Assembly (NCBI RefSeq): GCF_030553305.1
Contig: NZ_JARRAH010000001.1
Coordinates: 1,860,001-1,924,000, forward strand
Source of the DNA: Halomarina ordinaria
GTDB taxonomy: Archaea > Halobacteriota > Halobacteria > Halobacteriales > Haloarculaceae
Length of the DNA: 64,000 bases
Direction: 5' to 3'
Made by a program: the position numbers and the translations under genes. Positions 1 to 64,000 of this stretch are shown here, piece after piece (the stretch's first letter is position 1; the number at the start of each line of letters is the position of its first letter). The notes below the pieces were generated by a model, which ran no database searches, was not told where the DNA came from, and saw only the letters and a program-made list of their open reading frames with translations.

Positions 1-174
1 ACGGTCGAGGCCGGCGTGAACGAACTCGTCGAACCCGCAGAGCTGAGCGCGCGCCTCGAGACCCTGCTGACCGACGCCGACGCCCGCGACGCGATGACCG
101 GCCACCCGGACCTCTACGGCGACGGCGACGCCGGCGAACGCATCGTCGCGGCGCTCGACGCCGCCCTCGACTGA
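1..174 (+). CDS. wecB: UDP-N-acetylglucosamine 2-epimerase, C-terminal end (partial)
   Basis: Only the last 57 codons are in the window, in frame 1 up to TGA at 172-174. They read TVEAGVNELV near the left edge and YGDGDAGERIVAALDAAL at the end. Both match how WecB-type UDP-GlcNAc 2-epimerases close (RPET-VEAG-N-LV, then a YGDG-A--RIV helix). The family interconverts UDP-GlcNAc and UDP-ManNAc for surface polysaccharide or N-glycan precursors. The next glycosyltransferase starts one base after this stop, so the two are probably co-transcribed. The call rests on two short motifs. A GT-B glycosyltransferase, which shares the fold, is the main alternative. Confidence 0.6.
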   Translation, partial: TVEAGVNELVEPAELSARLETLLTDADARDAMTGHPDLYGDGDAGERIVAALDAALD

Positions 175-175
175 G

Positions 176-1186
176 ATGGGCGGGCACGTGCTGTGGCTGA
201 CGCCGGACAAGCCGGCGAACATCAGCGTCGGTCGCCGACGTATCGCCGAGTGCCTCGAAGCCCGCGGCTTCGACGTGACCCTGCGCGGGACGACGCCCCG
301 GACGCTCCTCGCGTCGGTGCGCGAGCGCGACCGGTACGACGTCGTCGTCGGGACGACGCGGTCGGGGGCGCTCGCGGGGGCACTCCTTCGCCTGCTCGGC
401 CGGCCCCTCGTGGTCGACCACGTCGACCCCATCCGGCAGTTCGAGGCGACCCACCCCCGGTGGCTGTCGCTCCCCGTACGCGTGCTCGAAGCGTGTGCGT
501 TCCGGCTCTCGACGCACACGCTGTACGTCTACGAGGAGGAGGAACACCGGGCGCGCCGGCACGCCCCCGCGGCGACGAAGGCCGACCTCGGCGTCTCCTA
601 CGAGCGGTTCGCGGACCCGGACCCGGCGGCCGTCGAGCGCGCCCGCGAGCGCCTCGCCGACGCCGGCGTCGCACCCGACGACCGGGTGGCCGTCTACGTC
701 GGGGGGCTCGAACCGCTCTACCGCATCGAGGAACTGCTCGCGGCGGCGCGCTACCTCGACGGCTGGACGCTCCTCGTCCTCGGCGCGGGGAGCCTCGAAC
801 CGGCCGTCGCGCGCGCCGCCCGCGAGCGCGAGAACGTCGTCTTCCTCGGCACCGTCCCCCACGAGGACGTCCCGGGCTACCTGCACCGCGCGGAGGTGGG
901 GGTCTGCCTCGTCGACGACCCGCACACGCTGAAGGTGCTGGAGTACGGCGCGGCGGGGCTGTCGGTCGTCCAGGCGCGCGGCCGGGCGGAGGCGCGCTTC
1001 GGTGAGCACGTCACGTTCTGCGACCCGACGCCGACGGGTGTCGCGGGCGGCATCCGCGAGGCGGGCGCCCGACGGCGCGACGCCGACCACGGCCCCGAGG
1101 CGTTCCGCGAGTACGTCGCAGGCTTCGATTACGACCGCGTCGCGGGCCGATACACCGAAGTGTTACGAACGGTTCTGGGCGAATAA
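176..1186 (+). CDS. glycosyltransferase, GT-B fold (GT4-like)
   Basis: 336 residues. The N-terminal half carries an acceptor-domain Rossmann start (VLWLTPDKPANISVGRRR). The C-terminal half, from about residue 165, has the donor-binding Rossmann unit: VAVYVGGLEPLYRIEELL, then LLVLGAGSLEP, VVFLGTVPHEDVPGYL and KVLEYGAAGLSVV near residue 250. The last three are the usual landmarks of family 4 transferases, the KVLEY glutamate contacting the nucleotide sugar. It starts one base after the preceding stop and is followed by a sulfatase-fold gene, so it probably acts in assembling a surface glycan. Donor and acceptor sugars cannot be read from sequence. Confidence 0.85.
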   Translation: MGGHVLWLTPDKPANISVGRRRIAECLEARGFDVTLRGTTPRTLLASVRERDRYDVVVGTTRSGALAGALLRLLGRPLVVDHVDPIRQFEATHPRWLSLPVRVLEACAFRLSTHTLYVYEEEEHRARRHAPAATKADLGVSYERFADPDPAAVERARERLADAGVAPDDRVAVYVGGLEPLYRIEELLAAARYLDGWTLLVLGAGSLEPAVARAARERENVVFLGTVPHEDVPGYLHRAEVGVCLVDDPHTLKVLEYGAAGLSVVQARGRAEARFGEHVTFCDPTPTGVAGGIREAGARRRDADHGPEAFREYVAGFDYDRVAGRYTEVLRTVLGE

Positions 1187-1196
1187 CTCAACGAAC

Positions 1197-2561
1197 ATGA
1201 CCGACATCCTCCTCCTCACGGTGGACTCGCTGCGCGCCGACCACGTCGGCTGTTACGGCTACGACCGGGAGACGACGCCGACCATCGACGCCCTGGCCGA
1301 CGAGGGGTGTCGCTTCGAGAACGCCTTCGCGCACGCCTGCTCGACCCGGCCGTCGTTCCCCTCCATCCTCGCCTCCTCGTACGCGCTCATGTACGGCGGC
1401 TACGAGCGCATCTCCGACGAGCAGACGCTCGTCTCGGAGGCGCTCTCGGACGCCGGCTACCGGACGGCCGGCCTCCACTCGAACCTCTATCTCTCCGCCG
1501 ACTTCGGCTACGGGAGCGGCTTCGACCACTTCTTCGACTCGAAGACCGACCCCGGCCCGGTCGCCCGCATCAAGCAGATAGCGAAAGACCGCCTCGACAA
1601 CGACGGCCTGCTCTTCCAGGCGCTCTCGACCGGCGTCAACACCGCCGAGCGACAGGCCGGCCTCAACGTCGGGTCGGCGTACGTCACCGCCGACGACCTG
1701 ACCGACATGGCCGTCGACTGGGTCGACGAGCAGGCGACCGCGAGCGACCCGCGCTTCCTCTGGGCGCACTACATGGACGTCCACCACCCCTACGTCCCGC
1801 CCGAGCGCCACCAGCGCGCGCTCACCGGCGAGTACATCGACGAGCGCCAGGCGGTCAAACTCCGCCGGAAGATGCTCGAGGAACCGGAGGCGCTGAGCGA
1901 ACACGAGCGCCAGCAGCTCCTCGACCTCTACGACGCCGAGATTCGCTTCTGCGACGCCGAAATCGGCCGCCTCCTCCAGCACGTCCGCGAGACGTGGGGC
2001 GAGGACACCGTCGTGCTGTTCACGGCCGACCACGGCGAGGAGTTCGGCGAGCACGGCCAGTACAGCCACCACGCGACGTTCTTCGACGAGGTGACGCACG
2101 TCCCGTTCGTGCTGTCGGACGGCGAGGCCTCGGGGGAGTTCGAGGACCTCGTCGGCCTCCTCGACGTGACGCCGACGCTCGTCGACTACGCCGGCGGCGA
2201 ACAGGCGGACGCGTTCTGGGGACACAGCCTCCGCTCGCTCGTCGGAGCGGGCGAGTGGCCCCGCGACTCCGTCATCGGCGACTGGGCGCCGGACGGCCCC
2301 GACAGCGAGCGCCGCTACGCCTACCGCGACCACGACTGGAAGTACATCCGTCGGGGGCAGGACGAGGAACTGTACGACCTGCGGGCCGACCCCGGCGAGA
2401 CGGAGGACGTCGCCGGCGAGGAGCGGAGCGCCCTCGAAAGGTGTCGGGCGGCCGTCGACGACCACGAGCGCGACGTGGACGCGACGACGGTCGACCTCGG
2501 CGACGTCGAGATGGAAGACCACGTCAAGCAACGGCTGCGCGACCTCGGCTACCAGGAGTGA
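1197..2561 (+). CDS. sulfatase / phosphotransferase superfamily protein
   Basis: 454 residues from ATG 1197. The frame is open further upstream, but that part overlaps the preceding gene and codes for low-complexity Arg/Ser, so I reject it. The N-terminus TVDSLRADHVGCYGY supplies the first metal-binding Asp of the alkaline-phosphatase superfamily, and TADHGEEFGEHGQYSHH supplies the later Asp-His. ELYDLRADPGETEDV is a typical sulfatase tail. At the nucleophile position the text is HACSTRPSFPSIL, which lacks the Cys/Ser-x-Pro-x-Arg formylglycine motif, so a Thr or Ser nucleophile is likelier. Haloarchaeal glycan clusters often carry such proteins. A role in sulfo- or phospho-decoration of surface glycans is inference. 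Confidence 0.8.
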   Translation: MTDILLLTVDSLRADHVGCYGYDRETTPTIDALADEGCRFENAFAHACSTRPSFPSILASSYALMYGGYERISDEQTLVSEALSDAGYRTAGLHSNLYLSADFGYGSGFDHFFDSKTDPGPVARIKQIAKDRLDNDGLLFQALSTGVNTAERQAGLNVGSAYVTADDLTDMAVDWVDEQATASDPRFLWAHYMDVHHPYVPPERHQRALTGEYIDERQAVKLRRKMLEEPEALSEHERQQLLDLYDAEIRFCDAEIGRLLQHVRETWGEDTVVLFTADHGEEFGEHGQYSHHATFFDEVTHVPFVLSDGEASGEFEDLVGLLDVTPTLVDYAGGEQADAFWGHSLRSLVGAGEWPRDSVIGDWAPDGPDSERRYAYRDHDWKYIRRGQDEELYDLRADPGETEDVAGEERSALERCRAAVDDHERDVDATTVDLGDVEMEDHVKQRLRDLGYQE

Positions 2562-2719
2562 CGCCTCCCTCGGCGGCGTCGACCTCGCCGCACGAGTCGG
2601 CGGACCGCACGTCGCCGCGCCGGGTCGCGACTGCGCCGCGTCGACACGGCGCGCGGAGCGCGCACAACACAACGCTGAAACGGCGGCCCGCCGTCGTCTC
2701 GGGAACTCACTGACCCCTC

Positions 2720-4138
2720 ATGCGCATCGGACAGACGTCGCTGGTGTACTTCGGCTCGCAGTTCCTCACGTCGATTCTCGGGTTCGCCGTCACGCTCGTC
2801 CTGGCGCGCGAACTGGGCGCGAGCGTCCTGGGGCAGTACTACTTCGTCGTCAGCATCGTCATCTGGATGAAGATTCTCTCCGGACAGGGTATCCAGACGG
2901 CGGCCATCAAGCGCATCAGCGAGGGGGGAGACCGGTCGGGTTACTTCGGGGCGGTCGTCCTCCTGCAGGGGGCGGCGTTCGCCGTCGTCTCCCTCGTGTT
3001 CCTCGCGGGCGCGAAGGTTGCCCGGACGTACTTCGACGTCGGCCTCGGCGTGAGCCCGGGCGTCGTCCTCGGCCTGCTCGCGGCGAGCCTGTTCATCTGG
3101 ACGGCGACGAGCGCGCTCAACGGGATGGACCTCGTCCACCTCGGCGCGCTCCTCTCGCCTATCGACCGTCTCTTCCGGAGCATCGCGCAGGTCGGCGTGG
3201 CGCTCGCGGGCCTGGGCACCGTCCAGTTGCTCCTCGCTGGCTACGCCGTCGCCGAGGTACTCGCCGGCGTCGTCGGCATCGCGATGTTCACCGTCCGGCC
3301 GACGCTCCCCTCGCGCGAGCAGGTGGTGAGCGTCGTCGACTACGCGAAGTTCTCCTGGTTCAACGGCATCGAGTCGCGGGCGTTCGCCTCGATGGACACC
3401 ATCGTCCTCGGTATCTTCGTCGCCAGCGACCTCCTCGGCATCTACGAGATCGCCTGGAACCTCGCGTCCATCCTGGCGATGTTCAGCGTCGCCATCAGCC
3501 GGTCGCTGTTCCCCCAGATAAGCCGCCTGAGCGAGGCGGAGGGGACGCGCGCCGTCGAGGGGTTCGTCGACGACGCGCTCGCGTACTCCGGGCTGTTCGT
3601 CATCCCCGGCCTCGTGGGGAGCCTCGTCCTCGGCGAGTCGCTGATGCGCATCTACGGCGCCGAGTTCGCCCAGGGCGGCCTCATCCTCGTGGTCCTCGTG
3701 TTCGCGCGGCTGGTGTACGTCTACGAGTCGCAGTTCACCAACACGCTCGGGGCCGTCGACCGCCCGGACCTCGCCTTCCGGGTGAACGTCGTCTTCATCG
3801 GCCTCAACCTCGTCCTGAACGTCGTGCTCGTCTATCGCTTCGGCTGGTACGGCGCGGCCGTCGCGACCACCCTCTCGGCGGTCGCCGGCCTGGTCCTCGG
3901 CTACGTCTACCTCTCGCGGCTCATCGAGGTCCCCCTCCCGACGCGGGAGGTGAGCACCCAGGTCGGTGCGGCGCTCGTGATGGGCGTCGTCGTGTTCGCC
4001 GGGAGCGAGACGATGCCGGGCGGGATTCCGGCGACCCTCACCCTCGTGAGCGTCGGCGCGGGGGTGTACTTCCTCGCGCTCGCGGCGCTCTCGCGGCGCT
4101 TCCGCGCGACGGTGCGCCGGAACCTCCCCATCCCCTAG
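2720..4138 (+). CDS. polysaccharide flippase, Wzx / RfbX type (MOP superfamily)
   Basis: 472 residues with about twelve to fourteen hydrophobic segments along the whole chain. The N-terminus VYFGSQFLTSILGFAVTLVL and the segment YYFVVSIVIWMKILSGQG are typical of O-antigen/oligosaccharide flippases, as is the central SWFNGIESRAFASMDTIVLG. The protein should move lipid-linked oligosaccharides across the membrane. It lies between the sulfatase and glycosyltransferase genes, consistent with export of a glycan built by the neighbours. Its stop overlaps the stop of the convergent glycosyltransferase gene in a shared CTAG tetranucleotide. Confidence 0.88.
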   Translation: MRIGQTSLVYFGSQFLTSILGFAVTLVLARELGASVLGQYYFVVSIVIWMKILSGQGIQTAAIKRISEGGDRSGYFGAVVLLQGAAFAVVSLVFLAGAKVARTYFDVGLGVSPGVVLGLLAASLFIWTATSALNGMDLVHLGALLSPIDRLFRSIAQVGVALAGLGTVQLLLAGYAVAEVLAGVVGIAMFTVRPTLPSREQVVSVVDYAKFSWFNGIESRAFASMDTIVLGIFVASDLLGIYEIAWNLASILAMFSVAISRSLFPQISRLSEAEGTRAVEGFVDDALAYSGLFVIPGLVGSLVLGESLMRIYGAEFAQGGLILVVLVFARLVYVYESQFTNTLGAVDRPDLAFRVNVVFIGLNLVLNVVLVYRFGWYGAAVATTLSAVAGLVLGYVYLSRLIEVPLPTREVSTQVGAALVMGVVVFAGSETMPGGIPATLTLVSVGAGVYFLALAALSRRFRATVRRNLPIP

Positions 4139-5076
4139 CGCCGGCACTCCTCTAACCGTTCGAGTTCCCAGAGCAGCCGCTCGTGCCCGCGGGGGAGCAG
4201 CGAGAGCGCGAGCAGGGCGGCGCCGCGGTAGCCCCCGGCCCCGCCGCGCAGGGCGTCGAACAGCGGGCGGCGGGCGGCGCGCGCGTCGCCCGTCCGGAGG
4301 AGTCGTTTGCCGTAGCTGTAGGCGGCGCGGGCCTCGAGGTGCGAGCGGTGGGCGTCGAGGTCGGGGTAGCGCGCGACGAGGTCCGCGAGCGAGTCGCGCT
4401 CGCTGCGGTACATCAACTCGGCGTCGGAGCTCATCGAGTCGGCGCGTTCGGCGTACTCGGCGAGCGGTTCGGCGACGCGCCCGGGGCGGAACTCCGCGAA
4501 CAGTCGCGCGAGCAGGTGGCGGTCCTCGACGGCCCCGAGCGACTCGTCGAAGCGGTGGCGTTCGAGACACGCCCGGCGCACGAGGACGGTGAGGATGGGG
4601 ACGCCCCCCGAGTAGAGGAAGTCGACGTGGTGGGCGGCCGGGCGCTCGACGGGGAGCGAGGAGAGACGGCGGCGGCCGGACTCGCCGACGACGGTGACGT
4701 CGGAGTAGACCACGTCCGCGCCGTCGCGCATGACCGCGAGCTGTTTCTCCAGTTTGTCCTCGCGCCAGCGGTCGTCGGCGTCGAGGAAGGCGACGTACTC
4801 GCCGCGCGCGACGTCGATACCGCGGTTGCGCGCCGCCGAGAGGCCGGAGGGTTCCTGGTAGACGTACTCGACGCCCTCGACGCGGGCGGCGAGGTCGCGG
4901 AGCCACCCGACGCCGGAGCTGTCGACGACGACTAGCTCGACGTCCGCGTGCTGGGCGGCGATGCTCTCCAGGGCACCGGGGAGGAACTCGTCGTCCTCGT
5001 AGGTGGGGACGACGACGGACACGAGCGGGCCGCGACCCGACCGCAGGGAGTCGGGCAGGGAGACGTCGGGCGTCAC
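4135..5076 (-). CDS. glycosyltransferase family 2
   Basis: 313 residues from GTG at 5074-5076. The frame stays open to 5184, but the extra 36 residues are low-complexity and would remove the intergenic promoter, so the GTG just before the conserved LVSVVVPTYEDDEFLPGALE block is preferred. The GT-A fold is clear: VVVPTYEDDEF, LSAARNRGIDVARGEYVAF, and the metal-binding DAD in AFLDADDRWRE. The C-terminal third is Arg-rich and helical, as in many haloarchaeal GT2 enzymes. It probably adds a sugar to a lipid-linked glycan. It diverges from the next sulfatase-fold gene across a 59-base spacer. Confidence 0.87.
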   Translation of the reverse strand: MTPDVSLPDSLRSGRGPLVSVVVPTYEDDEFLPGALESIAAQHADVELVVVDSSGVGWLRDLAARVEGVEYVYQEPSGLSAARNRGIDVARGEYVAFLDADDRWREDKLEKQLAVMRDGADVVYSDVTVVGESGRRRLSSLPVERPAAHHVDFLYSGGVPILTVLVRRACLERHRFDESLGAVEDRHLLARLFAEFRPGRVAEPLAEYAERADSMSSDAELMYRSERDSLADLVARYPDLDAHRSHLEARAAYSYGKRLLRTGDARAARRPLFDALRGGAGGYRGAALLALSLLPRGHERLLWELERLEECRR

Positions 5077-5101
5077 TGGTCGAGAACGCTCGGCCGGCGG
5101 A

Positions 5102-5111
5102 GTTATTAACG
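5102..5111 (+). promoter_or_regulatory. putative TATA box of the 5136 gene
   Basis: The AT-rich run AGTTATTAAC sits in an otherwise GC-rich 59-base divergent spacer. It is centred about 30 bases before ATG 5136, the distance expected for a leaderless or near-leaderless haloarchaeal transcript. It could equally serve the GT2 gene on the other strand, whose start lies 26 bases away. Confidence 0.4.
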
Positions 5112-5135
5112 TTTCCAGCGCGAGTTGACGTGAGA

Positions 5136-6092
5136 ATGGCGCTGAAGGAGTCGATACGCTACGCCCTCTCCGAGGTCGGCGCACACTACGACGACAGGCG
5201 GTGGTGGAAGGGCCGACTCACCCAGCGGGTGGTCGTCCCGGTACACGAGCGCTACCCCGGCGACGGGGCCGCGACGCACGTGATGGACGAGGACTGGGAC
5301 ACGCTCGTCGTCCTCGACGGCTGCCGGGCCGACCTGTTCGAGGCGGTGGCCGACCTCCGCGAGTTCGACGACTACCGCCGGGTGGAGAGCCTCGGGAGCA
5401 TGACCGCCGAGTGGACGGAGAAGAACTTCGCGGACGGGGCGTTCGGCGACACGGTCTACGTCTCCGCGAACCCGTTCGTCTCGAAACTGGCGGGCGACGC
5501 CTTCCACGACGTGGTGGAGGTGTGGGCCGACGCCTTCGACGAGGAGGCGGGGACCGTCCCCGCCGACGCCGTCGCCGACGCCGCCCGTGAGGCCCACGAG
5601 ACGTATCCCGACAAGCGCCTCGTCGTCCACTTCATGCAGCCGCACTACCCGTTCGTCGGCTACCCGGAGATGCGCTACCGGAGCTGGTCGCCCGACCGGA
5701 TGCTCAACGGCGCGGAGCGAGAGGAGGGCCCCCACGACGTCTGGGAGGCGCTCGAAGACGGCGAGCTCCCCACGGAACGCGTCTGGGCGGCGTACGCCGA
5801 CAACCTGCGCTACGTCCTCGCGGCGGCCCGCGCGCTGACCGACGACCTGGACGGCCGAGCGGTGCTGACGAGCGACCACGGCAACCTGCTCGGCGAGCGG
5901 GTCTGGCCCCTCGGGGTGCGCGTCTACGGCCACCCGCGCGGGGTGCGCCACCCGGACCTCGTGCGCGTGCCATGGGCGGTCCTCGACGGCGAGCGTCGGC
6001 GGACGAGGGACGACGGCGTCCGGTCGCGCTCGCGCGAGGCCGACGACGAGGACGTCAACGAACGCCTCCGCGCGCTCGGCTACCGGGAGTAG
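5136..6092 (+). CDS. sulfatase-like hydrolase/transferase, short form
   Basis: 318 residues from ATG 5136. Metal-site landmarks of the alkaline-phosphatase/sulfatase superfamily are [18 protein letters not shown] near residue 50, [13 protein letters not shown] in the middle and [13 protein letters not shown] towards the end. No Cys-x-Pro-x-Arg formylglycine motif is visible. The candidate nucleophile lies in [15 protein letters not shown]. It is shorter than the first sulfatase-fold protein and lacks the same C-terminal domain. Both end in the same LRxLGYxE tail, which I see as a haloarchaeal subfamily signature. It probably acts on surface polymers, but the substrate is unknown. Confidence 0.75.
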
Positions 6093-6141
6093 CACGAGCG
6101 CGACCACCACCGCTAAGCATCACCTCGTAGTACCACCCGGT

Positions 6142-7164
6142 ATGACCGACCTCGGCAAAGTCGACCGGGAGTTCTTCGACGAGTACATCTACCCGTACCT
6201 GGGTGCGGAGCGCGACGACGTGACGCTCGCCCCCCAGCACGGCGTCGACTTCGGCGCCATCGAGGTGGGGGGCAAGGCCGTCGCGCTGGCGACCGACCCG
6301 GTGTTCGTCATGCCGTCGCTCGGGTTCGAGCGCGCCGCGTGGTTCGCGTTCCACATCCTGCTGAGCGACGTGGCGGTGTCGGGTATCGCCCCGACGCACC
6401 TGAGCATCGACTTCAACCTCCCGCCGGACATCACCGACGAGGAGTTCGCCACCGTCTGGGAGACGATGGACGCCGAGGCGCGCGACCTCGGCGTGAGCAT
6501 CGTCACGGGGCACACCGCGCGCTACGCCGGCTGTAACTACCCGATGGTCGGGGGCGCGACGAGCATCGCCGTGGGCGACCCCGAGGACCTCGTCAGGCCC
6601 GACGGCGCGCGCGTGGGCGACCGCCTCGTCGTCACGAAGGGACCGGCGGTGGAGGCGACGGGCCTGCTCGCCGTCCAGTTCGAGGAGCTCCTCCGCGGGG
6701 AGGTCCCCAACGACGACATCGAGACGGCACAGGAGCGTTTCTACGACATGTCGCCGGTTCGCGACGCGCTCGTGGCGAGTGCCGCCGCGCCCGTCAGCGC
6801 GATGCACGACGCCACCGAGTGCGGGGTCTACGGGGGATGCTACGAACTCGGCCGCGCGGCGGGCGTCGGCATCGAACTCGAACGCGACCCCATCCCGGTC
6901 CTGCCGGGCGTCGAGACGACCTGCGAGTTCTTCGACATCGACCCGTGGGCGTCCATCAGCGAGGGGACGCTCCTGCTCACCGTCGCGCCCGAACACGTCG
7001 AGAGCGTGCTCTCGGCACTGGAGGAGGAGGGCATCCCCGCCGCCGACGCCGGCAGGGTGGTCGAGGGGTCGGGGCTGGTCGTCGACGGCGAACCGACCGA
7101 CCACCCCGGTGCCGACCCGTACTGGGCGGCCGTCGAGGAGAACCTGCCGAAACTGGAGGAGTGA
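6142..7164 (+). CDS. AIR synthase-related (PurM/HypE-like) protein
   Basis: 340 residues. It starts [19 protein letters not shown] and runs through the PurM-superfamily pattern: [12 protein letters not shown], then [18 protein letters not shown], then [20 protein letters not shown]. This family includes PurM, PurL, HypE, SelD and ThiL, all ATP-dependent. The spacing looks closest to HypE, but no other hydrogenase-maturation genes are nearby and the C-terminal PRxC cysteine of HypE is absent. Its stop is one base from the ThiD-ThiN start, so the two are translationally coupled. I infer a role linked to thiamine or another nucleotide-like cofactor, not hydrogenase assembly. Confidence 0.75.
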
Positions 7165-7165
7165 G

Positions 7166-8494
7166 ATGCGGGCGGCGGCACCCGTCACCCTCCCGGTGGC
7201 GCTCACCATCGCGGGGAGCGACTCGGGCGGCGGTGCGGGCATCCAGGCGGACCTGAAGACGATGGAGGCGCTCGGGACGTTCGGGACGAGCGTCGTCACG
7301 GCGACGACGGCGCAGAACACGCGGGGCGTGACGGGGTCGCACGTCGTGCCCACGGAGCACGTCGAGGCGCAACTGGACGCCGTCCTCGACGACTTCGACG
7401 TCGGGGCGGCGAAGACGGGGATGCTCGCCACGAGCGAGGTGGTCGAGGCGGTGGCCGCGCGCGCGGCCGACTTCGACTGCCCGCTCGTGGTCGACCCGGT
7501 GATGGTCGCCACCTCCGGCGACCGCCTGCTGGCCGAGGCGGCCGAGGAGGCCTACGAGGCGCTCGTCGCCGAGGCGACGGTGGTGACGCCGAACGCAGAC
7601 GAGGTGGAAGTGCTCGTCGGCGAGCGCCCCGAGAGCGAGGCCGACGCGCGCGCGGCGGGCGAGGCGCTGCTCGACTTCGGCGCGCGCGCGGCGCTCGTGA
7701 AGGGCGGCCACATCGGGTCCGGCGACGAGGTGGTCGACACCCTCGTCACGGGCGAGGGAGTCGAGACCTTCCGCCACCGGCGGGTGGACACCGACGCGAC
7801 CCACGGCTCGGGGTGTACGCTGGCGAGCGCCGTCGCGGCCCGTCTCGCGCGCGGCGACGACGTCGAGCGTGCGGTCGAGCGCGCGACGGGGTTCGTGGCG
7901 CGCGCCGTCCGGTACCACCACGCCGTCGGGGAGGGGCCGGGCGCCGTCCACCACCTCGCGGCGCTGCGCGAGCGGGCCGACCGGCAGCCGACCGCGGAGG
8001 CCGTCGAGGGCCTGCTCGCGACGCTCCGGGAGCACGGCGACGCGGTGCGCGCGCTCGTCCCGGAGGTGGGGATGAACGTCGTCGGCGCGTCGCGCTACGC
8101 CGAGTCGCGCGCCGAGGCGGCCGCCGTCGAGGGGCGTCTCACGAAGACGCTGGCGGGGGTCGCGGCGCCGCGTGGGGTACGCTTCGGCGCCTCGAACAAC
8201 GTGGCGCGCGTGTTGCTCGCGGCGCGCGAACAGGACCCGTCGCTTCGCTTCGCCGCGGTCTGTCGGAACGACGAGGCGGTGCGAGACGCGCTCGCGGACG
8301 CGGGCCTGGAGGTGGCGGTCGTCGACGGCGAGACGGCCTACGAGGAGGGTATCGCGGCGGCGTTCGACGGGGGGGTCCCGGACGTCGTCGCCTTCGACGC
8401 CGGCGTCGGCCGGGAGGCGACGGCCCTCCTCCTTTCGGGCGAGGCGGCGACGCTCGAAGACCGGTTGCTCGCGCTGGCCGACGCGCTCCGATAG
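7166..8494 (+). CDS. thiD: bifunctional HMP(-P) kinase / thiamine-phosphate synthase (ThiD-ThiN fusion)
   Basis: 442 residues from ATG 7166. The first 265 are a ribokinase-fold HMP kinase: [49 protein letters not shown], and the catalytic GSGCTLASA region. The remaining 175 are the archaeal ThiN domain ([33 protein letters not shown]), which joins the pyrimidine and thiazole phosphates in place of bacterial ThiE. Archaeal ThiD-ThiN fusions are well known. It is cytoplasmic. A THI-box riboswitch is not expected in this lineage and none was seen. Confidence 0.93.
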
Positions 8495-8573
8495 GAAGAC
8501 CCCCACGGGAGGCGGACACACCCGTCCCCGGGAACCCACAGGGTTTTCCTCCGTCACCCACCACTCACGTCTC

Positions 8574-11252
8574 ATGACTGCGGAGGGAATCGTCGGGCAG
8601 TACCTCGCACTGAAGCGCGAGTCCGAGGCCGACCTGCTGGCGATGCAGATGGGCGATTTCTACGAGTTCTTCCACGAGGACGCGAGGACCGTGGGGCGGG
8701 AACTCGACCTGAAAGTCTCAGAGCGGTCGAGCGGCGGGTCGTCGTACGAGATGGCCGGCATCCCCCTCTCGGAACTGACGCCGTACCTGCGCGCGCTGGT
8801 CGAGCGGGGGTATCGCGTCGCCGTCGCCGAGCAGTTCGAGCGCGGGGACGGCGACATCAGCCGGGAGATAGTGCGCGTGGCGACGCCGGGTACCCTGCTG
8901 GAGACGACGAGCCAGGAGGCACGCTACCTGGCGAGCGTCGTCGAGGGCGAGGGCGAGTACGGCCTCGCGTTCGTCGACGTCACCACCGGGCGCTTCCACG
9001 TCACGAGCGTCGCGGACGCTGGCGCCGTCTGTACGGAGCTGTACCGCTTCGCGCCGACCGAGGTGCTCCCCGGTCCCGACGTCCGGGGCGACGACGACCT
9101 GCTCGCGCGGGTGGGAGAGCGCGTCGAGACGACGTTCACGCTCCACGCGACGGAGGCGTTCGCGCCGGGGCGGGCGCGCCACGCCGTCCGCGAGCAGTTC
9201 GGGGGCGCGCCCGAGTCGCTGGCGGGCGACCTCGACGGCGCGGCGTTGCGGGCGGCGGGGGCGGCGCTCTCGTACGTCGAGGAGACGGGCGTCGGCGCGC
9301 TGGCGTCGGTGACACGCCTCCAGCCGTACGCCGCGGACGACCGGGTCGACCTCGACGCGACGACCCAGCGCAACCTCGAACTCACCGAGACGATGACGGG
9401 CGCGGGGCGCTCGCTGTTCGAGACGGTCGACCACACCGCCACGAGCGCGGGGCGACGCCTGCTGAAGGAGTGGCTCGGCCGACCCCTGCGCGAGCGCGGC
9501 GAACTGACCCGGCGCCAGTCGGCGGTGGCGGCGCTCGCGGCCGCCGCGCTCGAACGCGAGGAGCTCCGTGAGCGACTCGGCGAGGCGTACGACCTCGAAC
9601 GCCTCGCCAGCCGGAGCGTCTCGGGAAGCGCCGACGCGGGCGACCTGCTCCGGGTGCGCGAGACGCTCGCGCTCCTGCCGCGACTGGTGGACGCGGTGTC
9701 GGACGCGGAGCGCCTCGCCGACTCGCCGGTCGCGGCGCTCCTCGACGGCCCGGACCGCGAGGCGGCCGTCTCACTCGCCGGGGCGCTCGACGAGGCGCTG
9801 GTCGACGACCCGCCGACGACGGTCACGCAGGGCGGCCTCCTGCGCCGGGGGTTCGACGACGACCTCGACGCGCTCGTCGAGCGCTACGAGGCGAACCTGG
9901 AGTGGTTCGAGACGCTCGCCGAGCGCGAGCGCGAGCGGACCGGTATCTCGCGGCTCTCGGTCGACCGCAACAAGACCGACGGCTACTACGTGCAGGTGCC
10001 GAAGTCGGCGGCCGACGCCGTCCCCGAGGAGTACGAGGGCATCAAGACGCTGAAGAACGCCCAGCGCTACGTCACCGACGAACTGAACGAGCGCGAGCGA
10101 GAGCTGTTGCGCCTCGAAGAGCGCCGGGGCGACCTGGAGTACGACCTGTTCTGCGACCTCCGCGAGTCGGTCGCCGAGCGCGCCGAACTCCTGCAGGACG
10201 TGGGGCGGGCGCTCGCGGAACTCGACACCCTCGCGAGCCTCGCGGTCCACGCCGTCAAGCACGACTGGACGCGCCCGGACCTCGCCGAACCGGGGGTCCT
10301 CGACGTGGAGGCGGGCCGACACCCCGTGGTCGAGACGGACACGGAGTTCGTCCCCAACGACCTCTCGCTCTCCGACGACCGACGCTTCCTCATCGTCACC
10401 GGCCCGAACATGAGCGGGAAGTCGACGTACATGCGCCAGGCGGCGCTCATCACCCTGCTCGCGCAGGTGGGGAGTTTCGTCCCGGCCCGGCGAGCGCGCG
10501 TGGGCGTCGTCGACGGCATCTACACGCGCGTCGGCGCGCTCGACGAACTCGCGCAGGGGCGCTCGACGTTCATGGTGGAGATGGCCGAACTGTCGAACAT
10601 CCTCCACTCCGCGACCGAGGAGTCGCTCGTCATCCTCGACGAGGTGGGGCGCGGGACGGCCACCTACGACGGCATCAGCATCGCGTGGGCGGCCACCGAG
10701 TACCTCCACAACGTCGTCGGCGCGCGGACGCTCTTCGCCACCCACTACCACGAACTGACGACGCTCGCCGACCACCTGCCGCGCGTGGCGAACGTCCACG
10801 TCGCGGTCGACGAGCGGGGGACCACCGAGGGGGAGACGAACCGACGCGAGGGCGACGTCACGTTCCTCCGGACGGTCGAGGAGGGGGCGACCGACCGCTC
10901 CTACGGCGTCTACGTCGCCGACCTCGCGGGCGTGCCCGGGCCGGTCGTCGAGCGCGCCGACGAGGTGCTGGCCGCGCTCCGCGAGGAGCGGGCCATCGAG
11001 GCGAAGGGGAGCGAGCGCGAGGGGGAGACCGTACAGGCCGTCTTCGACCTCGGGTCGGGGTCGTTCAGGGACGGCGCGGAGGCCGACGGCGGGACGGCGG
11101 GTATCGACCCCGACGACACCGCGCCGGCCGCGCTCGACCCGGCGACCGAGGAGGTGGTGTCGAGACTCCGGGACGTCGACACGAGCGGGATGACGCCGCT
11201 CGAAGCGCTCCAGTTCGTGGAGGACCTCCGGGGGCGGTTGGCCGATGACTGA
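8574..11252 (+). CDS. mutS: DNA mismatch repair protein MutS (MutS1 type)
   Basis: 892 residues from ATG 8574. The mismatch-reading Phe-x-Glu is present in MQMGDFYEFFHEDA (F29, E31), followed by connector and lever domains. The ATPase domain has Walker A TGPNMSGKSTYMRQA at about 610, STFMVEMAELSNIL, Walker B in SLVILDEVGRGTATYDG and the H-loop TLFATHYHEL. A dimerisation tail ends LEALQFVEDLRGRL. Presence of FxE puts it in the mismatch-binding MutS1 group rather than MutS2. The last eight bases overlap the Nudix gene, and mutL follows, making a three-gene repair operon. Confidence 0.96.
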   Translation: MTAEGIVGQYLALKRESEADLLAMQMGDFYEFFHEDARTVGRELDLKVSERSSGGSSYEMAGIPLSELTPYLRALVERGYRVAVAEQFERGDGDISREIVRVATPGTLLETTSQEARYLASVVEGEGEYGLAFVDVTTGRFHVTSVADAGAVCTELYRFAPTEVLPGPDVRGDDDLLARVGERVETTFTLHATEAFAPGRARHAVREQFGGAPESLAGDLDGAALRAAGAALSYVEETGVGALASVTRLQPYAADDRVDLDATTQRNLELTETMTGAGRSLFETVDHTATSAGRRLLKEWLGRPLRERGELTRRQSAVAALAAAALEREELRERLGEAYDLERLASRSVSGSADAGDLLRVRETLALLPRLVDAVSDAERLADSPVAALLDGPDREAAVSLAGALDEALVDDPPTTVTQGGLLRRGFDDDLDALVERYEANLEWFETLAERERERTGISRLSVDRNKTDGYYVQVPKSAADAVPEEYEGIKTLKNAQRYVTDELNERERELLRLEERRGDLEYDLFCDLRESVAERAELLQDVGRALAELDTLASLAVHAVKHDWTRPDLAEPGVLDVEAGRHPVVETDTEFVPNDLSLSDDRRFLIVTGPNMSGKSTYMRQAALITLLAQVGSFVPARRARVGVVDGIYTRVGALDELAQGRSTFMVEMAELSNILHSATEESLVILDEVGRGTATYDGISIAWAATEYLHNVVGARTLFATHYHELTTLADHLPRVANVHVAVDERGTTEGETNRREGDVTFLRTVEEGATDRSYGVYVADLAGVPGPVVERADEVLAALREERAIEAKGSEREGETVQAVFDLGSGSFRDGAEADGGTAGIDPDDTAPAALDPATEEVVSRLRDVDTSGMTPLEALQFVEDLRGRLADD

Positions 11253-11643
11253 GCGACCGCTGCGGGCGACGGTCCACCAGAAGGCGGCGCTGTTCGGCCC
11301 CGGGCGCGACGTGTTGCTCCTGCGCGACCCGGACGACGGCTGGGAGTTCCCGGGCGGGCGCCTCGGCGTCGGGGAACGCCCGCTCGACGGCCTCCGGCGC
11401 GAGGTGCGCGAGGAGACGGGCCTCGCGGTCGAGGTGGACCGACCGGTCCACACCGCCGCCTGGCGGAGTTCGGGGACGAACCGCTTCGTCGTCGTCTACC
11501 GCTGTACGACGGACGGAGCGCGCGTCGAGCTGAGCGAGGAGCACGTCGAGCACCGGTGGGCGACCCCGGCGGAGGCGTCGGCAGTGCTGAGCGAGCGGCT
11601 GGCGACCGGGCTCGAGTACGCGCTGGACGGGGGCGAGTCGTGA
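11245..11643 (+). CDS. Nudix hydrolase (MutT-like) inside the mutS-mutL operon
   Basis: 132 residues. A perfect Nudix box, Gx5Ex7REUxEExGU, spans residues 38-60 (G38, E44, R52, E53, E56, E57, G59), which builds the Mg-binding catalytic helix. The domain is the small MutT size with nothing else fused. Start overlaps mutS by eight bases and the stop overlaps mutL by four (GTGA), so the three should be translated together. A role cleaning oxidised nucleotides would fit the company, but Nudix substrates cannot be told from the box alone. Confidence 0.88.
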   Translation: MTERPLRATVHQKAALFGPGRDVLLLRDPDDGWEFPGGRLGVGERPLDGLRREVREETGLAVEVDRPVHTAAWRSSGTNRFVVVYRCTTDGARVELSEEHVEHRWATPAEASAVLSERLATGLEYALDGGES

Positions 11644-13730
11644 GCCGCGAGATACGCCGGCTCGACCCGAAGACGGTCGAGCGCATCGCCGCCGGCGAGG
11701 TGGTCGAGCGCCCCGCGAGCGCGGTGAAGGAACTCGTCGAGAACAGCGTCGACGCCGACGCCTCGCGCGTCGCCGTGAGCGTCGAGAACGGCGGCATCGA
11801 CGGCATCCGCGTCCGCGACGACGGCGTCGGGATGGACGAGGCGGCGGTCCGCCGGGCCGTCGAGGAGCACACGACGAGCAAGATAGCGGACGTCGAGGAC
11901 CTCGAAGCGGGCGTTCGGACGCTCGGCTTCCGCGGGGAGGCGCTCCACGCCATCGGCGCCGTCTCGCGGCTGACGGTGACGACGAAACCCCGCGGGGGCG
12001 ACCGGGGAACGGAACTCGTCGTCGAGGGCGGCGAGGTCGAGTCGGTCGGCCCCGCCGGCTGTCCCGAGGGAACCACCGTCGAGGTCGAGGAGCTGTTCTA
12101 CAACGTCCCCGCCCGCCGGAAGTACCTCAAGCGCCCCTCGACGGAGGCCGACCACGTCCAGCGCGTCGTCACGGGCTACGCGCTCGCCGACCCGGACGTC
12201 GCCGTGACGTTCGAGGCCGACGGCCGCGAGCGCTTCTCGACGGCCGGCCGGGGCGACCTCCGGAGCGCGGTGATGGCCGTCTACGGCCGCGAGGTGGCGA
12301 GCGCGATGGTCGAGGTGGACGGCGCGGACCTGGACCTCCCCGACGGCCCCCTCGACGGCGTCTCGGGACTGGTGAGCCACCCCGAGACGACGCGCGCGAG
12401 CCGGTCGTACTGCTCGACGTTCGTCAACGGGCGGTACGTCGCCGCGAGCGCGGTCCGGGAGGCGGTCGTCGACGCCTACGGGACGCAGCTCGCGCCCGAC
12501 CGCTACCCCTTCGCCGTCGTCTTCCTCGACGTCGACCCCGCCACGGTCGACGTCAACGTGCATCCGCGCAAACAGGAGGTCAGGTTCGTCGACGAGGAGG
12601 GCGTCCGCGAGCAGGTCGGCCACGCCGTCGAGCGCGCGCTGCTCGATAAGGGGCTGATTCGCTCGGGCGCGCCCCGCGGTCGGTCGGCGCCCGAGCAGAC
12701 CGAGATCAGTCCGGAGCGAGCCGAGGACGGTTCGGACGGCGAGGGGGCGACCGGGGGCGACGCCGGTTCGGGTTCGAGTCGAACCGGAGGAGGGGCACGC
12801 GCGAGTCGGACGGACGACGCGAGCGACGGCGCGCGCCGCCGGGACGGCGAGCGCACCGGCGAGGAGGGCGGTGCGCCCTCGTCCGCCTCCACCGCTCCCT
12901 CCGCGGCGTCGACTCCGTCGACCGACGTCGCGGACGCGCCCGCGTCGGACCCGATGTACGGCGGGGAGAGTCGGTCGAGAGGTGAACGCGAGCGCGACGA
13001 GGAAGAGGGTGAGCGCGACGAGTCCGACGACCACACTCACATCCGAGACCCCCACGACCGGCGTCGGTTCCGCCCCGGCACCGAACAGAGCCGCCTGAGC
13101 GACGACGCGCCGGACCCCGAGTACGAACGCCTGCCGTCGCTCACCGTCCTCGGGCAGTACGACGACACGTACCTCGTCTGCGAGGCCGAGGACGGCCTGC
13201 TGCTGGTCGACCAGCACGCGGCCGACGAGCGGGTGAACTACGAGCGCCTGCGCGAGGCGTTCGCCGACGACGTGACGACGCAGGCGCTCGCCGAGCCAGT
13301 CCGCCTCGAACTCACCGCGCGGGAGGCGGCGCTGTTCGACGAGTTCGAGGACGCCCTCGCCTCGCTCGGCTTCCACGCCGGCCTCGTCGAGGAACGCGTC
13401 GCGGCGGTGCGGACGGTGCCCGCGCTCCTCACCGGGCGCGAGGACCTCGTGCGCGACCTCCTGACGGCGTTCGTCGCGGGCGACGGCGCGACGACGGTCG
13501 AGGCGGCGGCCGACGCCCTGCTCGCGGACCTCGCCTGCTACCCCTCCATCACCGGCAACACGTCGCTGACGGAGGGGTCGGTCGTCGACCTCCTGACCGC
13601 CCTCGACGACTGCGAGAACCCCTACGCCTGCCCCCACGGGCGGCCCACGGTCGTCGCGTTCGGCCGCGAGGAGATCGCCGAGCGCTTCGAGCGCGACTAC
13701 CCCGGCCACGCGGGGCGTAGACGGGAGTAG
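11640..13730 (+). CDS. mutL: DNA mismatch repair protein MutL, endonuclease type
   Basis: 696 residues from GTG 11640, sharing GTGA with the Nudix stop. The GHKL ATPase domain is intact: IAAGEVVERPASAVKELVEN, the ATP-lid region DDGVGMDEA and GFRGEALHAIGAVS. An Asp/Glu/Ser/Gly-rich linker of about 150 residues follows from residue 350. The C-terminal domain has DQHAADERVNYE (D524, E530, E535) and CPHGRPT (C664, H666), the metal-binding motifs of the MutL nicking endonuclease. So this should be a nicking MutL, as in organisms without MutH. The long disordered acidic linker suits a halophile. Confidence 0.95.
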   Translation: MSREIRRLDPKTVERIAAGEVVERPASAVKELVENSVDADASRVAVSVENGGIDGIRVRDDGVGMDEAAVRRAVEEHTTSKIADVEDLEAGVRTLGFRGEALHAIGAVSRLTVTTKPRGGDRGTELVVEGGEVESVGPAGCPEGTTVEVEELFYNVPARRKYLKRPSTEADHVQRVVTGYALADPDVAVTFEADGRERFSTAGRGDLRSAVMAVYGREVASAMVEVDGADLDLPDGPLDGVSGLVSHPETTRASRSYCSTFVNGRYVAASAVREAVVDAYGTQLAPDRYPFAVVFLDVDPATVDVNVHPRKQEVRFVDEEGVREQVGHAVERALLDKGLIRSGAPRGRSAPEQTEISPERAEDGSDGEGATGGDAGSGSSRTGGGARASRTDDASDGARRRDGERTGEEGGAPSSASTAPSAASTPSTDVADAPASDPMYGGESRSRGERERDEEEGERDESDDHTHIRDPHDRRRFRPGTEQSRLSDDAPDPEYERLPSLTVLGQYDDTYLVCEAEDGLLLVDQHAADERVNYERLREAFADDVTTQALAEPVRLELTAREAALFDEFEDALASLGFHAGLVEERVAAVRTVPALLTGREDLVRDLLTAFVAGDGATTVEAAADALLADLACYPSITGNTSLTEGSVVDLLTALDDCENPYACPHGRPTVVAFGREEIAERFERDYPGHAGRRRE

Positions 13731-13820
13731 GCCGAGCGTTCGGACACCCGGTGCACTGCTCGGGAGCGCTCGGGAGGACTCATAGTGAGATTGATGTGAG
13801 CCACGTTCGAAGGCGAGCGC

Positions 13821-15095
13821 GTGTCGACGGACAGCACGAGCGTGAGAGGAATCGTCCGCCAACTGTTCTCCTTCGAGCGGGACGTCCTCGTGCTGTCGCT
13901 GTCGATGTTCGCCTTCAGCCTCGGCTTCCAGATGACCGGCCGGTACATGGGACGGTACCTCGACCTGCTGGGCGCGAGCGCGTTCGTCATCGGTCTCTAC
14001 GGGACGGTGGGGAACGTCATCGGCTTCGCGTACCCCTACCCCGGCGGCGCCGTCTCCGACCGCATCGGCTCGCGGACGGCGCTGACGCTGTTCGGCCTGC
14101 TGTCGACGCTCGGGTTCGTCGTCTGGTTCGCGGCGGGGTCGCTCGGGTTCGGCGTGGGGGCGGTGTTCCTCGGCCTCCTGCTCGTCCAGTGCTGGCAGTC
14201 GTTCGGCCTCGGCGCGACGTTCGCCATCGTCAAACAGAGCGTCGCCGACGAGCGGCTGGCGACGGGGTTCGCGAGCACGGAGACGGTCCGTCGGACGGCG
14301 TTCCTCGTCGGCCCGCTGCTCGCCTCGGCGCTCATCGCCACCTACGGCTTCGGCCTCGGCTTCCGCTACGTCGTCGGCGTGGCGGCCGTCGTCGCGCTCG
14401 TGGGAACGGTCGCCCAGCACCGCCTCTACGACCCCTCGGGCGACGCGCTGGGGAAGTCCTTCGAGGGGATAGGTCAACTCGTCGACGACCTCCGGGGGCT
14501 CCCGCCGGAACTGCCGCCGCTGTTGCTCGGTGACACGCTCGTGCGCTTCGCCAACGGGATGGTCTACACCTTCTTCGTCATCGTCGTCACGCAGTTCCTC
14601 GAGGTGGACGTGACGCTCCCGGTGGTGGGCTACCTGAGCCCGGACGCGCTGTTCGGCGTCCTGCTGGCCGTCGAGATGGCCGTCGCGCTCCTGACGATGG
14701 TCCCCGTCGCCGCGCTCACGCGACGCGTGGGGCTGAAACCCGTCGTCGCCCTCGGGTTCGCCGTCTACGCCGTCTTCCCCGTCCTGCTCATCTCCGCGCC
14801 CGCCGACCCGCTGGTCGTGACGCTCCTGTTCGCCGTCTCGGGGCTGCGCTTCGCCGGCCTGCCGGCCCACAAGGCGCTCATCGTCGGCCCCGCCGAGCGC
14901 AACGAGGGCGGACGTGTCACCGGCGCGTACTACCTCGTTCGCAACTTCGTCGTCATCCCGAGTTCCGCGCTCGGCGGCCTCATCTACGGGTTCTCGCCGC
15001 GGCTCGCGTTCGGCGCCGCCTCGGCGGTCGGGCTGCTCGGCGTCGTCCTCTTCCTCGCCTTCGGGAAGGACTTCGACGCGGCCGTAGCGGCCTGA
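13821..15095 (+). CDS. major facilitator superfamily transporter
   Basis: 424 residues from GTG 13821, with about twelve hydrophobic helices. The loop between helices 2 and 3 reads GGAVSDRIGSRTALTLFG, the GxxxDRxGRR-type motif of MFS carriers. A central hydrophilic loop (GDALGKSFEGIGQLVDDL) separates two six-helix halves. It is an integral cytoplasmic-membrane carrier with no predictable substrate. It is separated from mutL by 90 bases and converges with an SDR gene six bases away, so it is likely a single-gene unit. Confidence 0.87.
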   Translation: MSTDSTSVRGIVRQLFSFERDVLVLSLSMFAFSLGFQMTGRYMGRYLDLLGASAFVIGLYGTVGNVIGFAYPYPGGAVSDRIGSRTALTLFGLLSTLGFVVWFAAGSLGFGVGAVFLGLLLVQCWQSFGLGATFAIVKQSVADERLATGFASTETVRRTAFLVGPLLASALIATYGFGLGFRYVVGVAAVVALVGTVAQHRLYDPSGDALGKSFEGIGQLVDDLRGLPPELPPLLLGDTLVRFANGMVYTFFVIVVTQFLEVDVTLPVVGYLSPDALFGVLLAVEMAVALLTMVPVAALTRRVGLKPVVALGFAVYAVFPVLLISAPADPLVVTLLFAVSGLRFAGLPAHKALIVGPAERNEGGRVTGAYYLVRNFVVIPSSALGGLIYGFSPRLAFGAASAVGLLGVVLFLAFGKDFDAAVAA

Positions 15096-15101
15096 CCGCC
15101 C

Positions 15102-15863
15102 TCAGGAGACGGAGTAGCCGCCGTCGACGACGAGGCCGTGGCCCGTCACGTAGGAGGACTCCTCGCTCAGCAGGAACAGGGCGACGTCGGCTATCTCGTC
15201 GGCCTCGCCGAGGCGCTTCAGCGGGTACTGCGCCTCCATGCGCGCGCGGGCCGTCTCGGGGTCGTCGCGGGACTCGAAGTACTGCCGGCCGAGGTCGGTG
15301 TCGATGAACCCCGGACAGACCGCGTTCGCGCGGACGCCCGTCGGCCCCGCCTCGGCGGCGACGGCGCGCGTGAAGTTGAGGACGGCCCCCTTCGTCAGCG
15401 AGTAGACGGCCTGCCTGGGGAGGCCGAGGATGGCCGCCAGCGAGGCGACGTTCACGATGGCGCCGTGACCCTGCTCCTTCATCACGGGGAGGGCGGCGCG
15501 ACAGCCGTGCCAGACGCCACGGACGTTCACGTCGAGGACGAACTCGAGGACGCCCGCGTCGAGGTCCTCGGTGTAGGCGGGCGGGTGACCGGTCCCCGCG
15601 TTGTTGACGATGCCGTCGAGGCCGTACTCCTCGGCGGTCGCCGTCACGAGGTCGTGGAAGCGCTCGCCGTCGGTCACGTCGAGGGTGTGCGAGACCGCCC
15701 GCCCACCCGCGTCCTCGATGGCGTCGGCGGTCTCGCTCGCCGTCTCCTCGTTCACGTCGGTGACGATGACGGTGGCCCCCTCCTCGGCGCAGCGTCGCGC
15801 GGTCGCCTCGCCGATACCGGCGCCGGCGCCCGTCACGAACACGGTCGCGTCTTCGAGTCGCAT
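15102..15863 (-). CDS. SDR family oxidoreductase
   Basis: 253 residues. Classical short-chain dehydrogenase features are in order: nucleotide-binding TGAGAGIGEATARR at 11-24, DVTDGERF, NNAGTGHP, VNVASLAAILG with the catalytic Ser region, YSLTKGAVLNF with the Tyr-x3-Lys pair, and CPGFIDTDL. The end EESSYVTGHGLVVDGGYSV is typical of the FabG/glucose dehydrogenase-like group. NAD or NADP preference is unclear, though an Asp after beta-2 (VTDVNEE) favours NAD. It is divergent from the bcp peroxiredoxin gene. Confidence 0.92.
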   Translation of the reverse strand: MRLEDATVFVTGAGAGIGEATARRCAEEGATVIVTDVNEETASETADAIEDAGGRAVSHTLDVTDGERFHDLVTATAEEYGLDGIVNNAGTGHPPAYTEDLDAGVLEFVLDVNVRGVWHGCRAALPVMKEQGHGAIVNVASLAAILGLPRQAVYSLTKGAVLNFTRAVAAEAGPTGVRANAVCPGFIDTDLGRQYFESRDDPETARARMEAQYPLKRLGEADEIADVALFLLSEESSYVTGHGLVVDGGYSVS

Positions 15864-15944
15864 AGGGTCGAATCGTCACGTGGGATGATAACTCCCGGGG
15901 CGAGACCGCAACCCGTTTGCTCGCGCCCGTCTAGCCCTCGGTCG

Positions 15945-16415
15945 ATGCTCACGGTAGGCGACGACGCCCCCGACTTCGAACTGCTCGACCAGGACGGCCG
16001 ACCGACCCGGCTGACGGACTTCGCCGGCCCCGTCGTCGTCTACTTCTACCCACGGGCCGACACCCCGGGCTGTACGAGTGAGGCCTGCGGCTTCCGCGAC
16101 GCGTGGGAGGAGTACGAGGACCGCGACATCACCGTCCTCGGTATCAGCGACGACTCGCCGGCCGACCTCCGGGCGTTCGCGGAGAAGTACGACCTCCCGT
16201 TCACGCTCCTGTCGGACCCCGACGGCGAGGTGGCCGCTCGCTACGACTCCTACGGCGAGAAGCACATGTTCGGCAAGCGCTTCGACGGCACCTTCCGGAA
16301 CACGTACCTCGTCGACGACGGCGAGGTAACGGGCGTCTACGAGGACGTCACGCCCGAAGGCCACGCCGAGGAACTGCTCGACGACCTCGACGCGCGCGGC
16401 GAGTCGACGGCGTAA
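15945..16415 (+). CDS. bcp: thioredoxin-dependent peroxiredoxin, BCP/PrxQ type
   Basis: 156 residues from ATG 15945. The peroxidatic cysteine is C43 in the canonical YPRADTPGCTSEAC. C48, five residues on, is the resolving cysteine of atypical 2-Cys PrxQ enzymes. The N-terminal VGDDAPDFELLDQDG and the later GKRFDGTFRNTYLVDDG are also standard. The enzyme reduces peroxides with electrons from thioredoxin-like donors in the cytoplasm. The frame is open upstream, but that part is antisense to the SDR gene, so ATG 15945 is the start. Confidence 0.93.
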   Translation: MLTVGDDAPDFELLDQDGRPTRLTDFAGPVVVYFYPRADTPGCTSEACGFRDAWEEYEDRDITVLGISDDSPADLRAFAEKYDLPFTLLSDPDGEVAARYDSYGEKHMFGKRFDGTFRNTYLVDDGEVTGVYEDVTPEGHAEELLDDLDARGESTA

Positions 16416-16454
16416 CCCGAAAGAGCGAGGAGGATGGCCGCGGTAACCCGTGGC

Positions 16455-17207
16455 ATGACACGACCGCTCGACGGGCAGACGGCCATCGTGACGGGTGCGA
16501 GTTCGGGTATCGGCGCGGCGTCGGCGCGGGCGCTCGCCCGCGACGGCGCGGACGTGGTGCTCGCCGCCCGCCGCGAGGAACGCCTGGAGGAACTCGCCGA
16601 CGCCATCGGCGGGGAGTACGACTGCGAGACGGCGACGGTCCCGACGGACGTCCGCGACGAGGAGGCGGTCGACGCGCTCGTCGAGGCCACCGTCGAACGC
16701 TTCGATGGACTGGATATCCTGCTCAACAACGCCGGCCTCGCGCGCGGGGCGGGCGTCGCCGACCTCTCGACGGAAGACTACCGGACGATGATGGACACGA
16801 ACGTCGACGGGATGTTCTTCGCCACGCGGGCGGCGCTCCCGCACCTCCGCGAGTCGGCGGGGACGCTCGTGTTCGTCGGGAGTTTCGCCGGGCAGTACCC
16901 CCGGCCGTTCAACCCGGTCTACGCCGCGAGCAAGTGGTGGACGCGCGGGTTCGCGCTGAGCGTCGCCGCCCGCGTCGGCGACGACGGCGTCGGGGTGACC
17001 GTCGTCAACCCGGCAGCCGTCCGGACGGAGTTCTCCGTCGCCGGCTTCGAGGGCGACGAACCGACCGCGTTCGAGGACCGCTACGACCACGGCGAGGCCG
17101 TCGAGGCGGAGGAAGTCGCCGAAGCCGTCGCGTTCGCCGCCCGGCAGGACCCCTCCTACGTGAGCGAACTCGACCTCTACAACCGCGACAAGCTAGGGCT
17201 GTTCTAG
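16455..17207 (+). CDS. SDR family oxidoreductase (YdfG-like)
   Basis: 250 residues from ATG 16455. TGASSGIGAASARALARDGA at residues 13-32 is the cofactor loop, and the basic pair in AARREERLEEL after beta-2 suggests NADPH. NNAGLARGAG, the catalytic Ser in FVGSFAG and YAASKWWTRGF with Tyr-x3-Lys follow. The tail, with AEEVAEAVAFAARQDPSYVSEL, resembles the NADP-dependent 3-hydroxy acid dehydrogenase (YdfG) group. It lies 39 bases after bcp on the same strand, possibly in the same transcript. The substrate is unknown. Confidence 0.9.
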   Translation: MTRPLDGQTAIVTGASSGIGAASARALARDGADVVLAARREERLEELADAIGGEYDCETATVPTDVRDEEAVDALVEATVERFDGLDILLNNAGLARGAGVADLSTEDYRTMMDTNVDGMFFATRAALPHLRESAGTLVFVGSFAGQYPRPFNPVYAASKWWTRGFALSVAARVGDDGVGVTVVNPAAVRTEFSVAGFEGDEPTAFEDRYDHGEAVEAEEVAEAVAFAARQDPSYVSELDLYNRDKLGLF

Positions 17208-17620
17208 CGCGAGCGGACCTCCACCGTGAGCGCCGCCTCGGGCGTCCGCGCGGCCCGGACGTACCGTCGTGGACGATGTTCGAGACGGAACGCCTCGACC
17301 GTCACCACGACGCGCACCCCGTCGAGCGTCGCGCGCAGGACGGGGCCGACGCTCGTGACGACCACGTACGGCGGGGCGGCGACCGGCGGCGCGCGCAGTT
17401 CCCCGCCCGCCGCCTCGGCGCACCCCGCGACGACGGCGGGAAACCGCTGGGTGACGCCGGCGCGGGCGAGGGCGGCCGAGAGCGGGCCATCGAGGGCGTC
17501 CACCGCGTCGAGGTCGACGCCCGCCGCGACGGCGTCCGCGCAGTCGAGCACCCGCTGGAGGAGGTCGCGGTGCTCGGCGAGCAGGTACGACCGCACCCGC
17601 TCCTCGGTCGTGGCCGTCAT
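17204..17620 (-). CDS. conserved haloarchaeal protein of unknown function
   Basis: 138 residues from ATG 17620. I do not recognise a domain of known function. The N-terminal half is helical and acidic (EERVRSYLLAEHRDLLQRVL, then CADAVAAGVDLDAVDAL). The second half looks like a beta-rich module (PPYVVVTSVGPVLRATLDGV, then VRVVVTVEAFRLEHRPRRYV). No membrane segment or signal peptide is visible. It starts one base after the stop of the rhodanese-lactamase fusion gene and is surely in the same operon, so the two products probably act together. Its end overlaps the convergent SDR gene by four bases. Confidence 0.7.
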   Translation of the reverse strand: MTATTEERVRSYLLAEHRDLLQRVLDCADAVAAGVDLDAVDALDGPLSAALARAGVTQRFPAVVAGCAEAAGGELRAPPVAAPPYVVVTSVGPVLRATLDGVRVVVTVEAFRLEHRPRRYVRAARTPEAALTVEVRSR

Positions 17621-17621
17621 C

Positions 17622-18779
17622 TCACCCGGCGGCGCAGTTGTTCGGCCCGAGTTCGAGTTCGAACGCCTCCTCGTCGTCGACCGAGTCGCGCCCGAGGTTG
17701 ACCGCGATGACGCGTTCGTGGTTCGCCGGACGCGGCCCCATCCGGTCGAGGACGTACGCGACGAACGCCTCGCGGTCGCGGTCGAACGCGGGGAGACGCT
17801 CGCGCAGGTCGCCGAGGCGGGCGACGAACGGCCCCCGGACGGTGGCGTCCGGTTCGACGTGTCCCGGGGCGACGACCAGGTCGTCCGAGAGGGACGCGAA
17901 CCGGTCGGTGAGCGTCGCGTACAGCTCCCCGGCCATCGCCTCGGCGCCCTCGGCACCGGCTTCGAGGTCCGGCCGCGGAACGCGCTCGGTGAACAGGCCG
18001 TCGCCCGTGAGGAGGACGTCCCCCACCCGGTAGGCGGTCGTCTCGGTGGTGTGGCCGGGGGCGGCGACGGTATCGACCGGGACGCCGCCGACGTCGAACG
18101 CCTCGCCCGGGTCGAGCAGCGTGAACCGCTCGGGGTCGGCGAGACCGCGGTCGGTCTCGCCCGCGGGGAGGACGGGTTCGACACCCCGGTCGGCCAGGTC
18201 GCGGACGCCGCTGACGTGGTCGGCGTGGACGTGCGTGTCGAGCGCGTAGACGAGGTCGGCGCCGTGGTCGGCGGCGTCCGCGACGTACCGGTCGGCGAAC
18301 GCGCGCAGCGGGTCGACGACGGCCGCCTCGCCGTCGTCGACGACGAGATAGGCGACGCAACCGCTGGAGGGCCGGAGGTACTGGACGACGGTCGGGTCCT
18401 CCGAGACGACCGTGGACTCGTAGAGGCGCGCCCAGCCCTCCATCCCGCCGTCGAGGTTGACGCTATCGACGCCGACCTCGCGGAGGAGGGCCGCGACTTC
18501 GGCGCTGGCCTCGCCGCGCGGGCAGACCGCGACGACCGTCTCGTCGTCGGGTAACGCCGCGGCGAGGTCGGCGACGCCGTCGGTCGCCTGCGCCGCGACG
18601 AAGCGCATGTACGGAATCGCCGTGCTGGCGGGTGCGTCGATGCGCCACTCCTCTCTCTCGTCGCGGTTGCGTACGTCGAGGAGGTGGACCGACTCGCCGT
18701 CCACGAGGCGCTCGCGGAGCGTCGCGGCGTCGATACCGTCGCCCGCCTCGGTCGACGCGCTCGATGGGTCGCGGGCCAT
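17622..18779 (-). CDS. rhodanese / metallo-beta-lactamase fold fusion protein
   Basis: 385 residues from ATG 18779. Residues 15-125 are a rhodanese domain with active cysteine in VVAVCPRGEASAE and the LLDVRNRDEREEW opening. From about 135 a metallo-beta-lactamase domain follows, with the zinc motif THVHADHVSG and later GHTTETTAY and LTGDGLF. The order is the reverse of the common ETHE1-rhodanese proteins (lactamase first). Persulfide dioxygenase activity, oxidising glutathione-like persulfides to sulfite, is the best functional guess. In haloarchaea the thiol is probably gamma-glutamylcysteine. It is co-transcribed with the unknown gene downstream. Confidence 0.87.
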   Translation of the reverse strand: MARDPSSASTEAGDGIDAATLRERLVDGESVHLLDVRNRDEREEWRIDAPASTAIPYMRFVAAQATDGVADLAAALPDDETVVAVCPRGEASAEVAALLREVGVDSVNLDGGMEGWARLYESTVVSEDPTVVQYLRPSSGCVAYLVVDDGEAAVVDPLRAFADRYVADAADHGADLVYALDTHVHADHVSGVRDLADRGVEPVLPAGETDRGLADPERFTLLDPGEAFDVGGVPVDTVAAPGHTTETTAYRVGDVLLTGDGLFTERVPRPDLEAGAEGAEAMAGELYATLTDRFASLSDDLVVAPGHVEPDATVRGPFVARLGDLRERLPAFDRDREAFVAYVLDRMGPRPANHERVIAVNLGRDSVDDEEAFELELGPNNCAAG

Positions 18780-18871
18780 ACCCGCAGGTGGCGACCCGGA
18801 CCGATAAGCGCCGCGAGAGCTGTCGGTCCGTCTAGACGACTCTACATACGTCGGCGACCCGTTGGGGGGAC

Positions 18872-19501
18872 ATGGACCCCGACACGTTCGTTTCGACGGT
18901 CCGAGCGGAGTGCGCGACGGAACTCGACCGACTCGGGAGCGAGAAGGCGCTGGTCGCGACGACGGCGGCGCACCTCGACCGCGAGCACGTGCTGACCGCC
19001 GCCGCACGTGCCGAGCGGCGGGCGGCGACGACGTTCGAGACGTGGGCCGAAAGGGAGGACGAGGCGGCCGCTCGCGAGGCGTTCGAGCGGGTCGCCGACC
19101 GGGAGCGCCAGCACGCCGCGCGCGTCGAGGACCACCTCGACGGCGAGGTGGAGGCGACGGCCGACGCGCTCCACGAGCACCTCCGGGGCTGCGACTCGAC
19201 CGTCGAGCGCGCCGCCGCCGGGATGGTCGGGCGGTCGCTGGTGACCGATAGGACCTTCCTCCAGACCATCAACTTCTTCGTCAACGAGTCGGACGAGGCG
19301 GCGGCGAACCTGTTCCGGGAACTCCGCTCGGAGACCGACGAGCAGGTCGAGGACGGGGCGGCGCTCCTCGACGACCTGTGCGGGCGCGACGAGGACTGGG
19401 AGCGCGCGCGAGAGGCGGCCGTCGCCGTCGTGGAACTGGCCTACGAGGAGTACGCCGACGCGCTCGAAGGGATGGGCATCGACCCGCGGCCGGTCTGTTG
19501 A
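18872..19501 (+). CDS. rubrerythrin-like (ferritin-like) helical protein
   Basis: 209 residues, almost entirely helix. AARAERRAATTFETWAERED followed by ERVADRERQHAARVEDHLDG looks like a pair of ferritin-like helices with Glu and Glu-x-x-His residues that could bind a di-iron centre. The second half, with TINFFVNESDEAAANLFREL and VVELAYEEYADALEGMG, is helical too. It sits divergently 93 bases from the persulfide dioxygenase-like gene, and both could belong to redox stress defence. The metal ligands are not complete enough to be sure the site is functional. Confidence 0.55.
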   Translation: MDPDTFVSTVRAECATELDRLGSEKALVATTAAHLDREHVLTAAARAERRAATTFETWAEREDEAAAREAFERVADRERQHAARVEDHLDGEVEATADALHEHLRGCDSTVERAAAGMVGRSLVTDRTFLQTINFFVNESDEAAANLFRELRSETDEQVEDGAALLDDLCGRDEDWERAREAAVAVVELAYEEYADALEGMGIDPRPVC

Positions 19502-19509
19502 GCGGTCGG

Positions 19510-19624
19510 GGGGCGAACAGGCGACACGGCGGGCGCTCCACGGACCGCTGTGTCGCACACCCGCGGACGGTCCGTGGCCGGCGTCAGGGCACACCGGCGC
19601 TGGCCGCGCGCTCGTATATGAACG
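19510..19624. repeat. structured intergenic element, copy 1
   Basis: This lies between convergent genes. A perfect 10-bp inverted repeat, CCACGGACCG (19538-19547) with CGGTCCGTGG (19568-19577), encloses a 20-base loop holding the core GTCGCACACCCGCG. About 24 bases later comes TGGCCGCG and then CTCGTATATGAACG. The same core, loop length and tail occur at 61767-61874 with a different stem. The CAGGCGAC opening is also shared. The element is probably a structured RNA or a small dispersed repeat. I see no protein coding. Confidence 0.6.
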
Positions 19625-19630
19625 CTCGCC

Positions 19631-20047
19631 TCACTGTTCGGGCGGGTCGTCCTGGAAGACGACGACGGCGTCGCGGAACGCCTCGGGGACGCGCGTCGAC
19701 CCGTCCGCGTCGACGGCGACGTGGACGACGTGGCCCTCGGCGAGCGTCGCGCCGTCGCGCTTGCGGCGTGCGCGGTAGGCGAAACGAACGCTCGACTCCC
19801 CGATGGCCTCGACGCGACAGGCGTTGACGACGACGTCCTCGAAGCGCGCCGGCGCGCGGTAGTCGAGGTCGACGTGCGCGACGTGGACGTCCCAGTCGGC
19901 GGCGCGCATGGTGTCGTAGTCGTAGCCGATAGCCCGGAGGAAGGCGTTGACCGTCTCGTCCTGGAAGGTGACGTACTCGCCGTAGAAGACGACGCCCTGC
20001 TGGTCGGTCTCTGCGAAGCGCACGCGGTTCTCGTAGACGTCGTGCAT
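19631..20047 (-). CDS. acyl-CoA thioesterase, hot-dog fold (YbgC/4HBT type)
   Basis: 138 residues from ATG 20047. The opening NRVRFAETDQQGVVFYGEYV has the catalytic Asp of 4-hydroxybenzoyl-CoA thioesterases in its usual place (the D in TDxxGxVxxxxY). Hot-dog strands follow: VHVAHVDLDYRAPARFEDVV and SSVRFAYRARRKRDG. Length matches a single hot-dog domain, which would dimerise or tetramerise. It hydrolyses acyl-CoA thioesters in the cytoplasm, chain-length preference unknown. It is separated from the upstream gene by 44 bases on the same strand. Confidence 0.87.
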   Translation of the reverse strand: MHDVYENRVRFAETDQQGVVFYGEYVTFQDETVNAFLRAIGYDYDTMRAADWDVHVAHVDLDYRAPARFEDVVVNACRVEAIGESSVRFAYRARRKRDGATLAEGHVVHVAVDADGSTRVPEAFRDAVVVFQDDPPEQ

Positions 20048-20091
20048 ACGCGGAGACGGCCCGCCGCCGTGATAGCTGTTGGCTCGGTCGG

Positions 20092-20460
20092 TCAGTTCGT
20101 CTCGGTGCGCGGCCCCCACGCGCGCACGGCCTCGATGGCGCGTCGGGAGAACTCCTCTTCCGAAATGTCGCCGGCGTCGAGCGCCCGCAGCCACTCCTCG
20201 CGCACCTCCCAGGTCCCGTGGACGACGCCGTCGGGGTTCGTGACCGTCGCGCCGACGTTCTGGGGGTCCCACCCCTCGAACTCGCGGAGTGAGACGACGA
20301 CGGTGCCCACCTGTCGGGGCGGGACGCCGCCGGTCGGGAGGACCGTCTCGTAGACCAGTTCGAGCGTCCCGTCGACGCACCCCGCGTCCGTCAGGTAGAC
20401 GTTCTGGCTCATGAGGTGCTCTTCGAGGTGCTCGTACAGCGCCTCGTCGATGCCGGGCAT
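20092..20460 (-). CDS. conserved haloarchaeal protein of unknown function
   Basis: 122 residues from ATG 20460. I do not recognise a functional domain. It is soluble and acidic. The N-terminal helix MPGIDEALYEHLEEHLMSQN is followed by a beta-rich stretch with GTLELVYETVLPTGGVPPRQ and VGTVVVSLREFEG, and by a C-terminal helical part (WEVREEWLRALDAGDISEEE). No cysteine cluster or signal peptide is visible. It lies between a Tat lipoprotein gene (51 bases upstream) and the thioesterase gene, all on the minus strand, so a loose operon is possible. Confidence 0.72.
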   Translation of the reverse strand: MPGIDEALYEHLEEHLMSQNVYLTDAGCVDGTLELVYETVLPTGGVPPRQVGTVVVSLREFEGWDPQNVGATVTNPDGVVHGTWEVREEWLRALDAGDISEEEFSRRAIEAVRAWGPRTETN

Positions 20461-20511
20461 ACTCGTCCGTCGGCGGCCGGCGGATTAAGCGTGCGGCTCT
20501 CGGTTCGGACG

Positions 20512-21303
20512 TCAGCCCTCGACGTGTAGGGGGCGCTCGATGCGACCGCCCATCCACTCCACGAGGACGGCGCTCGTCCCGGCGGCGGGTGCGGTGAGCG
20601 AGAGGGTGGTGCGGACGGGTCGACCGGCCGGGAGGTCGACGCGTTCGACGCGGCCGGCGAGCGAGTCGGCGGTCGCGACGACGGCGAGGGGTTCCGCGCG
20701 CCCACCGAGGCGGGCGGCGGTGACCGCCACGGGGAAGGGCTCCCCCCGCTCGACGCGGTCGGGGACGCGAACGTCCCGGACCTGGACGGCGGGCGGGTCG
20801 TTCAGTAGGTCGAGCGTCGCCCCGTCGACGGGCCACTCGGCGACCGGGTCGCCGGCCTCGAACCGGACGACTGCGGCCGACTCGACCGCGCGCGTCGTCG
20901 GCACGGGGAAGACGAGCGCCCAGTCGCCGCCGACGACTCGACCCGCGCCGTAGACGACCTCGGGTGGGGGTCTGACCGCCTCTGCGGGGACGGGCGCGCG
21001 GCCGTCGAGCACGAGGCCGTACTGCTCGGGTGGCGGTGCCTCGCGCTCGCCGCGCACGTCGACCCACGCGAGGAGGAACTGGGTGTGGGGGGCGCTCCGA
21101 ATCGCGGGGGCGGTGGACTCGTCGAGGACGTACGCGGCGTAGGGGTGGACCCGGTCGACGCGGGGGGTCGCCTCGTCGAGGGTCGCTCGCTCGCCGAGCG
21201 AGAGGGTGGTCGGGTCGGGGCTCCCGGCGGCGAGACAGCCGGCGAGCGCGCCGGTGGCCGCCGCGACGACCCCGGAGCGGAGGAACGACCGACGGGTCGA
21301 CAT
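20512..21303 (-). CDS. Tat-exported lipoprotein of unknown function
   Basis: 263 residues. The signal peptide is clear: a twin-arginine motif in TRRSFLRSG, a hydrophobic stretch and the lipobox ALAGC ending at C22, so the mature protein should be lipid-anchored outside the membrane. The rest has alternating beta-like segments (PHTQFLLAWVDVRGE, WALVFPVPTTRAVESAAVVR) that suggest two Ig-like or similar sandwich domains. I find no catalytic motif. The gene has no obvious operon partner beyond the small protein gene downstream. Confidence 0.8.
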   Translation of the reverse strand: MSTRRSFLRSGVVAAATGALAGCLAAGSPDPTTLSLGERATLDEATPRVDRVHPYAAYVLDESTAPAIRSAPHTQFLLAWVDVRGEREAPPPEQYGLVLDGRAPVPAEAVRPPPEVVYGAGRVVGGDWALVFPVPTTRAVESAAVVRFEAGDPVAEWPVDGATLDLLNDPPAVQVRDVRVPDRVERGEPFPVAVTAARLGGRAEPLAVVATADSLAGRVERVDLPAGRPVRTTLSLTAPAAGTSAVLVEWMGGRIERPLHVEG

Positions 21304-21336
21304 GGACGGAGGCTACGGTGAACGTGGCATAAGCTT

Positions 21337-21924
21337 TCAGGAATCGAGAGAGTACGTATCCCGTACCGTTTCCGCGAGCAGGCCGTCGCGCCGGAGGGCG
21401 ATGTAGACGACGACGAAGGGGTCGGCGGCCGGGTCGAGGACGAACACGTCGTACGGCGGGTCGGCGCCCTCGATGCGGGCGACGAGGGGGTCGAGCGGGC
21501 GGAGGCCGTCCTCGAACTCGGCGAAGAGGTCGCGCTCGCCGGCCTGTTCGGCGAAGACGTAGAGCACGCCGTTGACGTCGCCGTCGGTGTTCCGGGTGAG
21601 GTGGGCGTTCATCGCCTCGCCGGCGCGGTCGGCCTCGGCCCAGCAGTCGAGCGCCGCCTGGAAGGTCGGCGAGACGTCACGAGCGAACGAGAAGTGCGTT
21701 TCGGTGAGACGGTCGAGGGCGACGAACCGGGGGCGCTCGCCGTCCCAGTCGAACGTCGCGCGGACGGTGTTGCCCGGTTCGAGCGCGGCGACGCGGTCGG
21801 CGAGCGGGTCGTCGTACCCCGCGCGCTCGACGTAGACGGGGTCCGCCGTCTCGGTGTCGAGCAGGAGGAACTCGTCGTCCGCGCGGGTGCTCCGGAGGAC
21901 GCGGTAGACCGCGGAGTCGCTCAT
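21337..21924 (-). CDS. conserved haloarchaeal protein (DUF6663-like)
   Basis: 195 residues from ATG 21924. The N-terminal half is a beta-rich module: YRVLRSTRADDEFLLLDTET, then PVYVERAGYDDPLADRV, then GNTVRATFDWDGERPRFVAL. The C-terminal half is helical and ends in a hydrophobic strand (DPFVVVYIALRR). I associate this pattern with a haloarchaeal family called DUF6663, from memory. No function is known to me. It lies in a minus-strand run between the lipoprotein gene and a DUF1232 membrane protein gene (46 bases upstream). Confidence 0.75.
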   Translation of the reverse strand: MSDSAVYRVLRSTRADDEFLLLDTETADPVYVERAGYDDPLADRVAALEPGNTVRATFDWDGERPRFVALDRLTETHFSFARDVSPTFQAALDCWAEADRAGEAMNAHLTRNTDGDVNGVLYVFAEQAGERDLFAEFEDGLRPLDPLVARIEGADPPYDVFVLDPAADPFVVVYIALRRDGLLAETVRDTYSLDS

Positions 21925-21970
21925 CGGCGGGCGTTGGTGGCCGGGCGTTGTGTGGCTGTCGGGTCGTCGC

Positions 21971-22324
21971 TCAGAGCCAGCCGAGCCACCGGACGACGAG
22001 GACGGCCCCGACGAGCGACAGCGCGAGCGCGCTCGCCACCAGCCCCGCCGCCAGCCACACCCGGTCGCGGGCCGCCTCGCGGTGCTCCTCGACGACGGCG
22101 TCGGGGACGACGTGGCCGACGCCCCGCTGGACGAGGACGCCGAACAGCAGGTCGTCGCCCCACCCGAGGAGGGGGATGGCGTCGGGCAGGAGGTCGACCG
22201 GGACGACGAGGTACGCGGCGGCGAGCGCGACGAGCGCGGCGACGCGGTTCGGCGTTCGCCGGTCGAGGGCGACCCGGACCAGCACGTACGCCTCGACGAC
22301 GACCGTGGTGAGACGGCGGAGCAT
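21971..22324 (-). CDS. YkvA/DUF1232 family membrane protein
   Basis: 117 residues from ATG 22324. The defining DUF1232 motif is plain: YLVVPVDLLPDAIPLLGWGD continuing DLLFGVLV, that is Tyr-x3-Pro-x-Asp-x-x-Pro-Asp-x-Ile-Pro-x-x-Gly-x-x-Asp-Asp. A second membrane segment, LVASALALSLVGAVLVVRWL, closes the protein. Family members are small membrane proteins of unknown role. The gene is divergent from the BtuF-like gene across about 104 bases. Confidence 0.85.
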   Translation of the reverse strand: MLRRLTTVVVEAYVLVRVALDRRTPNRVAALVALAAAYLVVPVDLLPDAIPLLGWGDDLLFGVLVQRGVGHVVPDAVVEEHREAARDRVWLAAGLVASALALSLVGAVLVVRWLGWL

Positions 22325-22428
22325 CGCCTCCGGGTAGCAGGTGCGCGCCCTTGAGGGGTGCGCCGGCGGGTGCGCCGCGCCCCCGCACCGCCGGCGGGGT
22401 TTAGTCGCTCGCGCCCCTCTCGACGACC

Positions 22429-23337
22429 ATGCGCATCGTCTCGCTGCTCCCCTCGGCGACGGAGATCGTCTACGCGCTCGGCCTCGAACCCGTGGCGGTG
22501 TCCCACGAGTGCGACTACCCGCCCGAGGCGAGCGAGAAGCCGGCCGTGAACGCGACGCGAATCGACCCGACGGCGTCGAGCGCCGACATCGACGCACAGG
22601 TGCTCGACGCCGAACGCGAGGGCGAGGGGGTCTACGACATCGACCTCGACGTCCTCGCGGCGGCCGACCCCGACCTCATCGTCACGCAGGGGCTGTGCGA
22701 CGTCTGCGCCGTCGACGAGGTGGTCGTCGAGGAGGCCGTCGAGGAACTCGACCTCGACTGTCGCATCCTGACGACCGACCCCCACAGCCTCGCGGACGTG
22801 TTCGACGACATCCGACGTGTCGGACGCGCGACCGGGCGCGAGGGCCACGCCGACCAGCTGGTGTCGGAACTCCGCGCGGGCGTCGACGCCGTCCGCGACG
22901 TGACCGCCGGCGTCGAGGAGCGCCCCGAGGTGGCTGTCCTCGACTGGCTCGACCCCGTGATGACGGCGGGCCACTGGGTGCCGGAACTGGTCGAGTACGC
23001 CGGTGGCGACCCGCTGTTCGCGGGGGACGCCTCCGTCCCGCGCGAGTGGGCGGCGATTCGCGAGGCCGACCCGGACGTCCTCGTCGCCGCTCCCTGCGGC
23101 TTCGACCTCGACCAGACCGCGGCGAACCTGGGCGGCCTCACCGACCGTCCCGGGTGGGACGACCTGACGGCCGTCCGCGAGGGGCGCGCCTACGCCCTCG
23201 ACGGCCATCACTACCTCAACCGGCCGGGGCCGCGCCTCGTCGACACCCTGGAGTACCTCGCCGCGCTGATTCACCCGGACCTGTTCGAGGCGCCGCCGGG
23301 CGACGTCGCGCGACCGCTGGCGCGCGTCACCGCCTGA
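22429..23337 (+). CDS. cobalamin-binding (BtuF-like) protein without signal peptide
   Basis: 302 residues. It opens directly with the periplasmic-binding fold (MRIVSLLPSATEIVYALGL) and has SHECDYPPEA, DPDLIVTQGLCDVCAVDE, LDWLDPVMTAGHWVPELVEY, AGGDPLF and VLVAAPCGFDLDQTA. These match the BtuF/FecB family group that binds corrinoids. No signal peptide, lipobox or transmembrane anchor is present, so the protein would stay in the cytoplasm. No BtuCD-like permease or ATPase lies nearby. A role in cytoplasmic cobamide handling is a reasonable inference. The JAMM gene starts nine bases after its stop. Confidence 0.82.
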   Translation: MRIVSLLPSATEIVYALGLEPVAVSHECDYPPEASEKPAVNATRIDPTASSADIDAQVLDAEREGEGVYDIDLDVLAAADPDLIVTQGLCDVCAVDEVVVEEAVEELDLDCRILTTDPHSLADVFDDIRRVGRATGREGHADQLVSELRAGVDAVRDVTAGVEERPEVAVLDWLDPVMTAGHWVPELVEYAGGDPLFAGDASVPREWAAIREADPDVLVAAPCGFDLDQTAANLGGLTDRPGWDDLTAVREGRAYALDGHHYLNRPGPRLVDTLEYLAALIHPDLFEAPPGDVARPLARVTA

Positions 23338-23346
23338 GCGAGCGCG

Positions 23347-23739
23347 ATGTTCGAACTCGCACGAGCGACGCGAGCCGCCCTCCTCGACCACGCGAGCGAG
23401 GGGGCTCCCGAGGAGGTCTGTGGCGTCCTCGGCGGCGTGGTCGAGGAGGAGTCGATACGGGCGACGACGCACGTCCCCGTCGAGAACGTCGCCCGGACGC
23501 CGGAGACGCGCTACGAACTCGACCCGGCGGCTCAGCTGGCGGCGATGGAACGCATCGAAGACGAGGGACGGGCGGTCGTCGGGTTCTACCACTCCCACCC
23601 GCGCGGGCCGACCGGGCCGAGCGCGACCGACGCGGCGCAGGCGACGTGGCCGGGGATGCGCTACGTCATCGTCGTTCCCGACGAGTCGTTCGTCGGCTGC
23701 TGGCTGTGGGACGGCGAGGCGTTCGAGCGCGAGACGTGA
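23347..23739 (+). CDS. JAMM/MPN+ metalloprotease (desampylase-like)
   Basis: 130 residues. All JAMM metal and catalytic residues are present: Glu23 in PEEVCG, then H83-S-H85-P with Ser93 and Asp96 at the required spacing (HxHx7Sx2D). This is the minimal archaeal MPN+ domain, the size of Haloferax JAMM1, which cleaves ubiquitin-like SAMPs from proteins. Its stop is immediately followed by the stop of the E1-like ubaA gene on the other strand. That supports a role in SAMP removal or sulfur-carrier processing. Substrate choice is inference. Confidence 0.88.
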   Translation: MFELARATRAALLDHASEGAPEEVCGVLGGVVEEESIRATTHVPVENVARTPETRYELDPAAQLAAMERIEDEGRAVVGFYHSHPRGPTGPSATDAAQATWPGMRYVIVVPDESFVGCWLWDGEAFERET

Positions 23740-24564
23740 CTACTCGGCGGGAATCGAGCAGGTCTCCTCGTACGCCACGTCGTGGACCGACTCGATGCGG
23801 GGGTCCTCCCCGCAGACCGGGCAGTCGGGGTTCTTGCGTATCTCGACGGTCTCGAACGTCATGTCGCCGGCGTCGTAGAGGACGAGCCGACCGTCGAGCG
23901 TCTCGCCGTAGCCGAGCGCGAGCTTCATCGCCTCGGTCGCCTGGATACAGCCGACCGTTCCCGGGAGGACGCCGAGGACGCCCGCCTCGGCACAGCTCGG
24001 GACCGTCCCCGCCGGGGGCGCCTCGGGGAAGATACACCGGTAGCAGGGGGAGTCCTCGCGCGCCTCGAAGGTCGTCACCTGCCCCTCGAAGCGGAGGATG
24101 GCGCCGTGCGAGAAGGGGACGCCCGCGAGCGTACAGGCGTCGTTGACGAGGTAGCGCGTGGCGAAGTTGTCCGAGCCGTCGACGACCACGTCGTAGTCGG
24201 CGATGAGCGACTCGACGTTCTCCTCGGTGACGCGCGTCTCGTGGGGCTCGACGGTGATATCGGGGTTCTGTCGGGCGACGAAGTCGGCGGCGGAGTCGAC
24301 CTTCGGGCGGCCCACGTCGGCGTCGGCGTGGATGACCTGCCGCTGGAGGTTGGACCGTTCGACCACGTCGTCGTCGGCGATGCCGAGCGTCCCGACGCCG
24401 GCGGCGGCGAGGTACTGGATGACCGGCGAGCCGAGGCCACCCGCGCCGATGCAGAGCACCCGCGCGTCGAGCAGCGCCGCCTGCCCGTCGGGTCCGACCT
24501 CGTCCATGATGATGTGCCGGGAGTACCGGTCGAGCTGTTCGGGCGAGAGTGCGAGGTCAGCCAT
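23740..24564 (-). CDS. ubaA: UbaA, E1-like SAMP-activating enzyme (ThiF/MoeB/HesA family)
   Basis: 274 residues from ATG 24564. An in-frame ATG two codons earlier is possible but less typical. Features: SRHIIMDEVGPDGQ at the N-terminus, adenylation loop CIGAGGLGSPVIQYL, the DDDVVERSNLQRQ block, DGSDNFATRYLVND, zinc pairs CYRC (174-177) and CPVC near the end, and the active-site cysteine C191 in PSCAEAGVLGVLPG. In Haloferax the single UbaA adenylates SAMP1/2 for protein conjugation, tRNA thiolation and molybdopterin synthesis. It abuts the JAMM protease gene tail to tail. Confidence 0.93.
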   Translation of the reverse strand: MADLALSPEQLDRYSRHIIMDEVGPDGQAALLDARVLCIGAGGLGSPVIQYLAAAGVGTLGIADDDVVERSNLQRQVIHADADVGRPKVDSAADFVARQNPDITVEPHETRVTEENVESLIADYDVVVDGSDNFATRYLVNDACTLAGVPFSHGAILRFEGQVTTFEAREDSPCYRCIFPEAPPAGTVPSCAEAGVLGVLPGTVGCIQATEAMKLALGYGETLDGRLVLYDAGDMTFETVEIRKNPDCPVCGEDPRIESVHDVAYEETCSIPAE

Positions 24565-24609
24565 ACACACACCAGGTGACGACGGAGAATAAGCGCGGGG
24601 GTGCCGTCC

Positions 24610-24951
24610 CTACTCCTCCGGGGGCCGCCCCCGGCCCCCGCCGCGGGCGAACAGGAGGAGGGCGAAGGCCAGCGGCGACAGGACGGCCAGCACGACGGCG
24701 AGGAACGCGAGTACGAAGTTCAGGCCGGGGGCGAACGGTTCGCTCTCACCCTCGTCGTCGTTCTCGCCCTCGCCGTCGTTCTCGCCCTCCCCACCGCCGT
24801 CGTTCTCACCCTCACCTTCGCTCGCGTTGGTGCCACTCTCGTTGCCCTGGGCGGCCGCGGTGGCGCTGGCGGCGGCCGTCGCGGCGACGACCCCCGCCCC
24901 GGCCCCCGCACGCAGGAAGGCGCGTCGTCCGACCCGGTCGTTCTCGGTCAC
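24610..24951 (-). CDS. small Tat-exported, C-terminally anchored protein
   Basis: 113 residues. An N-terminal Tat motif (GRRAFLRAG) and hydrophobic stretch end at an Ala-rich cleavage site near SATAAAQG. A low-complexity linker of Glu, Gly, Asn and Asp repeats (about residues 37-70) follows. A single hydrophobic helix, LNFVLAFLAVVLAVLSPLAF, ends in a short basic tail. The repeat in the linker is visible in DNA as multiple GAGGGCGAGAACGACGG units. Function is unknown. It sits 45 bases upstream of ubaA on the same strand. Confidence 0.7.
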   Translation of the reverse strand: MTENDRVGRRAFLRAGAGAGVVAATAAASATAAAQGNESGTNASEGEGENDGGGEGENDGEGENDDEGESEPFAPGLNFVLAFLAVVLAVLSPLAFALLLFARGGGRGRPPEE

Positions 24952-25033
24952 GAGTGGAGGGGTTCACGCCCGGCGCACATGAGCGTTGCCGCGAGCGAAC
25001 AGTTACGGTCCCGGCGCGAGAGGTCGAGACGCC

Positions 25034-25345
25034 ATGACGACCAAGATTGTGTTCGGTCTCAACCGGACGGAGGGGATGGACCGCGAGGAGTTCGAGCGCT
25101 ACTACCTGGAGGAGCACGCACCGATGGCCGAGGAGATGCCGAACGTCGAGCGCTACACCGTCGCGTTCGCCGACGAGGGGGCGCCCTACGACGCGCTGGC
25201 GGAGGTGTTCTTCGCCGACCGCGAGGCGCTCGACGCGGCGCTCGACAGCGAGGCGGGCCGGGCCGCCGGCGCCGACATCGCCAACTTCGCCGACACCGAC
25301 GACGTGCTCCAGCTGGTCGCCGAGGAGACCGTCGTCGTCGACTGA
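25034..25345 (+). CDS. EthD family protein
   Basis: 103 residues from ATG 25034. A single ferredoxin-like EthD/dimeric alpha-beta barrel domain: KIVFGLNRTEGMDREEFERY, then the motif YYLEEHAPMAEEMPNVERYT, then DALAEVFFADREALDAAL. Members are small dimeric proteins, some linked to P450-dependent ether degradation, but most, like this one, sit alone and have no known substrate. It is divergent from the small Tat protein gene and 48 bases before an MFS gene. Confidence 0.85.
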   Translation: MTTKIVFGLNRTEGMDREEFERYYLEEHAPMAEEMPNVERYTVAFADEGAPYDALAEVFFADREALDAALDSEAGRAAGADIANFADTDDVLQLVAEETVVVD

Positions 25346-25392
25346 CCGGTCGGTTTCGCAACCGCTTTTTCGGGACCACCCAGACCCGGTGT

Positions 25393-26664
25393 ATGCCCCT
25401 CCGCTCGCGAGTCGCCACGCCGGCCGCCCGCCAGTTCGGCGCGCTCTACCTCACGCGCTTCGCCGCCGGGTTCGGCCTGGCGACGCTCGCGGCGCTCCTC
25501 CCGACGTACATCAACGTCCTCGGCGCCTCCGGCGTCGTCCTCGGCCTGTTCTACACGGGCTTCACGGTCGCCCAGACGGCCGCCGTCGTCCCCGTGGCGT
25601 GGGCCGGCGACCGCTACGACAAGCGGACCGTCCTGCTCGTCGGCCTCGGTCTCGGCGTCGTCGCCTACGGCGCGTTCGCGTTCGTCGAGACGAGCGGGCA
25701 CGTCGTCCTCGCGCGCGCCCTCCAGGGGCTCTCGGCGACGGCGACGGGGATCCTCTCGCTGGCGCTGGTGGGCGAACTCGCCGCGAGGGACGGCCGCGCG
25801 AACCGCATCGGCCGGGCGAACGCCGCACGGCTCGCGGCGGGGGTCGGCGGCGCGCTCAGCGCGGGCTACCTCTACCAGCGCTTCGGCTTCGGCGCCGTCT
25901 ACAGTGTCCAGGTGGCGCTCATGGTGGGCGCGCTGCTCGCCGTCCTCGCGTTCGTCGACCCCGACGGGAGCCGCATACGGGGAAACCCCTTCCGTGGGCT
26001 CGCACTCAACCGGCGGCTGTGGACGCTGACGAGCTTCCGCGCGCAGTACGCCGTCTCGGTGACGCTCGTCCGGAACTTCGTCCCCGTCTACGCCGGTCTG
26101 TCGGCCGCCCGCGGCGGTCTCGGCTACGTGGAGGCGACGCTCGCCGTGAGCGTCGTCATCGTCGCCGAGAAGGTGGCGAACATGTGCTGTCAACCCTACA
26201 GCGGGACGCTCTCGGACCGCCACGGCCGCGCGCTGTTCGTCTTCGTTGGCGGGGCCGCCTACGGCGTGGTCGCCCTGCTGGTCCCGTTCACGCCCCTGCT
26301 GGGCGAGGCGCTCTCGCTCCCCGCGACGTTCCCCTCCCTGGGCGAGCTGTCGGTGGCGTTCCTCCCGCTGGTCGCGCTGAACGCGCTGCTGGGCGTCGCG
26401 GACAGTCTCCGCGAACCCGCGAGCATGGCGCTGTTCGCCGACGAGGGGACCGCCGACGGCAGCGTCGCCAGCAGTTTCGGCGTCCGGGAACTCGTCTGGC
26501 GGCCGGGGAGCGTCGTCGCCCCCGTCGTCGCCGGCGTCCTCGTCGACTCGGTGGGCATCGCGTGGGTGTTCTACCTCGGCGGGGCGAGCGCGCTCTGCGC
26601 CGTCGCCACCTTCCTCGGCGTCCTCTCTCGCTACCACGGGACGCGCGCGCTGACCGAGTGGTGA
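25393..26664 (+). CDS. major facilitator superfamily transporter
   Basis: 423 residues from ATG 25393 with twelve hydrophobic segments. The A-motif after helix 2 reads WAGDRYDKRTVLLVGLGL, and a second half-copy is SGTLSDRHGRALFVFVGG. The second half also has SVASSFGVRELVWRPGSVVA before helix 11. It looks like a drug or metabolite efflux-type MFS carrier. The substrate is not predictable. It may share a transcript with the EthD gene 48 bases upstream. Confidence 0.87.
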   Translation: MPLRSRVATPAARQFGALYLTRFAAGFGLATLAALLPTYINVLGASGVVLGLFYTGFTVAQTAAVVPVAWAGDRYDKRTVLLVGLGLGVVAYGAFAFVETSGHVVLARALQGLSATATGILSLALVGELAARDGRANRIGRANAARLAAGVGGALSAGYLYQRFGFGAVYSVQVALMVGALLAVLAFVDPDGSRIRGNPFRGLALNRRLWTLTSFRAQYAVSVTLVRNFVPVYAGLSAARGGLGYVEATLAVSVVIVAEKVANMCCQPYSGTLSDRHGRALFVFVGGAAYGVVALLVPFTPLLGEALSLPATFPSLGELSVAFLPLVALNALLGVADSLREPASMALFADEGTADGSVASSFGVRELVWRPGSVVAPVVAGVLVDSVGIAWVFYLGGASALCAVATFLGVLSRYHGTRALTEW

Positions 26665-26714
26665 GGGGAGGGCTCGCGCAGGGCATATCTCCTCGGCGTG
26701 CGTATTCGAGAGAC

Positions 26715-27092
26715 ATGACAGCACTCGTCACGGACGAGCGTCGCGAGACGCTCGTCAGCGCCGCTCGAACCGCCATCGGAGACGACCTCCGGAGCCTGGT
26801 CTACTTCACCCCCGAGGAGTGGGAACGGCTCTACCTGCGGAGCGACCTCGACCGGGACGCCGACGTCGAGCGCTTCGCCGCCAACGAGCGCCTCGCGTTC
26901 GCCGACCTGCGCGCCTACGGCACCTCCGAACTCGGCACCTACCAGTTCACCATCAGGGCGTTCACCGACGGCTACGTCGTCCGGGTCGTCGACGGCGAGG
27001 AGGGGACGTTCGCCACCACCGACGCGATGCCCATCACGCTGTTCGAGGAGGTGGCGACGGCGCTCCGGCGGACGCTCGCGAGCGAGGAGTGA
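26715..27092 (+). CDS. conserved haloarchaeal protein (DUF7522-like)
   Basis: 125 residues from ATG 26715. No known function. A soluble alpha/beta protein with LVYFTPEEWERLYLRSDLDR, then FADLRAYGTSELGTYQFTIR, then DGYVVRVVDGEEGTFATTDA. I remember this as a common haloarchaeal family (DUF7522, number uncertain). There are no cysteines, membrane segment or signal. It is the last gene before a tRNA-repeat region, 50 bases after the MFS gene. Confidence 0.72.
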   Translation: MTALVTDERRETLVSAARTAIGDDLRSLVYFTPEEWERLYLRSDLDRDADVERFAANERLAFADLRAYGTSELGTYQFTIRAFTDGYVVRVVDGEEGTFATTDAMPITLFEEVATALRRTLASEE

Positions 27093-27289
27093 GCTGCCGG
27101 ATTTGAACCACGGTCGCTCGCTGGCGCTCGCTCCTCGATTCAAATCGGCAGCGGTGTACTCGGCACGGCGCTGCGCGCCGGCCTCATGGGCCCTGCCGGA
27201 TTTGAACCACGGTCGCTCGCTGGCGCTCGCTCCTCAGTTCAAATCCGTCGGGGTTCCGCGCGACCGCTCGCTGACGCTCGCGGTACTCG
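27093..27289 (-). repeat. two palindromic copies of the CAU tRNA 3' end (tRNA-tail repeats)
   Basis: Read in the direction of the tRNA (minus strand), the gene's own 3' end is followed twice by an inverted T-arm, a GAGCGAGCGCCAGCGAGCG spacer and a direct copy of the T-arm plus acceptor strand. Direct copies lie at 27185-27209 (25 identical bases including the trailing CATG) and 27094-27110. 43 bases, 27094-27136 and 27193-27235, are identical between the two copies. Each copy can fold as a hairpin because the inverted and direct T-arms pair over 11 bases. No protein coding is seen. Confidence 0.75.
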
Positions 27290-27291
27290 CA

Positions 27292-27366
27292 TGGGCCCTG
27301 CCGGATTTGAACCAGCGCTCAACCGGTTATGAGCCGGTCGCTTTGACCTGACTAAGCTAAGGGCCC
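27292..27366 (-). tRNA. tRNA with CAU anticodon, probably tRNA-Ile2
   Basis: 75 bases. Acceptor GGGCCCT pairs with AGGGCCC (27299-27293), discriminator A. The anticodon stem ACCGG/CCGGT closes loop CTCATAA, anticodon CAT. The T-arm is GGTTCAAATCC. CCA is not encoded. The sequence lacks an intron, while the elongator Met tRNA I know from Haloferax has one, and the initiator has a different acceptor stem. So a CAU-reading isoleucine tRNA, modified with agmatidine, is the likely identity. Confidence 0.85.
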
Positions 27367-27468
27367 TCAGTCCAGGGTTTTCTGTCGCGCCTCTTTAGTG
27401 TGCCGAGACGGGTCGGCAAGCGTCGCGCGGGACGCAACGGGTTTGCACGCCGCCCCGAATCGGAGGGC

Positions 27469-28098
27469 ATGACCGGAGAGGCCAGCGAGTCCGCGGGCGC
27501 GGTGAGCGCGACGCTCCGACTCGCCACGCCCGGGGACGCGGGCGCGATTCGCGACGTCTACGCCCCCTACGTCGAGGAGACCACTATCACGTTCGAGCGG
27601 ACGCCCCCGACCGAAGCCGAGATGCGAGCGCGCATCGAGTCGAAACGGGAGGCCTACCCGTGGCTCGTCTGCGAACGCGACGGCCGGGTGGTGGCGTACG
27701 CCTACGCCGGCCCGGTGCGCTCGCGGGCGGCCTACCGGTGGGCGACCGAGAGTTCGGTGTACGTCGCCGACGGCGCGAAACGGGCCGGCGTCGGTCGGGG
27801 CCTCTACACCGCCCTGTTCGACCTGCTCGCCGGGCAGGGCTACTGTAGCGTCTACGCGGCCGTCACGCTCCCCAATCCGACGAGCGCCGCCTTCCACGAG
27901 GCGTTGGGCTTCGGGCGCGTCGGCGTCTGGGAGGACGTCGGCTACAAACTGGAGGAGTGGTGCGACGTGGGGTGGTTCCGTCGCGCGCTGTGCGACCCAC
28001 CGGCCGACCCCGACCCGCCGCTCCCCGTCGCCGACGCGCGGGAGGCGTCGTGGTGGGACGAGGCGCTCCGCGCGGGCGAGGCGGTCATCGAGTCGTAG
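27469..28098 (+). CDS. GNAT N-acetyltransferase, phosphinothricin acetyltransferase-like
   Basis: 209 residues from ATG 27469. Upstream in-frame sequence is rejected because this ATG directly precedes the conserved region. The GNAT fold is evident: LRLATPGDAGAIRDVYAPYV at the start, YAYAGPVRSRAAYRWATESS in the middle, and the acetyl-CoA loop SVYVADGAKRAGVGRGLYTA (RxGVG/A). NPTSAAFHEALGFGRVG closes the domain. This matches the PAT/YwnH subgroup that acetylates amino-acid-like toxins or methionine derivatives. The C-terminal 30 residues extend beyond the usual end. Confidence 0.87.
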   Translation: MTGEASESAGAVSATLRLATPGDAGAIRDVYAPYVEETTITFERTPPTEAEMRARIESKREAYPWLVCERDGRVVAYAYAGPVRSRAAYRWATESSVYVADGAKRAGVGRGLYTALFDLLAGQGYCSVYAAVTLPNPTSAAFHEALGFGRVGVWEDVGYKLEEWCDVGWFRRALCDPPADPDPPLPVADAREASWWDEALRAGEAVIES

Positions 28099-28129
28099 CG
28101 GGGGCTGGCGGAGCAGTGAACGAGAGGAG

Positions 28130-28202
28130 CGCCACCGCCAGGACTCGAACCTGGGACAACCTCGTTAACAGCGAGGTGCTCTACCAACTGAGCTACGGCG
28201 GC
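28130..28202 (-). tRNA. tRNA-Asn (GTT)
   Basis: 73 bases on the minus strand. The acceptor is GCCGCCG with CGGTGGC (one G-U pair), discriminator G. D-arm GCTCAGTTGGTAGAGC, anticodon stem CTCGC with loop TGTTAAC giving anticodon GTT, T-arm CCAGGTTCGAGTCCTGG. CCA is not encoded. Unlike the CAU, Arg and Val tRNA genes in this window, it has no tail repeat beside it. Confidence 0.93.
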
Positions 28203-28325
28203 TCTACCATCCCCTAACTCGATTCACCAGATAGGACTTTCGTTTCCGGGGCGGTCGGGCGGAGTGCGACCACACGTCACAGGGCGGACCGACACGTTTT
28301 CGCCCGCCGACCGGGACCTCCGCAC

Positions 28326-29678
28326 ATGGACGAGTTCGAGGCCGTCGTCGAGGAAATCGCCGCCCGCGTCGTCCCCGATACGGAGGAGCGCGAGCGACTC
28401 GCGGGGGTCGCGGGGCGCGTCCTCGCGGCGGCGGAGGCGGCCGTCGACGACCTGCCGGTCGCGGCGGACGTTGTCCAGGTCGGCTCGACCGCCCGGGGGA
28501 CGTGGGTCAGCGGCGACCGCGACATCGACGTGTTCGTCCGCTTCCCGCCGGACCTCCCGCGCGCGGACCTGGAGCGCTACGGCCTCCAGGTCGGCCGGGC
28601 GGTCCTCCCCGACGGCCACGAGGAGTACGCCGAACACCCCTACGTGAAGGGCACCGTCGAGGGGTTCGACGTCGACCTCGTTCCCTGTTACAGGGTAGCA
28701 GACGCCACGGACATCCAGTCGGCGGTGGACCGCACGCCCTTCCACGACGCCTACCTCTCGGCGCGACTCGACGCCGACCTCGCCCGCGAGGTGGTGCTGA
28801 CGAAGGCGTTCCTGAAGGGCATCGGCGTCTACGGGAGCGACCTCCGGACGAAGGGGTTCTCGGGCTACCTGACGGAACTGCTCGTGCTGGCGTACGGCGA
28901 CCTGCGTTCGTTCCTGGCGGCCGCGTGCGACTGGCGCCCGCCGGTCGAACTCGACCCCGAGGCCCACGGCAGGCGGTCGTTCGACGACCCGCTCGTGGTC
29001 GTCGACCCCACCGACCCGGAGCGCAACGTCGCCGCGGTGTGCTCGACTGACAACGTCGCGCGGCTCGTCCACCACGCGCGGGTGTTCCTCGCGGACCCGA
29101 CCGTCGAGCGCTTCGACCCGCCCGCGCCGACCCCGCTCGACGCCGAGAGGATGGCCGCGGAACTCGACCGGCGGGGGACGACCCCCTTCGCGCTCCGGTT
29201 CGACGCGCCCGACCTCGTGGACGACCAGCTCTACCCCCAGCTGGAGAAGTCGCTCGCGGGGGTCGCCGGAGAACTCGACCGGCAGGGGTTCGACGTGCTC
29301 CGGGCGGCCGCGTTCGCCGACGAGACGGCCGTCCTCTTCGTCGAGTGCGAGGTGGCCGCCCGACCCGCCGTCGCGCGCCACGACGGGCCTCCGGTGTGGG
29401 TCGGCGGTCACGCCGCTGGCTTCTACGACAAGTACGCCGAATCGGGGGACGTCTACGGGCCGTTCGTCGACGGTGCGCGCTACGTCGTCGAGCGCGAGCG
29501 CGACCACGCGACGGCGCGCTCGTGGCTCGAGAGCGACGCCCTCTTCGGCGTCTCGCTCGGCGTCCGCGTCGAGGACGCACTCAGAGAGGGCTACGAGGTG
29601 CTCGGCGGGGAGGAGACCGTAGCACTGGCCGGGGAGTTCGGGGCGGACCTCGCGCGTTACTTCGACCCCAGGCCGTGA
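28326..29678 (+). CDS. cca: CCA-adding enzyme, archaeal class I tRNA nucleotidyltransferase
   Basis: 450 residues, the usual length for archaeal Cca. The catalytic pattern GSTARGTWVSGDRDIDVF (53-70) contains the Gly-Ser and the metal-binding Asp66 and Asp68. The third carboxylate is in GFDVDLVPCYR. The neck and body (TKAFLKGIGVYGSDLRTKGF SGYLTELL region) and the tail with GGHAAGFYDKYAESGDVYG are typical. It adds CCA to tRNA 3' ends, needed because the tRNA genes here do not encode it. Its last 22 bases overlap the convergent deacetylase gene. Confidence 0.95.
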   Translation: MDEFEAVVEEIAARVVPDTEERERLAGVAGRVLAAAEAAVDDLPVAADVVQVGSTARGTWVSGDRDIDVFVRFPPDLPRADLERYGLQVGRAVLPDGHEEYAEHPYVKGTVEGFDVDLVPCYRVADATDIQSAVDRTPFHDAYLSARLDADLAREVVLTKAFLKGIGVYGSDLRTKGFSGYLTELLVLAYGDLRSFLAAACDWRPPVELDPEAHGRRSFDDPLVVVDPTDPERNVAAVCSTDNVARLVHHARVFLADPTVERFDPPAPTPLDAERMAAELDRRGTTPFALRFDAPDLVDDQLYPQLEKSLAGVAGELDRQGFDVLRAAAFADETAVLFVECEVAARPAVARHDGPPVWVGGHAAGFYDKYAESGDVYGPFVDGARYVVERERDHATARSWLESDALFGVSLGVRVEDALREGYEVLGGEETVALAGEFGADLARYFDPRP

Positions 29679-30664
29679 TGGTCGAGGGTCGACCGGACGA
29701 CCCGCTGGGCCTTCTCGTCGACATCGCCCTCGGGTTCGACCGGCTCGCGTCCCTCGAACACCTCGTCGACGGTGGCGACGCTCTCGGCGAGCGACTCCAG
29801 GCCGTACCCCCCCTCCAGGACGAACGCGAGCGGGGCGTCGAGGTCGTCAGCGAGGTCGCGCATCCGGTCGGTGAGGGCGGCGTACCCCTCCGAGGAGACG
29901 CGCATCCGCGAGATGGGGTCGCGCTCGTGGGCGTCGAAGCCGGCGCTGACGAGCACGAGGCCGGGGTCGAACGCTTCGAGCGCGGGGCGAAGCCCCTCGT
30001 CGATGGCGAAGGCGTACTCGACGTCGCCACAGCCGGCGGGGAGCGCGAGGTTGAACGTCGCCCCCTCGCCGTCGTCGCGACCGGTCTCGTCGGGGTGGCC
30101 CGTCCCGGGGTAGAGGCCGCGCTCGTGGATGGAGGAGTAGTGGACGTCGCCGCGCTCGTAGAAGATGTCCTGCGTGCCGTTGCCGTGGTGGACGTCCCAG
30201 TCGAAGATAGCGACGCGGTCGACCCGTTCGAGGGCGGACTGGGCCGCGACGGCGGCGTTGTTGAAGAAGCAGAAGCCCATGGCGTCGTCGTAGACGGCGT
30301 GGTGACCCGGCGGGCGACCGAGCGCGAAGGGGGTGTCCCAGCCGTCGGCCCCGTCGAGTGCCTCGTGGGCGGCCCAGCGGGCGATGCCGGCGCTGGCGAG
30401 CGCCGCGTCCCACGTCTCCTCGACGGCGACCGTGTCGGGGTCCCACTCTCCACCGCCGTCGGCGCAGAACGCCCGGACGGACTCGACGTACTCGTCGTCG
30501 TGGACGGCCTTCACCTCCTCCGGGGTGGCGGCGTCGGGGGCGGCGTACTCGACGGCGTGTTGCCGGGAGAGCGCGCGCCGGATGGCGCGCAGTCGGTCGG
30601 GACGCTCCGGGTGGCGCGGTCCCGCGTCGTGTGAGAGACAGGCCTCCCGGTAGCCGAACTTCAT
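29657..30664 (-). CDS. histone deacetylase family protein (class II-like)
   Basis: 335 residues from ATG 30664. Zinc and charge-relay residues are in place: GRPPGHHAVYDDAMGFCFFN (H121, H122), FDWDVHHGNGTQDIFY (D155, D157, H159) and LVSAGFDAHERDP. FVLEGGYGLESL is the closing loop. The start shares four bases with the end of the histone gene, so the two proteins are made from one transcript. The family also includes acetylpolyamine amidohydrolases and acetoin-utilisation proteins. The histone partner argues for protein deacetylation, as for HdaI of Haloferax. Confidence 0.9.
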   Translation of the reverse strand: MKFGYREACLSHDAGPRHPERPDRLRAIRRALSRQHAVEYAAPDAATPEEVKAVHDDEYVESVRAFCADGGGEWDPDTVAVEETWDAALASAGIARWAAHEALDGADGWDTPFALGRPPGHHAVYDDAMGFCFFNNAAVAAQSALERVDRVAIFDWDVHHGNGTQDIFYERGDVHYSSIHERGLYPGTGHPDETGRDDGEGATFNLALPAGCGDVEYAFAIDEGLRPALEAFDPGLVLVSAGFDAHERDPISRMRVSSEGYAALTDRMRDLADDLDAPLAFVLEGGYGLESLAESVATVDEVFEGREPVEPEGDVDEKAQRVVRSTLDHHGLGSK

Positions 30665-31095
30665 TCGAAGTAGGCGGCGAGTTCGAAGTACGTCTCGACG
30701 TCGGCTTCGATGACCGTCCGGCGGTCGGCGTGCCGGGCGAGGACGGCGGCCGCGGCGGCCACGTCGTCCGCGTAGGCCTCGAGCAGCGACGCGAGGGCGA
30801 TACGCGCGTCCATCGAGACGCGATAGCGGTCGTCGATGTCGAGTCGGGCGATGCGGTCGACCGGCGCGATGGGGAGTTCGAGCGCCGCCTTCTCGCCGGT
30901 CGTGCCGAAGTCCTCGGCCATCAGCGTCTTGCGGCCGTCCTCGGTCGCGCGCTGGGCGGCGTCGACGGCCAACGCCGCGCCGCGGACCTGGATGTGGTGA
31001 GCGAGCGCCTCGGCGGCGTCGGCGCTCACCCGGAGGGACCCCGCGTTCCGCCGGATGATAGTGTCCACCGGCGCGAACGGTAACTCGACACTCAT
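30661..31095 (-). CDS. archaeal histone with two fused histone folds
   Basis: 144 residues from ATG 31095. Two histone folds sit in tandem: PFAPVDTIIRRNAGSLRVSA to about residue 65, then LPIAPVDRIARLDIDDRYRV to the end. The paired (P)xAPVDxIxR helix-1 starts make the duplication obvious. Haloarchaeal histones are such doublets, forming the equivalent of a dimer in one chain, and are acidic like here. In this lineage it may act more as a regulator than as bulk chromatin. Its TGA shares bases with the start codon of the deacetylase gene. A TATA-like GCTTAAGC lies 26 bases before its start. Confidence 0.93.
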   Translation of the reverse strand: MSVELPFAPVDTIIRRNAGSLRVSADAAEALAHHIQVRGAALAVDAAQRATEDGRKTLMAEDFGTTGEKAALELPIAPVDRIARLDIDDRYRVSMDARIALASLLEAYADDVAAAAAVLARHADRRTVIEADVETYFELAAYFE

Positions 31096-31118
31096 ACCGT
31101 GACACGGGACTGTTTCGG

Positions 31119-31126
31119 GCTTAAGC
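31119..31126 (-). promoter_or_regulatory. putative TATA box of the histone-deacetylase operon
   Basis: GCTTAAGC is a palindromic AT-containing octamer in a GC-rich spacer. It is centred about 27 bases before the histone ATG, which suits a transcript with almost no leader. No other AT-rich motif exists between this point and the start codon. Confidence 0.5.
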
Positions 31127-31325
31127 GTTCCGCGTCGATAGACCACCCTCCGACGGGGGTCGAAGCGCGGGTGTCGGGGCGAACGCAGTCGTCCGGGGGA
31201 CGTGACGACCAGACACGGTTCGAGCAAGTGCAGCGAGACCGGAGGAAACGGGAGCAGAACACGGTGGCCGTCGGCCGACAGGCGGCAGGCGACAGGCGAC
31301 GGTCGTCGACCGCAGGCGGCAGTCG
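31127..31325. other. non-coding spacer between rpa2 and histone genes
   Basis: About 200 bases on the 3' side of rpa2 and upstream of the histone TATA-like box. It contains a short purine-rich direct-repeat run around 31280-31300 (units like ACAGGCGGC, AGGCGAC, AGGCGAC). No ORF with haloarchaeal codon pattern, no tRNA and no strong hairpin are seen. Confidence 0.5.
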
Positions 31326-32819
31326 TCAGAAGACCTCGTCGGCCTCGAGGCGGCCGTCCACCAGTCGCCCGCGGACGGTCACCTCCTGGCCGAGGCGGAC
31401 GTCCTCGTCGGTGACGACGGTGACCGTCTCGCTCCCGTCGTCGAGCATCACCGGGTCGCCCGTCTGGACGACGGTCCCGGTGAACTCCGTGGACTCGTCG
31501 CCGTCGCTCGCGTCGGCGAGTCCCTCGGCGCTCGCCGTGGCCGCGGCGGCACTCTCCGCCCCGGCGTCGGACGACGGCGCGTCTCCGGCACTTCCCGCAC
31601 CGTCGGCGTCGCTCTCGCCGGTGAAGGCGTCGAGACCGGTCGCACCGCCCGAACCACCGTCGGAGTCGTCGGCGTCGGCGCTCCCCGCCTCCGCCCCGGC
31701 GGTCGTGCTCCCCGCGTCGAGGACGGAGACCGTCGAGCGCCACCCGGCGGAGGCTTCGAGGTCCTCCTGCCAGCCGTCCTTTATCTCCACGTCGGCGAAC
31801 AGCACCTCGTCGCCGGGGCCGATGTCGGCGTCGGCCTTCTCGCCCCACAGCGCCACGCGGATGTCGCCAGTGCGGTCCTGCACGCGAACGTTCCGCACCT
31901 GGCCCTCGCTCCCGTCGTCGCGGTCGAACGTCCGCTTGGGGTCCGCGGAGCGGATGACGCCCGCGATGTCGACGACGTCCTCCAGTTCGAGGTCCTCGAT
32001 GTCCGTCGTCTCGGGGACGTACGTCACGTCCTCGTCGAGGTCCTCGACCTTCCCGCGGGAGCCGACGTGGAGTTCGAGCGCGCCGTCGCGCTCCCTGACG
32101 TAGCCGTCGACGACCTCGACGGAACGCCCCTCCTCCAGTTCGGTGGCGCGGTCGGCCTGCTCGTCCCAGAGGGTCACGCGCACGCGGCCCGTCTCGTCGC
32201 CGAGGACGACGTTCGCGACGCGGCCCTCGCTCCCGTCGTCGCGCGAGAAGGTCCGGACGGGTTCGGTGCCGAGGACGCGCCCGCGCGCAGAGACGTCGCT
32301 CTGGCCGAGCGAGAGCGACGCGATGGTGCCCTCCTCGGCGAGGTCGACCTCGATGGTCGCGTCGGGGTCGCCCTCGACGCGGCTGGCGCTCACCTCCAGG
32401 CCGCTGTAGCCCTCCTTGGGACGACCCTTGATACGCAGCACGTCGCCGGCGTCGAGTTCCTCCTCGGCAGCGGCCGCGTCCTGGTCCCAGAGCGCGACGC
32501 GCACGCGGCCCGTCTCGTCCGCGACCTCGACGTTGAGCACCTGCCCCTCGCCGTCTTCGCGCTCGAACGTCCGGAGGTCGCCGACGCTCAGCACCTTCGC
32601 GAGGAACTTCACCTCCTCCATGCCGGCTTCGACGTCCGCGATGCCGTTGACCTCCTCCTCGGTGAGTTCGTGCGCGACGAGCATCGCCGCCGTCTCCTCG
32701 TCGGCGAGGCCGTCCATCTGTTCGACCTTCGTTGCCACTGCCTCGCGGAACTCCTCCTCGGAGATGTCCGCCTCGAGGTCCCCGTATACGTCCTCGATAA
32801 CGCCCATTAGTCGGGACAT
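31326..32819 (-). CDS. rpa2: replication factor A / RPA with several OB folds (Rpa2-like)
   Basis: 497 residues from ATG 32819. ATG 32807, giving MGVIEDVYGDL, is an equally good start. An N-terminal helical region (to about 60) is followed by three OB folds, each with the same core: FEREDGEGQVLNVEVADETG, FSRDDGSEGRVANVVLGDET and FDRDDGSEGQVRNVRVQDRT, every one followed by GRVRVxLWD or a close variant. An Asp/Ser/Gly-rich linker of about 55 residues leads to a final OB-like tail. It binds single-stranded DNA in replication and repair. No zinc finger is present, unlike Rpa1 and Rpa3 types. Symbol from memory of Haloferax. Confidence 0.87.
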   Translation of the reverse strand: MSRLMGVIEDVYGDLEADISEEEFREAVATKVEQMDGLADEETAAMLVAHELTEEEVNGIADVEAGMEEVKFLAKVLSVGDLRTFEREDGEGQVLNVEVADETGRVRVALWDQDAAAAEEELDAGDVLRIKGRPKEGYSGLEVSASRVEGDPDATIEVDLAEEGTIASLSLGQSDVSARGRVLGTEPVRTFSRDDGSEGRVANVVLGDETGRVRVTLWDEQADRATELEEGRSVEVVDGYVRERDGALELHVGSRGKVEDLDEDVTYVPETTDIEDLELEDVVDIAGVIRSADPKRTFDRDDGSEGQVRNVRVQDRTGDIRVALWGEKADADIGPGDEVLFADVEIKDGWQEDLEASAGWRSTVSVLDAGSTTAGAEAGSADADDSDGGSGGATGLDAFTGESDADGAGSAGDAPSSDAGAESAAAATASAEGLADASDGDESTEFTGTVVQTGDPVMLDDGSETVTVVTDEDVRLGQEVTVRGRLVDGRLEADEVF

Positions 32820-32977
32820 GGGTACACCGCTGTTAATCGTTGTCGATTGTTCGAACGGTTCGGCATACGCCCCACTGGTCACCCTCTGGTACTTGAACGT
32901 TCGTCGCCGTGTTGACAGCCGGCAGGACGCGAGCGAACCGTAACCCACTTATCCCGAACCCCGGTACGGATAGGTGA

Positions 32978-33050
32978 GTCCTGGTAGGGTAGTGGACTAT
33001 CCTCTTGGCTTGCGGAGCCAGGGACCGGAGTTCAAATCTCCGTCAGGACG
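32978..33050 (+). tRNA. tRNA-Arg (GCG)
   Basis: 73 bases. Acceptor GTCCTGG pairs with TCAGGAC, including one G-U, discriminator G. Anticodon stem TTGGC/GCCAG closes loop TTGCGGA, anticodon GCG. T-arm GGAGTTCAAATCTCC. CCA is not encoded. It is followed by several repeats of its own 3' end. Confidence 0.93.
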
Positions 33051-33461
33051 TTTCTACGAGGCGTCACGCGACGAGCGAAGCGAGGAGCCGACGCCTCGTG
33101 AAACGCCTCCACGGAGATTTGAGCAGACGAGACGAGCGGTGGCGAGGTCGCTTGCGACCTCGCCCGCGAACGGCGAAGCCGTGAGCGTCAGCGAGTCTCG
33201 GCGAGTTCAAATCTCCATCAGGACGCTCACTTTGTTCGGCGAGTCGCTCGGAGAGCGACTCGCCTCACGGTTCGCGCCCTGACGTGCCTCACGCTCGTTT
33301 TCGTCACCGGCGGCGAAGCCGCCGGTTTCTCGCGGGACCTCCGGTCCCGCGCAGCTCGCGTGAGACTCCGTCAGGACGTTTCTCGCTCGAGGCACAGCGA
33401 CTGTTACAGCTCCGTCTCTGGCCAACGCACGTGTTCCTCCACCAACAGCTACACCCACACC
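33051..33461 (+). repeat. 410-base gene-free region with repeats of the tRNA-Arg 3' end
   Basis: Three tRNA-derived pieces are visible. An inverted T-arm, CGGAGATTTGA, lies at 33112-33122. A direct T-arm plus acceptor copy lies at 33203-33225 (one mismatch to the gene over 23 bases). A second 3' copy, CTCCGTCAGGACGTTTCT, lies at 33366-33383 and matches 33038-33055, that is the gene's end plus five trailing bases. Spacers contain palindromes such as GGCGAGGTCGC/GCGACCTCGCC and CGAGTCGCTCGGAGAGCGACTCG. I see no protein-coding gene. Confidence 0.72.
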
Positions 33462-33641
33462 ATGCCCGGACGCTCCTCGCGTTCACCGACCCTCCAGTGG
33501 GTCGGTCTCGCCGCGTTCGTCGTCGCGCTCGTCGGGTTCGTCGTCTTCGGCTGGCGGTTCGGCGGCGAGAGCGACACCTTCCCGTTCGCGCTCGGCGTCG
33601 CCGTCGCGGTCCTCGCACTCGGGTGGACGCTCCGCCGGTAA
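33462..33641 (+). CDS. small membrane protein, two helices
   Basis: 59 residues from ATG 33462. The upstream extension would run through repeat DNA and is rejected. Two hydrophobic segments, WVGLAAFVVALVGFVVFGW and FALGVAVAVLALGWTL, are linked by a short acidic loop. It resembles many tiny haloarchaeal membrane proteins of unknown role. It stands alone, with a different kind of protein 73 bases downstream. Confidence 0.6.
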   Translation: MPGRSSRSPTLQWVGLAAFVVALVGFVVFGWRFGGESDTFPFALGVAVAVLALGWTLRR

Positions 33642-33713
33642 CCCACCGTGCGCCCGAGTGACACGCGAGCGGACAGGTTGATTGCCCTCGGGTCAGTACC
33701 GGGTAGGCAACGA

Positions 33714-35792
33714 ATGGACCGACCGGAGCGCGGCGACGACGGCGGCGGGGGTGGCGGAGCCGCAGAACCCGGAGACGGCGGCAGCGAGGGCGGCGAGGGT
33801 GGTAGTGGTGGCGGTGGCGGTGGCGGCATCACGCGCCGGCGAGCGATGCTCGGCGCGGCGGGCGTCGTCGGCGTGGCGGCGACGAGCGGCTACGCCGTCA
33901 GCCAGTGGACGGGTGAGCCGACGAACCAGTGGGCGGACGTCCCCTACCCAGACACGAGCGCCGCCGAGTCGCGGACGGACTTCGCGTGGGCCGAACGGGC
34001 GATCTGGCAGAACGACCGACTGCGCCGGAACCTCTACGCCTTCGCCCGCCAGCACGACCTCGCGGTGGTGCTGGCGGACGCGAGCGCGCACGTCGACGAC
34101 GAGGGGCGGCGCCTCGCGCCCGCGCTGGAGCAGGCGCGCGACGCGGGCGTGGAGGCGTGGGCGAACGTCGGCGTCCTCCGGCGTATCGACGCCGAGACGT
34201 TCGCCACGAACGGGACGGAACGCGAGCGTCACCTCGACGGACTCCGAGCGGTCGCCGAGCGCTACCGCGAGCGGATGCCCGGCGGGAAACTCATCCTCTG
34301 GCAGGAGGCACCGGTCGCGGGCGAGTGGATTCCGGGCGGGAAGTGGAACCGCGAGTCGGTCGAACGGATGCAGCAGTACGGCCCGGACGTCTTCACCGCC
34401 CAGCGGCGCGCGGTGAGGGCGGTGAGCGAGGACCTCGACGTGGGTATCTTCCTGCACTTCCCCTACATCGTCGAGAGCCGCCAGCCGGAGGTGTTCGCGG
34501 GCGTGATGGACGACCTGCGTCTCCGGGAGTCGCTGCCCGACTTCGTCTTCACCGACTTCTACCGCGGCTGGTACGAGAAGGACATCAGCCCCGAGCAGAC
34601 GAACGAAGCGGTCAGGAGCCTCGTCAGGAACGCGCGGCGGTACTCGGACGACAGCCCGGTCTACTACCTCGGCGAGAGCCACACGAACAACCCCCAGTAC
34701 ACCCCGAGCAAGCAGGCGATGCGGATGGACCTCCGGGCCTCCATCGGCGCCGGTGCCGACGGCGTCGGCTGGTACGCCCGGACGAAGTACACGCGGACGG
34801 AACTCGGGTTCGACCCGTTCGTCCCCAACGAGGTCGACCCCGACAGCCTCGGCGACGACCTGCCCGTCGACACCATCACCGTCGCGCGCGACCGCTACCT
34901 CTACGCCTGGGCGGCGACGTTCGCCCGGAACGGGGCGTACGCCCCCGACCGCCGGTTCGACCTCTGGCTGGCCGGCGAGGGCTTCGACTTCCTCGACCAC
35001 GCCGTCTGGGCCGACACGCCCGACGGCTGGGAGTTCCTCGGCGACGTCGGGGGCTACCACCCCGACGCCCAGCCACACGTCCCCGAGTCGGGCCCGCTGG
35101 TCAGCGCCGTCCGCGCGCTCGAGGCCGAGCGCTACCTCGCGGACGGGACGCTCCGCCTGCGCGTCGAACCGCGCGAGGGGGCCGACGGGGACGCCCGACT
35201 GGACCGGGTGGTCGCCGTCCCCTTCGACCTCGGCGCGTTCTGTACCGAGCGCGAGGCGTTCCGACTCCTCCAGGAGGAGGACGTCACGCCCCACGCACGG
35301 ATCGACGAGCGCGTCGACGCGACGCTCGACCGTACCCAGACGGTCGACCTCTCGGTGCGGGAGGGGGAGCCGAGACCCATCGACGAACTCGTCACGCCCG
35401 AGACGGCGGGCGTCCGGCGCGACCTGGCGCGCGCCGAGGGCGACCCGACCTTCGCGGTCGGCTCCTACGTCGACCTCTGGCTGCTCGGGGAGGGGCTCGC
35501 CGACCTCGACCCCGAGACCGTCGGCGAGGAGTTGACGGACGATGTCACACCGCTCGGCGTCGTCGCGAACGACGACGCGGCGCTGCTGTTCGGCCTCCCG
35601 CGCCCGCCGCTGTTCGAAGGCGGCCGGAAGGAGGCGATGCGCGCCGTCCGCGAACGGGGCGACCTGCGCGCCGCCTACGCGATGCCCTACTTCGGCAGCG
35701 GCAACCTGCCCGCACCCGCGCACGCCGCCGAACTCATGCGCGAGACGCACCCCGAGGTGGCGAACTTCAGCGTCGTCTGGGCGCGCGACTGA
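33714..35792 (+). CDS. large Tat-exported protein, possibly glycoside-hydrolase-like
   Basis: 692 residues from ATG 33714. The first 40 residues are extremely Gly-rich and acidic, then come ITRRRAMLG (Arg 41-43) and a hydrophobic segment, giving a Tat signal with an unusually long N-region. The body reads like an alpha/beta barrel: DLAVVLADASAHVDDEGRRL, GVEAWANVGVLRRIDAETF, LILWQEAPVAGEW, VGIFLHFPYIV, FVFTDFYRGWYEKD, VYYLGESHTNNPQYT and ADGVGWYARTKY. Barrel-type glycoside hydrolases show such a chain of strand-end residues, but I cannot name a family or the catalytic acids. Two WLxGEGxxxLD repeats occur in the second half. Confidence 0.65.
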   Translation: MDRPERGDDGGGGGGAAEPGDGGSEGGEGGSGGGGGGGITRRRAMLGAAGVVGVAATSGYAVSQWTGEPTNQWADVPYPDTSAAESRTDFAWAERAIWQNDRLRRNLYAFARQHDLAVVLADASAHVDDEGRRLAPALEQARDAGVEAWANVGVLRRIDAETFATNGTERERHLDGLRAVAERYRERMPGGKLILWQEAPVAGEWIPGGKWNRESVERMQQYGPDVFTAQRRAVRAVSEDLDVGIFLHFPYIVESRQPEVFAGVMDDLRLRESLPDFVFTDFYRGWYEKDISPEQTNEAVRSLVRNARRYSDDSPVYYLGESHTNNPQYTPSKQAMRMDLRASIGAGADGVGWYARTKYTRTELGFDPFVPNEVDPDSLGDDLPVDTITVARDRYLYAWAATFARNGAYAPDRRFDLWLAGEGFDFLDHAVWADTPDGWEFLGDVGGYHPDAQPHVPESGPLVSAVRALEAERYLADGTLRLRVEPREGADGDARLDRVVAVPFDLGAFCTEREAFRLLQEEDVTPHARIDERVDATLDRTQTVDLSVREGEPRPIDELVTPETAGVRRDLARAEGDPTFAVGSYVDLWLLGEGLADLDPETVGEELTDDVTPLGVVANDDAALLFGLPRPPLFEGGRKEAMRAVRERGDLRAAYAMPYFGSGNLPAPAHAAELMRETHPEVANFSVVWARD

Positions 35793-35831
35793 GGGAGCCA
35801 GACACTTCTCCGGCGAGCGAGAAGGGAAGAC

Positions 35832-36443
35832 ATGGACCGCGCACTCCGTGCCGGCGTCGCCCTCTACAACGCCGGGGAGTACCACGCCGCGCACGACCCG
35901 TGGGAGGAGGAGTGGCTCGAACTCGACGCGGGGCGCGACCGCGACTTCCTGCAGGGCCTCGTCCAGTTCACCGCCGCCGTCTACCACGCGAGGGAGGGGA
36001 ACGAACGGGGGGCCGTCGGCCTCGCGGCGGGCGCCCGCGAGTACCTCGCACCCCTCGGGAGCGAGTACCGGGGGGTCGCCCTCGACCCGGTTCGAGCGTA
36101 CCTCGACGCGCTGGCGGCCGACCCGACCGTCGTCGAACGACGCGACCCCGTCGCACTCGACGTGGAGGGCGTCGCGCTCGCCGTCGCGGACCTCACCTTC
36201 GAGGAGGCGGCGCTCGCGGCGCGGGCGCTCGCCGCGGAGTACGACTACGACACCGACCTGCTCGACCGGGCCACCGAGTTCGGGCGGGCCGACCTCGACG
36301 CCGGTCGGGCGACCAGCCCGTTCGTCGCGCTCGTGATGGACTTCGCGGAGGGCCGGAACCGCGCGCTGGTCTACCGGCGCCTCTCGGAACACGTCGACCG
36401 GCGCGAACACGAGGAACGGGACGTCGAGGGGCTGTTCGGGTAG
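35832..36443 (+). CDS. DUF309 family protein
   Basis: 203 residues. The DUF309 signature is complete: YNAGEYHAAHDPWEEEWLEL and DRDFLQGLVQFTAAVYHARE, that is His-(x)-Pro-Trp-Glu-x2-Trp followed by FLQGL-Q. The remaining part (LDVEGVALAVADLTFEEAAL and an acidic helical tail) extends beyond the short domain. The family is uncharacterised but common in archaea and bacteria. The low-GC island starts immediately after its stop codon. Confidence 0.87.
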   Translation: MDRALRAGVALYNAGEYHAAHDPWEEEWLELDAGRDRDFLQGLVQFTAAVYHAREGNERGAVGLAAGAREYLAPLGSEYRGVALDPVRAYLDALAADPTVVERRDPVALDVEGVALAVADLTFEEAALAARALAAEYDYDTDLLDRATEFGRADLDAGRATSPFVALVMDFAEGRNRALVYRRLSEHVDRREHEERDVEGLFG

Positions 36444-36500
36444 TTCTCAGAGTATTCCATCAACCATACATCTATCAATTCCCAATCAAAGTAGGCAGCG

Positions 36501-37409
36501 ATGACAGATGAATTCGAATCGTTCTTCGAGCGCAATAGAGAACCCGAATCGCGAGTCCACAGAGAACTAACACAACGTAGTAGAGAACGAATCGCTCACG
36601 CACTTACCGCCACAGACTTTGATGTAGGGGCAGCTCTGGAACCAGTCATTCGTGTAGCAGGTACATCCGGCATACCCGATGAGGTGGTAGAGGCTATTAA
36701 AACAGAAACCTCCACGTGTGGTTTATCAGGGAATAATAAACTTCATGAGAAGATATTATTAGAGTCAGATAGCGATATTGCGTTGTCTTACTTAGAGCAT
36801 CTGTTCATTGTACAAGTAGAAAAATATGACAGAAACAATCAATGGATGGGGAGTCATTTTGAGACACTCTGCGACATTATTGAGACAGAGGGGTTACTAT
36901 GGCAGGTACGGGAAGTCCCGGAGAATGAGCCAGGGACGATTAGATTCGAATCGCTCGCTTCTGATGCGATGAAAGACGTTGACGAACAAGTTCGATCGTT
37001 AGCAGCAGACAAGCAGTGGTCTACAGCGCTCAGAGGCTACAATGATGCCTATGAGCAGTATCTGGACGGTGACTACGACGAACTGATTGCAAAGAGATTG
37101 TACAACAGTGTTGAGGATGTTCTCCGTACAATCTGCGTGGACAAGGAGGGTTGGACAGACAATCCAGATTTAAATCACTCAGACTATCTCAATATGCTTC
37201 GAGAGGAAGGAGTATACAATGCAAATGGTATCACGGCGCCCGAGTTGAATAATCTACTACAGGGATTAGAGCAGTTGACGGCTAAACTTGGAAATGACAG
37301 AAAACAACGCCATTCCTATATGGACCGCACTTACTGTACATTGCTAATCCACCAAGTAGGTGCATTCCTCTACTTCCTCATTAACCGCTATGAGCAGTAC
37401 TCCCAATAG
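36501..37409 (+). CDS. unknown protein of foreign composition, possible Abi/HEPN-like C-terminus
   Basis: 302 residues from ATG 36501. The base composition is much more AT-rich than any other gene here. The N-terminal half (to about 170) is helical and charged without a known motif. The C-terminal third has a helical pattern, KRLYNSVEDVLRTICVDKEG, then ITAPELNNLLQGLEQLTAKL, then GNDRKQRHSYMDRTYCTLLI. It recalls the C-terminal domain of abortive-infection proteins, in which a short Arg-x-His patch follows a long helix. The Arg/His spacing here (RKQRH) is shorter than a canonical HEPN RNase motif. A defence role is a guess. Confidence 0.7.
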   Translation: MTDEFESFFERNREPESRVHRELTQRSRERIAHALTATDFDVGAALEPVIRVAGTSGIPDEVVEAIKTETSTCGLSGNNKLHEKILLESDSDIALSYLEHLFIVQVEKYDRNNQWMGSHFETLCDIIETEGLLWQVREVPENEPGTIRFESLASDAMKDVDEQVRSLAADKQWSTALRGYNDAYEQYLDGDYDELIAKRLYNSVEDVLRTICVDKEGWTDNPDLNHSDYLNMLREEGVYNANGITAPELNNLLQGLEQLTAKLGNDRKQRHSYMDRTYCTLLIHQVGAFLYFLINRYEQYSQ

Positions 37410-37557
37410 TTAAAGAGAGCCATACATATAAAAACCCCGTCACAAACATCCATGAGATGTGTTTAAACAGCCTATCACAGATGAAAATGGGTTGAGTTGA
37501 CCGGGCACTTTCTGAAATTCCTGAGATCCTTCTTTATCAAAGAAGACAATAGATTTC
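37410..37557. other. AT-rich non-coding end of the island
   Basis: About 150 bases with no ORF. It contains a short perfect hairpin, TTCTTT-ATC-AAAGAA (37530-37544), close to the right border, and an ATAAAAACCCC run just after the stop of the island gene that could be a terminator region. Neither is conserved elsewhere in the window. Confidence 0.5.
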
Positions 37558-38298
37558 TCAGTCGTGCTCTGCGGAGTTGTCCTGCGGGTCGTAGCCGAGC
37601 ACCTCGCGGGCGCGCTCGATGGAGTAGTACTTGCGGTCGTTGTCGGAGATGCCGTAGACGATTTCGAAGTCGTAGTCGGCGCGGAGACAGCAGTCGAAGA
37701 GGTGCGCGCAGTCGCGGTAGGAGAGCCACATCGCCTGTCCGCGCTCGTAGTCGACGGGCGGGTGGCCCTTCGTGAGGTTGCCGATGCGGACGCAGACGAC
37801 CGAGAGGTCGTAGACGTCGTGGAAGTAGCGCCCGAGGGTCTCGCCGGCGGCCTTGCTCACGCCGTAGACGTTCTTCGGGCGGGGGAGTTCGGTACCGTCG
37901 AGGCGGAACTCCGACTCGGTGCGGTAGATGTGGGGGTCGCGCCCGAACTCGTAGGCGCCGACGGCGTGGTTCGAGGAGGCGAAGACGAACTTCTCGACGC
38001 CCGCCTCGACGGCCGCCGCCAGCACCGTGTGCGTCCCGTCGATGTTGTTCGCGAGGACGCTGTCCCAGGGCGCCTCCGGGCGGGGGTCGCCGGCGAGGTG
38101 GACCACCGCGCCGACGTTCTCCATCGCCTCGCGCACCGCCTCCTCGTCGGTGATGTCGGCGACGACGTATTCGTGGTCGGGCTCCTCCGTCGGCGGTTCG
38201 CGGTCGAGCAGGCGCCACTCGTACTCCCCGCCGAGGTCGCCGAGGATGGCCCTGCCGACGCGACCCGCGGCCCCCGTGAGTAAGACCGGGTCGTCCAT
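37558..38298 (-). CDS. azf: NAD-dependent glucose-6-phosphate dehydrogenase (archaeal zwischenferment)
   Basis: 246 residues. Extended-SDR fold: VLLTGAAGRVGRAILGDLGG at the N-terminus, HLAGDPRPEAPWDSVLANN, ASSNHAVGAYEFG, NVYGVSKAAGET with Tyr145-x3-Lys149, and a long match to Azf in the segment with RGQAMWLSYRDCAHLF and IVYGISDNDRKYYSIERARE. Azf oxidises glucose-6-phosphate with NAD in haloarchaea. In my memory of the Haloferax protein the chain continues some 15 residues past YDPQDNSAE, whereas here only HD and a stop follow, inside the island's border repeat. Enzyme activity is probably preserved because catalytic residues are upstream. Confidence 0.9.
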   Translation of the reverse strand: MDDPVLLTGAAGRVGRAILGDLGGEYEWRLLDREPPTEEPDHEYVVADITDEEAVREAMENVGAVVHLAGDPRPEAPWDSVLANNIDGTHTVLAAAVEAGVEKFVFASSNHAVGAYEFGRDPHIYRTESEFRLDGTELPRPKNVYGVSKAAGETLGRYFHDVYDLSVVCVRIGNLTKGHPPVDYERGQAMWLSYRDCAHLFDCCLRADYDFEIVYGISDNDRKYYSIERAREVLGYDPQDNSAEHD

Positions 38299-38386
38299 TC
38301 GAGCGGAGAGAGGGAGAAGTCGGTGAAGAATGACGCGGTTTCGCCGCTCGTCGGTGTGCGCTCGCGGGAGGGACGTGCCGGAGGAG

Positions 38387-39010
38387 TCAGTCCTGTTTCG
38401 ATTCGAGGCGGGCGAACGCGAGCGACCCGCTGATGTTCTCGATGTACGCCTCGACGATGTCGCCGCGCTGGGCGCCGGGGACGAAGATGGTGTACTCGCC
38501 GCGCTCGGCGACGCCGTCGCCCTTGCGGCCGGTCGAGGTTATCTCGAGGGTGTAGGTGTTGCCCTCCTCGACGGCGTCGCGCTGCTGGGTCTGCTGCTGG
38601 GGGCGGCGCTGCTTGGAGACGGGACGGAACGCGCCGCAGGCGTCACAGCGGAGCATGGGCGTGCGGTCCTCGGTCACGAGGCGGGTGTCGGGCAGGCCGC
38701 ACTCGCCACAGAGGACGTACGTCTCGACGTACTTCTCGATGGCCGTGTCGAAGTCGCGCCCGGAGAAGGTCCCGTTGTAGCGGCCGACGCCCTCCTCGAG
38801 TTTCCCGTTCGTCCCGAGTTCGCGCTGGACGAAGCGGTGGACGTGCTCGGTCTCGCGGGAGACGGTGTCGGCGATATCCGAGAGGTTGGTCAGGCGGGTG
38901 AACGCGCCGTCCTTCTGGGCCTGCGCGTCCGGGACGCTGAGGCGCTCGCCACTGGTATCGATGTCGGGAACGTTCTCCATGGCTCGGTCGAGGCTCGATT
39001 CGTAATCCAT
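38387..39010 (-). CDS. translation initiation factor aIF2 subunit beta with C-terminal TRAM domain
   Basis: 207 residues from ATG 39010. The aIF2-beta core shows FTRLTNLSDIADTVSRETEH, VHRFVQRELGTNGKLEEGVG and RYNGTFSGRDFDTAIEKYVE, followed by a zinc ribbon with CGECG and CDACG pairs. Residues 145-207 add a TRAM domain (VEEGNTYTLEITSTGRKGDG, then VAERGEYTIFVPGAQRGDIV), a haloarchaeal fusion not found in the basic factor. It works with alpha and gamma subunits to deliver initiator tRNA. It may share a transcript with azf, 88 bases downstream. Confidence 0.93.
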   Translation of the reverse strand: MDYESSLDRAMENVPDIDTSGERLSVPDAQAQKDGAFTRLTNLSDIADTVSRETEHVHRFVQRELGTNGKLEEGVGRYNGTFSGRDFDTAIEKYVETYVLCGECGLPDTRLVTEDRTPMLRCDACGAFRPVSKQRRPQQQTQQRDAVEEGNTYTLEITSTGRKGDGVAERGEYTIFVPGAQRGDIVEAYIENISGSLAFARLESKQD

Positions 39011-39123
39011 GGCGGGAGCAAAGCGATTCGCGCCTAAACCGGTTGCGAGATGTGCGTTCACGTACCAAGAGTGCGAGGGGGAGAACCCGGGGCGCTTTAG
39101 TCGGCCCCGCGGCCAGAGGGCGT

Positions 39124-39459
39124 ATGGACCCCACGGAACGGGAGGTGGCCTGCTTCGAGGCGGGCATCAAGTTCGGGACCCTGTACCACCAGTTCGCGGG
39201 GACCCCCGTCAGCCCCGAGAGCGCCGCCAGCCTCGAACGCGCCATGGAGGCGGCCGTCGAGAACCAGCCCCACTGCACGGCGGTGGACGTGGCCATCCTC
39301 GTGGACGAACTCGACACCACCCACGACTACACCGAACTGACGGGCCGGTACATGGAGGTGCACATGCGCATCGACTACGGGGAGACCGTCGTCCGTACCG
39401 AGATGCGGATGGAGGACGGCTACCCCATGATGCGCGTCGTCGACGTCCACGAGGAGTGA
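39124..39459 (+). CDS. mptD: archaeal dihydroneopterin aldolase MptD
   Basis: 111 residues from ATG 39124, about the family length. Diagnostic segments: EREVACFEAGIKFGTLYHQF, then AGTPVSPESAASLERAMEAA, and at the end GYPMMRVVDV where the family has YPLMYI. MptD releases glycolaldehyde from dihydroneopterin to give 6-hydroxymethyl-dihydropterin for folate or methanopterin-type cofactors. It is divergent from aIF2-beta. The creatininase-family gene nearby could also be a pterin or flavin step, but that is weak context. Confidence 0.82.
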   Translation: MDPTEREVACFEAGIKFGTLYHQFAGTPVSPESAASLERAMEAAVENQPHCTAVDVAILVDELDTTHDYTELTGRYMEVHMRIDYGETVVRTEMRMEDGYPMMRVVDVHEE

Positions 39460-39598
39460 ACGGAACCGGACCGGACACCGGTCGCCGCCCCGTGAGGGGG
39501 GTGAACCGACGCTGACCCGCTCGCGAGCGGTCGAAACCACCGTTTTTACTTTCAGTTTCGGGCGGGCGTTTATGAACGATGGCGACAAACCCCGCGCC

Positions 39599-40045
39599 AT
39601 GAGCCAACAGACCCTCGACGACGACGAACTCTTCGGCGAAGCGGCGACCGAGATGCGCGACGACGTCGAGGAGAGCCTCGCGAACGCCCGGGCGGAACTC
39701 CCCCCCGCCGACGACGTGTGGGACGTCGAGGCCGACAACACCCTCGGCGTGCTCAACGGCCTCCGCAGCGCCCTCGACGCCGGTGCCGCCGAGGAACACC
39801 TCCGCAACGCCAAGAAGTGGTACACGATGGGCGAACGGGCCGACGCCTTCGAGGACGCGGAGGACCTCCGCGAGGCCATCGCGGAGGTGGACGACCTCGT
39901 CGAGACGGTCGCCGACGCCCACGAACAGGTGGGGGCGCTCGCGAGCACCATCCCCCAGCTCCGCGGGGCGCTCGAAGACGCCGAGGGTGAGGCGGCGGAC
40001 GACGCCGAGGCGGACGACGACGCCGACGAGGAAGACGAGGAGTGA
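39599..40045 (+). CDS. DUF5790 family acidic helical protein
   Basis: 148 residues from ATG 39599 (MSQQTLDDDELFGEAATEMR). An earlier ATG at 39572 adds only nine residues and is less likely. The pattern WDVEADNTLGVLNGLRSALD, then NAKKWYTMGERADAFEDAED, is the DUF5790 signature as I remember it. The C-terminal 25 residues are almost only Asp, Glu and Ala. The middle helices may form a coiled coil. The family is restricted to haloarchaea and uncharacterised. No operon partner is obvious. Confidence 0.82.
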   Translation: MSQQTLDDDELFGEAATEMRDDVEESLANARAELPPADDVWDVEADNTLGVLNGLRSALDAGAAEEHLRNAKKWYTMGERADAFEDAEDLREAIAEVDDLVETVADAHEQVGALASTIPQLRGALEDAEGEAADDAEADDDADEEDEE

Positions 40046-40083
40046 CCCGCGAGCGCGGCGCGGTCTGACCGCCGGCGGCTACG

Positions 40084-40812
40084 CTACTCGTCACCGCCGA
40101 CCGGCCGGTCGGCCACGCTATCGAGGAGCGTCGAGAGCGCCGCCGCCGCGTCGTCGAGCAGTTCCTCGCCGTCCGCCGCGGTGCCCGCACCCGGGTCGCC
40201 CACCACGCCGTTCTCGGTGAACGACGCCGAGTCGTAGGCGAGGTTGACGCCGCTCACCCACTCCCCCCAGCGGTCGGCCCCCTCCGCGCGGGCCGCCTCG
40301 ACGCGGTCCTCGCGGACGAGGTCCGGTGCGACGTGTCGGAGCAGCGCCGTCTCCCTGGCGCCGCCGTGCCCCATCGGGAGGTCGGAGGAGACGCCGTCGA
40401 ACCACGTGAACGCGACGGCGTAGGCCGTCCCGTCGCGGGTGACCCGTGCGCAGGTCTCGCGGAGCGCCGCGACGTTCCCGCCGTGGCCGTTGACGACGAC
40501 GACGCGATCGAAGCCGTGGTGTGCGAGGCTCTCGACGACCTCCCGGACGTACCGCCGGAACGTGTCCTCGGAGACCCACAGCGTCCCCGCGAACCCGCGG
40601 TGTTCCTCGGCGACGCCCACGGGAATCGTTGGCGCGACGACCACCTCGCGGTCGGTGGCGGCCGCGCCGGCGTCGGCGACGGCCTCGGCGGTCAGCGCGT
40701 CGGTCCCGAGCGGTGCGTGCGGGCCGTGCTGTTCGGTGCTTCCGACCGGCAGGAGCGCGAGGTCGGTCGACGACGCCTCCACGTCCGGCCACGGGTGGTC
40801 CGTGAGTCGCAT
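40084..40812 (-). CDS. creatininase family amidohydrolase (ArfB-like)
   Basis: 242 residues from ATG 40812. Motifs ALLPVGSTEQHGPHAPLGTD, with the metal-binding Glu-x-His, then APTIPVGVAEEHRGFAGTLW, VVVNGHGGNVAALRET and PMGHGGARETALLRH are those of creatininase fold enzymes. Archaeal relatives include ArfB, which deformylates a pyrimidine intermediate in riboflavin and F420 synthesis, as well as creatinine or mycofactocin-type hydrolases. The substrate cannot be fixed here. It converges with the DUF5790 gene. Confidence 0.85.
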   Translation of the reverse strand: MRLTDHPWPDVEASSTDLALLPVGSTEQHGPHAPLGTDALTAEAVADAGAAATDREVVVAPTIPVGVAEEHRGFAGTLWVSEDTFRRYVREVVESLAHHGFDRVVVVNGHGGNVAALRETCARVTRDGTAYAVAFTWFDGVSSDLPMGHGGARETALLRHVAPDLVREDRVEAARAEGADRWGEWVSGVNLAYDSASFTENGVVGDPGAGTAADGEELLDDAAAALSTLLDSVADRPVGGDE

Positions 40813-40925
40813 ACCCGTGCGTCGGGCGCCGCCCACATCAAATCAAACGTCGAGTGCGAACGCGAGGTGACCGCGCCGTCGCGGGCACAAACCGTATCCC
40901 GTTGGCCCGTGTTGGTCGCGACACT

Positions 40926-41240
40926 ATGAGCGAGTCAGACGACGACCGGAGCCTCGGCGTGGACTTCGGCGACCTCGACGGCCGCCTCGAATCGCACGAC
41001 TACCCGGCCGACACCGACGAGATCCGCGAGGCGTACGGCGACGCCGAAATCGGTCTCGAGGGCGGGTCGGTGCGCCTCGACGAGGCGCTCGAAGGGTACC
41101 AGGAGGAGTTCCAGTCCGCCGACGAGGTGAAGCAGGCGGTGTTGAACATGGTCGGCAGCGAGGCGGTCGGCCGGGAGAACTACTCCGACCGGGGCGACCA
41201 GTCGGAGTCCGACCAGGAACACGACGAGGAGTCGCTGTAA
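40926..41240 (+). CDS. small acidic protein, DUF5789/DUF2795-like
   Basis: 104 residues from ATG 40926. Middle and C-terminal pattern SVRLDEALEGYQEEFQSADE, then VKQAVLNMVGSEAVGRENYS, ending DRG, fits the DUF2795-like fold where a helix pair with YxSxxEV is followed by VGRxxYxDRG. The family is common in haloarchaea and may bind nucleic acid or act in small protein interactions, but no function is established. It is a single gene with a divergent creatininase neighbour. Confidence 0.72.
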   Translation: MSESDDDRSLGVDFGDLDGRLESHDYPADTDEIREAYGDAEIGLEGGSVRLDEALEGYQEEFQSADEVKQAVLNMVGSEAVGRENYSDRGDQSESDQEHDEESL

Positions 41241-41342
41241 CGGCTGTTCTTCGGACGTTTCGCTGGCAGGTCGGAGAGACGCGTGACCGAAACCGACGAG
41301 CGACGGCAGCGTGGCGACGCCGTCCCGAAGCGAGCGCGCCGC

Positions 41343-43286
41343 TCAGTCGTCCGCTTCGCCCGTCTCGGAGTCCGTGCGTGCCTGTCGTCGAGCCGCGCGC
41401 TCGATGAACTCCTGGGGGAGTTCGTCTATCTCGCCGGCCTGGACGCCCCAGAGGTGGGCGTAGAGGCCGTCCTCCGCGAGGAGGTCGTCGTGGGAGCCGT
41501 GCTCGACGATGCGACCGCCCTCGAGGACGACGATCTGGTCGGCGTCCTTGATGGTCGAGAGGCGGTGGGCGATGGCGAACGTCGTGCGGTCGGCGGTGAG
41601 ACGGTCCAGCGAGCGCTGGATGAGCATCTCCGTCTCGGTGTCCACGTCGCTGGTCGCCTCGTCGAGGACGAGGATCTCGGGGTCCTTGAGGACCGCCCGG
41701 GCGATGGAGAGGCGCTGGCGCTGGCCCCCCGAGAGCTTCACGCCGCGTTCCCCGACCATCGTGTCGTACCCGTCGGGGAGGTTCTGGATGAAGTCGTGGG
41801 CCTCCGCGGCCCGCGCCGCCGCGACGATCTCCTCGTCGGTGGCGTCGAACGACCCGTAGGCGACGTTCTCGCGGACCGTCCCGTAGAAGAGGAACGTGTC
41901 CTGGCTGACGTAGCCGACGTGCCGGCGGAGGCTCTGGAGCGAGACGTCCCGGAGGTCCTGACCGTCGATACGGACTGCCCCCTCGTCCACGTCGTAGAGG
42001 CGCATGAGCAGTTTGAGCACCGTCGACTTCCCGGCGCCCGTCGGGCCGACCAGCGCGAGCGTCTCGCCGCCCTCGACCGTGAAGTGCACGTCCTCGACGA
42101 TGGTCTCGGCGTCGTCGTAGCCGAAGGTGACGTCGTCGTACTCGACGCGGCCCTCCTCGACGACGAGTTCGTCGGCGTCGGGGTTCTCGACGAGGCGACC
42201 GGGTTCGTCCATCAGCCCGAAGATGCGGGCGGCGCTGGCGTGGGCGCGCTGGTACATGTTGATGACCTGCCCGAACTGCGCCATCGGCCAGACGAACTGC
42301 TGGGTGAGGAGGATGAACGTGGCGAACTCGCCGACCGACAGCGGTTGCGTGAACGGCCCCGGCGCCCCGCCGGTCGTCTCGTAGGTGATGACGAACAGTC
42401 CGCCGACGACGAACGTGAGGACGTAGCCGATGCCGGCGATGATGCGCAGGGCGGGGAAGAACTTGATGCGCGTCTCGATGGCGCCCCAGTTGGCGTCGAA
42501 GTAGTCCCGCGAGACGCCGTCGACGCGCGTCGACTCGTAGTCCTCCGTGTTGCTCGACTTGATGACCTGGATACCCCCGAGGTTGTTCTCCAGCCGGGAG
42601 TTGACCTTCCCGACCGAGGAGCGAACCTCGGCGTACTTCGGCTGGATTATCTCGACGAACTTGTAGGTGAAGAAGGCGATGACGGGGACCGGTACCAGCG
42701 CGATGAGCGCGAGTTGCCAGTTGAAGTAGAACAGCACCCCGGCGATGCCGATGATCATGACGCCGAGGCGGAACGCGCTGTTCAGCCCGTCGTTCAGGAA
42801 CCGCTCGAGGCGGTTGACGTCGTTCGAGAGGATGCTCATCAGTTCGCCGGTCTGCTTGTCGGCGAAGAAGTCCATGTTGAGCCGCTGCATCGCGTCGTAC
42901 GTGTCCGTCCGGACGTCGTGCTGGATGTGCTGGGCGAAGGAGTTGAACCCCCAGTTGCGCGCCCAGTGGAACAGCGCGCCCCCGAAGAAGGAGAACGCGA
43001 CGAGCGCCGTGACGACGAACAGCTGTCCCTCCCGGGTGGCGACCCACGCGTCGGGTATCAGCGGGGCGACGAACGCCTTGTCCTGCCGGATGACCGAGTC
43101 GATGGCGAACCCGAGCAGGATGGGCGGCAGGAGGTCGAGCGCGCGTGCGGCCGTGCTGGCGAGGACGCCGACGACGAACGCGAAGGTGTTCTTCCCCCCG
43201 TAATCGACGAACAGCCGACGCATGGGGTTCTCCGCCCGTTCGCGTTGTTCCTCGAACGGGTCGTCCTCGTCGGCGTGTATTCCCAT
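41343..43286 (-). CDS. ABC exporter, fused permease and ATPase
   Basis: 647 residues. The N-terminal 340 have six membrane helices of a type I exporter (KNTFAFVVGVLASTAARALD region, LALIALVPVPVIAFFTYKFV, IIAGIGYVLTFVVGGLFVIT). The ATPase domain is complete: Walker A LVGPTGAGKSTVLKLLMR, Q-loop YVSQDTFLFYG, signature VKLSGGQRQRLSIARAVL, Walker B ILVLDEATSDVDTETE and switch FAIAHRLSTI. It works as a homodimer exporting lipids or drugs (MsbA/MDR-like). The substrate is unknown. It is a single gene with 66 bases to the next gene upstream. Confidence 0.94.
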   Translation of the reverse strand: MGIHADEDDPFEEQRERAENPMRRLFVDYGGKNTFAFVVGVLASTAARALDLLPPILLGFAIDSVIRQDKAFVAPLIPDAWVATREGQLFVVTALVAFSFFGGALFHWARNWGFNSFAQHIQHDVRTDTYDAMQRLNMDFFADKQTGELMSILSNDVNRLERFLNDGLNSAFRLGVMIIGIAGVLFYFNWQLALIALVPVPVIAFFTYKFVEIIQPKYAEVRSSVGKVNSRLENNLGGIQVIKSSNTEDYESTRVDGVSRDYFDANWGAIETRIKFFPALRIIAGIGYVLTFVVGGLFVITYETTGGAPGPFTQPLSVGEFATFILLTQQFVWPMAQFGQVINMYQRAHASAARIFGLMDEPGRLVENPDADELVVEEGRVEYDDVTFGYDDAETIVEDVHFTVEGGETLALVGPTGAGKSTVLKLLMRLYDVDEGAVRIDGQDLRDVSLQSLRRHVGYVSQDTFLFYGTVRENVAYGSFDATDEEIVAAARAAEAHDFIQNLPDGYDTMVGERGVKLSGGQRQRLSIARAVLKDPEILVLDEATSDVDTETEMLIQRSLDRLTADRTTFAIAHRLSTIKDADQIVVLEGGRIVEHGSHDDLLAEDGLYAHLWGVQAGEIDELPQEFIERAARRQARTDSETGEADD

Positions 43287-43353
43287 CGCTGAACCTAGGC
43301 GTGAGCCGGTGAAAAGTGTTGGCAGCCAGTGGAATACGGTAACACTGGACAGG

Positions 43354-43887
43354 CTACTCCGACCGCTCCAGGCCGACGCCCTCGGCGTGAACGCGGTCGC
43401 CGACGGTCACGCCGTGGCGGGTGGTCCAGTCGTAGTTCACCTCGAGGACGTACTTTCCCTCGCCCGTGTACCGGTAGTCGTTCCCGTCTTCGCCCTCCGG
43501 CGGCTCCGGCGCGTGTTCGATGCCCGTGACGGTGCCGTTCTCGGCGACGAACACGATGTCGATGCCGAAGTCCATCCCGCGCATCACGTAGGTCAGGCTC
43601 TGTGGGTCGTCGTGGACGAACAGCATCCCCTCGTCCTCGGGGAGCGAGGAGGTGTTGCTGAGGCCGGTGTAGCGTTTCTGTCGCGTGTCCGCGATGCGCG
43701 CCTCGACGCGACCGAGTTCGGTGCCGTTCTCGTCGCTGACGACGACGGCCGTCCGGTCGTAGTCGTCGTCCGCGGGCGGCGAACCGAGGAAGGCGGGAGG
43801 GAGGACGCCGGCGGCGACGAGGGTAGCCCCGACCAGTCCGAGCGCGAGGAGGAGACCGGCGGCGGCGAGGACGCGTTCCGTTCGCAT
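43354..43887 (-). CDS. membrane-anchored DUF192 protein
   Basis: 177 residues from ATG 43887. An N-terminal hydrophobic helix (RVLAAAGLLLALGLVGATLV) anchors or exports the protein. The DUF192 domain follows: VEARIADTRQKRYTGLSNTS, then LPEDEGMLFVHDDPQSLTYV, then MRGMDFGIDIVFVAENGTVT. The MRxMxFxIDIxFxxxxG pattern is diagnostic. Function is unknown, suspected surface or stress related. It is upstream of the ABC exporter on the same strand but separated from it. Confidence 0.87.
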   Translation of the reverse strand: MRTERVLAAAGLLLALGLVGATLVAAGVLPPAFLGSPPADDDYDRTAVVVSDENGTELGRVEARIADTRQKRYTGLSNTSSLPEDEGMLFVHDDPQSLTYVMRGMDFGIDIVFVAENGTVTGIEHAPEPPEGEDGNDYRYTGEGKYVLEVNYDWTTRHGVTVGDRVHAEGVGLERSE

Positions 43888-43972
43888 GTAGCGGAGACTC
43901 CGGCCGTGCGAGTGTAAGGGTTCCGGGGGGCTTCGCAAGCGTTATTCGCTCCGCGGCGGTGGGTCGAGACGA

Positions 43973-44046
43973 GGGTCCGTGGTCTAGTTGGTCATGACGC
44001 GGCCTTTACAAGGCTGAGGTCGATGGTTCGAATCCGTCCGGACCCA
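43973..44046 (+). tRNA. tRNA-Val (TAC)
   Basis: 74 bases. Acceptor GGGTCCG with CGGACCC, discriminator A. Anticodon stem CGGCC/GGCTG closes loop TTTACAA, anticodon TAC. The T-arm contains GGTTCGAATCC. CCA is not encoded. It is followed by an inverted and a direct repeat of its own 3' end. Confidence 0.93.
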
Positions 44047-44168
44047 CTACTTCTCGCGGCGAACGGACGTGAGCCGCGTGGATCGTGGACTGCGGCGGAT
44101 TCGAATCAGGGAGCACCGCGAACGAACGTGAGCGGTGCGAGTGGGGTTCGAATCCGTCCGGACCCACT
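44047..44168 (+). repeat. tRNA-Val tail repeat
   Basis: An inverted T-arm, CGGATTCGAATCA (44096-44108), is followed by a spacer with GCACCGCGAACGAACGTGAG and then a direct copy at 44145-44168. That copy is identical over 24 bases to 44025-44048, the T-arm, acceptor strand and two trailing bases of the tRNA-Val gene. This is the same arrangement as beside the CAU and Arg tRNAs, but built from the Val sequence. There is no coding in this stretch. Confidence 0.75.
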
Positions 44169-44197
44169 CTCGTTCCGCGAGCGACAGCGAGTGTGTG

Positions 44198-44374
44198 TTA
44201 GTGGGGCGTCTCCACCAGCGTCGCGGCGAACAGGGCGACCGCGACGAGACAGACCAGGAGGGACGTGGGGACGACGGGCGGGGCGAAGACGAGGACCGTG
44301 AACGACGAGGAGGCGGCGACCGCGAGGAGGACGAGCGCGCCGCCGGCGTTCTCCAGGAGCGGGGGAGCGGGCAT
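44198..44374 (-). CDS. small two-helix membrane protein
   Basis: 58 residues from ATG 44374. Two hydrophobic stretches, ALVLLAVAASSSFTVLVFAP and TSLLVCLVAVALFAATLV, are joined by a short Pro loop. It has no recognisable family. It lies between tRNA-Val and tRNA-Phe. The frame extends upstream to 44455, but the extra part is basic and overlaps the promoter side of tRNA-Phe. Coding is plausible, not proven. Confidence 0.45.
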   Translation of the reverse strand: MPAPPLLENAGGALVLLAVAASSSFTVLVFAPPVVPTSLLVCLVAVALFAATLVETPH

Positions 44375-44467
44375 GACCGAGACGCCGCTATGGGGTGTGA
44401 TGAGCTTTCGGGTCGCACACGGCCGTTTCGAAACGCTTTTTCGGTCCGTCGGCATCCGTTGAGACGA

Positions 44468-44541
44468 GCCGCCTTAGCTCAGACTGGGAGAGCACTCGAC
44501 TGAAGATCGAGCTGTCCCCGGTTCAAATCCGGGAGGCGGCA
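44468..44541 (+). tRNA. tRNA-Phe (GAA)
   Basis: 74 bases. Acceptor GCCGCCT with AGGCGGC, discriminator A. D-arm GCTCAGACTGGGAGAGC, anticodon stem CTCGA/TCGAG closing CTGAAGA, anticodon GAA. T-arm CCCCGGTTCAAATCCGGG. CCA is not encoded and there is no tail repeat behind it. Confidence 0.93.
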
Positions 44542-44679
44542 TGGTTCGTTCGCGCGATTTCTAGTCGAGCGACGGCGTCGCCTTACAACGATTCCGACCC
44601 CCGGTGCCGCGTTCGTCGATGTCTGCGTCGGGCCGGACGACGGGGTGGAAGCCCCGGCACGTAAGAGTTGCCGAATCGT

Positions 44680-44700
44680 CCATACTAGTTTGGTATAGAT
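44680..44700 (+). promoter_or_regulatory. bop promoter region
   Basis: Upstream of bop the sequence turns AT-rich: CATACTAGTTTGGTATAGAT (44681-44700), ending about 36 bases before the ATG. TATAGAT is the likely TATA box, and the ACTAGTTTGG just before it resembles the CTAGTT-containing element I remember from Bat-activated haloarchaeal promoters. The match to that element is by memory only. Confidence 0.45.
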
Positions 44701-44735
44701 TTCAAAACCGACCAGTGCGTAGTCAACGACGAGTT

Positions 44736-45488
44736 ATGGCAACTCCAGGTAGCGAAGCGATATGGCTGTGGATAGGTACGGCAGGAATGTTCCTCGGCAT
44801 GGTGTACTTCATCGCCCGCGGGTGGGGCGAGGAGAGCAGACGGCGACAGGAGTTCTACATCGTGACGATATTCATCACCGCCATCGCCTTCGTCAACTAT
44901 CTGATGATGGCGCTGGGGTTCGGTCTGACGACGGTGACCGTCGCGGGCGAGGAGATACCCATTTACTGGGCACGGTACACCGACTGGCTGTTCACGACGC
45001 CGTTGCTCCTCATCGACCTCGGGTTGCTCGCCGGGGCGAACCGGAACCAACTCGCCACCCTCGTCGGGCTCGACGCGCTGATGATAGGCACCGGTGCGGT
45101 AGCGACGCTGTCGACGACCGGCGCGCTGCTCGGTCCTGTCGGTGACCGCATCGTCTGGTGGGGCGTCTCCACCGGCTTCCTGCTGGTGCTCCTGTACTTC
45201 CTGCTGGAGACGTTGACCGAGGAGGCGAACCGGCTCCCGGAGGCCGCCCAGTCGACGTTCCGTACCCTCCGAAACCTCATCATCGTCGTCTGGTTGGTGT
45301 ATCCGGTGTGGTGGATCCTCGGGACCGAGGGGCTCGGTCTCGTCGGCCTCCCCATCGAGACGGCGGGCTTCATGGTCCTCGACCTCGTCGCGAAGGTCGG
45401 CTTCGGGTTCATACTGCTGTCGAGCCGTGAGGTGCTCGACGCCGCCGGCGGGCTCGCCGGGTCGACGTCCCAGCCGGTCGCCGACTGA
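44736..45488 (+). CDS. bop: bacteriorhodopsin (light-driven proton pump)
   Basis: 250 residues from ATG 44736, seven helices. All proton-pump residues align with Halobacterium numbering: Arg80 (R82), Asp83 (D85), Asp94 (D96), Glu198 (E194), Glu208 (E204), Asp216 (D212) and the retinal Lys220 (K216) in [35 protein letters not shown] is the helix-C core. A D96-like Asp marks a proton pump, not a sensory rhodopsin or halorhodopsin. There is a short N-terminal extension before helix A, as in archaerhodopsins. It pumps protons outward to power ATP synthesis, with retinal supplied by crtY and brp/blh next door. Confidence 0.97.
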
Positions 45489-45611
45489 CACCGGACGACG
45501 GTGTCGAGGAGGAACTACTCCCGAAGCGCACCGGCTCGAATCCGTCTCGATGACTTCCACCCGCCGACACACGGACACGTTCGACAGCACGGCTCGCCGA
45601 GCGGAGCGACA

Positions 45612-46406
45612 ATGAGCGGTCCGACGTACGCGCAGTTTCACTTCGCGTTCGTCCTGCCGGCAGTCGCGGGACTGTTGGCAGCGGCCACGGTGACCCGTTC
45701 TCGAACGACCCGGCCGACGGTGTGGTCGATCGACCGACCCTACTGGAGCGGCGTCGCCATCGTCACGCTGCTCGCTGTCGTCTACACGACGCCGTGGGAC
45801 AACTACCTCATCGCTCGCGGCGTCTGGGGCTACGGCGAGGGACGGACGTTCGTCCATCTCGGGTTCGCCCCGCTGGGCGAGTACGTGTTCTTCGTCCTCC
45901 AGCCGATACTCACCGCACTGTGGCTCGGGCAGTTGACGCTCCGCGACGGGTGGCCGGAAGCCGACGCACTCGGCCGGACCACACACGGGCGACGAACGCT
46001 CGACGTCGGTCGACTCTCGCTTCGATACAGAGGCGTCGGAGCGCTCGCCGCGACGGGACTCGGTATCGCCGGTGCGGTGTGCCTCCGGTCGCCCGAGACG
46101 CTCTACCTCGGCGCCATCCTCGCGTGGGGCGCGCCCGTCCTGTTCATCCAGTGGGTCGTCGGCCTCCCACAGTTGCTGTATCAGCGTCGAACGGCCGCCC
46201 TCGGGGTCGCCGTCCCGACGCTGTACCTCTGGGTAATCGACAGGGTCGCGCTCGCCACCGGTATCTGGCACATCTCGCCGACGTACACGACCGGCGTCGC
46301 GCTCGTCGGCCTCCCTCTCGAGGAGGCGCTGTTCTTTCTCGTGACGAACCTCTTCGTGGTGCAGGGGCTGGTCCTGTTCCGATGGGTGGTCGATCGATGG
46401 GCGTGA
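45612..46406 (+). CDS. crtY: lycopene beta-cyclase (CrtY, fused CrtYc-CrtYd type)
   Basis: 264 residues from ATG 45612. The upstream in-frame extension is basic junk and is rejected. Seven hydrophobic segments hold two copies of the lycopene-cyclase domain, each marked by a conserved acidic pair: the first half ends LGFAPLGEYVFFVLQPILTA, the second GVALVGLPLEEALFFLVTNL. It closes the rings of lycopene to beta-carotene, the precursor of retinal. It lies between bop and brp/blh and overlaps the latter by ten bases, so it is surely part of the retinal pathway. Confidence 0.9.
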   Translation: MSGPTYAQFHFAFVLPAVAGLLAAATVTRSRTTRPTVWSIDRPYWSGVAIVTLLAVVYTTPWDNYLIARGVWGYGEGRTFVHLGFAPLGEYVFFVLQPILTALWLGQLTLRDGWPEADALGRTTHGRRTLDVGRLSLRYRGVGALAATGLGIAGAVCLRSPETLYLGAILAWGAPVLFIQWVVGLPQLLYQRRTAALGVAVPTLYLWVIDRVALATGIWHISPTYTTGVALVGLPLEEALFFLVTNLFVVQGLVLFRWVVDRWA

Positions 46407-47440
46407 CCGTCGAGCGACCGACGCCGGCGCTTCGCGGGGTCTACCGCCGTCTCGCCGCCCGCCCGGCGTGGGTGATCTGTGCCCTGTTCGTCGTCGGTGC
46501 GACCCTCGGACGAGCGCTTGACGTCTCGCTGCCGCCGTCGATCAGGTACCTCCCGCTCGCGGCCAGCGTCGTCGTCTTCGGCCTCCCACACGGCGCGATC
46601 GACTACCTCGTTCCGGCGCGAGTCGACGACTGCTCGCCCCCCCGCTCGATGGCCGCAGTCGGGGGGCTCTACGCCGTCTTCGGCGGCGCTTACGCGGTAC
46701 TCTGGCTCATCACCCCGCTGGCCGCCGCAGCAGGGTTCATCGCGCTGACGTGGTTCCACTGGGGTCAAGGCGACGTTCACGCCCTCGTCGCCTTCGTGGA
46801 AGCCGACCACCTCGACTCGACGGGACTTCGGGTGACGACAGGAGGGGTTCGGGGTGGCCTCCCCATGTTCGTCCCGCTCCTCGCCTTCCCGGAGCGGTAT
46901 CGAACCGTCGTCGACTCGTGGGTCGGCCTGTTCGGGACCGACGTCTCGGCGATGTGGCTGTTCGCCGGAGGGACCCGTCTGGTGGGGGGCGCGGTCTTCC
47001 TGACGGTCAGCGTCGGGGTGTTGCTCGTCGGCTACCGTCGAGACGGTGGCCGCGGCTGGCAGGTCGACGCCGGCGAGACGGCGCTCCTGTGGCTGTTCTT
47101 CCTGACTGTGCCACCGGTGGTCGCCATCGGCGTCTACTTCTGCGTGTGGCACTCCCTTCGGCACGTCCTCAGGGTCGTCGCCGTCGACGGGACCGGGACC
47201 AGGACCGGGACCGGACCGGTTACCCCTCGCAGCGTCGTCGTGTCGTCCGCCCGTGAGGCCGCACCGACGACGGCGCTCGCGCTCGTCTTCCTCGTCGGCT
47301 TCGCCTCGCTCGTTCCCGTCGCACCCGCTTCGACGGCGTCGGGAGCCGCTGTGTATCTGGTCTTCGTCGCGGTGCTCACGCTTCCCCACGTCGCTGTAGT
47401 GACGTGGATGGATTACCGGGAGGGAATCTGGTGGGGGTGA
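46397..47440 (+). CDS. blh: beta-carotene 15,15'-dioxygenase, Brp/Blh family
   Basis: 347 residues from ATG 46397. An integral membrane enzyme with conserved histidines in FGLPHGAIDYLVPA, ALTWFHWGQGDVHALVAF, YFCVWHSLRHVLRVV and LPHVAVVTWMDY, the Blh/Brp metal-binding pattern. It cleaves beta-carotene to two retinals, the chromophore of the bop product. A short low-complexity patch (GTGTRTGTG) sits in a loop near residue 280. Start overlaps crtY by ten bases. brp is an alternative symbol, as the two subfamilies cannot be separated here. Confidence 0.9.
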   Translation: MGVTVERPTPALRGVYRRLAARPAWVICALFVVGATLGRALDVSLPPSIRYLPLAASVVVFGLPHGAIDYLVPARVDDCSPPRSMAAVGGLYAVFGGAYAVLWLITPLAAAAGFIALTWFHWGQGDVHALVAFVEADHLDSTGLRVTTGGVRGGLPMFVPLLAFPERYRTVVDSWVGLFGTDVSAMWLFAGGTRLVGGAVFLTVSVGVLLVGYRRDGGRGWQVDAGETALLWLFFLTVPPVVAIGVYFCVWHSLRHVLRVVAVDGTGTRTGTGPVTPRSVVVSSAREAAPTTALALVFLVGFASLVPVAPASTASGAAVYLVFVAVLTLPHVAVVTWMDYREGIWWG

Positions 47441-47444
47441 GGTG

Positions 47445-49445
47445 TCACCGCTCGAAGAACGCACCGATGAGTTTCCGTTCCGCCGCACGGAGGTGCTGGT
47501 GGTACGTCGCCCGACCGATATCCATCGATTCCGCCAGCGTGTCGCCAGTGACGGGACGGTCCCACTCGTAGAACCCGCTGACGTAGGCCTTCTGGAGCGC
47601 CGTCAACTGTCGTTCGGTGAGTCGCTCCTCGACCTCGCCGACGAACGCCTGTCGGGTCGACGGCGGACGCTCGCGCTCGCGCTGGGCGACGATTTCCGTC
47701 GCCGGATACCGCTCTGAGAGGAGGTCGGCGATGGCACGCACGTCGCCCTCGCTCGGCAGTTCGAGTTCGATCGTAGCGACGCCGTCGTCGACGGCGATGG
47801 CACGGATTTGGACGCCGCGTTCGGCCAGCGTCGCCGGCAGGGAGTCGTCCGTAACGGTGAACTCGAGCAGTGCCTCGCGGCCGTGTTCGTGTATCAGCTC
47901 CCCCGACGCGATGTGTGAGTACTGCTCGGCGGCCGCGAGGACGGCCTCGGCGTCGCCGTCCGACTGAAAGAACATCAGCACCGACCCGTCGTCGCGGTAC
48001 ACCGAGCCGTTGTACGTGAGTGAACAACCGGTCTGTGCCGAGAGTTCGACGAAGAACAGGCCCCCGTCGGTGGTCTCGATGTCGAGTTGTCGGACGCTGT
48101 CGGTGGCGAGCATCCGGCCGCGTTCCAGGGCGTTCAACGCCGTCGCCGTCGACCGGCCGATGGCTTCGAGCACGACCCGTTCGTGTTCGTTCAGCGCCGC
48201 CTCCTCGGTGGCGTACAGGGACAGGACGCCGTACGTCGTCTCGCCGTAAACGAGCGGGACTGCGGCGATGCCGTGGACAGCCCCGGCGGCCATCCACGGC
48301 GAGTCCTCGGCGATGGCTGCCAGTGTTGCGTCGTCGGTGACGACACGCAGTTCGCCGGTCTCGTAGGCGGTGGCGGCGAGAGGCGGGTCCGACGCCGTGA
48401 GGTCGACGTGCAGGTCGTCGAGCGAGACGGCCCACTCGCCGGCCGACGCCGTCGCGGCGAGGGTGTCACTGGAGCGGTCCGGAACGCCGAGCCACGCGAA
48501 CTCGTAGGTATCGACGGCTACGAAGCTGTCGCAGACGCCCCGTTCGACCTCCACGCGTCCCCCGGACCCGACGAGCGTGCGGGTCACGTCCCTGAGAAGG
48601 CCGTCGATGCGTACCAGCAGGTGTTCGAGGCTCCGTCGTTCGCGTTCCACCTGCATCTCGGCCTCCCTGCGCTCGGTGATGTCGGTCTGGAACCCGACGA
48701 AGTGTGAGACGGACCCGTCGGAGCCGTGAACTGGCGCGATGTCGACGCGGTTCCAGAACGGTTCGCCGCTCTTCCGGTAGTTCAGCAACTCGACCGACAC
48801 CTGCTCGCCGGCGTCGATCGCCCCACGCATCGCGGCGACGGCCTCGGGGTCGGAGTCCTCGCCCTGCAGGAACCGACAGTTCTGGCCGACGACGCGCTCC
48901 TTCGAGTAGCCCGTCAGCCGCTCGAAGGCGTCGTTGATGTACACCATCGGCTCGTCAGGGCGGTCGGCGTCGGCGATGGTGATGCCGACCGGTGCCTCGT
49001 CGATGGCCCGCTCTTTCAGTCGTAGCTCCTCGCGCAAACCGAGGTCTTCGATGGGCATCCGGGCGTTCCGGTCGGTCGGACGCGACGTCGCCGCGTCCGC
49101 TGCCGCGATGACCCGCCCGTACAGTCGGTCGTCGACGTCGGGGGCATCCTTCGGAACGTACTCCGAGACGCCGGCGGCGACGGCGTCACTCGCGACCGTT
49201 CCGTCGTCGGCGACCACTACGACCGGCAACGCCGGTATCGAAGCCCGGAGACGCTCCAGCAGGGCGACCGCATCGACGCCCCCACCGTCGATCAACACCA
49301 CGCAGTCGGCGTCGTCGAGACGCGACAACGCGTCGCTGCCCTCCGACACGGCGGTGAGTGCCAGTGTCGTTCGACGGTCGAGGGCGGCAAGCAGTTCGTC
49401 ACCGTCCGAGACCGCGAGGACACGCACGCTCTGAGGTCCAGTCAC
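47445..49445 (-). CDS. bat: Bat-like transcription regulator with LOV, GAF and HTH domains
   Basis: 666 residues from ATG 49445. Domains in order: a receiver-like module (to about 115, Asp53 and Lys99 retained), a PAS/LOV domain with the flavin-binding NCRFLQ (Cys190 in VVGQNCRFLQGEDSD), a GAF domain (about 275-435), the bacterio-opsin-activator region, and a C-terminal HTH (ERQLTALQKAYVSGFYEWDR). Halobacterium Bat activates bop, brp and crt genes at low oxygen. The LOV cysteine implies blue-light sensing too. It converges with blh. A TATA-like TATAAA (on the plus strand) lies about 38 bases upstream. Confidence 0.9.
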   Translation of the reverse strand: MTGPQSVRVLAVSDGDELLAALDRRTTLALTAVSEGSDALSRLDDADCVVLIDGGGVDAVALLERLRASIPALPVVVVADDGTVASDAVAAGVSEYVPKDAPDVDDRLYGRVIAAADAATSRPTDRNARMPIEDLGLREELRLKERAIDEAPVGITIADADRPDEPMVYINDAFERLTGYSKERVVGQNCRFLQGEDSDPEAVAAMRGAIDAGEQVSVELLNYRKSGEPFWNRVDIAPVHGSDGSVSHFVGFQTDITERREAEMQVERERRSLEHLLVRIDGLLRDVTRTLVGSGGRVEVERGVCDSFVAVDTYEFAWLGVPDRSSDTLAATASAGEWAVSLDDLHVDLTASDPPLAATAYETGELRVVTDDATLAAIAEDSPWMAAGAVHGIAAVPLVYGETTYGVLSLYATEEAALNEHERVVLEAIGRSTATALNALERGRMLATDSVRQLDIETTDGGLFFVELSAQTGCSLTYNGSVYRDDGSVLMFFQSDGDAEAVLAAAEQYSHIASGELIHEHGREALLEFTVTDDSLPATLAERGVQIRAIAVDDGVATIELELPSEGDVRAIADLLSERYPATEIVAQRERERPPSTRQAFVGEVEERLTERQLTALQKAYVSGFYEWDRPVTGDTLAESMDIGRATYHQHLRAAERKLIGAFFER

Positions 49446-49480
49446 GAGTGTCTCTCCGGCCGGAATAGGGTCGCTGGCAG

Positions 49481-49487
49481 TATAAAC
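49481..49487 (-). promoter_or_regulatory. putative TATA box of bat
   Basis: TATAAAC on the plus strand reads GTTTATA on the minus strand, about 38 bases before the bat ATG. It is the only AT-rich heptamer in the 238-base spacer between bat and the divergent 49684 gene. Confidence 0.45.
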
Positions 49488-49683
49488 CCGGACGTCGGCC
49501 CGGTGCGAGCGTGCTCGCTCGTCGGGCGTCGGGCCCCCTCCACACCCGACAGACCGCCGTCGCTCGGGGCGGTATCACGCCGGTTCGTCGCGGTGGCGCA
49601 CGAACGCGGGGTCACGGTACCCGTCTGCACGGTCGGGAGCGACGCACCCGAAAGCACTTGTGTCGCTCCGCGCGCGACCACGC

Positions 49684-50172
49684 ATGGCCCTCCTCCAGTC
49701 TGTCGTCCCCGAAGTCGGCGGATGGGTGACGTTCGGGCTCGTACTGCTCGTCCCGGGGGTCGCCGCTACGGCCCTCTGTGCACCGTTCCTGGCCGCGAAG
49801 CGGGTTCGGTCGCTGTTCGCGGCGCTCCCCCCCGAAGGTTCGCCGGTCACGACGTACGCGCTGGTCGGCGTCGGCCTGTCGCTCCCGTACGTCGGCGGCG
49901 TCCTGTGGGTGCTCGCGTCCGTGGATTCGGCGGGCGGTGCGTGGGGGAACGCGCTCCTGACCCTGGCGCTCCTGCTGGGGGTGCTGTACACGGTCGGCTG
50001 TCCGGTCGTCGGCGTCCTCGCGCTCCCCCGGGTCGGCGTCGACTGGGACCCGACCGGCTACGGCTGGTCGACGTGGGTCCTGCTCGGCGCCGCCGGCGGC
50101 TGGTACGCGACGCTGTTCGCCGTCCCGCTGGTCGTACTGGGAATCGTCCTCGCGCTCCCCGGCGGCTACTGA
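49684..50172 (+). CDS. integral membrane protein of unknown function
   Basis: 162 residues from ATG 49684, with four to five hydrophobic helices (WVTFGLVLLVPGVAATALCA, YALVGVGLSLPYVGGVLWVL, NALLTLALLLGVLYTVGCPV, WYATLFAVPLVVLGIVLALP). No conserved motif is visible. It is divergent from bat and could belong to the photobiology regulon, but nothing in its sequence says so. A tiny membrane protein gene follows 67 bases downstream. Confidence 0.75.
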   Translation: MALLQSVVPEVGGWVTFGLVLLVPGVAATALCAPFLAAKRVRSLFAALPPEGSPVTTYALVGVGLSLPYVGGVLWVLASVDSAGGAWGNALLTLALLLGVLYTVGCPVVGVLALPRVGVDWDPTGYGWSTWVLLGAAGGWYATLFAVPLVVLGIVLALPGGY

Positions 50173-50239
50173 CCCGGTGGCCGGACCGGCACGCACCGCC
50201 ACAAACGGTAACTACCGGCCCGTCGAACCCCTGCCCGTA

Positions 50240-50365
50240 ATGAGAGCATCAACTGCCGTCCTCGCGTTCGGTGCCGTCCTGTTCGTCCTCCCGATTCCCG
50301 GTACGTTCATCGCCGGCGCACTGGTCCTCCTCGCGGGCGGCCTCGCGCGCGTCCTCGGGTCGTAA
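50240..50365 (+). CDS. 41-residue membrane protein
   Basis: ATG 50240, hydrophobic throughout: LAFGAVLFVLPIPGTFIAGA, then LVLLAGGLARVL. One or two membrane helices with a Pro-Ile-Pro-Gly turn. I recall similar tiny haloarchaeal proteins with a VLPIPGTF motif, but no function. It is short but reads as a real gene because of the motif and the clean leaderless start. Confidence 0.55.
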   Translation: MRASTAVLAFGAVLFVLPIPGTFIAGALVLLAGGLARVLGS

Positions 50366-50495
50366 CGCGCGGAGTCGATGCCGTCACAGAGGGGTCGGCC
50401 GTGGTGTCGCCCCCCGGTGTCCTCGACCCCACGACACGAGTCACGGGAGCGACGTCGTCGGGAACTGCCGATTCGGTCGAACGAGCGGCGCAGGG

Positions 50496-50540
50496 GTCAG
50501 AAACCCCCACCGGTCCCGTCGAGAACCGGCCGTTTCTGAC
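50496..50540. promoter_or_regulatory. hairpin in the spacer before the first cold-shock gene
   Basis: Perfect 9-bp arms GTCAGAAAC (50496-50504) and GTTTCTGAC (50532-50540) enclose a second 5-bp stem (CCGGT/ACCGG). It sits about 110 bases upstream of the cold-shock ATG in a 283-base spacer. It may end transcription of the 41-residue gene or be an operator. Confidence 0.5.
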
Positions 50541-50615
50541 ATTCGACCAGCCGAGCGGACGAATCGGTTACGTCGTCCAGCAAAATACCCCCAAGGTACC
50601 ACGACTCTCGCAAGT

Positions 50616-50621
50616 CTTATT
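50616..50621 (+). promoter_or_regulatory. putative TATA box of the first cold-shock gene
   Basis: CTTATT is centred about 30 bases before ATG 50649, which suits a leaderless transcript. It is the best AT-rich hexamer in the final 60 bases of the spacer. Confidence 0.4.
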
Positions 50622-50648
50622 GGTGGGTGGGCGTTTCGTTTAGTCGCA

Positions 50649-50843
50649 ATGGCAAACGGCAAGGTTGATTTCTTCAACGACACTGGCGGCTACGGTTTCA
50701 TCTCGACGGAGGATGCGGACGACGACGTGTTCTTCCACATGGAAGACATCGGCGGCGCGGACCTCGAGGAGGGCCAGGAAGTGGAATTCGATATCGAACA
50801 GGCCCCCAAGGGCCCCCGCGCGAAGAACCTTACCCGCCTGTAA
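50649..50843 (+). CDS. cspA: cold-shock domain protein, copy 1
   Basis: 64 residues, a single CSD: MANGKVDFFNDTGGYGFIST with the RNP1-like GYGFI and the RNP2-like DVFFHM, ending PKGPRAKNLTRL. It binds single-stranded RNA/DNA as a chaperone. It differs from copy 2 (52186) at only about nine positions, so the pair is a duplication. Haloarchaeal cold-shock genes usually have short, AT-rich leader regions as here. Confidence 0.95.
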   Translation: MANGKVDFFNDTGGYGFISTEDADDDVFFHMEDIGGADLEEGQEVEFDIEQAPKGPRAKNLTRL

Positions 50844-50984
50844 CACGGCGAGTACGCACCGCACCGGGCGGTGATACACGCGGTTCTGCATTTCTCTTGG
50901 ACGACACGCACCACGAGCGACGGCGCCGCAGTCGTCGCACCCCATGAGGCGAAGGCTCATACTGGCGACGAGCGATACGGAGCC

Positions 50985-51368
50985 ATGGACACGACCGGCC
51001 TCGACCACCTGGTCCTCACCGTCGAGGACATCGACGCGACGTGTGACTTCTACGAGGACGTGCTCGACGCGGAGGTGGTGACGTTCGGTGAGGGCCGGAC
51101 GGCCCTCCAGTTCGGCGACCAGAAGGTGAACCTCCACCCCGCCGGCGACGAGTACGACCCGCGGGCCGACCGGCCGACGCCCGGGTCGGGTGACTTCTGC
51201 CTGCTGACCGAGACGCCCATCGAGACGGTCGAGACGGAACTCCGGGAGGCCGGCGTCGACGTCGTCGAGGGCCCGGTCCCGAAGACCGGCGCGGTCGGAT
51301 CGCTCGCGTCCGTCTACCTCCGCGACCCCGACGGCAACCTCGTCGAGGTCGCCGAGTACCAGGAGTGA
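50985..51368 (+). CDS. VOC/glyoxalase-like protein
   Basis: 127 residues from ATG 50985. Two beta-alpha-beta3 halves of a vicinal oxygen chelate fold: GLDHLVLTVEDIDATCDFYE at the start and VYLRDPDGNLVEVAEYQE at the end, with metal-binding His8 and the C-terminal Glu in LVEV. It belongs to the single-domain group that includes glyoxalase I and fosfomycin-resistance-like proteins, as a homodimer. The substrate is unknown. It lies between two cold-shock genes by chance or shared regulation. Confidence 0.87.
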   Translation: MDTTGLDHLVLTVEDIDATCDFYEDVLDAEVVTFGEGRTALQFGDQKVNLHPAGDEYDPRADRPTPGSGDFCLLTETPIETVETELREAGVDVVEGPVPKTGAVGSLASVYLRDPDGNLVEVAEYQE

Positions 51369-51473
51369 GCGCGGGCGGCGACCGACTCGAACCGGCGACG
51401 ATAGCTGTAGCCGTGCGGTTTATCCTGAACGCCAGCCAATCGCACGCCAAGCCAGCGCGGCCCGCCGAACACG

Positions 51474-51956
51474 ATGACCGACCCAGCACATCCCGACGAC
51501 GGCGACGACGAGTGGACGGACGCGACTGACGCCGAGCGCGGCGCGTGGACGCGGGGCTTTCGCCTCGACGTCGGCGTGCGGAGCGTGACCGACCTCCTCG
51601 AGAACCTCGCGGACCTCGCCGACGCGGGGCGGGCGCACGACGGCGTCGAGGGGCACGTCGACCGCGGCGTGAGCCGTCGCCCCTCCGCCCCCGACCCCTC
51701 GGACACCTCGACGTCGGGTACGCCGGAGTACCCCGTTCACGTCGAGCGAGGCGACCGCGAGGTGGTGGTCGTCGCGGACCTCTCGGGCGTCGCCGAGGAG
51801 GACGTGGTCGTCGGCCGCGACCGGAACGACGACCTCGTCGTCGCGGCGCACGACCGGGTCGTCGGGCGCGTGTCGTTGCCGTGGCCCGCGGGCGTCCCCG
51901 CGACGCGACGCAACAACGGCGTCCTCGAGGTGCGCGTGCGACCGGCAGAACGGTAG
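51474..51956 (+). CDS. Hsp20-fold protein, GvpH-like
   Basis: 160 residues from ATG 51474. The N-terminal part has an acidic stretch and VGVRSVTDLLENLADLADAG. The C-terminal 80 residues form a minimal alpha-crystallin-like fold: YPVHVERGDREVVVVADLSG, then VAEEDVVVGRDRNDDLVVAA, ending NNGVLEVRVRPAE. That last motif is shared with GvpH and small heat-shock proteins. No gas-vesicle genes are nearby, so I take it as a stand-alone chaperone relative. A 31-residue ORF follows on the other strand. Confidence 0.7.
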   Translation: MTDPAHPDDGDDEWTDATDAERGAWTRGFRLDVGVRSVTDLLENLADLADAGRAHDGVEGHVDRGVSRRPSAPDPSDTSTSGTPEYPVHVERGDREVVVVADLSGVAEEDVVVGRDRNDDLVVAAHDRVVGRVSLPWPAGVPATRRNNGVLEVRVRPAER

Positions 51957-51966
51957 AGAGCGGTCG

Positions 51967-52062
51967 TTACAGCAGCGAGCGCAGTATCCGAAGCGGGAGC
52001 GTGACGATGGCGATGACGAGGTCGATGGCGCGGCGCAGCAGTGACCGGAGTGCTCGGAGCAT
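51967..52062 (-). CDS. possible 31-residue hydrophobic peptide
   Basis: ATG 52062 to TAA 51967. Sequence MLRALRSLLRRAIDLVIAIV and a Leu/Arg-rich tail make an amphipathic basic helix with a hydrophobic middle. It converges with the GvpH-like gene 11 bases away. It has a proper start and stop in an otherwise gene-free 230-base spacer, but 31 codons could be chance. Confidence 0.35.
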   Translation of the reverse strand: MLRALRSLLRRAIDLVIAIVTLPLRILRSLL

Positions 52063-52150
52063 CGTCGGAGGCGGACACGCCCCCGCAAGATGGCGATTCG
52101 GCTTGCGTGCGACGGGCGTCGTCCGGACCGTGTCACAGTGAGCCGCGGAA

Positions 52151-52160
52151 GTATTATATT
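52151..52160 (+). promoter_or_regulatory. putative TATA box of the second cold-shock gene
   Basis: GTATTATATT is the most AT-rich run between 51957 and 52186. It is centred 30 bases before ATG 52186, again the position for a leaderless transcript. It is stronger than the box of copy 1. Confidence 0.6.
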
Positions 52161-52185
52161 CATCCGTCGGCTTCGATTACAAGCA

Positions 52186-52380
52186 ATGGCGAAAGGTACG
52201 GTTGACTTCTTCAACGACACGGGCGGCTACGGCTTCATCACGACTGAGGACTCGGACGAGGACGTGTTCTTCCACATGGAAGACGTCGGCGGTCCCGACC
52301 TCGAGGAGGGTCAGGAAGTGGAGTTCGACATCGAACAGGCGGACAAGGGCCCGCGGGCGACGAACCTGCAGCGGCTCTAG
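52186..52380 (+). CDS. cspA: cold-shock domain protein, copy 2
   Basis: 64 residues, MAKGTVDFFNDTGGYGFITT, with DVFFHMEDVG and KGPRATNLQRL at the end. Same length and layout as copy 1 but with its own promoter. The DNA of the two is close, yet synonymous positions differ, so the duplication is not very recent. RNA chaperone at low temperature or in stationary phase is the family role. Confidence 0.95.
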   Translation: MAKGTVDFFNDTGGYGFITTEDSDEDVFFHMEDVGGPDLEEGQEVEFDIEQADKGPRATNLQRL

Positions 52381-52469
52381 GTCCGGACGGACGCATCGAC
52401 ATCAGAGCACGATTTTCTGGAACCCGACTCGCGAGCGCGAGCAGCGGTCAAGAAATTATCTAATTCGAG

Positions 52470-52513
52470 AATGAGTCTGACGAAGATTAATGTCCAGACG
52501 CACAAACTCATTC
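52470..52513. promoter_or_regulatory. inverted repeat around a TATA-like element before 52518
   Basis: GAATGAGT (52470-52477) and ACTCATTC (52506-52513) are perfect 8-bp arms. Between them is an AT-rich run with GATTAATG at about 30 bases before ATG 52518. The second arm ends four bases before the ATG. This layout suits an operator for a repressor of the 52518 gene. Confidence 0.45.
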
Positions 52514-52517
52514 TTCG

Positions 52518-53111
52518 ATGTATGTCCCAGTTCCCGATACCGGTCGGGAGTCGCTGACCGCCCGGTACCACCCGTCGTATCGGGCGACCGCCCGGCGACT
52601 CCCCGGCGCTGTCGTCGCGGTCCTCAGAACGGCCGCGGTGGCGCGCTCGCCGCTCCACTACGAGCGCGGCGATATGCGCAGACAGTACGACTGGCCGCGG
52701 GCCGTCCTCACGGCGGGGCTGACCGGCCTCGCGCTCGCGGTTGCGGGCCGCCTCGCGCTCACGGGCGTCCTGATGACGCTGTTCGCACCGCGCGCGGCCG
52801 ACCTGGCGCTGCTCAACGCGGTGCTGACGCTGGCGACGGGTGGTGGCGCGGCGCTGTTCGCCGTCGCACGCCTCGTCGCCGCCCCCCGACCCGCGACACA
52901 GACGAGCCTCGACCGGACGTTCGTGGGGCGCCGACGGCGCGCGCTGCGCGTCGCGGGGTCGACGGCCGCGAGGGCCGTCGGCTACGCCGCGTCCGCCGCG
53001 CGGCTCACTCGCTCAGTCGCTCCATCTCCGACTCGCGCAGGTCGAGCGACGCGGCCGCGACGTTCTGTTCCAGGTGGTCGACGCTCGACGTTCCCGGGAT
53101 GGGGAGCGTGA
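52518..53111 (+). CDS. membrane protein of unknown function with an antisense 3' overlap
   Basis: 197 residues from ATG 52518. ATG 52674 (MRRQYDWPRAVLTA) is an alternative start. Two hydrophobic segments, AVLTAGLTGLALAVAGRLAL and LLNAVLTLATGGGAALFAVA, are followed by a basic C-terminus. The last 107 bases run antisense into the 3' end of the aldo/keto reductase gene, where the protein becomes Arg/Ser/Pro-rich. So the true gene probably ended near 53000 and lost its stop, or the overlap is real. No family is recognised. Confidence 0.5.
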   Translation: MYVPVPDTGRESLTARYHPSYRATARRLPGAVVAVLRTAAVARSPLHYERGDMRRQYDWPRAVLTAGLTGLALAVAGRLALTGVLMTLFAPRAADLALLNAVLTLATGGGAALFAVARLVAAPRPATQTSLDRTFVGRRRRALRVAGSTAARAVGYAASAARLTRSVAPSPTRAGRATRPRRSVPGGRRSTFPGWGA

Positions 53112-53850
53112 CCGGCGAGTGCTGGAGGAGCCACGCGAGCGCGACCTGTCGCTTCGAGGCGTCGTGGTCCGCCGCCACCTCCTCCAGGACCGCCTCCTTC
53201 TCGCCGAGGTCGCCGGCGCCGAGCGGGAACCACGGGATGAAACCGATGTCCTCCTCCTCGCAGCGTTCGAGGACCGCCTCCGACTCGCGGTTGCCGACGT
53301 TGTACTCGTTCTGGACGGTGGCGACGTCGACCACGTCGAGCGCCGTCTCCAGTTGCTCCTCGCTGACGTTGCTCACGCCGACGTGTCGGACGAGGCCGTC
53401 GTCCTTCAGCTCCGCGAACGTCTCGACGGCCGTCTCGAAGTCCGTGTCGGGGTCCGGCCGGTGGAGCTGGTAGAGGTCGATGGTGTCGACGCCCAGCCGG
53501 TCGCGGCTGCAGAGGACCTGGTTGCGGACGTAGTCCGGGTTGGCGTGCGGGAGCCAGTCGCCGTCGCGGTTGCGCAACAGCCCCGCCTTGGTCGCGACGA
53601 CGACGTCGTCGCTCCCGTCGAACACCTCGCCGATGAGCCGTTCGCTGACGCCCGGGCCGTAGGAGTCGGCCGTGTCGACGAAGTCGACGCCCACCTCCGG
53701 AAGCCGTCGGAGGACGTCCTTCGCCGCCTCCTCGTCGTCCGGCCGGCCGATGACGTTCTCGCCCGTCAGCCGCATCGCGCCGAAGCCGAGTCGGTGGACG
53801 GTCAACTCCCCGCCGATGTCGAACGTGTCGCTCTGGTTCGTTACGGTCAT
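53005..53850 (-). CDS. aldo/keto reductase
   Basis: 281 residues from ATG 53850. The TIM-barrel family marks are all there: HRLGFGAMRLTGENVIG, FVDTADSYGPGVSERLIGEV with catalytic Asp and Tyr, VVVATKAGLLRNRDGDWLP with Lys, YQLHRPDPDTDFETAVETF with His, GVSNVSEEQLE, and the cofactor loop PIPGTSSVDHLEQNV. It reduces aldehydes or ketones with NAD(P)H. The physiological substrate is unknown. It is divergent from a small membrane protein gene across 168 bases holding two hairpins. Confidence 0.93.
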   Translation of the reverse strand: MTVTNQSDTFDIGGELTVHRLGFGAMRLTGENVIGRPDDEEAAKDVLRRLPEVGVDFVDTADSYGPGVSERLIGEVFDGSDDVVVATKAGLLRNRDGDWLPHANPDYVRNQVLCSRDRLGVDTIDLYQLHRPDPDTDFETAVETFAELKDDGLVRHVGVSNVSEEQLETALDVVDVATVQNEYNVGNRESEAVLERCEEEDIGFIPWFPLGAGDLGEKEAVLEEVAADHDASKRQVALAWLLQHSPVTLPIPGTSSVDHLEQNVAAASLDLRESEMERLSE

Positions 53851-53940
53851 CGTCTCGACCCTCGCGCGACGACGGGTTAGGCCTTCGTGGCGCGGCAAGC
53901 GCGTCGCCGTTCGGAGGTGACGTCACACACCGAATTCGGA

Positions 53941-54001
53941 GGGTCTGGGCGTCGAGACCCTCGTCGACGCCGACGTTCGGGGACAGGTTCTTGTCCCCGA
54001 A
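53941..54001. promoter_or_regulatory. two tandem hairpins in the divergent spacer
   Basis: GGGTCT (53941-53946) pairs with AGACCC (53955-53960). TTCGGGGACA (53976-53985) pairs with TGTCCCCGAA (53992-54001) over a six-base loop. The second hairpin ends 17 bases before ATG 54019, so it could act on promoter access or on the start of the message. It is strong (10 bp, no mismatch). Confidence 0.55.
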
Positions 54002-54018
54002 TTGCGCTACTAGGTACC

Positions 54019-54213
54019 ATGACAGAACTCGTCACACTCGCGCTCGTCGCCATCACGCTGGTCGTCCTGACGGCGCTGTTCGTCGTGGCGACGTACCTCG
54101 TCCCCCGGACGCTCCACTACGGGGAGTCGCCGGACGGTGCCGAGGGACACGGGGACTCCGAGCAGGAGGCGCACGACGCCGACACCCCGGGGGCGGGCCG
54201 CCGGGCGGTCTGA
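54019..54213 (+). CDS. 64-residue single-helix membrane protein
   Basis: ATG 54019. The N-terminal helix ELVTLALVAITLVVLTALFV is followed by a hydrophilic Asp/Glu/His-rich tail (HGDSEQEAHDADTPG). No family is known to me. It converges with the MFS gene (nine bases between stops). The hairpins upstream could regulate it. Confidence 0.6.
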   Translation: MTELVTLALVAITLVVLTALFVVATYLVPRTLHYGESPDGAEGHGDSEQEAHDADTPGAGRRAV

Positions 54214-54222
54214 GTTCGAGCC

Positions 54223-55446
54223 TCAGCCCGCGCCGCCGGCCAACCTGCGCGCCGCCGGGAGCGCGCGGAGCCTGAGCATCGCGAGCGTGCCGACGGCCGG
54301 TCCGACCGCGAGGGGGGCGAACGCCCACTGCCAGCCGACGCGCGCGGCCACCAGCGGCGTCGCCTGGATGGTGACCACGGTGAGCAGGAAGCCGACCGCC
54401 GTCTGGAGCGTCAGCGCCGTCCCGACGTAGCGCTCGTCGGCGAGTTCCGTCACGCACGCGGAGAACTGCGCGGAGTCGGCGACGACGACGAACCCCCAGA
54501 CGAGGAGGAAGGGGAGGACGACCCACAGCGAGGCGCCGAAGACGAGTCCGGCGAGCAGGCTCGCGCTCCCGCTCGCGACCATGCTCACCGCGGTGAGCGT
54601 CGTCCGCCCCCAGCGGTCGGCGGCGGTGCCGAAGGCGACGGCGCCGAGGCTCCCGGCCGCGATGGTGAGGAAGGCGAGCGCGCTCGCGAGCGCCGGGGCC
54701 GCCTCGCCGCGCGCCGTGAAGCTCGCGGCGAGGTACGTCGGCACCCACGTCCAGACGGCGTACAGCTCCCACATGTGTCCGAAGTAGCCGAGGTTGGCGA
54801 GCGACACCGGCCGGTCGCGGACGATGCGCCCCACCATCCCGGGGTCGAAGGGTGCCGCCGGCGACTGGTACGGACCCTCCTCCACCAGGAGAACGAGCGC
54901 CGCACCCACGACGGCGAGGCCGGCGGCCACCAGCAGGACCAGTCCCGGTCGGTCGACGCCGCCGACCGCTCTGACGAGGTGCGGGAGCGCCGACCCGACG
55001 GTGAGCGCGCCGATGAGCGTCCCGATGGCGAGGCCGCGCCCGGCGCGGAACCAGCCCGCGACGAGTTTCATCCCCGGCGGGTACACCCCCGCGAGCGCGA
55101 CGCCGGTGAGGAAGCGCAGGGCGATGGCCGGCGAGGCGCTCCCGACAAGCGTCAGGAGGACGGTGGCGCCGGCGCCGACGAGCGCGCTCGCCGCGAACAG
55201 CAGGCGCGTCGGGACGACGTCGGAGAGGGTGAGCGCCGCCGAGGCGAGCGCACCCGTCACGAAGCCGAGCTGGACGGCGATGGTGAGCCACGCGACCTGT
55301 CGGGGCGCGAGCCCCCACCGGCCGGCGAGTTCGGGGGCGACGGCCGTCGCGCTGAACCACAGCGCCATCACGAACAGTTCGGCCGTCGCCAGCAGCGCCA
55401 GCGCCCGCCACTTCCCGCCGTCGTCGACCCCGGAGCCGCGGCTCAT
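54223..55446 (-). CDS. major facilitator superfamily transporter (NarK/CynX-like)
   Basis: 407 residues with twelve hydrophobic segments. ELFVMALWFSATAVAPELAG in helix 1, TGVALAGVYPPGMKLVAGWF in helix 4 and GTAADRWGRTTLTAVS between the halves match the cyanate/nitrate-porter side of the MFS, especially the GVYPPGMK loop. Substrate is likely an anion or metabolite, not assignable. Single gene. Confidence 0.87.
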   Translation of the reverse strand: MSRGSGVDDGGKWRALALLATAELFVMALWFSATAVAPELAGRWGLAPRQVAWLTIAVQLGFVTGALASAALTLSDVVPTRLLFAASALVGAGATVLLTLVGSASPAIALRFLTGVALAGVYPPGMKLVAGWFRAGRGLAIGTLIGALTVGSALPHLVRAVGGVDRPGLVLLVAAGLAVVGAALVLLVEEGPYQSPAAPFDPGMVGRIVRDRPVSLANLGYFGHMWELYAVWTWVPTYLAASFTARGEAAPALASALAFLTIAAGSLGAVAFGTAADRWGRTTLTAVSMVASGSASLLAGLVFGASLWVVLPFLLVWGFVVVADSAQFSACVTELADERYVGTALTLQTAVGFLLTVVTIQATPLVAARVGWQWAFAPLAVGPAVGTLAMLRLRALPAARRLAGGAG

Positions 55447-55488
55447 ACCCCCGTCTCACCCGCGAGGGACATAGCTCGGTCGCCCGGG

Positions 55489-55728
55489 TTACTCCCAGAG
55501 GACCTCGGTGCCCCCCTCGTGGCCGTGGACCGACTGGACCGCCTGCATGTCGTCGTAGACGCTGATGCTCGCCACGTCGGTCACCCACGCGACGACGCAC
55601 TTCCCGTTCGGCGGCGGGAACTGGACGCCGTAGGCGACGACGCCCGTCCCAGAGACGCCCGAGGCGTCCTCGTGGCGGTAGAGCGCGAACTTGCGGAACC
55701 GGGGGTTCTGCGAGAACGGGTCAGGCAC
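55489..55728 (-). CDS. small conserved haloarchaeal protein
   Basis: 79 residues from ATG 55728. KFALYRHEDASGVSGTGVVA, then YGVQFPPPNGKCVVAWVTDV, is a pattern I have seen in many haloarchaeal small proteins: a beta-rich domain with HEDxSGVSGTG and W-TD. No function is known. It lies 145 bases downstream of the DyP-like gene on the same strand. Adjacent spacers hold no other gene. Confidence 0.72.
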   Translation of the reverse strand: MPDPFSQNPRFRKFALYRHEDASGVSGTGVVAYGVQFPPPNGKCVVAWVTDVASISVYDDMQAVQSVHGHEGGTEVLWE

Positions 55729-55872
55729 GGCGCCCTCCCTGCGTGGCGTTCCGGGGCGAGGCGACCGCGTGGGGACGAGGTACCGGTTGGATACGAGGTG
55801 TGCGACTCACGGCGGACTCTACGCGGAGGGTACACGGAGAGAGGATTGTCGCTTTCGGTCCGCACCCCGAAC
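55729..55872. other. spacer between the 79-residue gene and the DyP-like gene
   Basis: 144 bases with no ORF that looks coding. GGTACCGGTTGGATACGAGG around 55780 and GTACACGGAGAGAGGATTGT around 55830 are the only AT-leaning spots. The second could hold a promoter for the minus-strand small protein gene. No hairpin terminator was found. Confidence 0.4.
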
Positions 55873-57180
55873 TCAGGCGTCGGGGGCCGCGGGCGGGAGC
55901 GCCCGGCGGTCCCGCGGCGGGACGAGGAAGTTCCCCCGGTGGTCCGTGAAGATGTACTCGAGGATGCCGTTGTTGACGCGCTGGCGGATGGCGGGCGTCA
56001 CCTGCGTGAGGTCCGCGCCGTTCATCGCCTCGCGGACCGCCTCGAACTGCGAGATGCCGCGCTGGAGCGACGGGAAGTGGAGGCTCGCGGCGTCGTCGTC
56101 GGTCGACTCGAAGTGCCGGCGGAGCAACAGGGCGTCCCCGCCGGCGTCGCGGTTGGCGCGGGCGGCCTTCTGGGCGTGGCCGACCCGGCCGAACTCCAGG
56201 GCGTCGTCCTCGATACGGTCGATTATCTCCCGGGTGACCCCGGAGAAGTCCCCGAGTTCGGTGCCGACGCTCCCCTCCGGGACGAGGTCCTCGGTGACGT
56301 GCGTGGGGCTGAACATCTCCATGACGCGCTGGTCGTGGTCCTGCTCGCCGTACCAGTCGTCGAGGCGCTGGCGGATGTTCGAGACGTGTAGCGTGGTGCC
56401 GTCGGCGAACGGCCCCTCGGGGATGGTGACGGCGTCCTCGCTCGCCTGGTTGCGCTTCAGGCCCGCTTTGAACCCCATGAACAGCGGCGACTCCTCGGGG
56501 ATGGGGTTGCCCTCGGGGATGCCCGAGAGCTGCGTCTCGGCGGCCGCCTCGCGGGGCATCCCGTCGCCGACGAACCCCGTCCGACGGTCGTCGAGAGTGA
56601 ACACGTCCGTCAGGGCCGCCTCCACCGTCTCACCGTTGGCCTCATCCACCTCCCCCTTCAGCGCCTCCTCGGCCTCGAGGAGCACGTCCGGGCGGTCGCT
56701 GGCGAGGTGGAGGAGCGCGTCCTGCTCGTCGAGGGCCGGGTCCTCGAACGTCGAGAGCGCCCGCGGACGAGGGAGGTCGACGCTCTCGGGGAGGGGGTCG
56801 TCGAAGCGCTCGAAGTACGCCGGCGAGTAGGCGACGAGCGAGAGCAGGCCCTCGTTGCTCCGCTCGTAGGCGCGGTCGAGCGTGGCGAGCGCCGCCGCCA
56901 CCGTCTCGCGTTCGCCCGCGTCCGGCGGTCCGTCGCCGTCGAGGGTGAGGTACCAGAGCGTCTGGTGACGGGGGAGGACGGTGTTGCCGGCGTCGTCGGT
57001 CGGCAGGCGGTCGTTCCAGGCGAACTGGCGGGCGGGGAGGGAGTCGGGGTCCGCGCCAGTCGGGACCGGTTCGGGGTCGTCCTCGAACCGGTCCAGACAC
57101 GCGCTCAGGGCGCTCACCCCGCCGAGCGCGACGGCCGCCTTCAGGAACTCGCGGCGGTCGAGCGACGGGTCCGGTCTCAC
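55873..57180 (-). CDS. Tat-exported DyP-type peroxidase relative with altered active site
   Basis: 435 residues from GTG 57180, which overlaps the stop of the P19-like gene in GTGA. Tat motif DRREFLK and lipobox ending Cys28. Late segments align with DyP/EfeB enzymes: GFKAGLKRNQ (236-245) stands where they have GFKDGTxN, VGHAQKAARANRD holds the candidate proximal heme His335, and LLLRRHF then PSLQRGISQFEAVREAMNG match the (L)RRG and QFE blocks. The distal Asp of GxxDG is Ala, so peroxidase activity is doubtful. EfeB-like proteins help iron uptake. The P19-like neighbour supports a metal role. Confidence 0.65.
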   Translation of the reverse strand: MRPDPSLDRREFLKAAVALGGVSALSACLDRFEDDPEPVPTGADPDSLPARQFAWNDRLPTDDAGNTVLPRHQTLWYLTLDGDGPPDAGERETVAAALATLDRAYERSNEGLLSLVAYSPAYFERFDDPLPESVDLPRPRALSTFEDPALDEQDALLHLASDRPDVLLEAEEALKGEVDEANGETVEAALTDVFTLDDRRTGFVGDGMPREAAAETQLSGIPEGNPIPEESPLFMGFKAGLKRNQASEDAVTIPEGPFADGTTLHVSNIRQRLDDWYGEQDHDQRVMEMFSPTHVTEDLVPEGSVGTELGDFSGVTREIIDRIEDDALEFGRVGHAQKAARANRDAGGDALLLRRHFESTDDDAASLHFPSLQRGISQFEAVREAMNGADLTQVTPAIRQRVNNGILEYIFTDHRGNFLVPPRDRRALPPAAPDA

Positions 57181-58238
57181 TGGAGCGTCACCTCCACCTC
57201 GGGGAGGTCGAAGAACGCCGTCTCGTAGCCCTCGTGGCGCGCCGTCTGGGGCGGCACCGTCTGCGAGAGCGTGAGCGTGTCGCCCGACGCGACGTCGGAG
57301 ACGACCGCCCCGTAGTGGTAGTCGAGCGCCGGGTGGAGCGCGTCGGCGAGGTCGCCCTCGAACACCCGCTCCCCGTCGCGCGTCAGTCGGGCCGCGAGGC
57401 CCATCGCCGGGAGGACGAACCGGTTGTGCCGGGTGCGCGCCGAGACGGCGAGGTACGCCCCCTCCTCGTCGATGCCCGCGGGCGGCGCGTCGAGCGTCGT
57501 GACGACGAAGCGGACGTCGCCGGCCGACGCGCTCCCGCGGACCGTCCCCGGGAGCGCGTCGGGGGAGGGGGCGGCGGAGGAGGGCTGTCTCGGCATCGAC
57601 ATCGGTTCGATCGTCCGTCGGGCACCCGCGTCGTCGAAGTTCTCGTAGGGGAGGTTGTCGCGCCGCGACTGCGAGTAACTGAACTCGACGTCGACGGTCG
57701 TCGCCTCGGCGAAGCGCTCGCGGAACGCCCCCGTTCGGCGCACGTCGAGGCCGCCGACCTGCACGCGGGCGACGTAGTCGCCGTCGCCGTCGAGCGAGAA
57801 GTTGTCGCCGTAGTGGATACCCATCGGCTGGGAGAGCATCGGGTAGAGCACCTCGGGGCCGACGACGGTCGACCCGCCCTGGCGCACCTCCAGCGAGACG
57901 TCGGCGCGGGGGAGGACGACCCCGGAGTCGGGGTCCCAGAGCGTCACCATCAGGTGGGCGTCGCCGTCGAGCGGCGTCTTCTCGACCTCGGTCCCGTTGA
58001 CGTTCCAGAACCGGTGGGGGTAGCTGTAGCTGAGCATCGCCTTCAGCGACCCCGCGTCGCCCATACCGAGCATCCCCATGTCCTCGCGGTGGGTCGGGAG
58101 GTAGACGGCGTCCGGGCGGTCGTCGAGGACCGGAGGGACGCGCTGGCCGCCAGTGATGATATCGAGTGAAGTACACCCTGCGAGACCGGCGGCGAGCGAG
58201 ACGCCACCGGTCGCACGCAGGAACGTCCGACGGTCCAT
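57177..58238 (-). CDS. P19/Tp34-like metal-binding lipoprotein, copy A
   Basis: 353 residues. Tat signal (MDRRTFLRATGG) and lipobox LAGC. The N-terminal half has VYLPTHREDMGMLGMGDAGS, a Met-rich patch, then HLMVTLWDPDSGVVLPRADV and YPMLSQPMGIHYGDNFSLDG. The last resembles the Met/His metal site of P19/Tp34 iron or copper transport proteins. The C-terminal half is a second beta domain ending PPQTARHEGYETAFFDLPEV. It is almost the same at the end as copy B (59323), and overlaps the DyP-like gene by four bases. Confidence 0.72.
   Translation of the reverse strand: MDRRTFLRATGGVSLAAGLAGCTSLDIITGGQRVPPVLDDRPDAVYLPTHREDMGMLGMGDAGSLKAMLSYSYPHRFWNVNGTEVEKTPLDGDAHLMVTLWDPDSGVVLPRADVSLEVRQGGSTVVGPEVLYPMLSQPMGIHYGDNFSLDGDGDYVARVQVGGLDVRRTGAFRERFAEATTVDVEFSYSQSRRDNLPYENFDDAGARRTIEPMSMPRQPSSAAPSPDALPGTVRGSASAGDVRFVVTTLDAPPAGIDEEGAYLAVSARTRHNRFVLPAMGLAARLTRDGERVFEGDLADALHPALDYHYGAVVSDVASGDTLTLSQTVPPQTARHEGYETAFFDLPEVEVTLQ
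57192..57255 (-). repeat. 64-base segment identical between the two P19-like genes, copy A
   Basis: 64 bases, identical to 59344-59407, code for the PPQTARHEGYETAFFDLPEV ends of the two lipoproteins. A further 35 bases are identical around 57818 and 59968, coding YPMLSQPMG. Outside these the genes differ in most synonymous positions, so the identity looks like local gene conversion. Confidence 0.8.
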
Positions 58239-58292
58239 ACGAGGACTAGTCGATTCGAGGGCAAGGGGCTTCTGGTGCGATAGTCGAAGCGG

Positions 58293-59291
58293 TCAGCGGA
58301 CGCGTCGAGACAGCGCGAGCACACCGGTCACGGCGAGTGCGAGGAGGGCGACGAAGACGCCGAACCCCGGGCCGAGACCCACCGTATCGTCACTGGCACC
58401 GTCACCGTCGTCGGCGTCGGTCCCGGGCGCGCTCGTACGTTCGCCCTCGTCCGGCGTCTCGGTCGGCGTGTTCAGGTCGGGGTCGCCGAGCGACTCGGGG
58501 CCGCTCGTCTCGCCGACGGCGACGCTGAACGCCGACCCGACGCGCTCGTCGCCGACGCGAACCGGTCGGTCGCCGTCACCGTCGGTCCCGTCACCGTCGT
58601 CGACGTGGACGGTGGCGACCAGGTCGGCCGTCCCGCGGTCGACGGTGAGGTTCGCCGGCGAGAGGTCGAGCGGGACGTCCTCGTGGACGCCGGCGTCGAG
58701 CGCCCGGGTGGCGACGACCGTTCCGTTCGCCGCGCTCGCGTTCTCGCTCCCGTTCTCGGTCGCCCCCGTCGCGTCCCGGACGACGAGGTGACCGTCCCGG
58801 GGGAGTTCGACTCGTTCGACGGAGACCGACCCGCGGTCGGCGCGCTGGAGCGAGAACCCCTCGGCGACCACGTTCGCGCCGCTGTCGGCGTCGGTCGCAC
58901 GCGCCGCGAAGCGCTCGCCCGCGACGCTCCCGAAGTAGGTGAGCGCCCGGTCGTCGTCGGGGGAGAACTCGCCGTCGCCGTCGTCGCGGTGGAGGACCGC
59001 CCAGAGCGTCCGGTTCGCGTCGAGCGTTCCCTCGTCGAGCGGCACCTCGACGGCGGTGTGCATCCCCGGTGAGACGCGGGTCGAGCCGAGCGGTTCGCCG
59101 GGCGCGCCGTCGTCGTCCGCGCGAATCACGACGTGGGCGTCGACGCTGACGAAGGCGTTCTCGACGACGACCCGGTCGTCCGCGACCACCTGCGTGTCGA
59201 CGGTGAGGTGGTTCGCGTGTGCGCTCGCGGGCGCGGGCACCACCGCGCAGACGGCGAGGAGGGCGAGCGCGACGGCGAGCGCACGGGCCAT
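58293..59291 (-). CDS. PGF-CTERM surface protein
   Basis: 332 residues from ATG 59291 (a start at 59312 adds seven residues). Signal peptide RALAVALALLAVCAVVPAPA ends near ASAHA. Two beta repeats (VDTQVVADDRVVVENAFVSV and LQRADRGSVSVERVELPRDG, then DGHLVVRDATG) are followed by a Thr/Asp/Glu-rich linker and the C-terminal sorting signal GLGPGFGVFVALLALAVTGV with a basic end (PGF-CTERM, cut and lipid-anchored by archaeosortase A). It sits between the two P19-like genes, hence probably an extracellular partner of them. Confidence 0.78.
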   Translation of the reverse strand: MARALAVALALLAVCAVVPAPASAHANHLTVDTQVVADDRVVVENAFVSVDAHVVIRADDDGAPGEPLGSTRVSPGMHTAVEVPLDEGTLDANRTLWAVLHRDDGDGEFSPDDDRALTYFGSVAGERFAARATDADSGANVVAEGFSLQRADRGSVSVERVELPRDGHLVVRDATGATENGSENASAANGTVVATRALDAGVHEDVPLDLSPANLTVDRGTADLVATVHVDDGDGTDGDGDRPVRVGDERVGSAFSVAVGETSGPESLGDPDLNTPTETPDEGERTSAPGTDADDGDGASDDTVGLGPGFGVFVALLALAVTGVLALSRRVR

Positions 59292-59322
59292 GGCGGCGGC
59301 TACGGCACCCACCGGAAAGAGG

Positions 59323-60429
59323 CTATCGCGAGGCGAGCGTCGTCTCCACCTCGGGGAGGTCGAAGAACGCCGTCTCGTAGCCCTCGTGGCGCGCCGTCTG
59401 GGGCGGCGTCGTCGCCGTCACCCGGAGGTCGTCGACCGCCGCGGCGTCGGGGACGACCGCCCCGTAGTGGTAGCCGAGCGTCGGGTCGAAGGTACGGTCG
59501 AGCGCCCCCTCGAACACCGGTTCTCCCTCCCGGGTCAGGGTCCCCGAGAGTCCCATCGCCGGGAGGAGGAAGCCGTTGTAGCGCGTTCGCGGCGAGACCG
59601 CGAGGTACGCGCCCGTCCCCTCGATACCCGTCGGCGGGTCGGGGAGGACCGTCGCCGCGACGGCCCAGTCGCCGCGCTCGGTCTCCCCCGCGAGGTCGCC
59701 GGGGAGGTCCGAGACGGGGGGCGCGAGCGACTGCGGGTAACCGGTATCCATCGGCGCGAGCGCCCCGGGGTCGCCCCCCTGTTCGATGGGGCGGGTGGCG
59801 ACCGCCTCGCGCGTCTCGTCGGTGAACGCGAGCGAGAGGCGGGCACTCGCGCTCGCGCCGAACCGGTCGCGGAACGACCCCGTGCGGCGAATCGAGAGCC
59901 CGCCGACGCGCACCCGGGCGTCGTAGGTGCCGTCATCGGGGAGGACGACGTTCGCGCCGTAGTGAAATCCCATCGGCTGGGAGAGCATCGGGTAGAGCAC
60001 CTCCTCGGTGACGACGCCGCCCTCGCGTGTGAGCTGGACGGAGACGCCGCTCTCGGGGAGGACGCGCTCCGACTCGGGGTCCCAGACGACCGCCATCAGG
60101 TGCAGCGAGTCCGCGTCCGTCCGCGGGACCAGTTCGACCTCGCGCCCGGTGACGGTCCAGAAGTCGTGCGGGACGGTGAACGCGAGGGCGACGCGGTAGT
60201 CGCCGGCGGTCGACTCGCCCTGCATGGACATCGACTCCTGGAAGGACTGGATGTAGATGCCCTCGGGGCGGTCGTCTCCGCGCGTCGCGTTCGAGCCGTC
60301 CGGCCGCCCCCGCTCACCCTCGCCCTCAGCGTCGCCCTCGCTCTCGTCCCGCGTGAGCGTGGAGAGACAGCCGGCGAGGGCGCTCGACAGGGCCAGCCCG
60401 GCGAGCGAGAGGGCGCGCCGTCGTCGCAT
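59323..60429 (-). CDS. P19/Tp34-like metal-binding lipoprotein, copy B
   Basis: 368 residues. Tat signal (MRRRRALSLAG) and lipobox LAGC. An acidic linker precedes FQESMSMQGESTAGDYRVAL, HLMAVVWDPESERVLPESGV and YPMLSQPMGFHYGANVVLPD, which again give Met and His residues that could bind a metal. Domain layout is as in copy A. The shared ends are near-identical in DNA. First gene of the minus-strand run B, PGF-CTERM protein, A, DyP-like. I read the run as a metal-scavenging system but the metal is not decided. Confidence 0.72.
   Translation of the reverse strand: MRRRRALSLAGLALSSALAGCLSTLTRDESEGDAEGEGERGRPDGSNATRGDDRPEGIYIQSFQESMSMQGESTAGDYRVALAFTVPHDFWTVTGREVELVPRTDADSLHLMAVVWDPESERVLPESGVSVQLTREGGVVTEEVLYPMLSQPMGFHYGANVVLPDDGTYDARVRVGGLSIRRTGSFRDRFGASASARLSLAFTDETREAVATRPIEQGGDPGALAPMDTGYPQSLAPPVSDLPGDLAGETERGDWAVAATVLPDPPTGIEGTGAYLAVSPRTRYNGFLLPAMGLSGTLTREGEPVFEGALDRTFDPTLGYHYGAVVPDAAAVDDLRVTATTPPQTARHEGYETAFFDLPEVETTLASR
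59344..59407 (-). repeat. 64-base segment identical between the two P19-like genes, copy B
   Basis: Identical over 64 bases to 57192-57255, at the same place in the coding frame. See copy A. Confidence 0.8.
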
Positions 60430-60471
60430 GCGTAGAGGTTCGCGCTCGGAGGGATGAGCGTTCTGGTGACC

Positions 60472-61497
60472 TCAGTCGTCGGCCGGCGAGAGCGCGCCGG
60501 GCGGGCCGCCCCCGAGGCGGTCGCGGTCGTGGGGTGCGGTGAAGTCGTGGTCCGGACCGACGGCGACGATGCGCTTCGGGTTGACGTCGGTGTGCGTCGT
60601 GTAGTAGTGCTCCGTGATGTGGTCCATGTCCACCGTCTCGGCGACGCCGGGGAGCTGATAGAGCTCCTTCAGGTAGTTCCAGAGGTTCGGGGACTCCGCT
60701 ATCTTCCGGACGTTGCACTTGAAGTGGGTGTGGTAGACGTCGTCGAAGCGAATCAGCGTCGTGAACATGGCGACGTCGGCTTCGGTGAGGCGGTCACCGG
60801 CGAGGTAGCGCTGGTCCCCGAGAAGCGCGTCCCAGCGGTCGAGCGCGTCGAACAGCTCCCCAACCGCACGCTCGTAGGCCGTCTGCGAGTCGGCGAAGCC
60901 GGCGCGGTAGACGCCGTTGTTGATGGGGTCGTAGATCTCCTCGATGACCCGGTCGACCTCGTCGCGGTCCCCCTCGGGGTAGAGGTCCACGTCGCGGGTG
61001 GCGAGGCCGTCGAACGCCACGTCCAGCATCCGCATGACCTCCTCGGACTCGTTGTTCACGATGGTCCCCTTCTCTGTGTCCCAGAGGACGGGCACCGTCA
61101 CCCGGCCGGTGTAGTCCGGGTCGGCGGCGACGTACGCCTCCCGGAGGTAGTCGAAGCCGTTGACGGTATCGGGGGTACAGCCCGCCTTCTCGGGCGTGAA
61201 CTGCCAGCCGTCCTCGTCGCGGTAGGGGTCGACGACGTCCACACTCACGACGTCCTCCAGCCCCTTCAGCGCGCGCGTGACGAGCGTCCGGTGGGCCCAC
61301 GGGCAGGCCAGCGAGACGTAGAGGTGGTAGCGACCGGCCTCGACGGGGAACGCCGCATCCGGGTCCGGGTCCTCGCCCTCGCGGACGCCCTCGCCGCCGA
61401 CCCAGTTCCGGAAGGTCGTCTCCTGGCGGTCGAACTCGCCGTCCTCGTTCGTGGCCTCGTACTCCGCGACCCACTCGCCGTCGACGAACTGGTGCAT
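60472..61497 (-). CDS. Xi-class glutathione S-transferase (glutathionyl-hydroquinone reductase)
   Basis: 341 residues from ATG 61497. The N-terminal thioredoxin-like domain has YHLYVSLACPWAHRTLVTRA with the catalytic Cys of the Xi class (Cys-Pro-Trp-Ala-His). TVPVLWDTEKGTIVNNESEE and EIYDPINNGVYRAGFADSQ, then RYLAGDRLTEADVAMFTTLI, are YqjG/Ecm4 marks. It removes glutathione from hydroquinones. Haloarchaea lack glutathione but contain gamma-glutamylcysteine, so the thiol partner is open. TATA-like CCTATTTG lies about 27 bases upstream. Confidence 0.93.
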   Translation of the reverse strand: MHQFVDGEWVAEYEATNEDGEFDRQETTFRNWVGGEGVREGEDPDPDAAFPVEAGRYHLYVSLACPWAHRTLVTRALKGLEDVVSVDVVDPYRDEDGWQFTPEKAGCTPDTVNGFDYLREAYVAADPDYTGRVTVPVLWDTEKGTIVNNESEEVMRMLDVAFDGLATRDVDLYPEGDRDEVDRVIEEIYDPINNGVYRAGFADSQTAYERAVGELFDALDRWDALLGDQRYLAGDRLTEADVAMFTTLIRFDDVYHTHFKCNVRKIAESPNLWNYLKELYQLPGVAETVDMDHITEHYYTTHTDVNPKRIVAVGPDHDFTAPHDRDRLGGGPPGALSPADD

Positions 61498-61703
61498 ACC
61501 ACACCTGGGAGCCGACACCTCAAATAGGCGCGGAGGGTGTGTGGTACCCGGACAGAGCCGAGAGCGCGGTGTCGACGCTCCCGCGAACGGGTGGCGAACA
61601 GGCGACGCCGCGAACGGGTTCGCGTGGCGTGACGTCGTCCCGCGAGTGAGCGCTGCAGGCGCGAGCGAGTGGACGCGCCGAACGACCGCAGGGAGTGAGG
61701 GGC

Positions 61704-61767
61704 GGTTTTCGTCCAGGTGTTGCCAGGAAGCGAGCGTCGCGAGCGACCGCGGCAAAGGGTGGGCGTG
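61704..61767. repeat. palindromic intergenic repeat A
   Basis: CGTCCAGGTGTTGCC and GGCAAAGGGTGGGCG form imperfect arms around a loop with GCGAGCGTCGCGAGCG. The arms are a degenerate version of the stronger repeat B. The shared left half is TTTTCGTCCAGGTGTTGCC here versus TTTCCGTCCAGGTTTTGCC in B. Confidence 0.6.
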
Positions 61768-61874
61768 CAGGCGACGCCACGGCGGACTCACGGGGCGTGG
61801 CGTCGCACACCCGCGAGCGCCCCGCGACGGGAGTCAGCGCACGGGGGGTCTGGCCGCGTTCTCGTATATGAACG
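61767..61874. repeat. structured intergenic element, copy 2
   Basis: Stem CGGGGCG (61791-61797) with CGCCCCG (61818-61824) encloses a 20-base loop with the same central GTCGCACACCCGCG as copy 1, in the same position. The tail TGGCCGCGTTCTCGTATATG follows 27 bases later. Stem sequences differ completely from copy 1 but both pair perfectly, the mark of a conserved structure. Confidence 0.6.
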
Positions 61875-62087
61875 TCCGGACGGTGGGTTCGGGTCGTCTC
61901 CCGGTACCGACGCGACACCGGCGAGACATTGGTGTGTCACGCTCCGTCGACGAACATAATCAGGCGACGACAGCCTGACGTGAAGGGCGCGATGGCCGCC
62001 GACACAGGCGAGAACAGGTCGCGGCCGCACCGCGAGCGACCGGAGGGAGCGAGCGGGCCGAGGAACCCCCGAAGGGGGTGACGACGG

Positions 62088-62185
62088 CTTTCCGTCCAGG
62101 TTTTGCCAGCGAGCCGGGTGCTGACCGCCGAGCGAAGCGAGGCGTGTCAGCACCTCACGAGCGCAGCAAAACGTGGGCGGAAAGT
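62088..62185. repeat. long hairpin repeat B before rpl10e
   Basis: Arms CTTTCCGTCCAGGTTTTGC (62089-62107) and GCAAAACGTGGGCGGAAAG (62166-62184) pair at 17 of 19 positions. Inside, GGTGCTGAC and GTCAGCACC are perfect. The element ends 12 bases before the TATA-like CTTTAAC of rpl10e. It may control transcription or be a miniature mobile repeat. Confidence 0.65.
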
Positions 62186-62196
62186 GGGTTCGAAGG

Positions 62197-62203
62197 CTTT
62201 AAC
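62197..62203 (+). promoter_or_regulatory. putative TATA box of rpl10e
   Basis: CTTTAAC is centred 31 bases before ATG 62231, and CGAAGG just upstream could serve as the purine-rich BRE. The position suits a near-leaderless message. Confidence 0.55.
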
Positions 62204-62230
62204 CCCGAACTGCACCTCGACACACGTAAT

Positions 62231-62761
62231 ATGACCGATAAACCCGCCTCGATGTACCGGGACATCGACAAGCCCCCGTACACCCGACGGGAGTACATCA
62301 CGGGGATTCCCGGGTCCCAGATCGCTCAGCACAAGATGGGCGACATCGACGCCGACCCCGACGACTACCCCGTCCAGATAAGTCTCGTCGTCGACGAGGC
62401 CGTCCAGATTCGCCACGGTTCGCTCGAGGCCTCCCGCCTGTCGGCGAACCGCCACCTCATCAAGGAACTCGGCGAGAAGAACTACAAGATGATCCTCCGC
62501 AAGTTCCCCCACCAGGTCCTGCGCGAGAACAAGCAGGCGACCGGTGCGGGTGCGGACCGCGTCTCCGACGGGATGCGCCAGTCCTTCGGGAAGATCGTCG
62601 GCACCGCCGCCCGCATGGGCAAGGGCGAGCGCGTGTTCACCATCTGGTGTCACCCCGACCAGGCGCCCGCCGCCAAGGACGCCCTCCGGCGCGCGTACAA
62701 CAAGGTCTCGCCGCCGTGTCGCATCGTCGTCGAACGCGGCGAGGACCTGCTCGTCTCGTAA
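62231..62761 (+). CDS. rpl10e: 50S ribosomal protein L10e (L16 family)
   Basis: 176 residues from ATG 62231. Clear L10e: [40 protein letters not shown], then [40 protein letters not shown] and [18 protein letters not shown]. It binds near the peptidyl-transferase and A-site region of the large subunit. Single transcription unit with a long structured spacer in front. Confidence 0.96.
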
Positions 62762-62822
62762 GCACCCACCGCGCGAGGCGGGGGTCTCTACGCTTTTACG
62801 CCCCGCACCCCTCCCGTAGCCC

Positions 62823-63677
62823 ATGCTCCGCCTCGCGGTCACCACCCGCGCCGAGACCTACGAGCGCATCGAGGCCCCGCTTCGCGAGCGCGATATCGCC
62901 GTCGGCCACGTCGACCCGACCGAGCGGTCGTTCGCGCTCTCCTCGCCGCCGTTCGAGGGGTACGACGTCGGCTTCGTCTACCCCGGCCGCCTCCCCGAGG
63001 GGGGTGTCGCCGACGCCCTCCTCGGCGTCCCGTGGGTGAACGACCGCGAGGCGATACTGCGTTCGCGCCACAAGGCGGAGGCGCTCGCCCGCCTCGCCCG
63101 GGCGGGCGTCGCCGTCCCCGAGACGGTGGTGGTCTCCAGCCCCGCCGACGAGGACGACCTGCGGGCGGCGTTCGAACGGTTCGACCCACCGGTGGTCGTC
63201 AAACCCAACTCCACCACGCGCGGGACGGGCATCGCGAAGGTCCACGACCTCGACTCGCTGCTCGGCGTGACCGACTACCTCTCGCTCATCCACGACTTCC
63301 CGGCGACGGGCGACCGCTCGTACCTCCTCCAGGAGTACCTCCCCGACGCGCGCGACTACCGGGCGATGGTCGTCGACGGCGCGTACGCCGGCGCCGTCGA
63401 GCGTCGCCTCCCCGAGGGGGAGGAACGGTGGAAGCACAACGTCCACCGGGGGGCGGTCGCCACCGGCGTTCGCCTCCCGGCCGACCTCCGGGCGCTCGCG
63501 GAGGAGGCCGCCGCGGCGCTCGGCGTCGCCTACCTCGGCGTCGACCTGCTCGTGACCGACGACCGGGCGGTGGTCAACGAGACGAACGCCCGGCCGACCG
63601 TCGACGAGGCGACGAAGTACGAACCCGGCTTCTACGACGCGCTCGCGGACCTGATTCGGGCGACGGCCGAGCGTTAG
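62823..63677 (+). CDS. RimK-like ATP-grasp ligase
   Basis: 284 residues. ATP-grasp domains in order: VNDREAILRSRHKAEALARL, PPVVVKPNSTTRGTGIAKVH (glycine-rich ATP loop), YLLQEYLPDARDYRAMVVDG, HNVHRGAVATGVRLP and LGVDLLVTDDRAVVNETNAR with the metal-binding Glu and Asn. The pattern is that of RimK/LysX/MptN-type amino-acid ligases that add glutamate to proteins or cofactors. The substrate is unknown. It shares four bases with the convergent gene at the right edge. Confidence 0.85.
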   Translation: MLRLAVTTRAETYERIEAPLRERDIAVGHVDPTERSFALSSPPFEGYDVGFVYPGRLPEGGVADALLGVPWVNDREAILRSRHKAEALARLARAGVAVPETVVVSSPADEDDLRAAFERFDPPVVVKPNSTTRGTGIAKVHDLDSLLGVTDYLSLIHDFPATGDRSYLLQEYLPDARDYRAMVVDGAYAGAVERRLPEGEERWKHNVHRGAVATGVRLPADLRALAEEAAAALGVAYLGVDLLVTDDRAVVNETNARPTVDEATKYEPGFYDALADLIRATAER

Positions 63678-64000
63678 CTCTCGAAGCCGGCCACCAGCAG
63701 GAGGAGACCGCCGAACAGGCCCGAGCAGAGCGACAGGTACCAGCCGACCGGTCCGCCGACGACCACGACGCCGCCGACGCCGACGGCGAGCAGGACCACG
63801 CCGAGGAGGGCGGCGGTGACGGTGACCGCGCGGTTCGACCCCCGCCCCCGGCCGTCGTCCGTGACACGGACGTCGACGGCGCGGTCGAAGACGGCCGTCG
63901 ACGCCTCGCGCTTCCGCGTCGGGACGAGCACCCACTGCGGGCGCGAGAGCGCCCCGGGCGTCCGCTCGTGACGGAGGACGAACAGCGAGAGCGGCCCGAG
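63674..64000 (-). CDS. membrane protein, N-terminus outside the window (partial)
   Basis: At least 108 codons, open to the window edge. The upstream part reads LGPLSLFVLRHERTPGALSR before the in-frame GTG at 63931, so the gene begins further right. Two hydrophobic helices, AVTVTAALLGVVLLAVGVGG and GWYLSLCSGLFGGLLLLVAG, make the C-terminus. No family is recognised. It overlaps the ATP-grasp stop by four bases. Confidence 0.65.
   Translation of the reverse strand, partial: LGPLSLFVLRHERTPGALSRPQWVLVPTRKREASTAVFDRAVDVRVTDDGRGRGSNRAVTVTAALLGVVLLAVGVGGVVVVGGPVGWYLSLCSGLFGGLLLLVAGFES

Follow-up and report, generated by a model that had tools for sequence, protein, structure and literature searches.

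Short hairpin repeats have been described in several genomic settings. The repetitive hairpin-forming elements and double-hairpin elements of mitochondrial DNA (sponges, Allomyces; PMC2800124) are short hairpins of no known function that proliferate between genes, vary by complementary changes in the stem, often stand in tandem and are spread over many intergenic sites and genes. REP elements, which belong to REP-associated transposase systems (PMC3733652), are small extragenic palindromes present in many dispersed copies with a common stem, a tetranucleotide tag (GTAG or CGTC) at the foot of the hairpin and without coding capacity of their own. In haloarchaea, Haloquadratum carries palindrome-associated elements and small mobile repeats, i.e., short non-coding palindromic families with their own conserved ends, related to IS605-type elements or terminal repeats (PMC3119063). 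Integrative elements at tRNA genes leave a partial direct copy that runs from the T-arm to the tRNA 3' end and keeps the tRNA intact, such copies being only direct and bracketing, or once having bracketed, an element with an integrase, and integron cassette arrays consist of units each ending in a structured, sequence-variable attC hairpin of one orientation, on which an integron integrase acts. We compared these systems with the region behind a tRNA-Met(CAU) gene within a window of 64,000 nucleotides from Halomarina ordinaria (contig NZ_JARRAH010000001.1, positions 1,860,001 to 1,924,000), haloarchaeal DNA of about 70% GC.

A sequence-only reading of this region had pointed to two downstream units, each with an inverted T-arm, a spacer and a direct copy of the T-arm plus acceptor strand, that share 43 identical bases. 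This observation is confirmed. ARAGORN and Rfam place the tRNA on the minus strand, and two units of 105 and 99 nt follow it on the same strand, each with a GC-rich hairpin (H1), an inverted T-arm, a loop of the form GAGGAGCGAGCGCCAGCGAGCGACCGT and a direct copy of the tRNA from GGTTC toward its end. The shared 43 bases are 27094-27136 and 27193-27235. Two other tRNAs of the window, Arg and Val, which that reading did not report in this finding, also have the structure, whereas tRNA-Asn and tRNA-Phe do not. The features are as follows (window coordinates):

27292-27366, minus strand: tRNA-Met(CAU) gene, the host of the array
27292-27313, minus strand: tail of the tRNA (G52/G53 to the last base) that is copied downstream
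27258-27290, minus strand: unit 1, GC-rich hairpin (H1) directly behind the tRNA
27238-27247, minus strand: unit 1, inverted T-arm (CGGATTTGAA)
27209-27237, minus strand: unit 1, loop CTGAGGAGCGAGCGCCAGCGAGCGACCGT (type A loop)
27187-27208, minus strand: unit 1, direct tail copy GGTTCAAATCCGGCAGGGCCCA, 22/22 identical to the tRNA 3' end
27159-27183, minus strand: unit 2, GC-rich hairpin (H1)
27139-27148, minus strand: unit 2, inverted T-arm (CCGATTTGAA)
27110-27138, minus strand: unit 2, loop TCGAGGAGCGAGCGCCAGCGAGCGACCGT
27094-27109, minus strand: unit 2, direct tail copy GGTTCAAATCCGGCAG, truncated after GGCAG where it meets the end of the neighbouring gene
43973-44047, plus strand: tRNA-Val(TAC), second host in the window
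44050-44166, plus strand: one unit behind tRNA-Val, with H1 at 44050-44078, inverted T-arm from 44094 and direct tail copy at 44145-44166 (22/22)
32978-33050, plus strand: tRNA-Arg(GCG), third host in the window
33113-33225, plus strand: one unit behind tRNA-Arg, with inverted T-arm at 33113-33122, a long loop and direct tail copy at 33204-33225 (one substitution)

The spacer occurs twice in the window, compared to 0.01 occurrences expected, and the 105-nt first unit folds at z = -4.3. An 82-codon reading frame (27103-27351) runs through both units and the complement of the tRNA; such frames could be annotated as proteins but are repeat DNA.

To determine whether such copies are present at other tRNA genes and in related genomes, a condition on which the finding had been said to stand or fall, we first compared the region to its own genome by BLAST. 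This gave five further places, all five directly behind another tRNA gene on the same strand. Using stretches around the tRNA genes of this genome, with one tRNA cluster excluded, we found that 15 of 44 tRNAs have an exact copy of at least 12 nt of their own tail within 400 nt downstream, compared to 0 of 44 upstream. The same test gave 16/33 downstream in G004 (a genome of the same genus), 9/20 in G019 (same family) and 19/35 in G034 (another family), with 0, 0 and 1 upstream, respectively, and 0/12 in G032. Over these five genomes, 53 of 144 tRNAs have a downstream copy of the whole tail at 75% identity or more, 76 copies in all, and none has one upstream. The own tail is strictly the best match among all tails of the genome in 55 of 59 cases. 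Thus, the finding survived strongly.

A generic T-arm hairpin pattern was found in 279 of 292 Halobacteria genomes, whereas the reversed pattern, used as a control, gave no hit. Among about 100 other genomes of the phylum, only five have a hit, each a single stray one. G032 and 12 other Halobacteria lack any T-arm hairpin. Of 32 hairpin places that were read, 29 are within 500 nt downstream of a detected tRNA, one follows a tRNA-like tail, and two are chance hits inside a gene; at least 16 tRNA species serve as hosts. It should be noted that ARAGORN missed intron-bearing tRNAs, and two apparent exceptions (loci L075 and L101), read by hand, proved to be behind tRNAs. The 26-nt core GTCGCGCGCARCGNAGYGAGCACGTC, which holds no T-arm letters, is present in 75 of 145 Halobacteria; of 33 places read, 31 are downstream of a detected tRNA and the other two stand at a tRNA-like tail whose gene ARAGORN does not see. 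This core was not found in IMG/VR viral contigs, and the region of the window has no match in phage or plasmid records.

The direct copy is sharply bounded. Identity to the host is 0.96 at G53, 0.80 at the base before and 0.38 at the base before that; it stays near 0.95 through the tail and falls to about 0.4 from the third base past the tRNA end. Some arrays also repeat the trailer (for example, loci L106, L108, L117 and L130). The inverted arm matches the own tail better than other tails, and hosts with unusual T-loops (TTCGATT and TTCAATT; TTCAACT more weakly) have the matching inverted arm. For direct copies, an own-versus-other identity figure lowered by an alignment offset was not used, and neither were counts of G.T against A.C in the outer arm, which are biased by one fixed G. 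Loops fall into many types (CAGGGAGCGA..GACCGTGG; CCTGGAAGTCGC..CGTCTTCCTCC; CCTGCCAGTCGCGCGCA..GAGCACGTCTGGCTCC; and others), different types stand in one array, and the GAGCGAGCG-type spacer singled out by the sequence-only reading is only one of them. Inner stems covary: in an offset-free test of 66 loops not of type A, the longest run was 4.73, compared to at most 4.20 in 200 partner swaps, and there are 49 different inner stems over all loops. Loops point the same way as the tRNA in 88 of 89 places; the exception (L075, positions 1501-1557) has an inverted loop between arms that keep their orientation.

Loop and tail have different ancestries. In the sampled genomes, the loop of a unit is most similar to loops behind other tRNA species of the same genome (mean best similarity 0.66-0.78), and much less similar to loops behind the orthologous tRNA of the other genomes (0.45-0.57; small n of 3-14). 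With equal sample sizes, loops are as alike or more alike within a genome or genus than between genera, clearly so in G019 and G000 and only slightly in G004 and G034. So the tail belongs to the tRNA and the loop to the genome. Vertical inheritance of a functional RNA or simple tandem duplication would give the opposite for the loop, and cassette insertion would give foreign tails. Arrays also turn over: at the tRNA-Gly(TCC) locus of a genus in which 44 genomes were searched, the distance between the tRNA and the conserved downstream block, in the 17 loci where the tRNA could be placed, runs from about 100 nt to more than 1.3 kb, with different numbers and orders of units. No truly empty orthologous site was found in this genus.

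These properties set the units apart from the described systems. Like the mitochondrial hairpin elements, they are repeated hairpins with compensated stems; however, they are not spread over intergenic regions in general, the sites being tRNA tails only, the orientation is fixed, and the arms are copies of the host tRNA. By the tests made, they are not a REP system: the places checked lie behind tRNA genes only and are not dispersed, the stems differ from copy to copy and match the local tRNA, and their presence does not follow Y1 transposase genes (PF01797), which are present in 11 of 13 genomes without hairpins and in 12 of 13 genomes rich in them. The Haloquadratum repeats are not tRNA-tail copies. 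A tRNA attachment-site remnant shares the direct copy of the tRNA 3' part, but not the inverted T-arm and conserved directional core at each copy, the units of about 100 nt, the arrays and the sharing between tRNA species. Compared to integron cassettes, which carry their own, foreign sequence up to the crossover, the units have no reading frames, no integron integrase is identified on present evidence, and the boundary sequence is the tRNA tail, that of the host in 55 of 59 cases. A search against Rfam 15 returned no family above its gathering score except the tRNAs themselves. We found no earlier description in the open papers searched, which leave out most subscription journals, and novelty is therefore provisional.

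The best explanation, which we consider about as likely as not, is a haloarchaeal family of hairpin repeats that lives only behind tRNA genes, each unit being a hairpin with a directional core (loop), flanked by an inverted T-arm and a direct copy of the host tRNA from the T-stem/T-loop to its last base. The position, the orientation, the host-matching arms, the separate ancestry of loop and arms and the variable arrays are established by the comparisons above, whereas the movement and its mechanism are inferred. In this view, the core spreads from one tRNA tail to another inside a genome, using the T-arm motif GGTTCRAATCC (present in nearly all tRNAs) as the landing and priming homology, and the arms and tail are then written from the local tRNA, probably by T-arm-primed template switching or gene conversion, which would also keep the two arms complementary. 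Template switching between inverted-repeat arms is known to homogenise arms, flip spacers and maintain hairpins (PMC8604942, PMC8794818), and the inverted loop of L075 is what such switching produces (PMC8604942). It should be noted that no insertion event was seen (no empty/filled pair of near-identical strains), so that movement is inferred from similarity patterns; a 22-nt tract is short for homologous gene conversion; only a subset of copies also duplicates the trailer, as simple backward template switching would predict; no protein was linked; and the cross-isotype spread and the sharp stop at the tRNA 3' end are not both explained by one simple event. The repeats are most likely selfish or neutral and not needed for tRNA function, because many tRNAs lack them. 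A bolder form of this reading, which is not excluded but remains tentative and somewhat less likely than not, is a class-wide family of tRNA-restricted repeats that reprogram their own ends: the core would hop between tRNA genes and, at each new site, the arms and a 22-nt tail would be rewritten from the resident tRNA, so that one element could live harmlessly behind any tRNA. To our knowledge, such a mode of spread has not been described for repetitive DNA. If the explanation is right, about a third of the tRNA genes sampled, and nearly all Halobacteria, carry a repeat that nobody seems to have named; it gives a natural system for seeing how a repeat can adapt its ends to its site, shows tRNA tails as hot spots for hairpin growth without viruses or plasmids, and warns annotators of spurious reading frames and of false attachment sites when islands are predicted.

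The interpretation offered by the sequence-only reading is partly supported. Its claim that the structure is more than a leftover attachment site was right, and, of the roles it listed, a small element that copies its host tRNA is the one that fits best. A terminator role is not supported, as no terminator-like site (GC stem followed by a T run) was found in 26900-27600 and many other tRNAs do without; a decoy for tRNase Z or an integrase is likewise not supported, nothing having been found either way.

The main rival, which we regard as unlikely, is site-specific recombination, i.e., the units would be tiny non-autonomous integrative cassettes, with a tyrosine recombinase acting in trans and cutting at the T-arm (G|TTC), the tail copy as the attachment block, the hairpin as a folded recombination site, as attC is in integrons, and the tRNA plus tail copies as a cassette array. 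The sharp block from G52/G53 to the tRNA 3' end is the usual form of a tRNA attachment site, the orientation is single in 88 of 89 places, arrays have mixed unit types and variable order, and archaeal tyrosine recombinases mostly use tRNA genes (PMC8371274). However, a cassette moving to another tRNA would bring the wrong tail and break the tRNA, yet the same cores sit behind at least 16 tRNA species, each with the local tail, and foreign tails were essentially absent from arrays. No recombinase was linked, and the core was not found in viral contigs.

A purely mutational origin is less likely still. Here tRNA genes would be fragile sites, and replication template switching at the palindromic T-arm would keep making inverted and direct tail copies, with no element and no function. 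The known effects of template switching, the arms that track the host and the one flipped loop are consistent with this possibility; however, exact 26-nt cores are shared across families of Halobacteria and many tRNA species, which local errors do not create, and the structure is nearly absent outside Halobacteria although T-arms are universal.

A functional RNA, transcribed with the tRNA and acting in 3' processing, termination or as small RNAs, is improbable. The strict orientation with the tRNA, the conserved hairpin shape with covarying stems and the strong folding point in this direction. Conversely, most sampled tRNAs (91/144) lack a full tail copy, unit number varies freely within a genus, loops do not follow tRNA orthology, and neither a Rfam family nor a terminator-like site was found. 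The sense and antisense strands differ in folding, but the difference remains without G-U pairs, so that this comparison does not tell RNA from DNA. Finally, scars of successively integrated and lost larger mobile elements, with each direct copy an old attR, are very unlikely, because, although the tail copies have the right extent and partial tRNA duplications by integrated elements are known in haloarchaea (PMC3119063), inverted arms and shared cores occur at copy after copy with a spacing of about 100 nt and at many different tRNAs, with 0 hits in plasmids, phages and viral contigs.

The CAU tRNA is intron-less in the window, whereas its orthologues in the same genus (G004 and G005; loci L002 and L003) carry what looks like an intron in the anticodon region, so the intron differs between close relatives. 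In G034, a second repeat, CCCACTTTTTCCGAGGGGCTGCGAAGCAGCCCCTCGCAAAAACTTGGGGAAAAAG or its start, stands behind several different tRNA tails (L108, L118 and L134). A second kind of tail unit uses the acceptor strand as its stem (L301, L294, L296 and L290; also L101, L112, L121 and L122): it includes the acceptor strand, a short loop (CTCACTTCGTTCG), the inverted acceptor strand, a hairpin of the type ACTCCCGC..GCGGGAGT, and then a copy of the tail from the 3' side of the T-stem.
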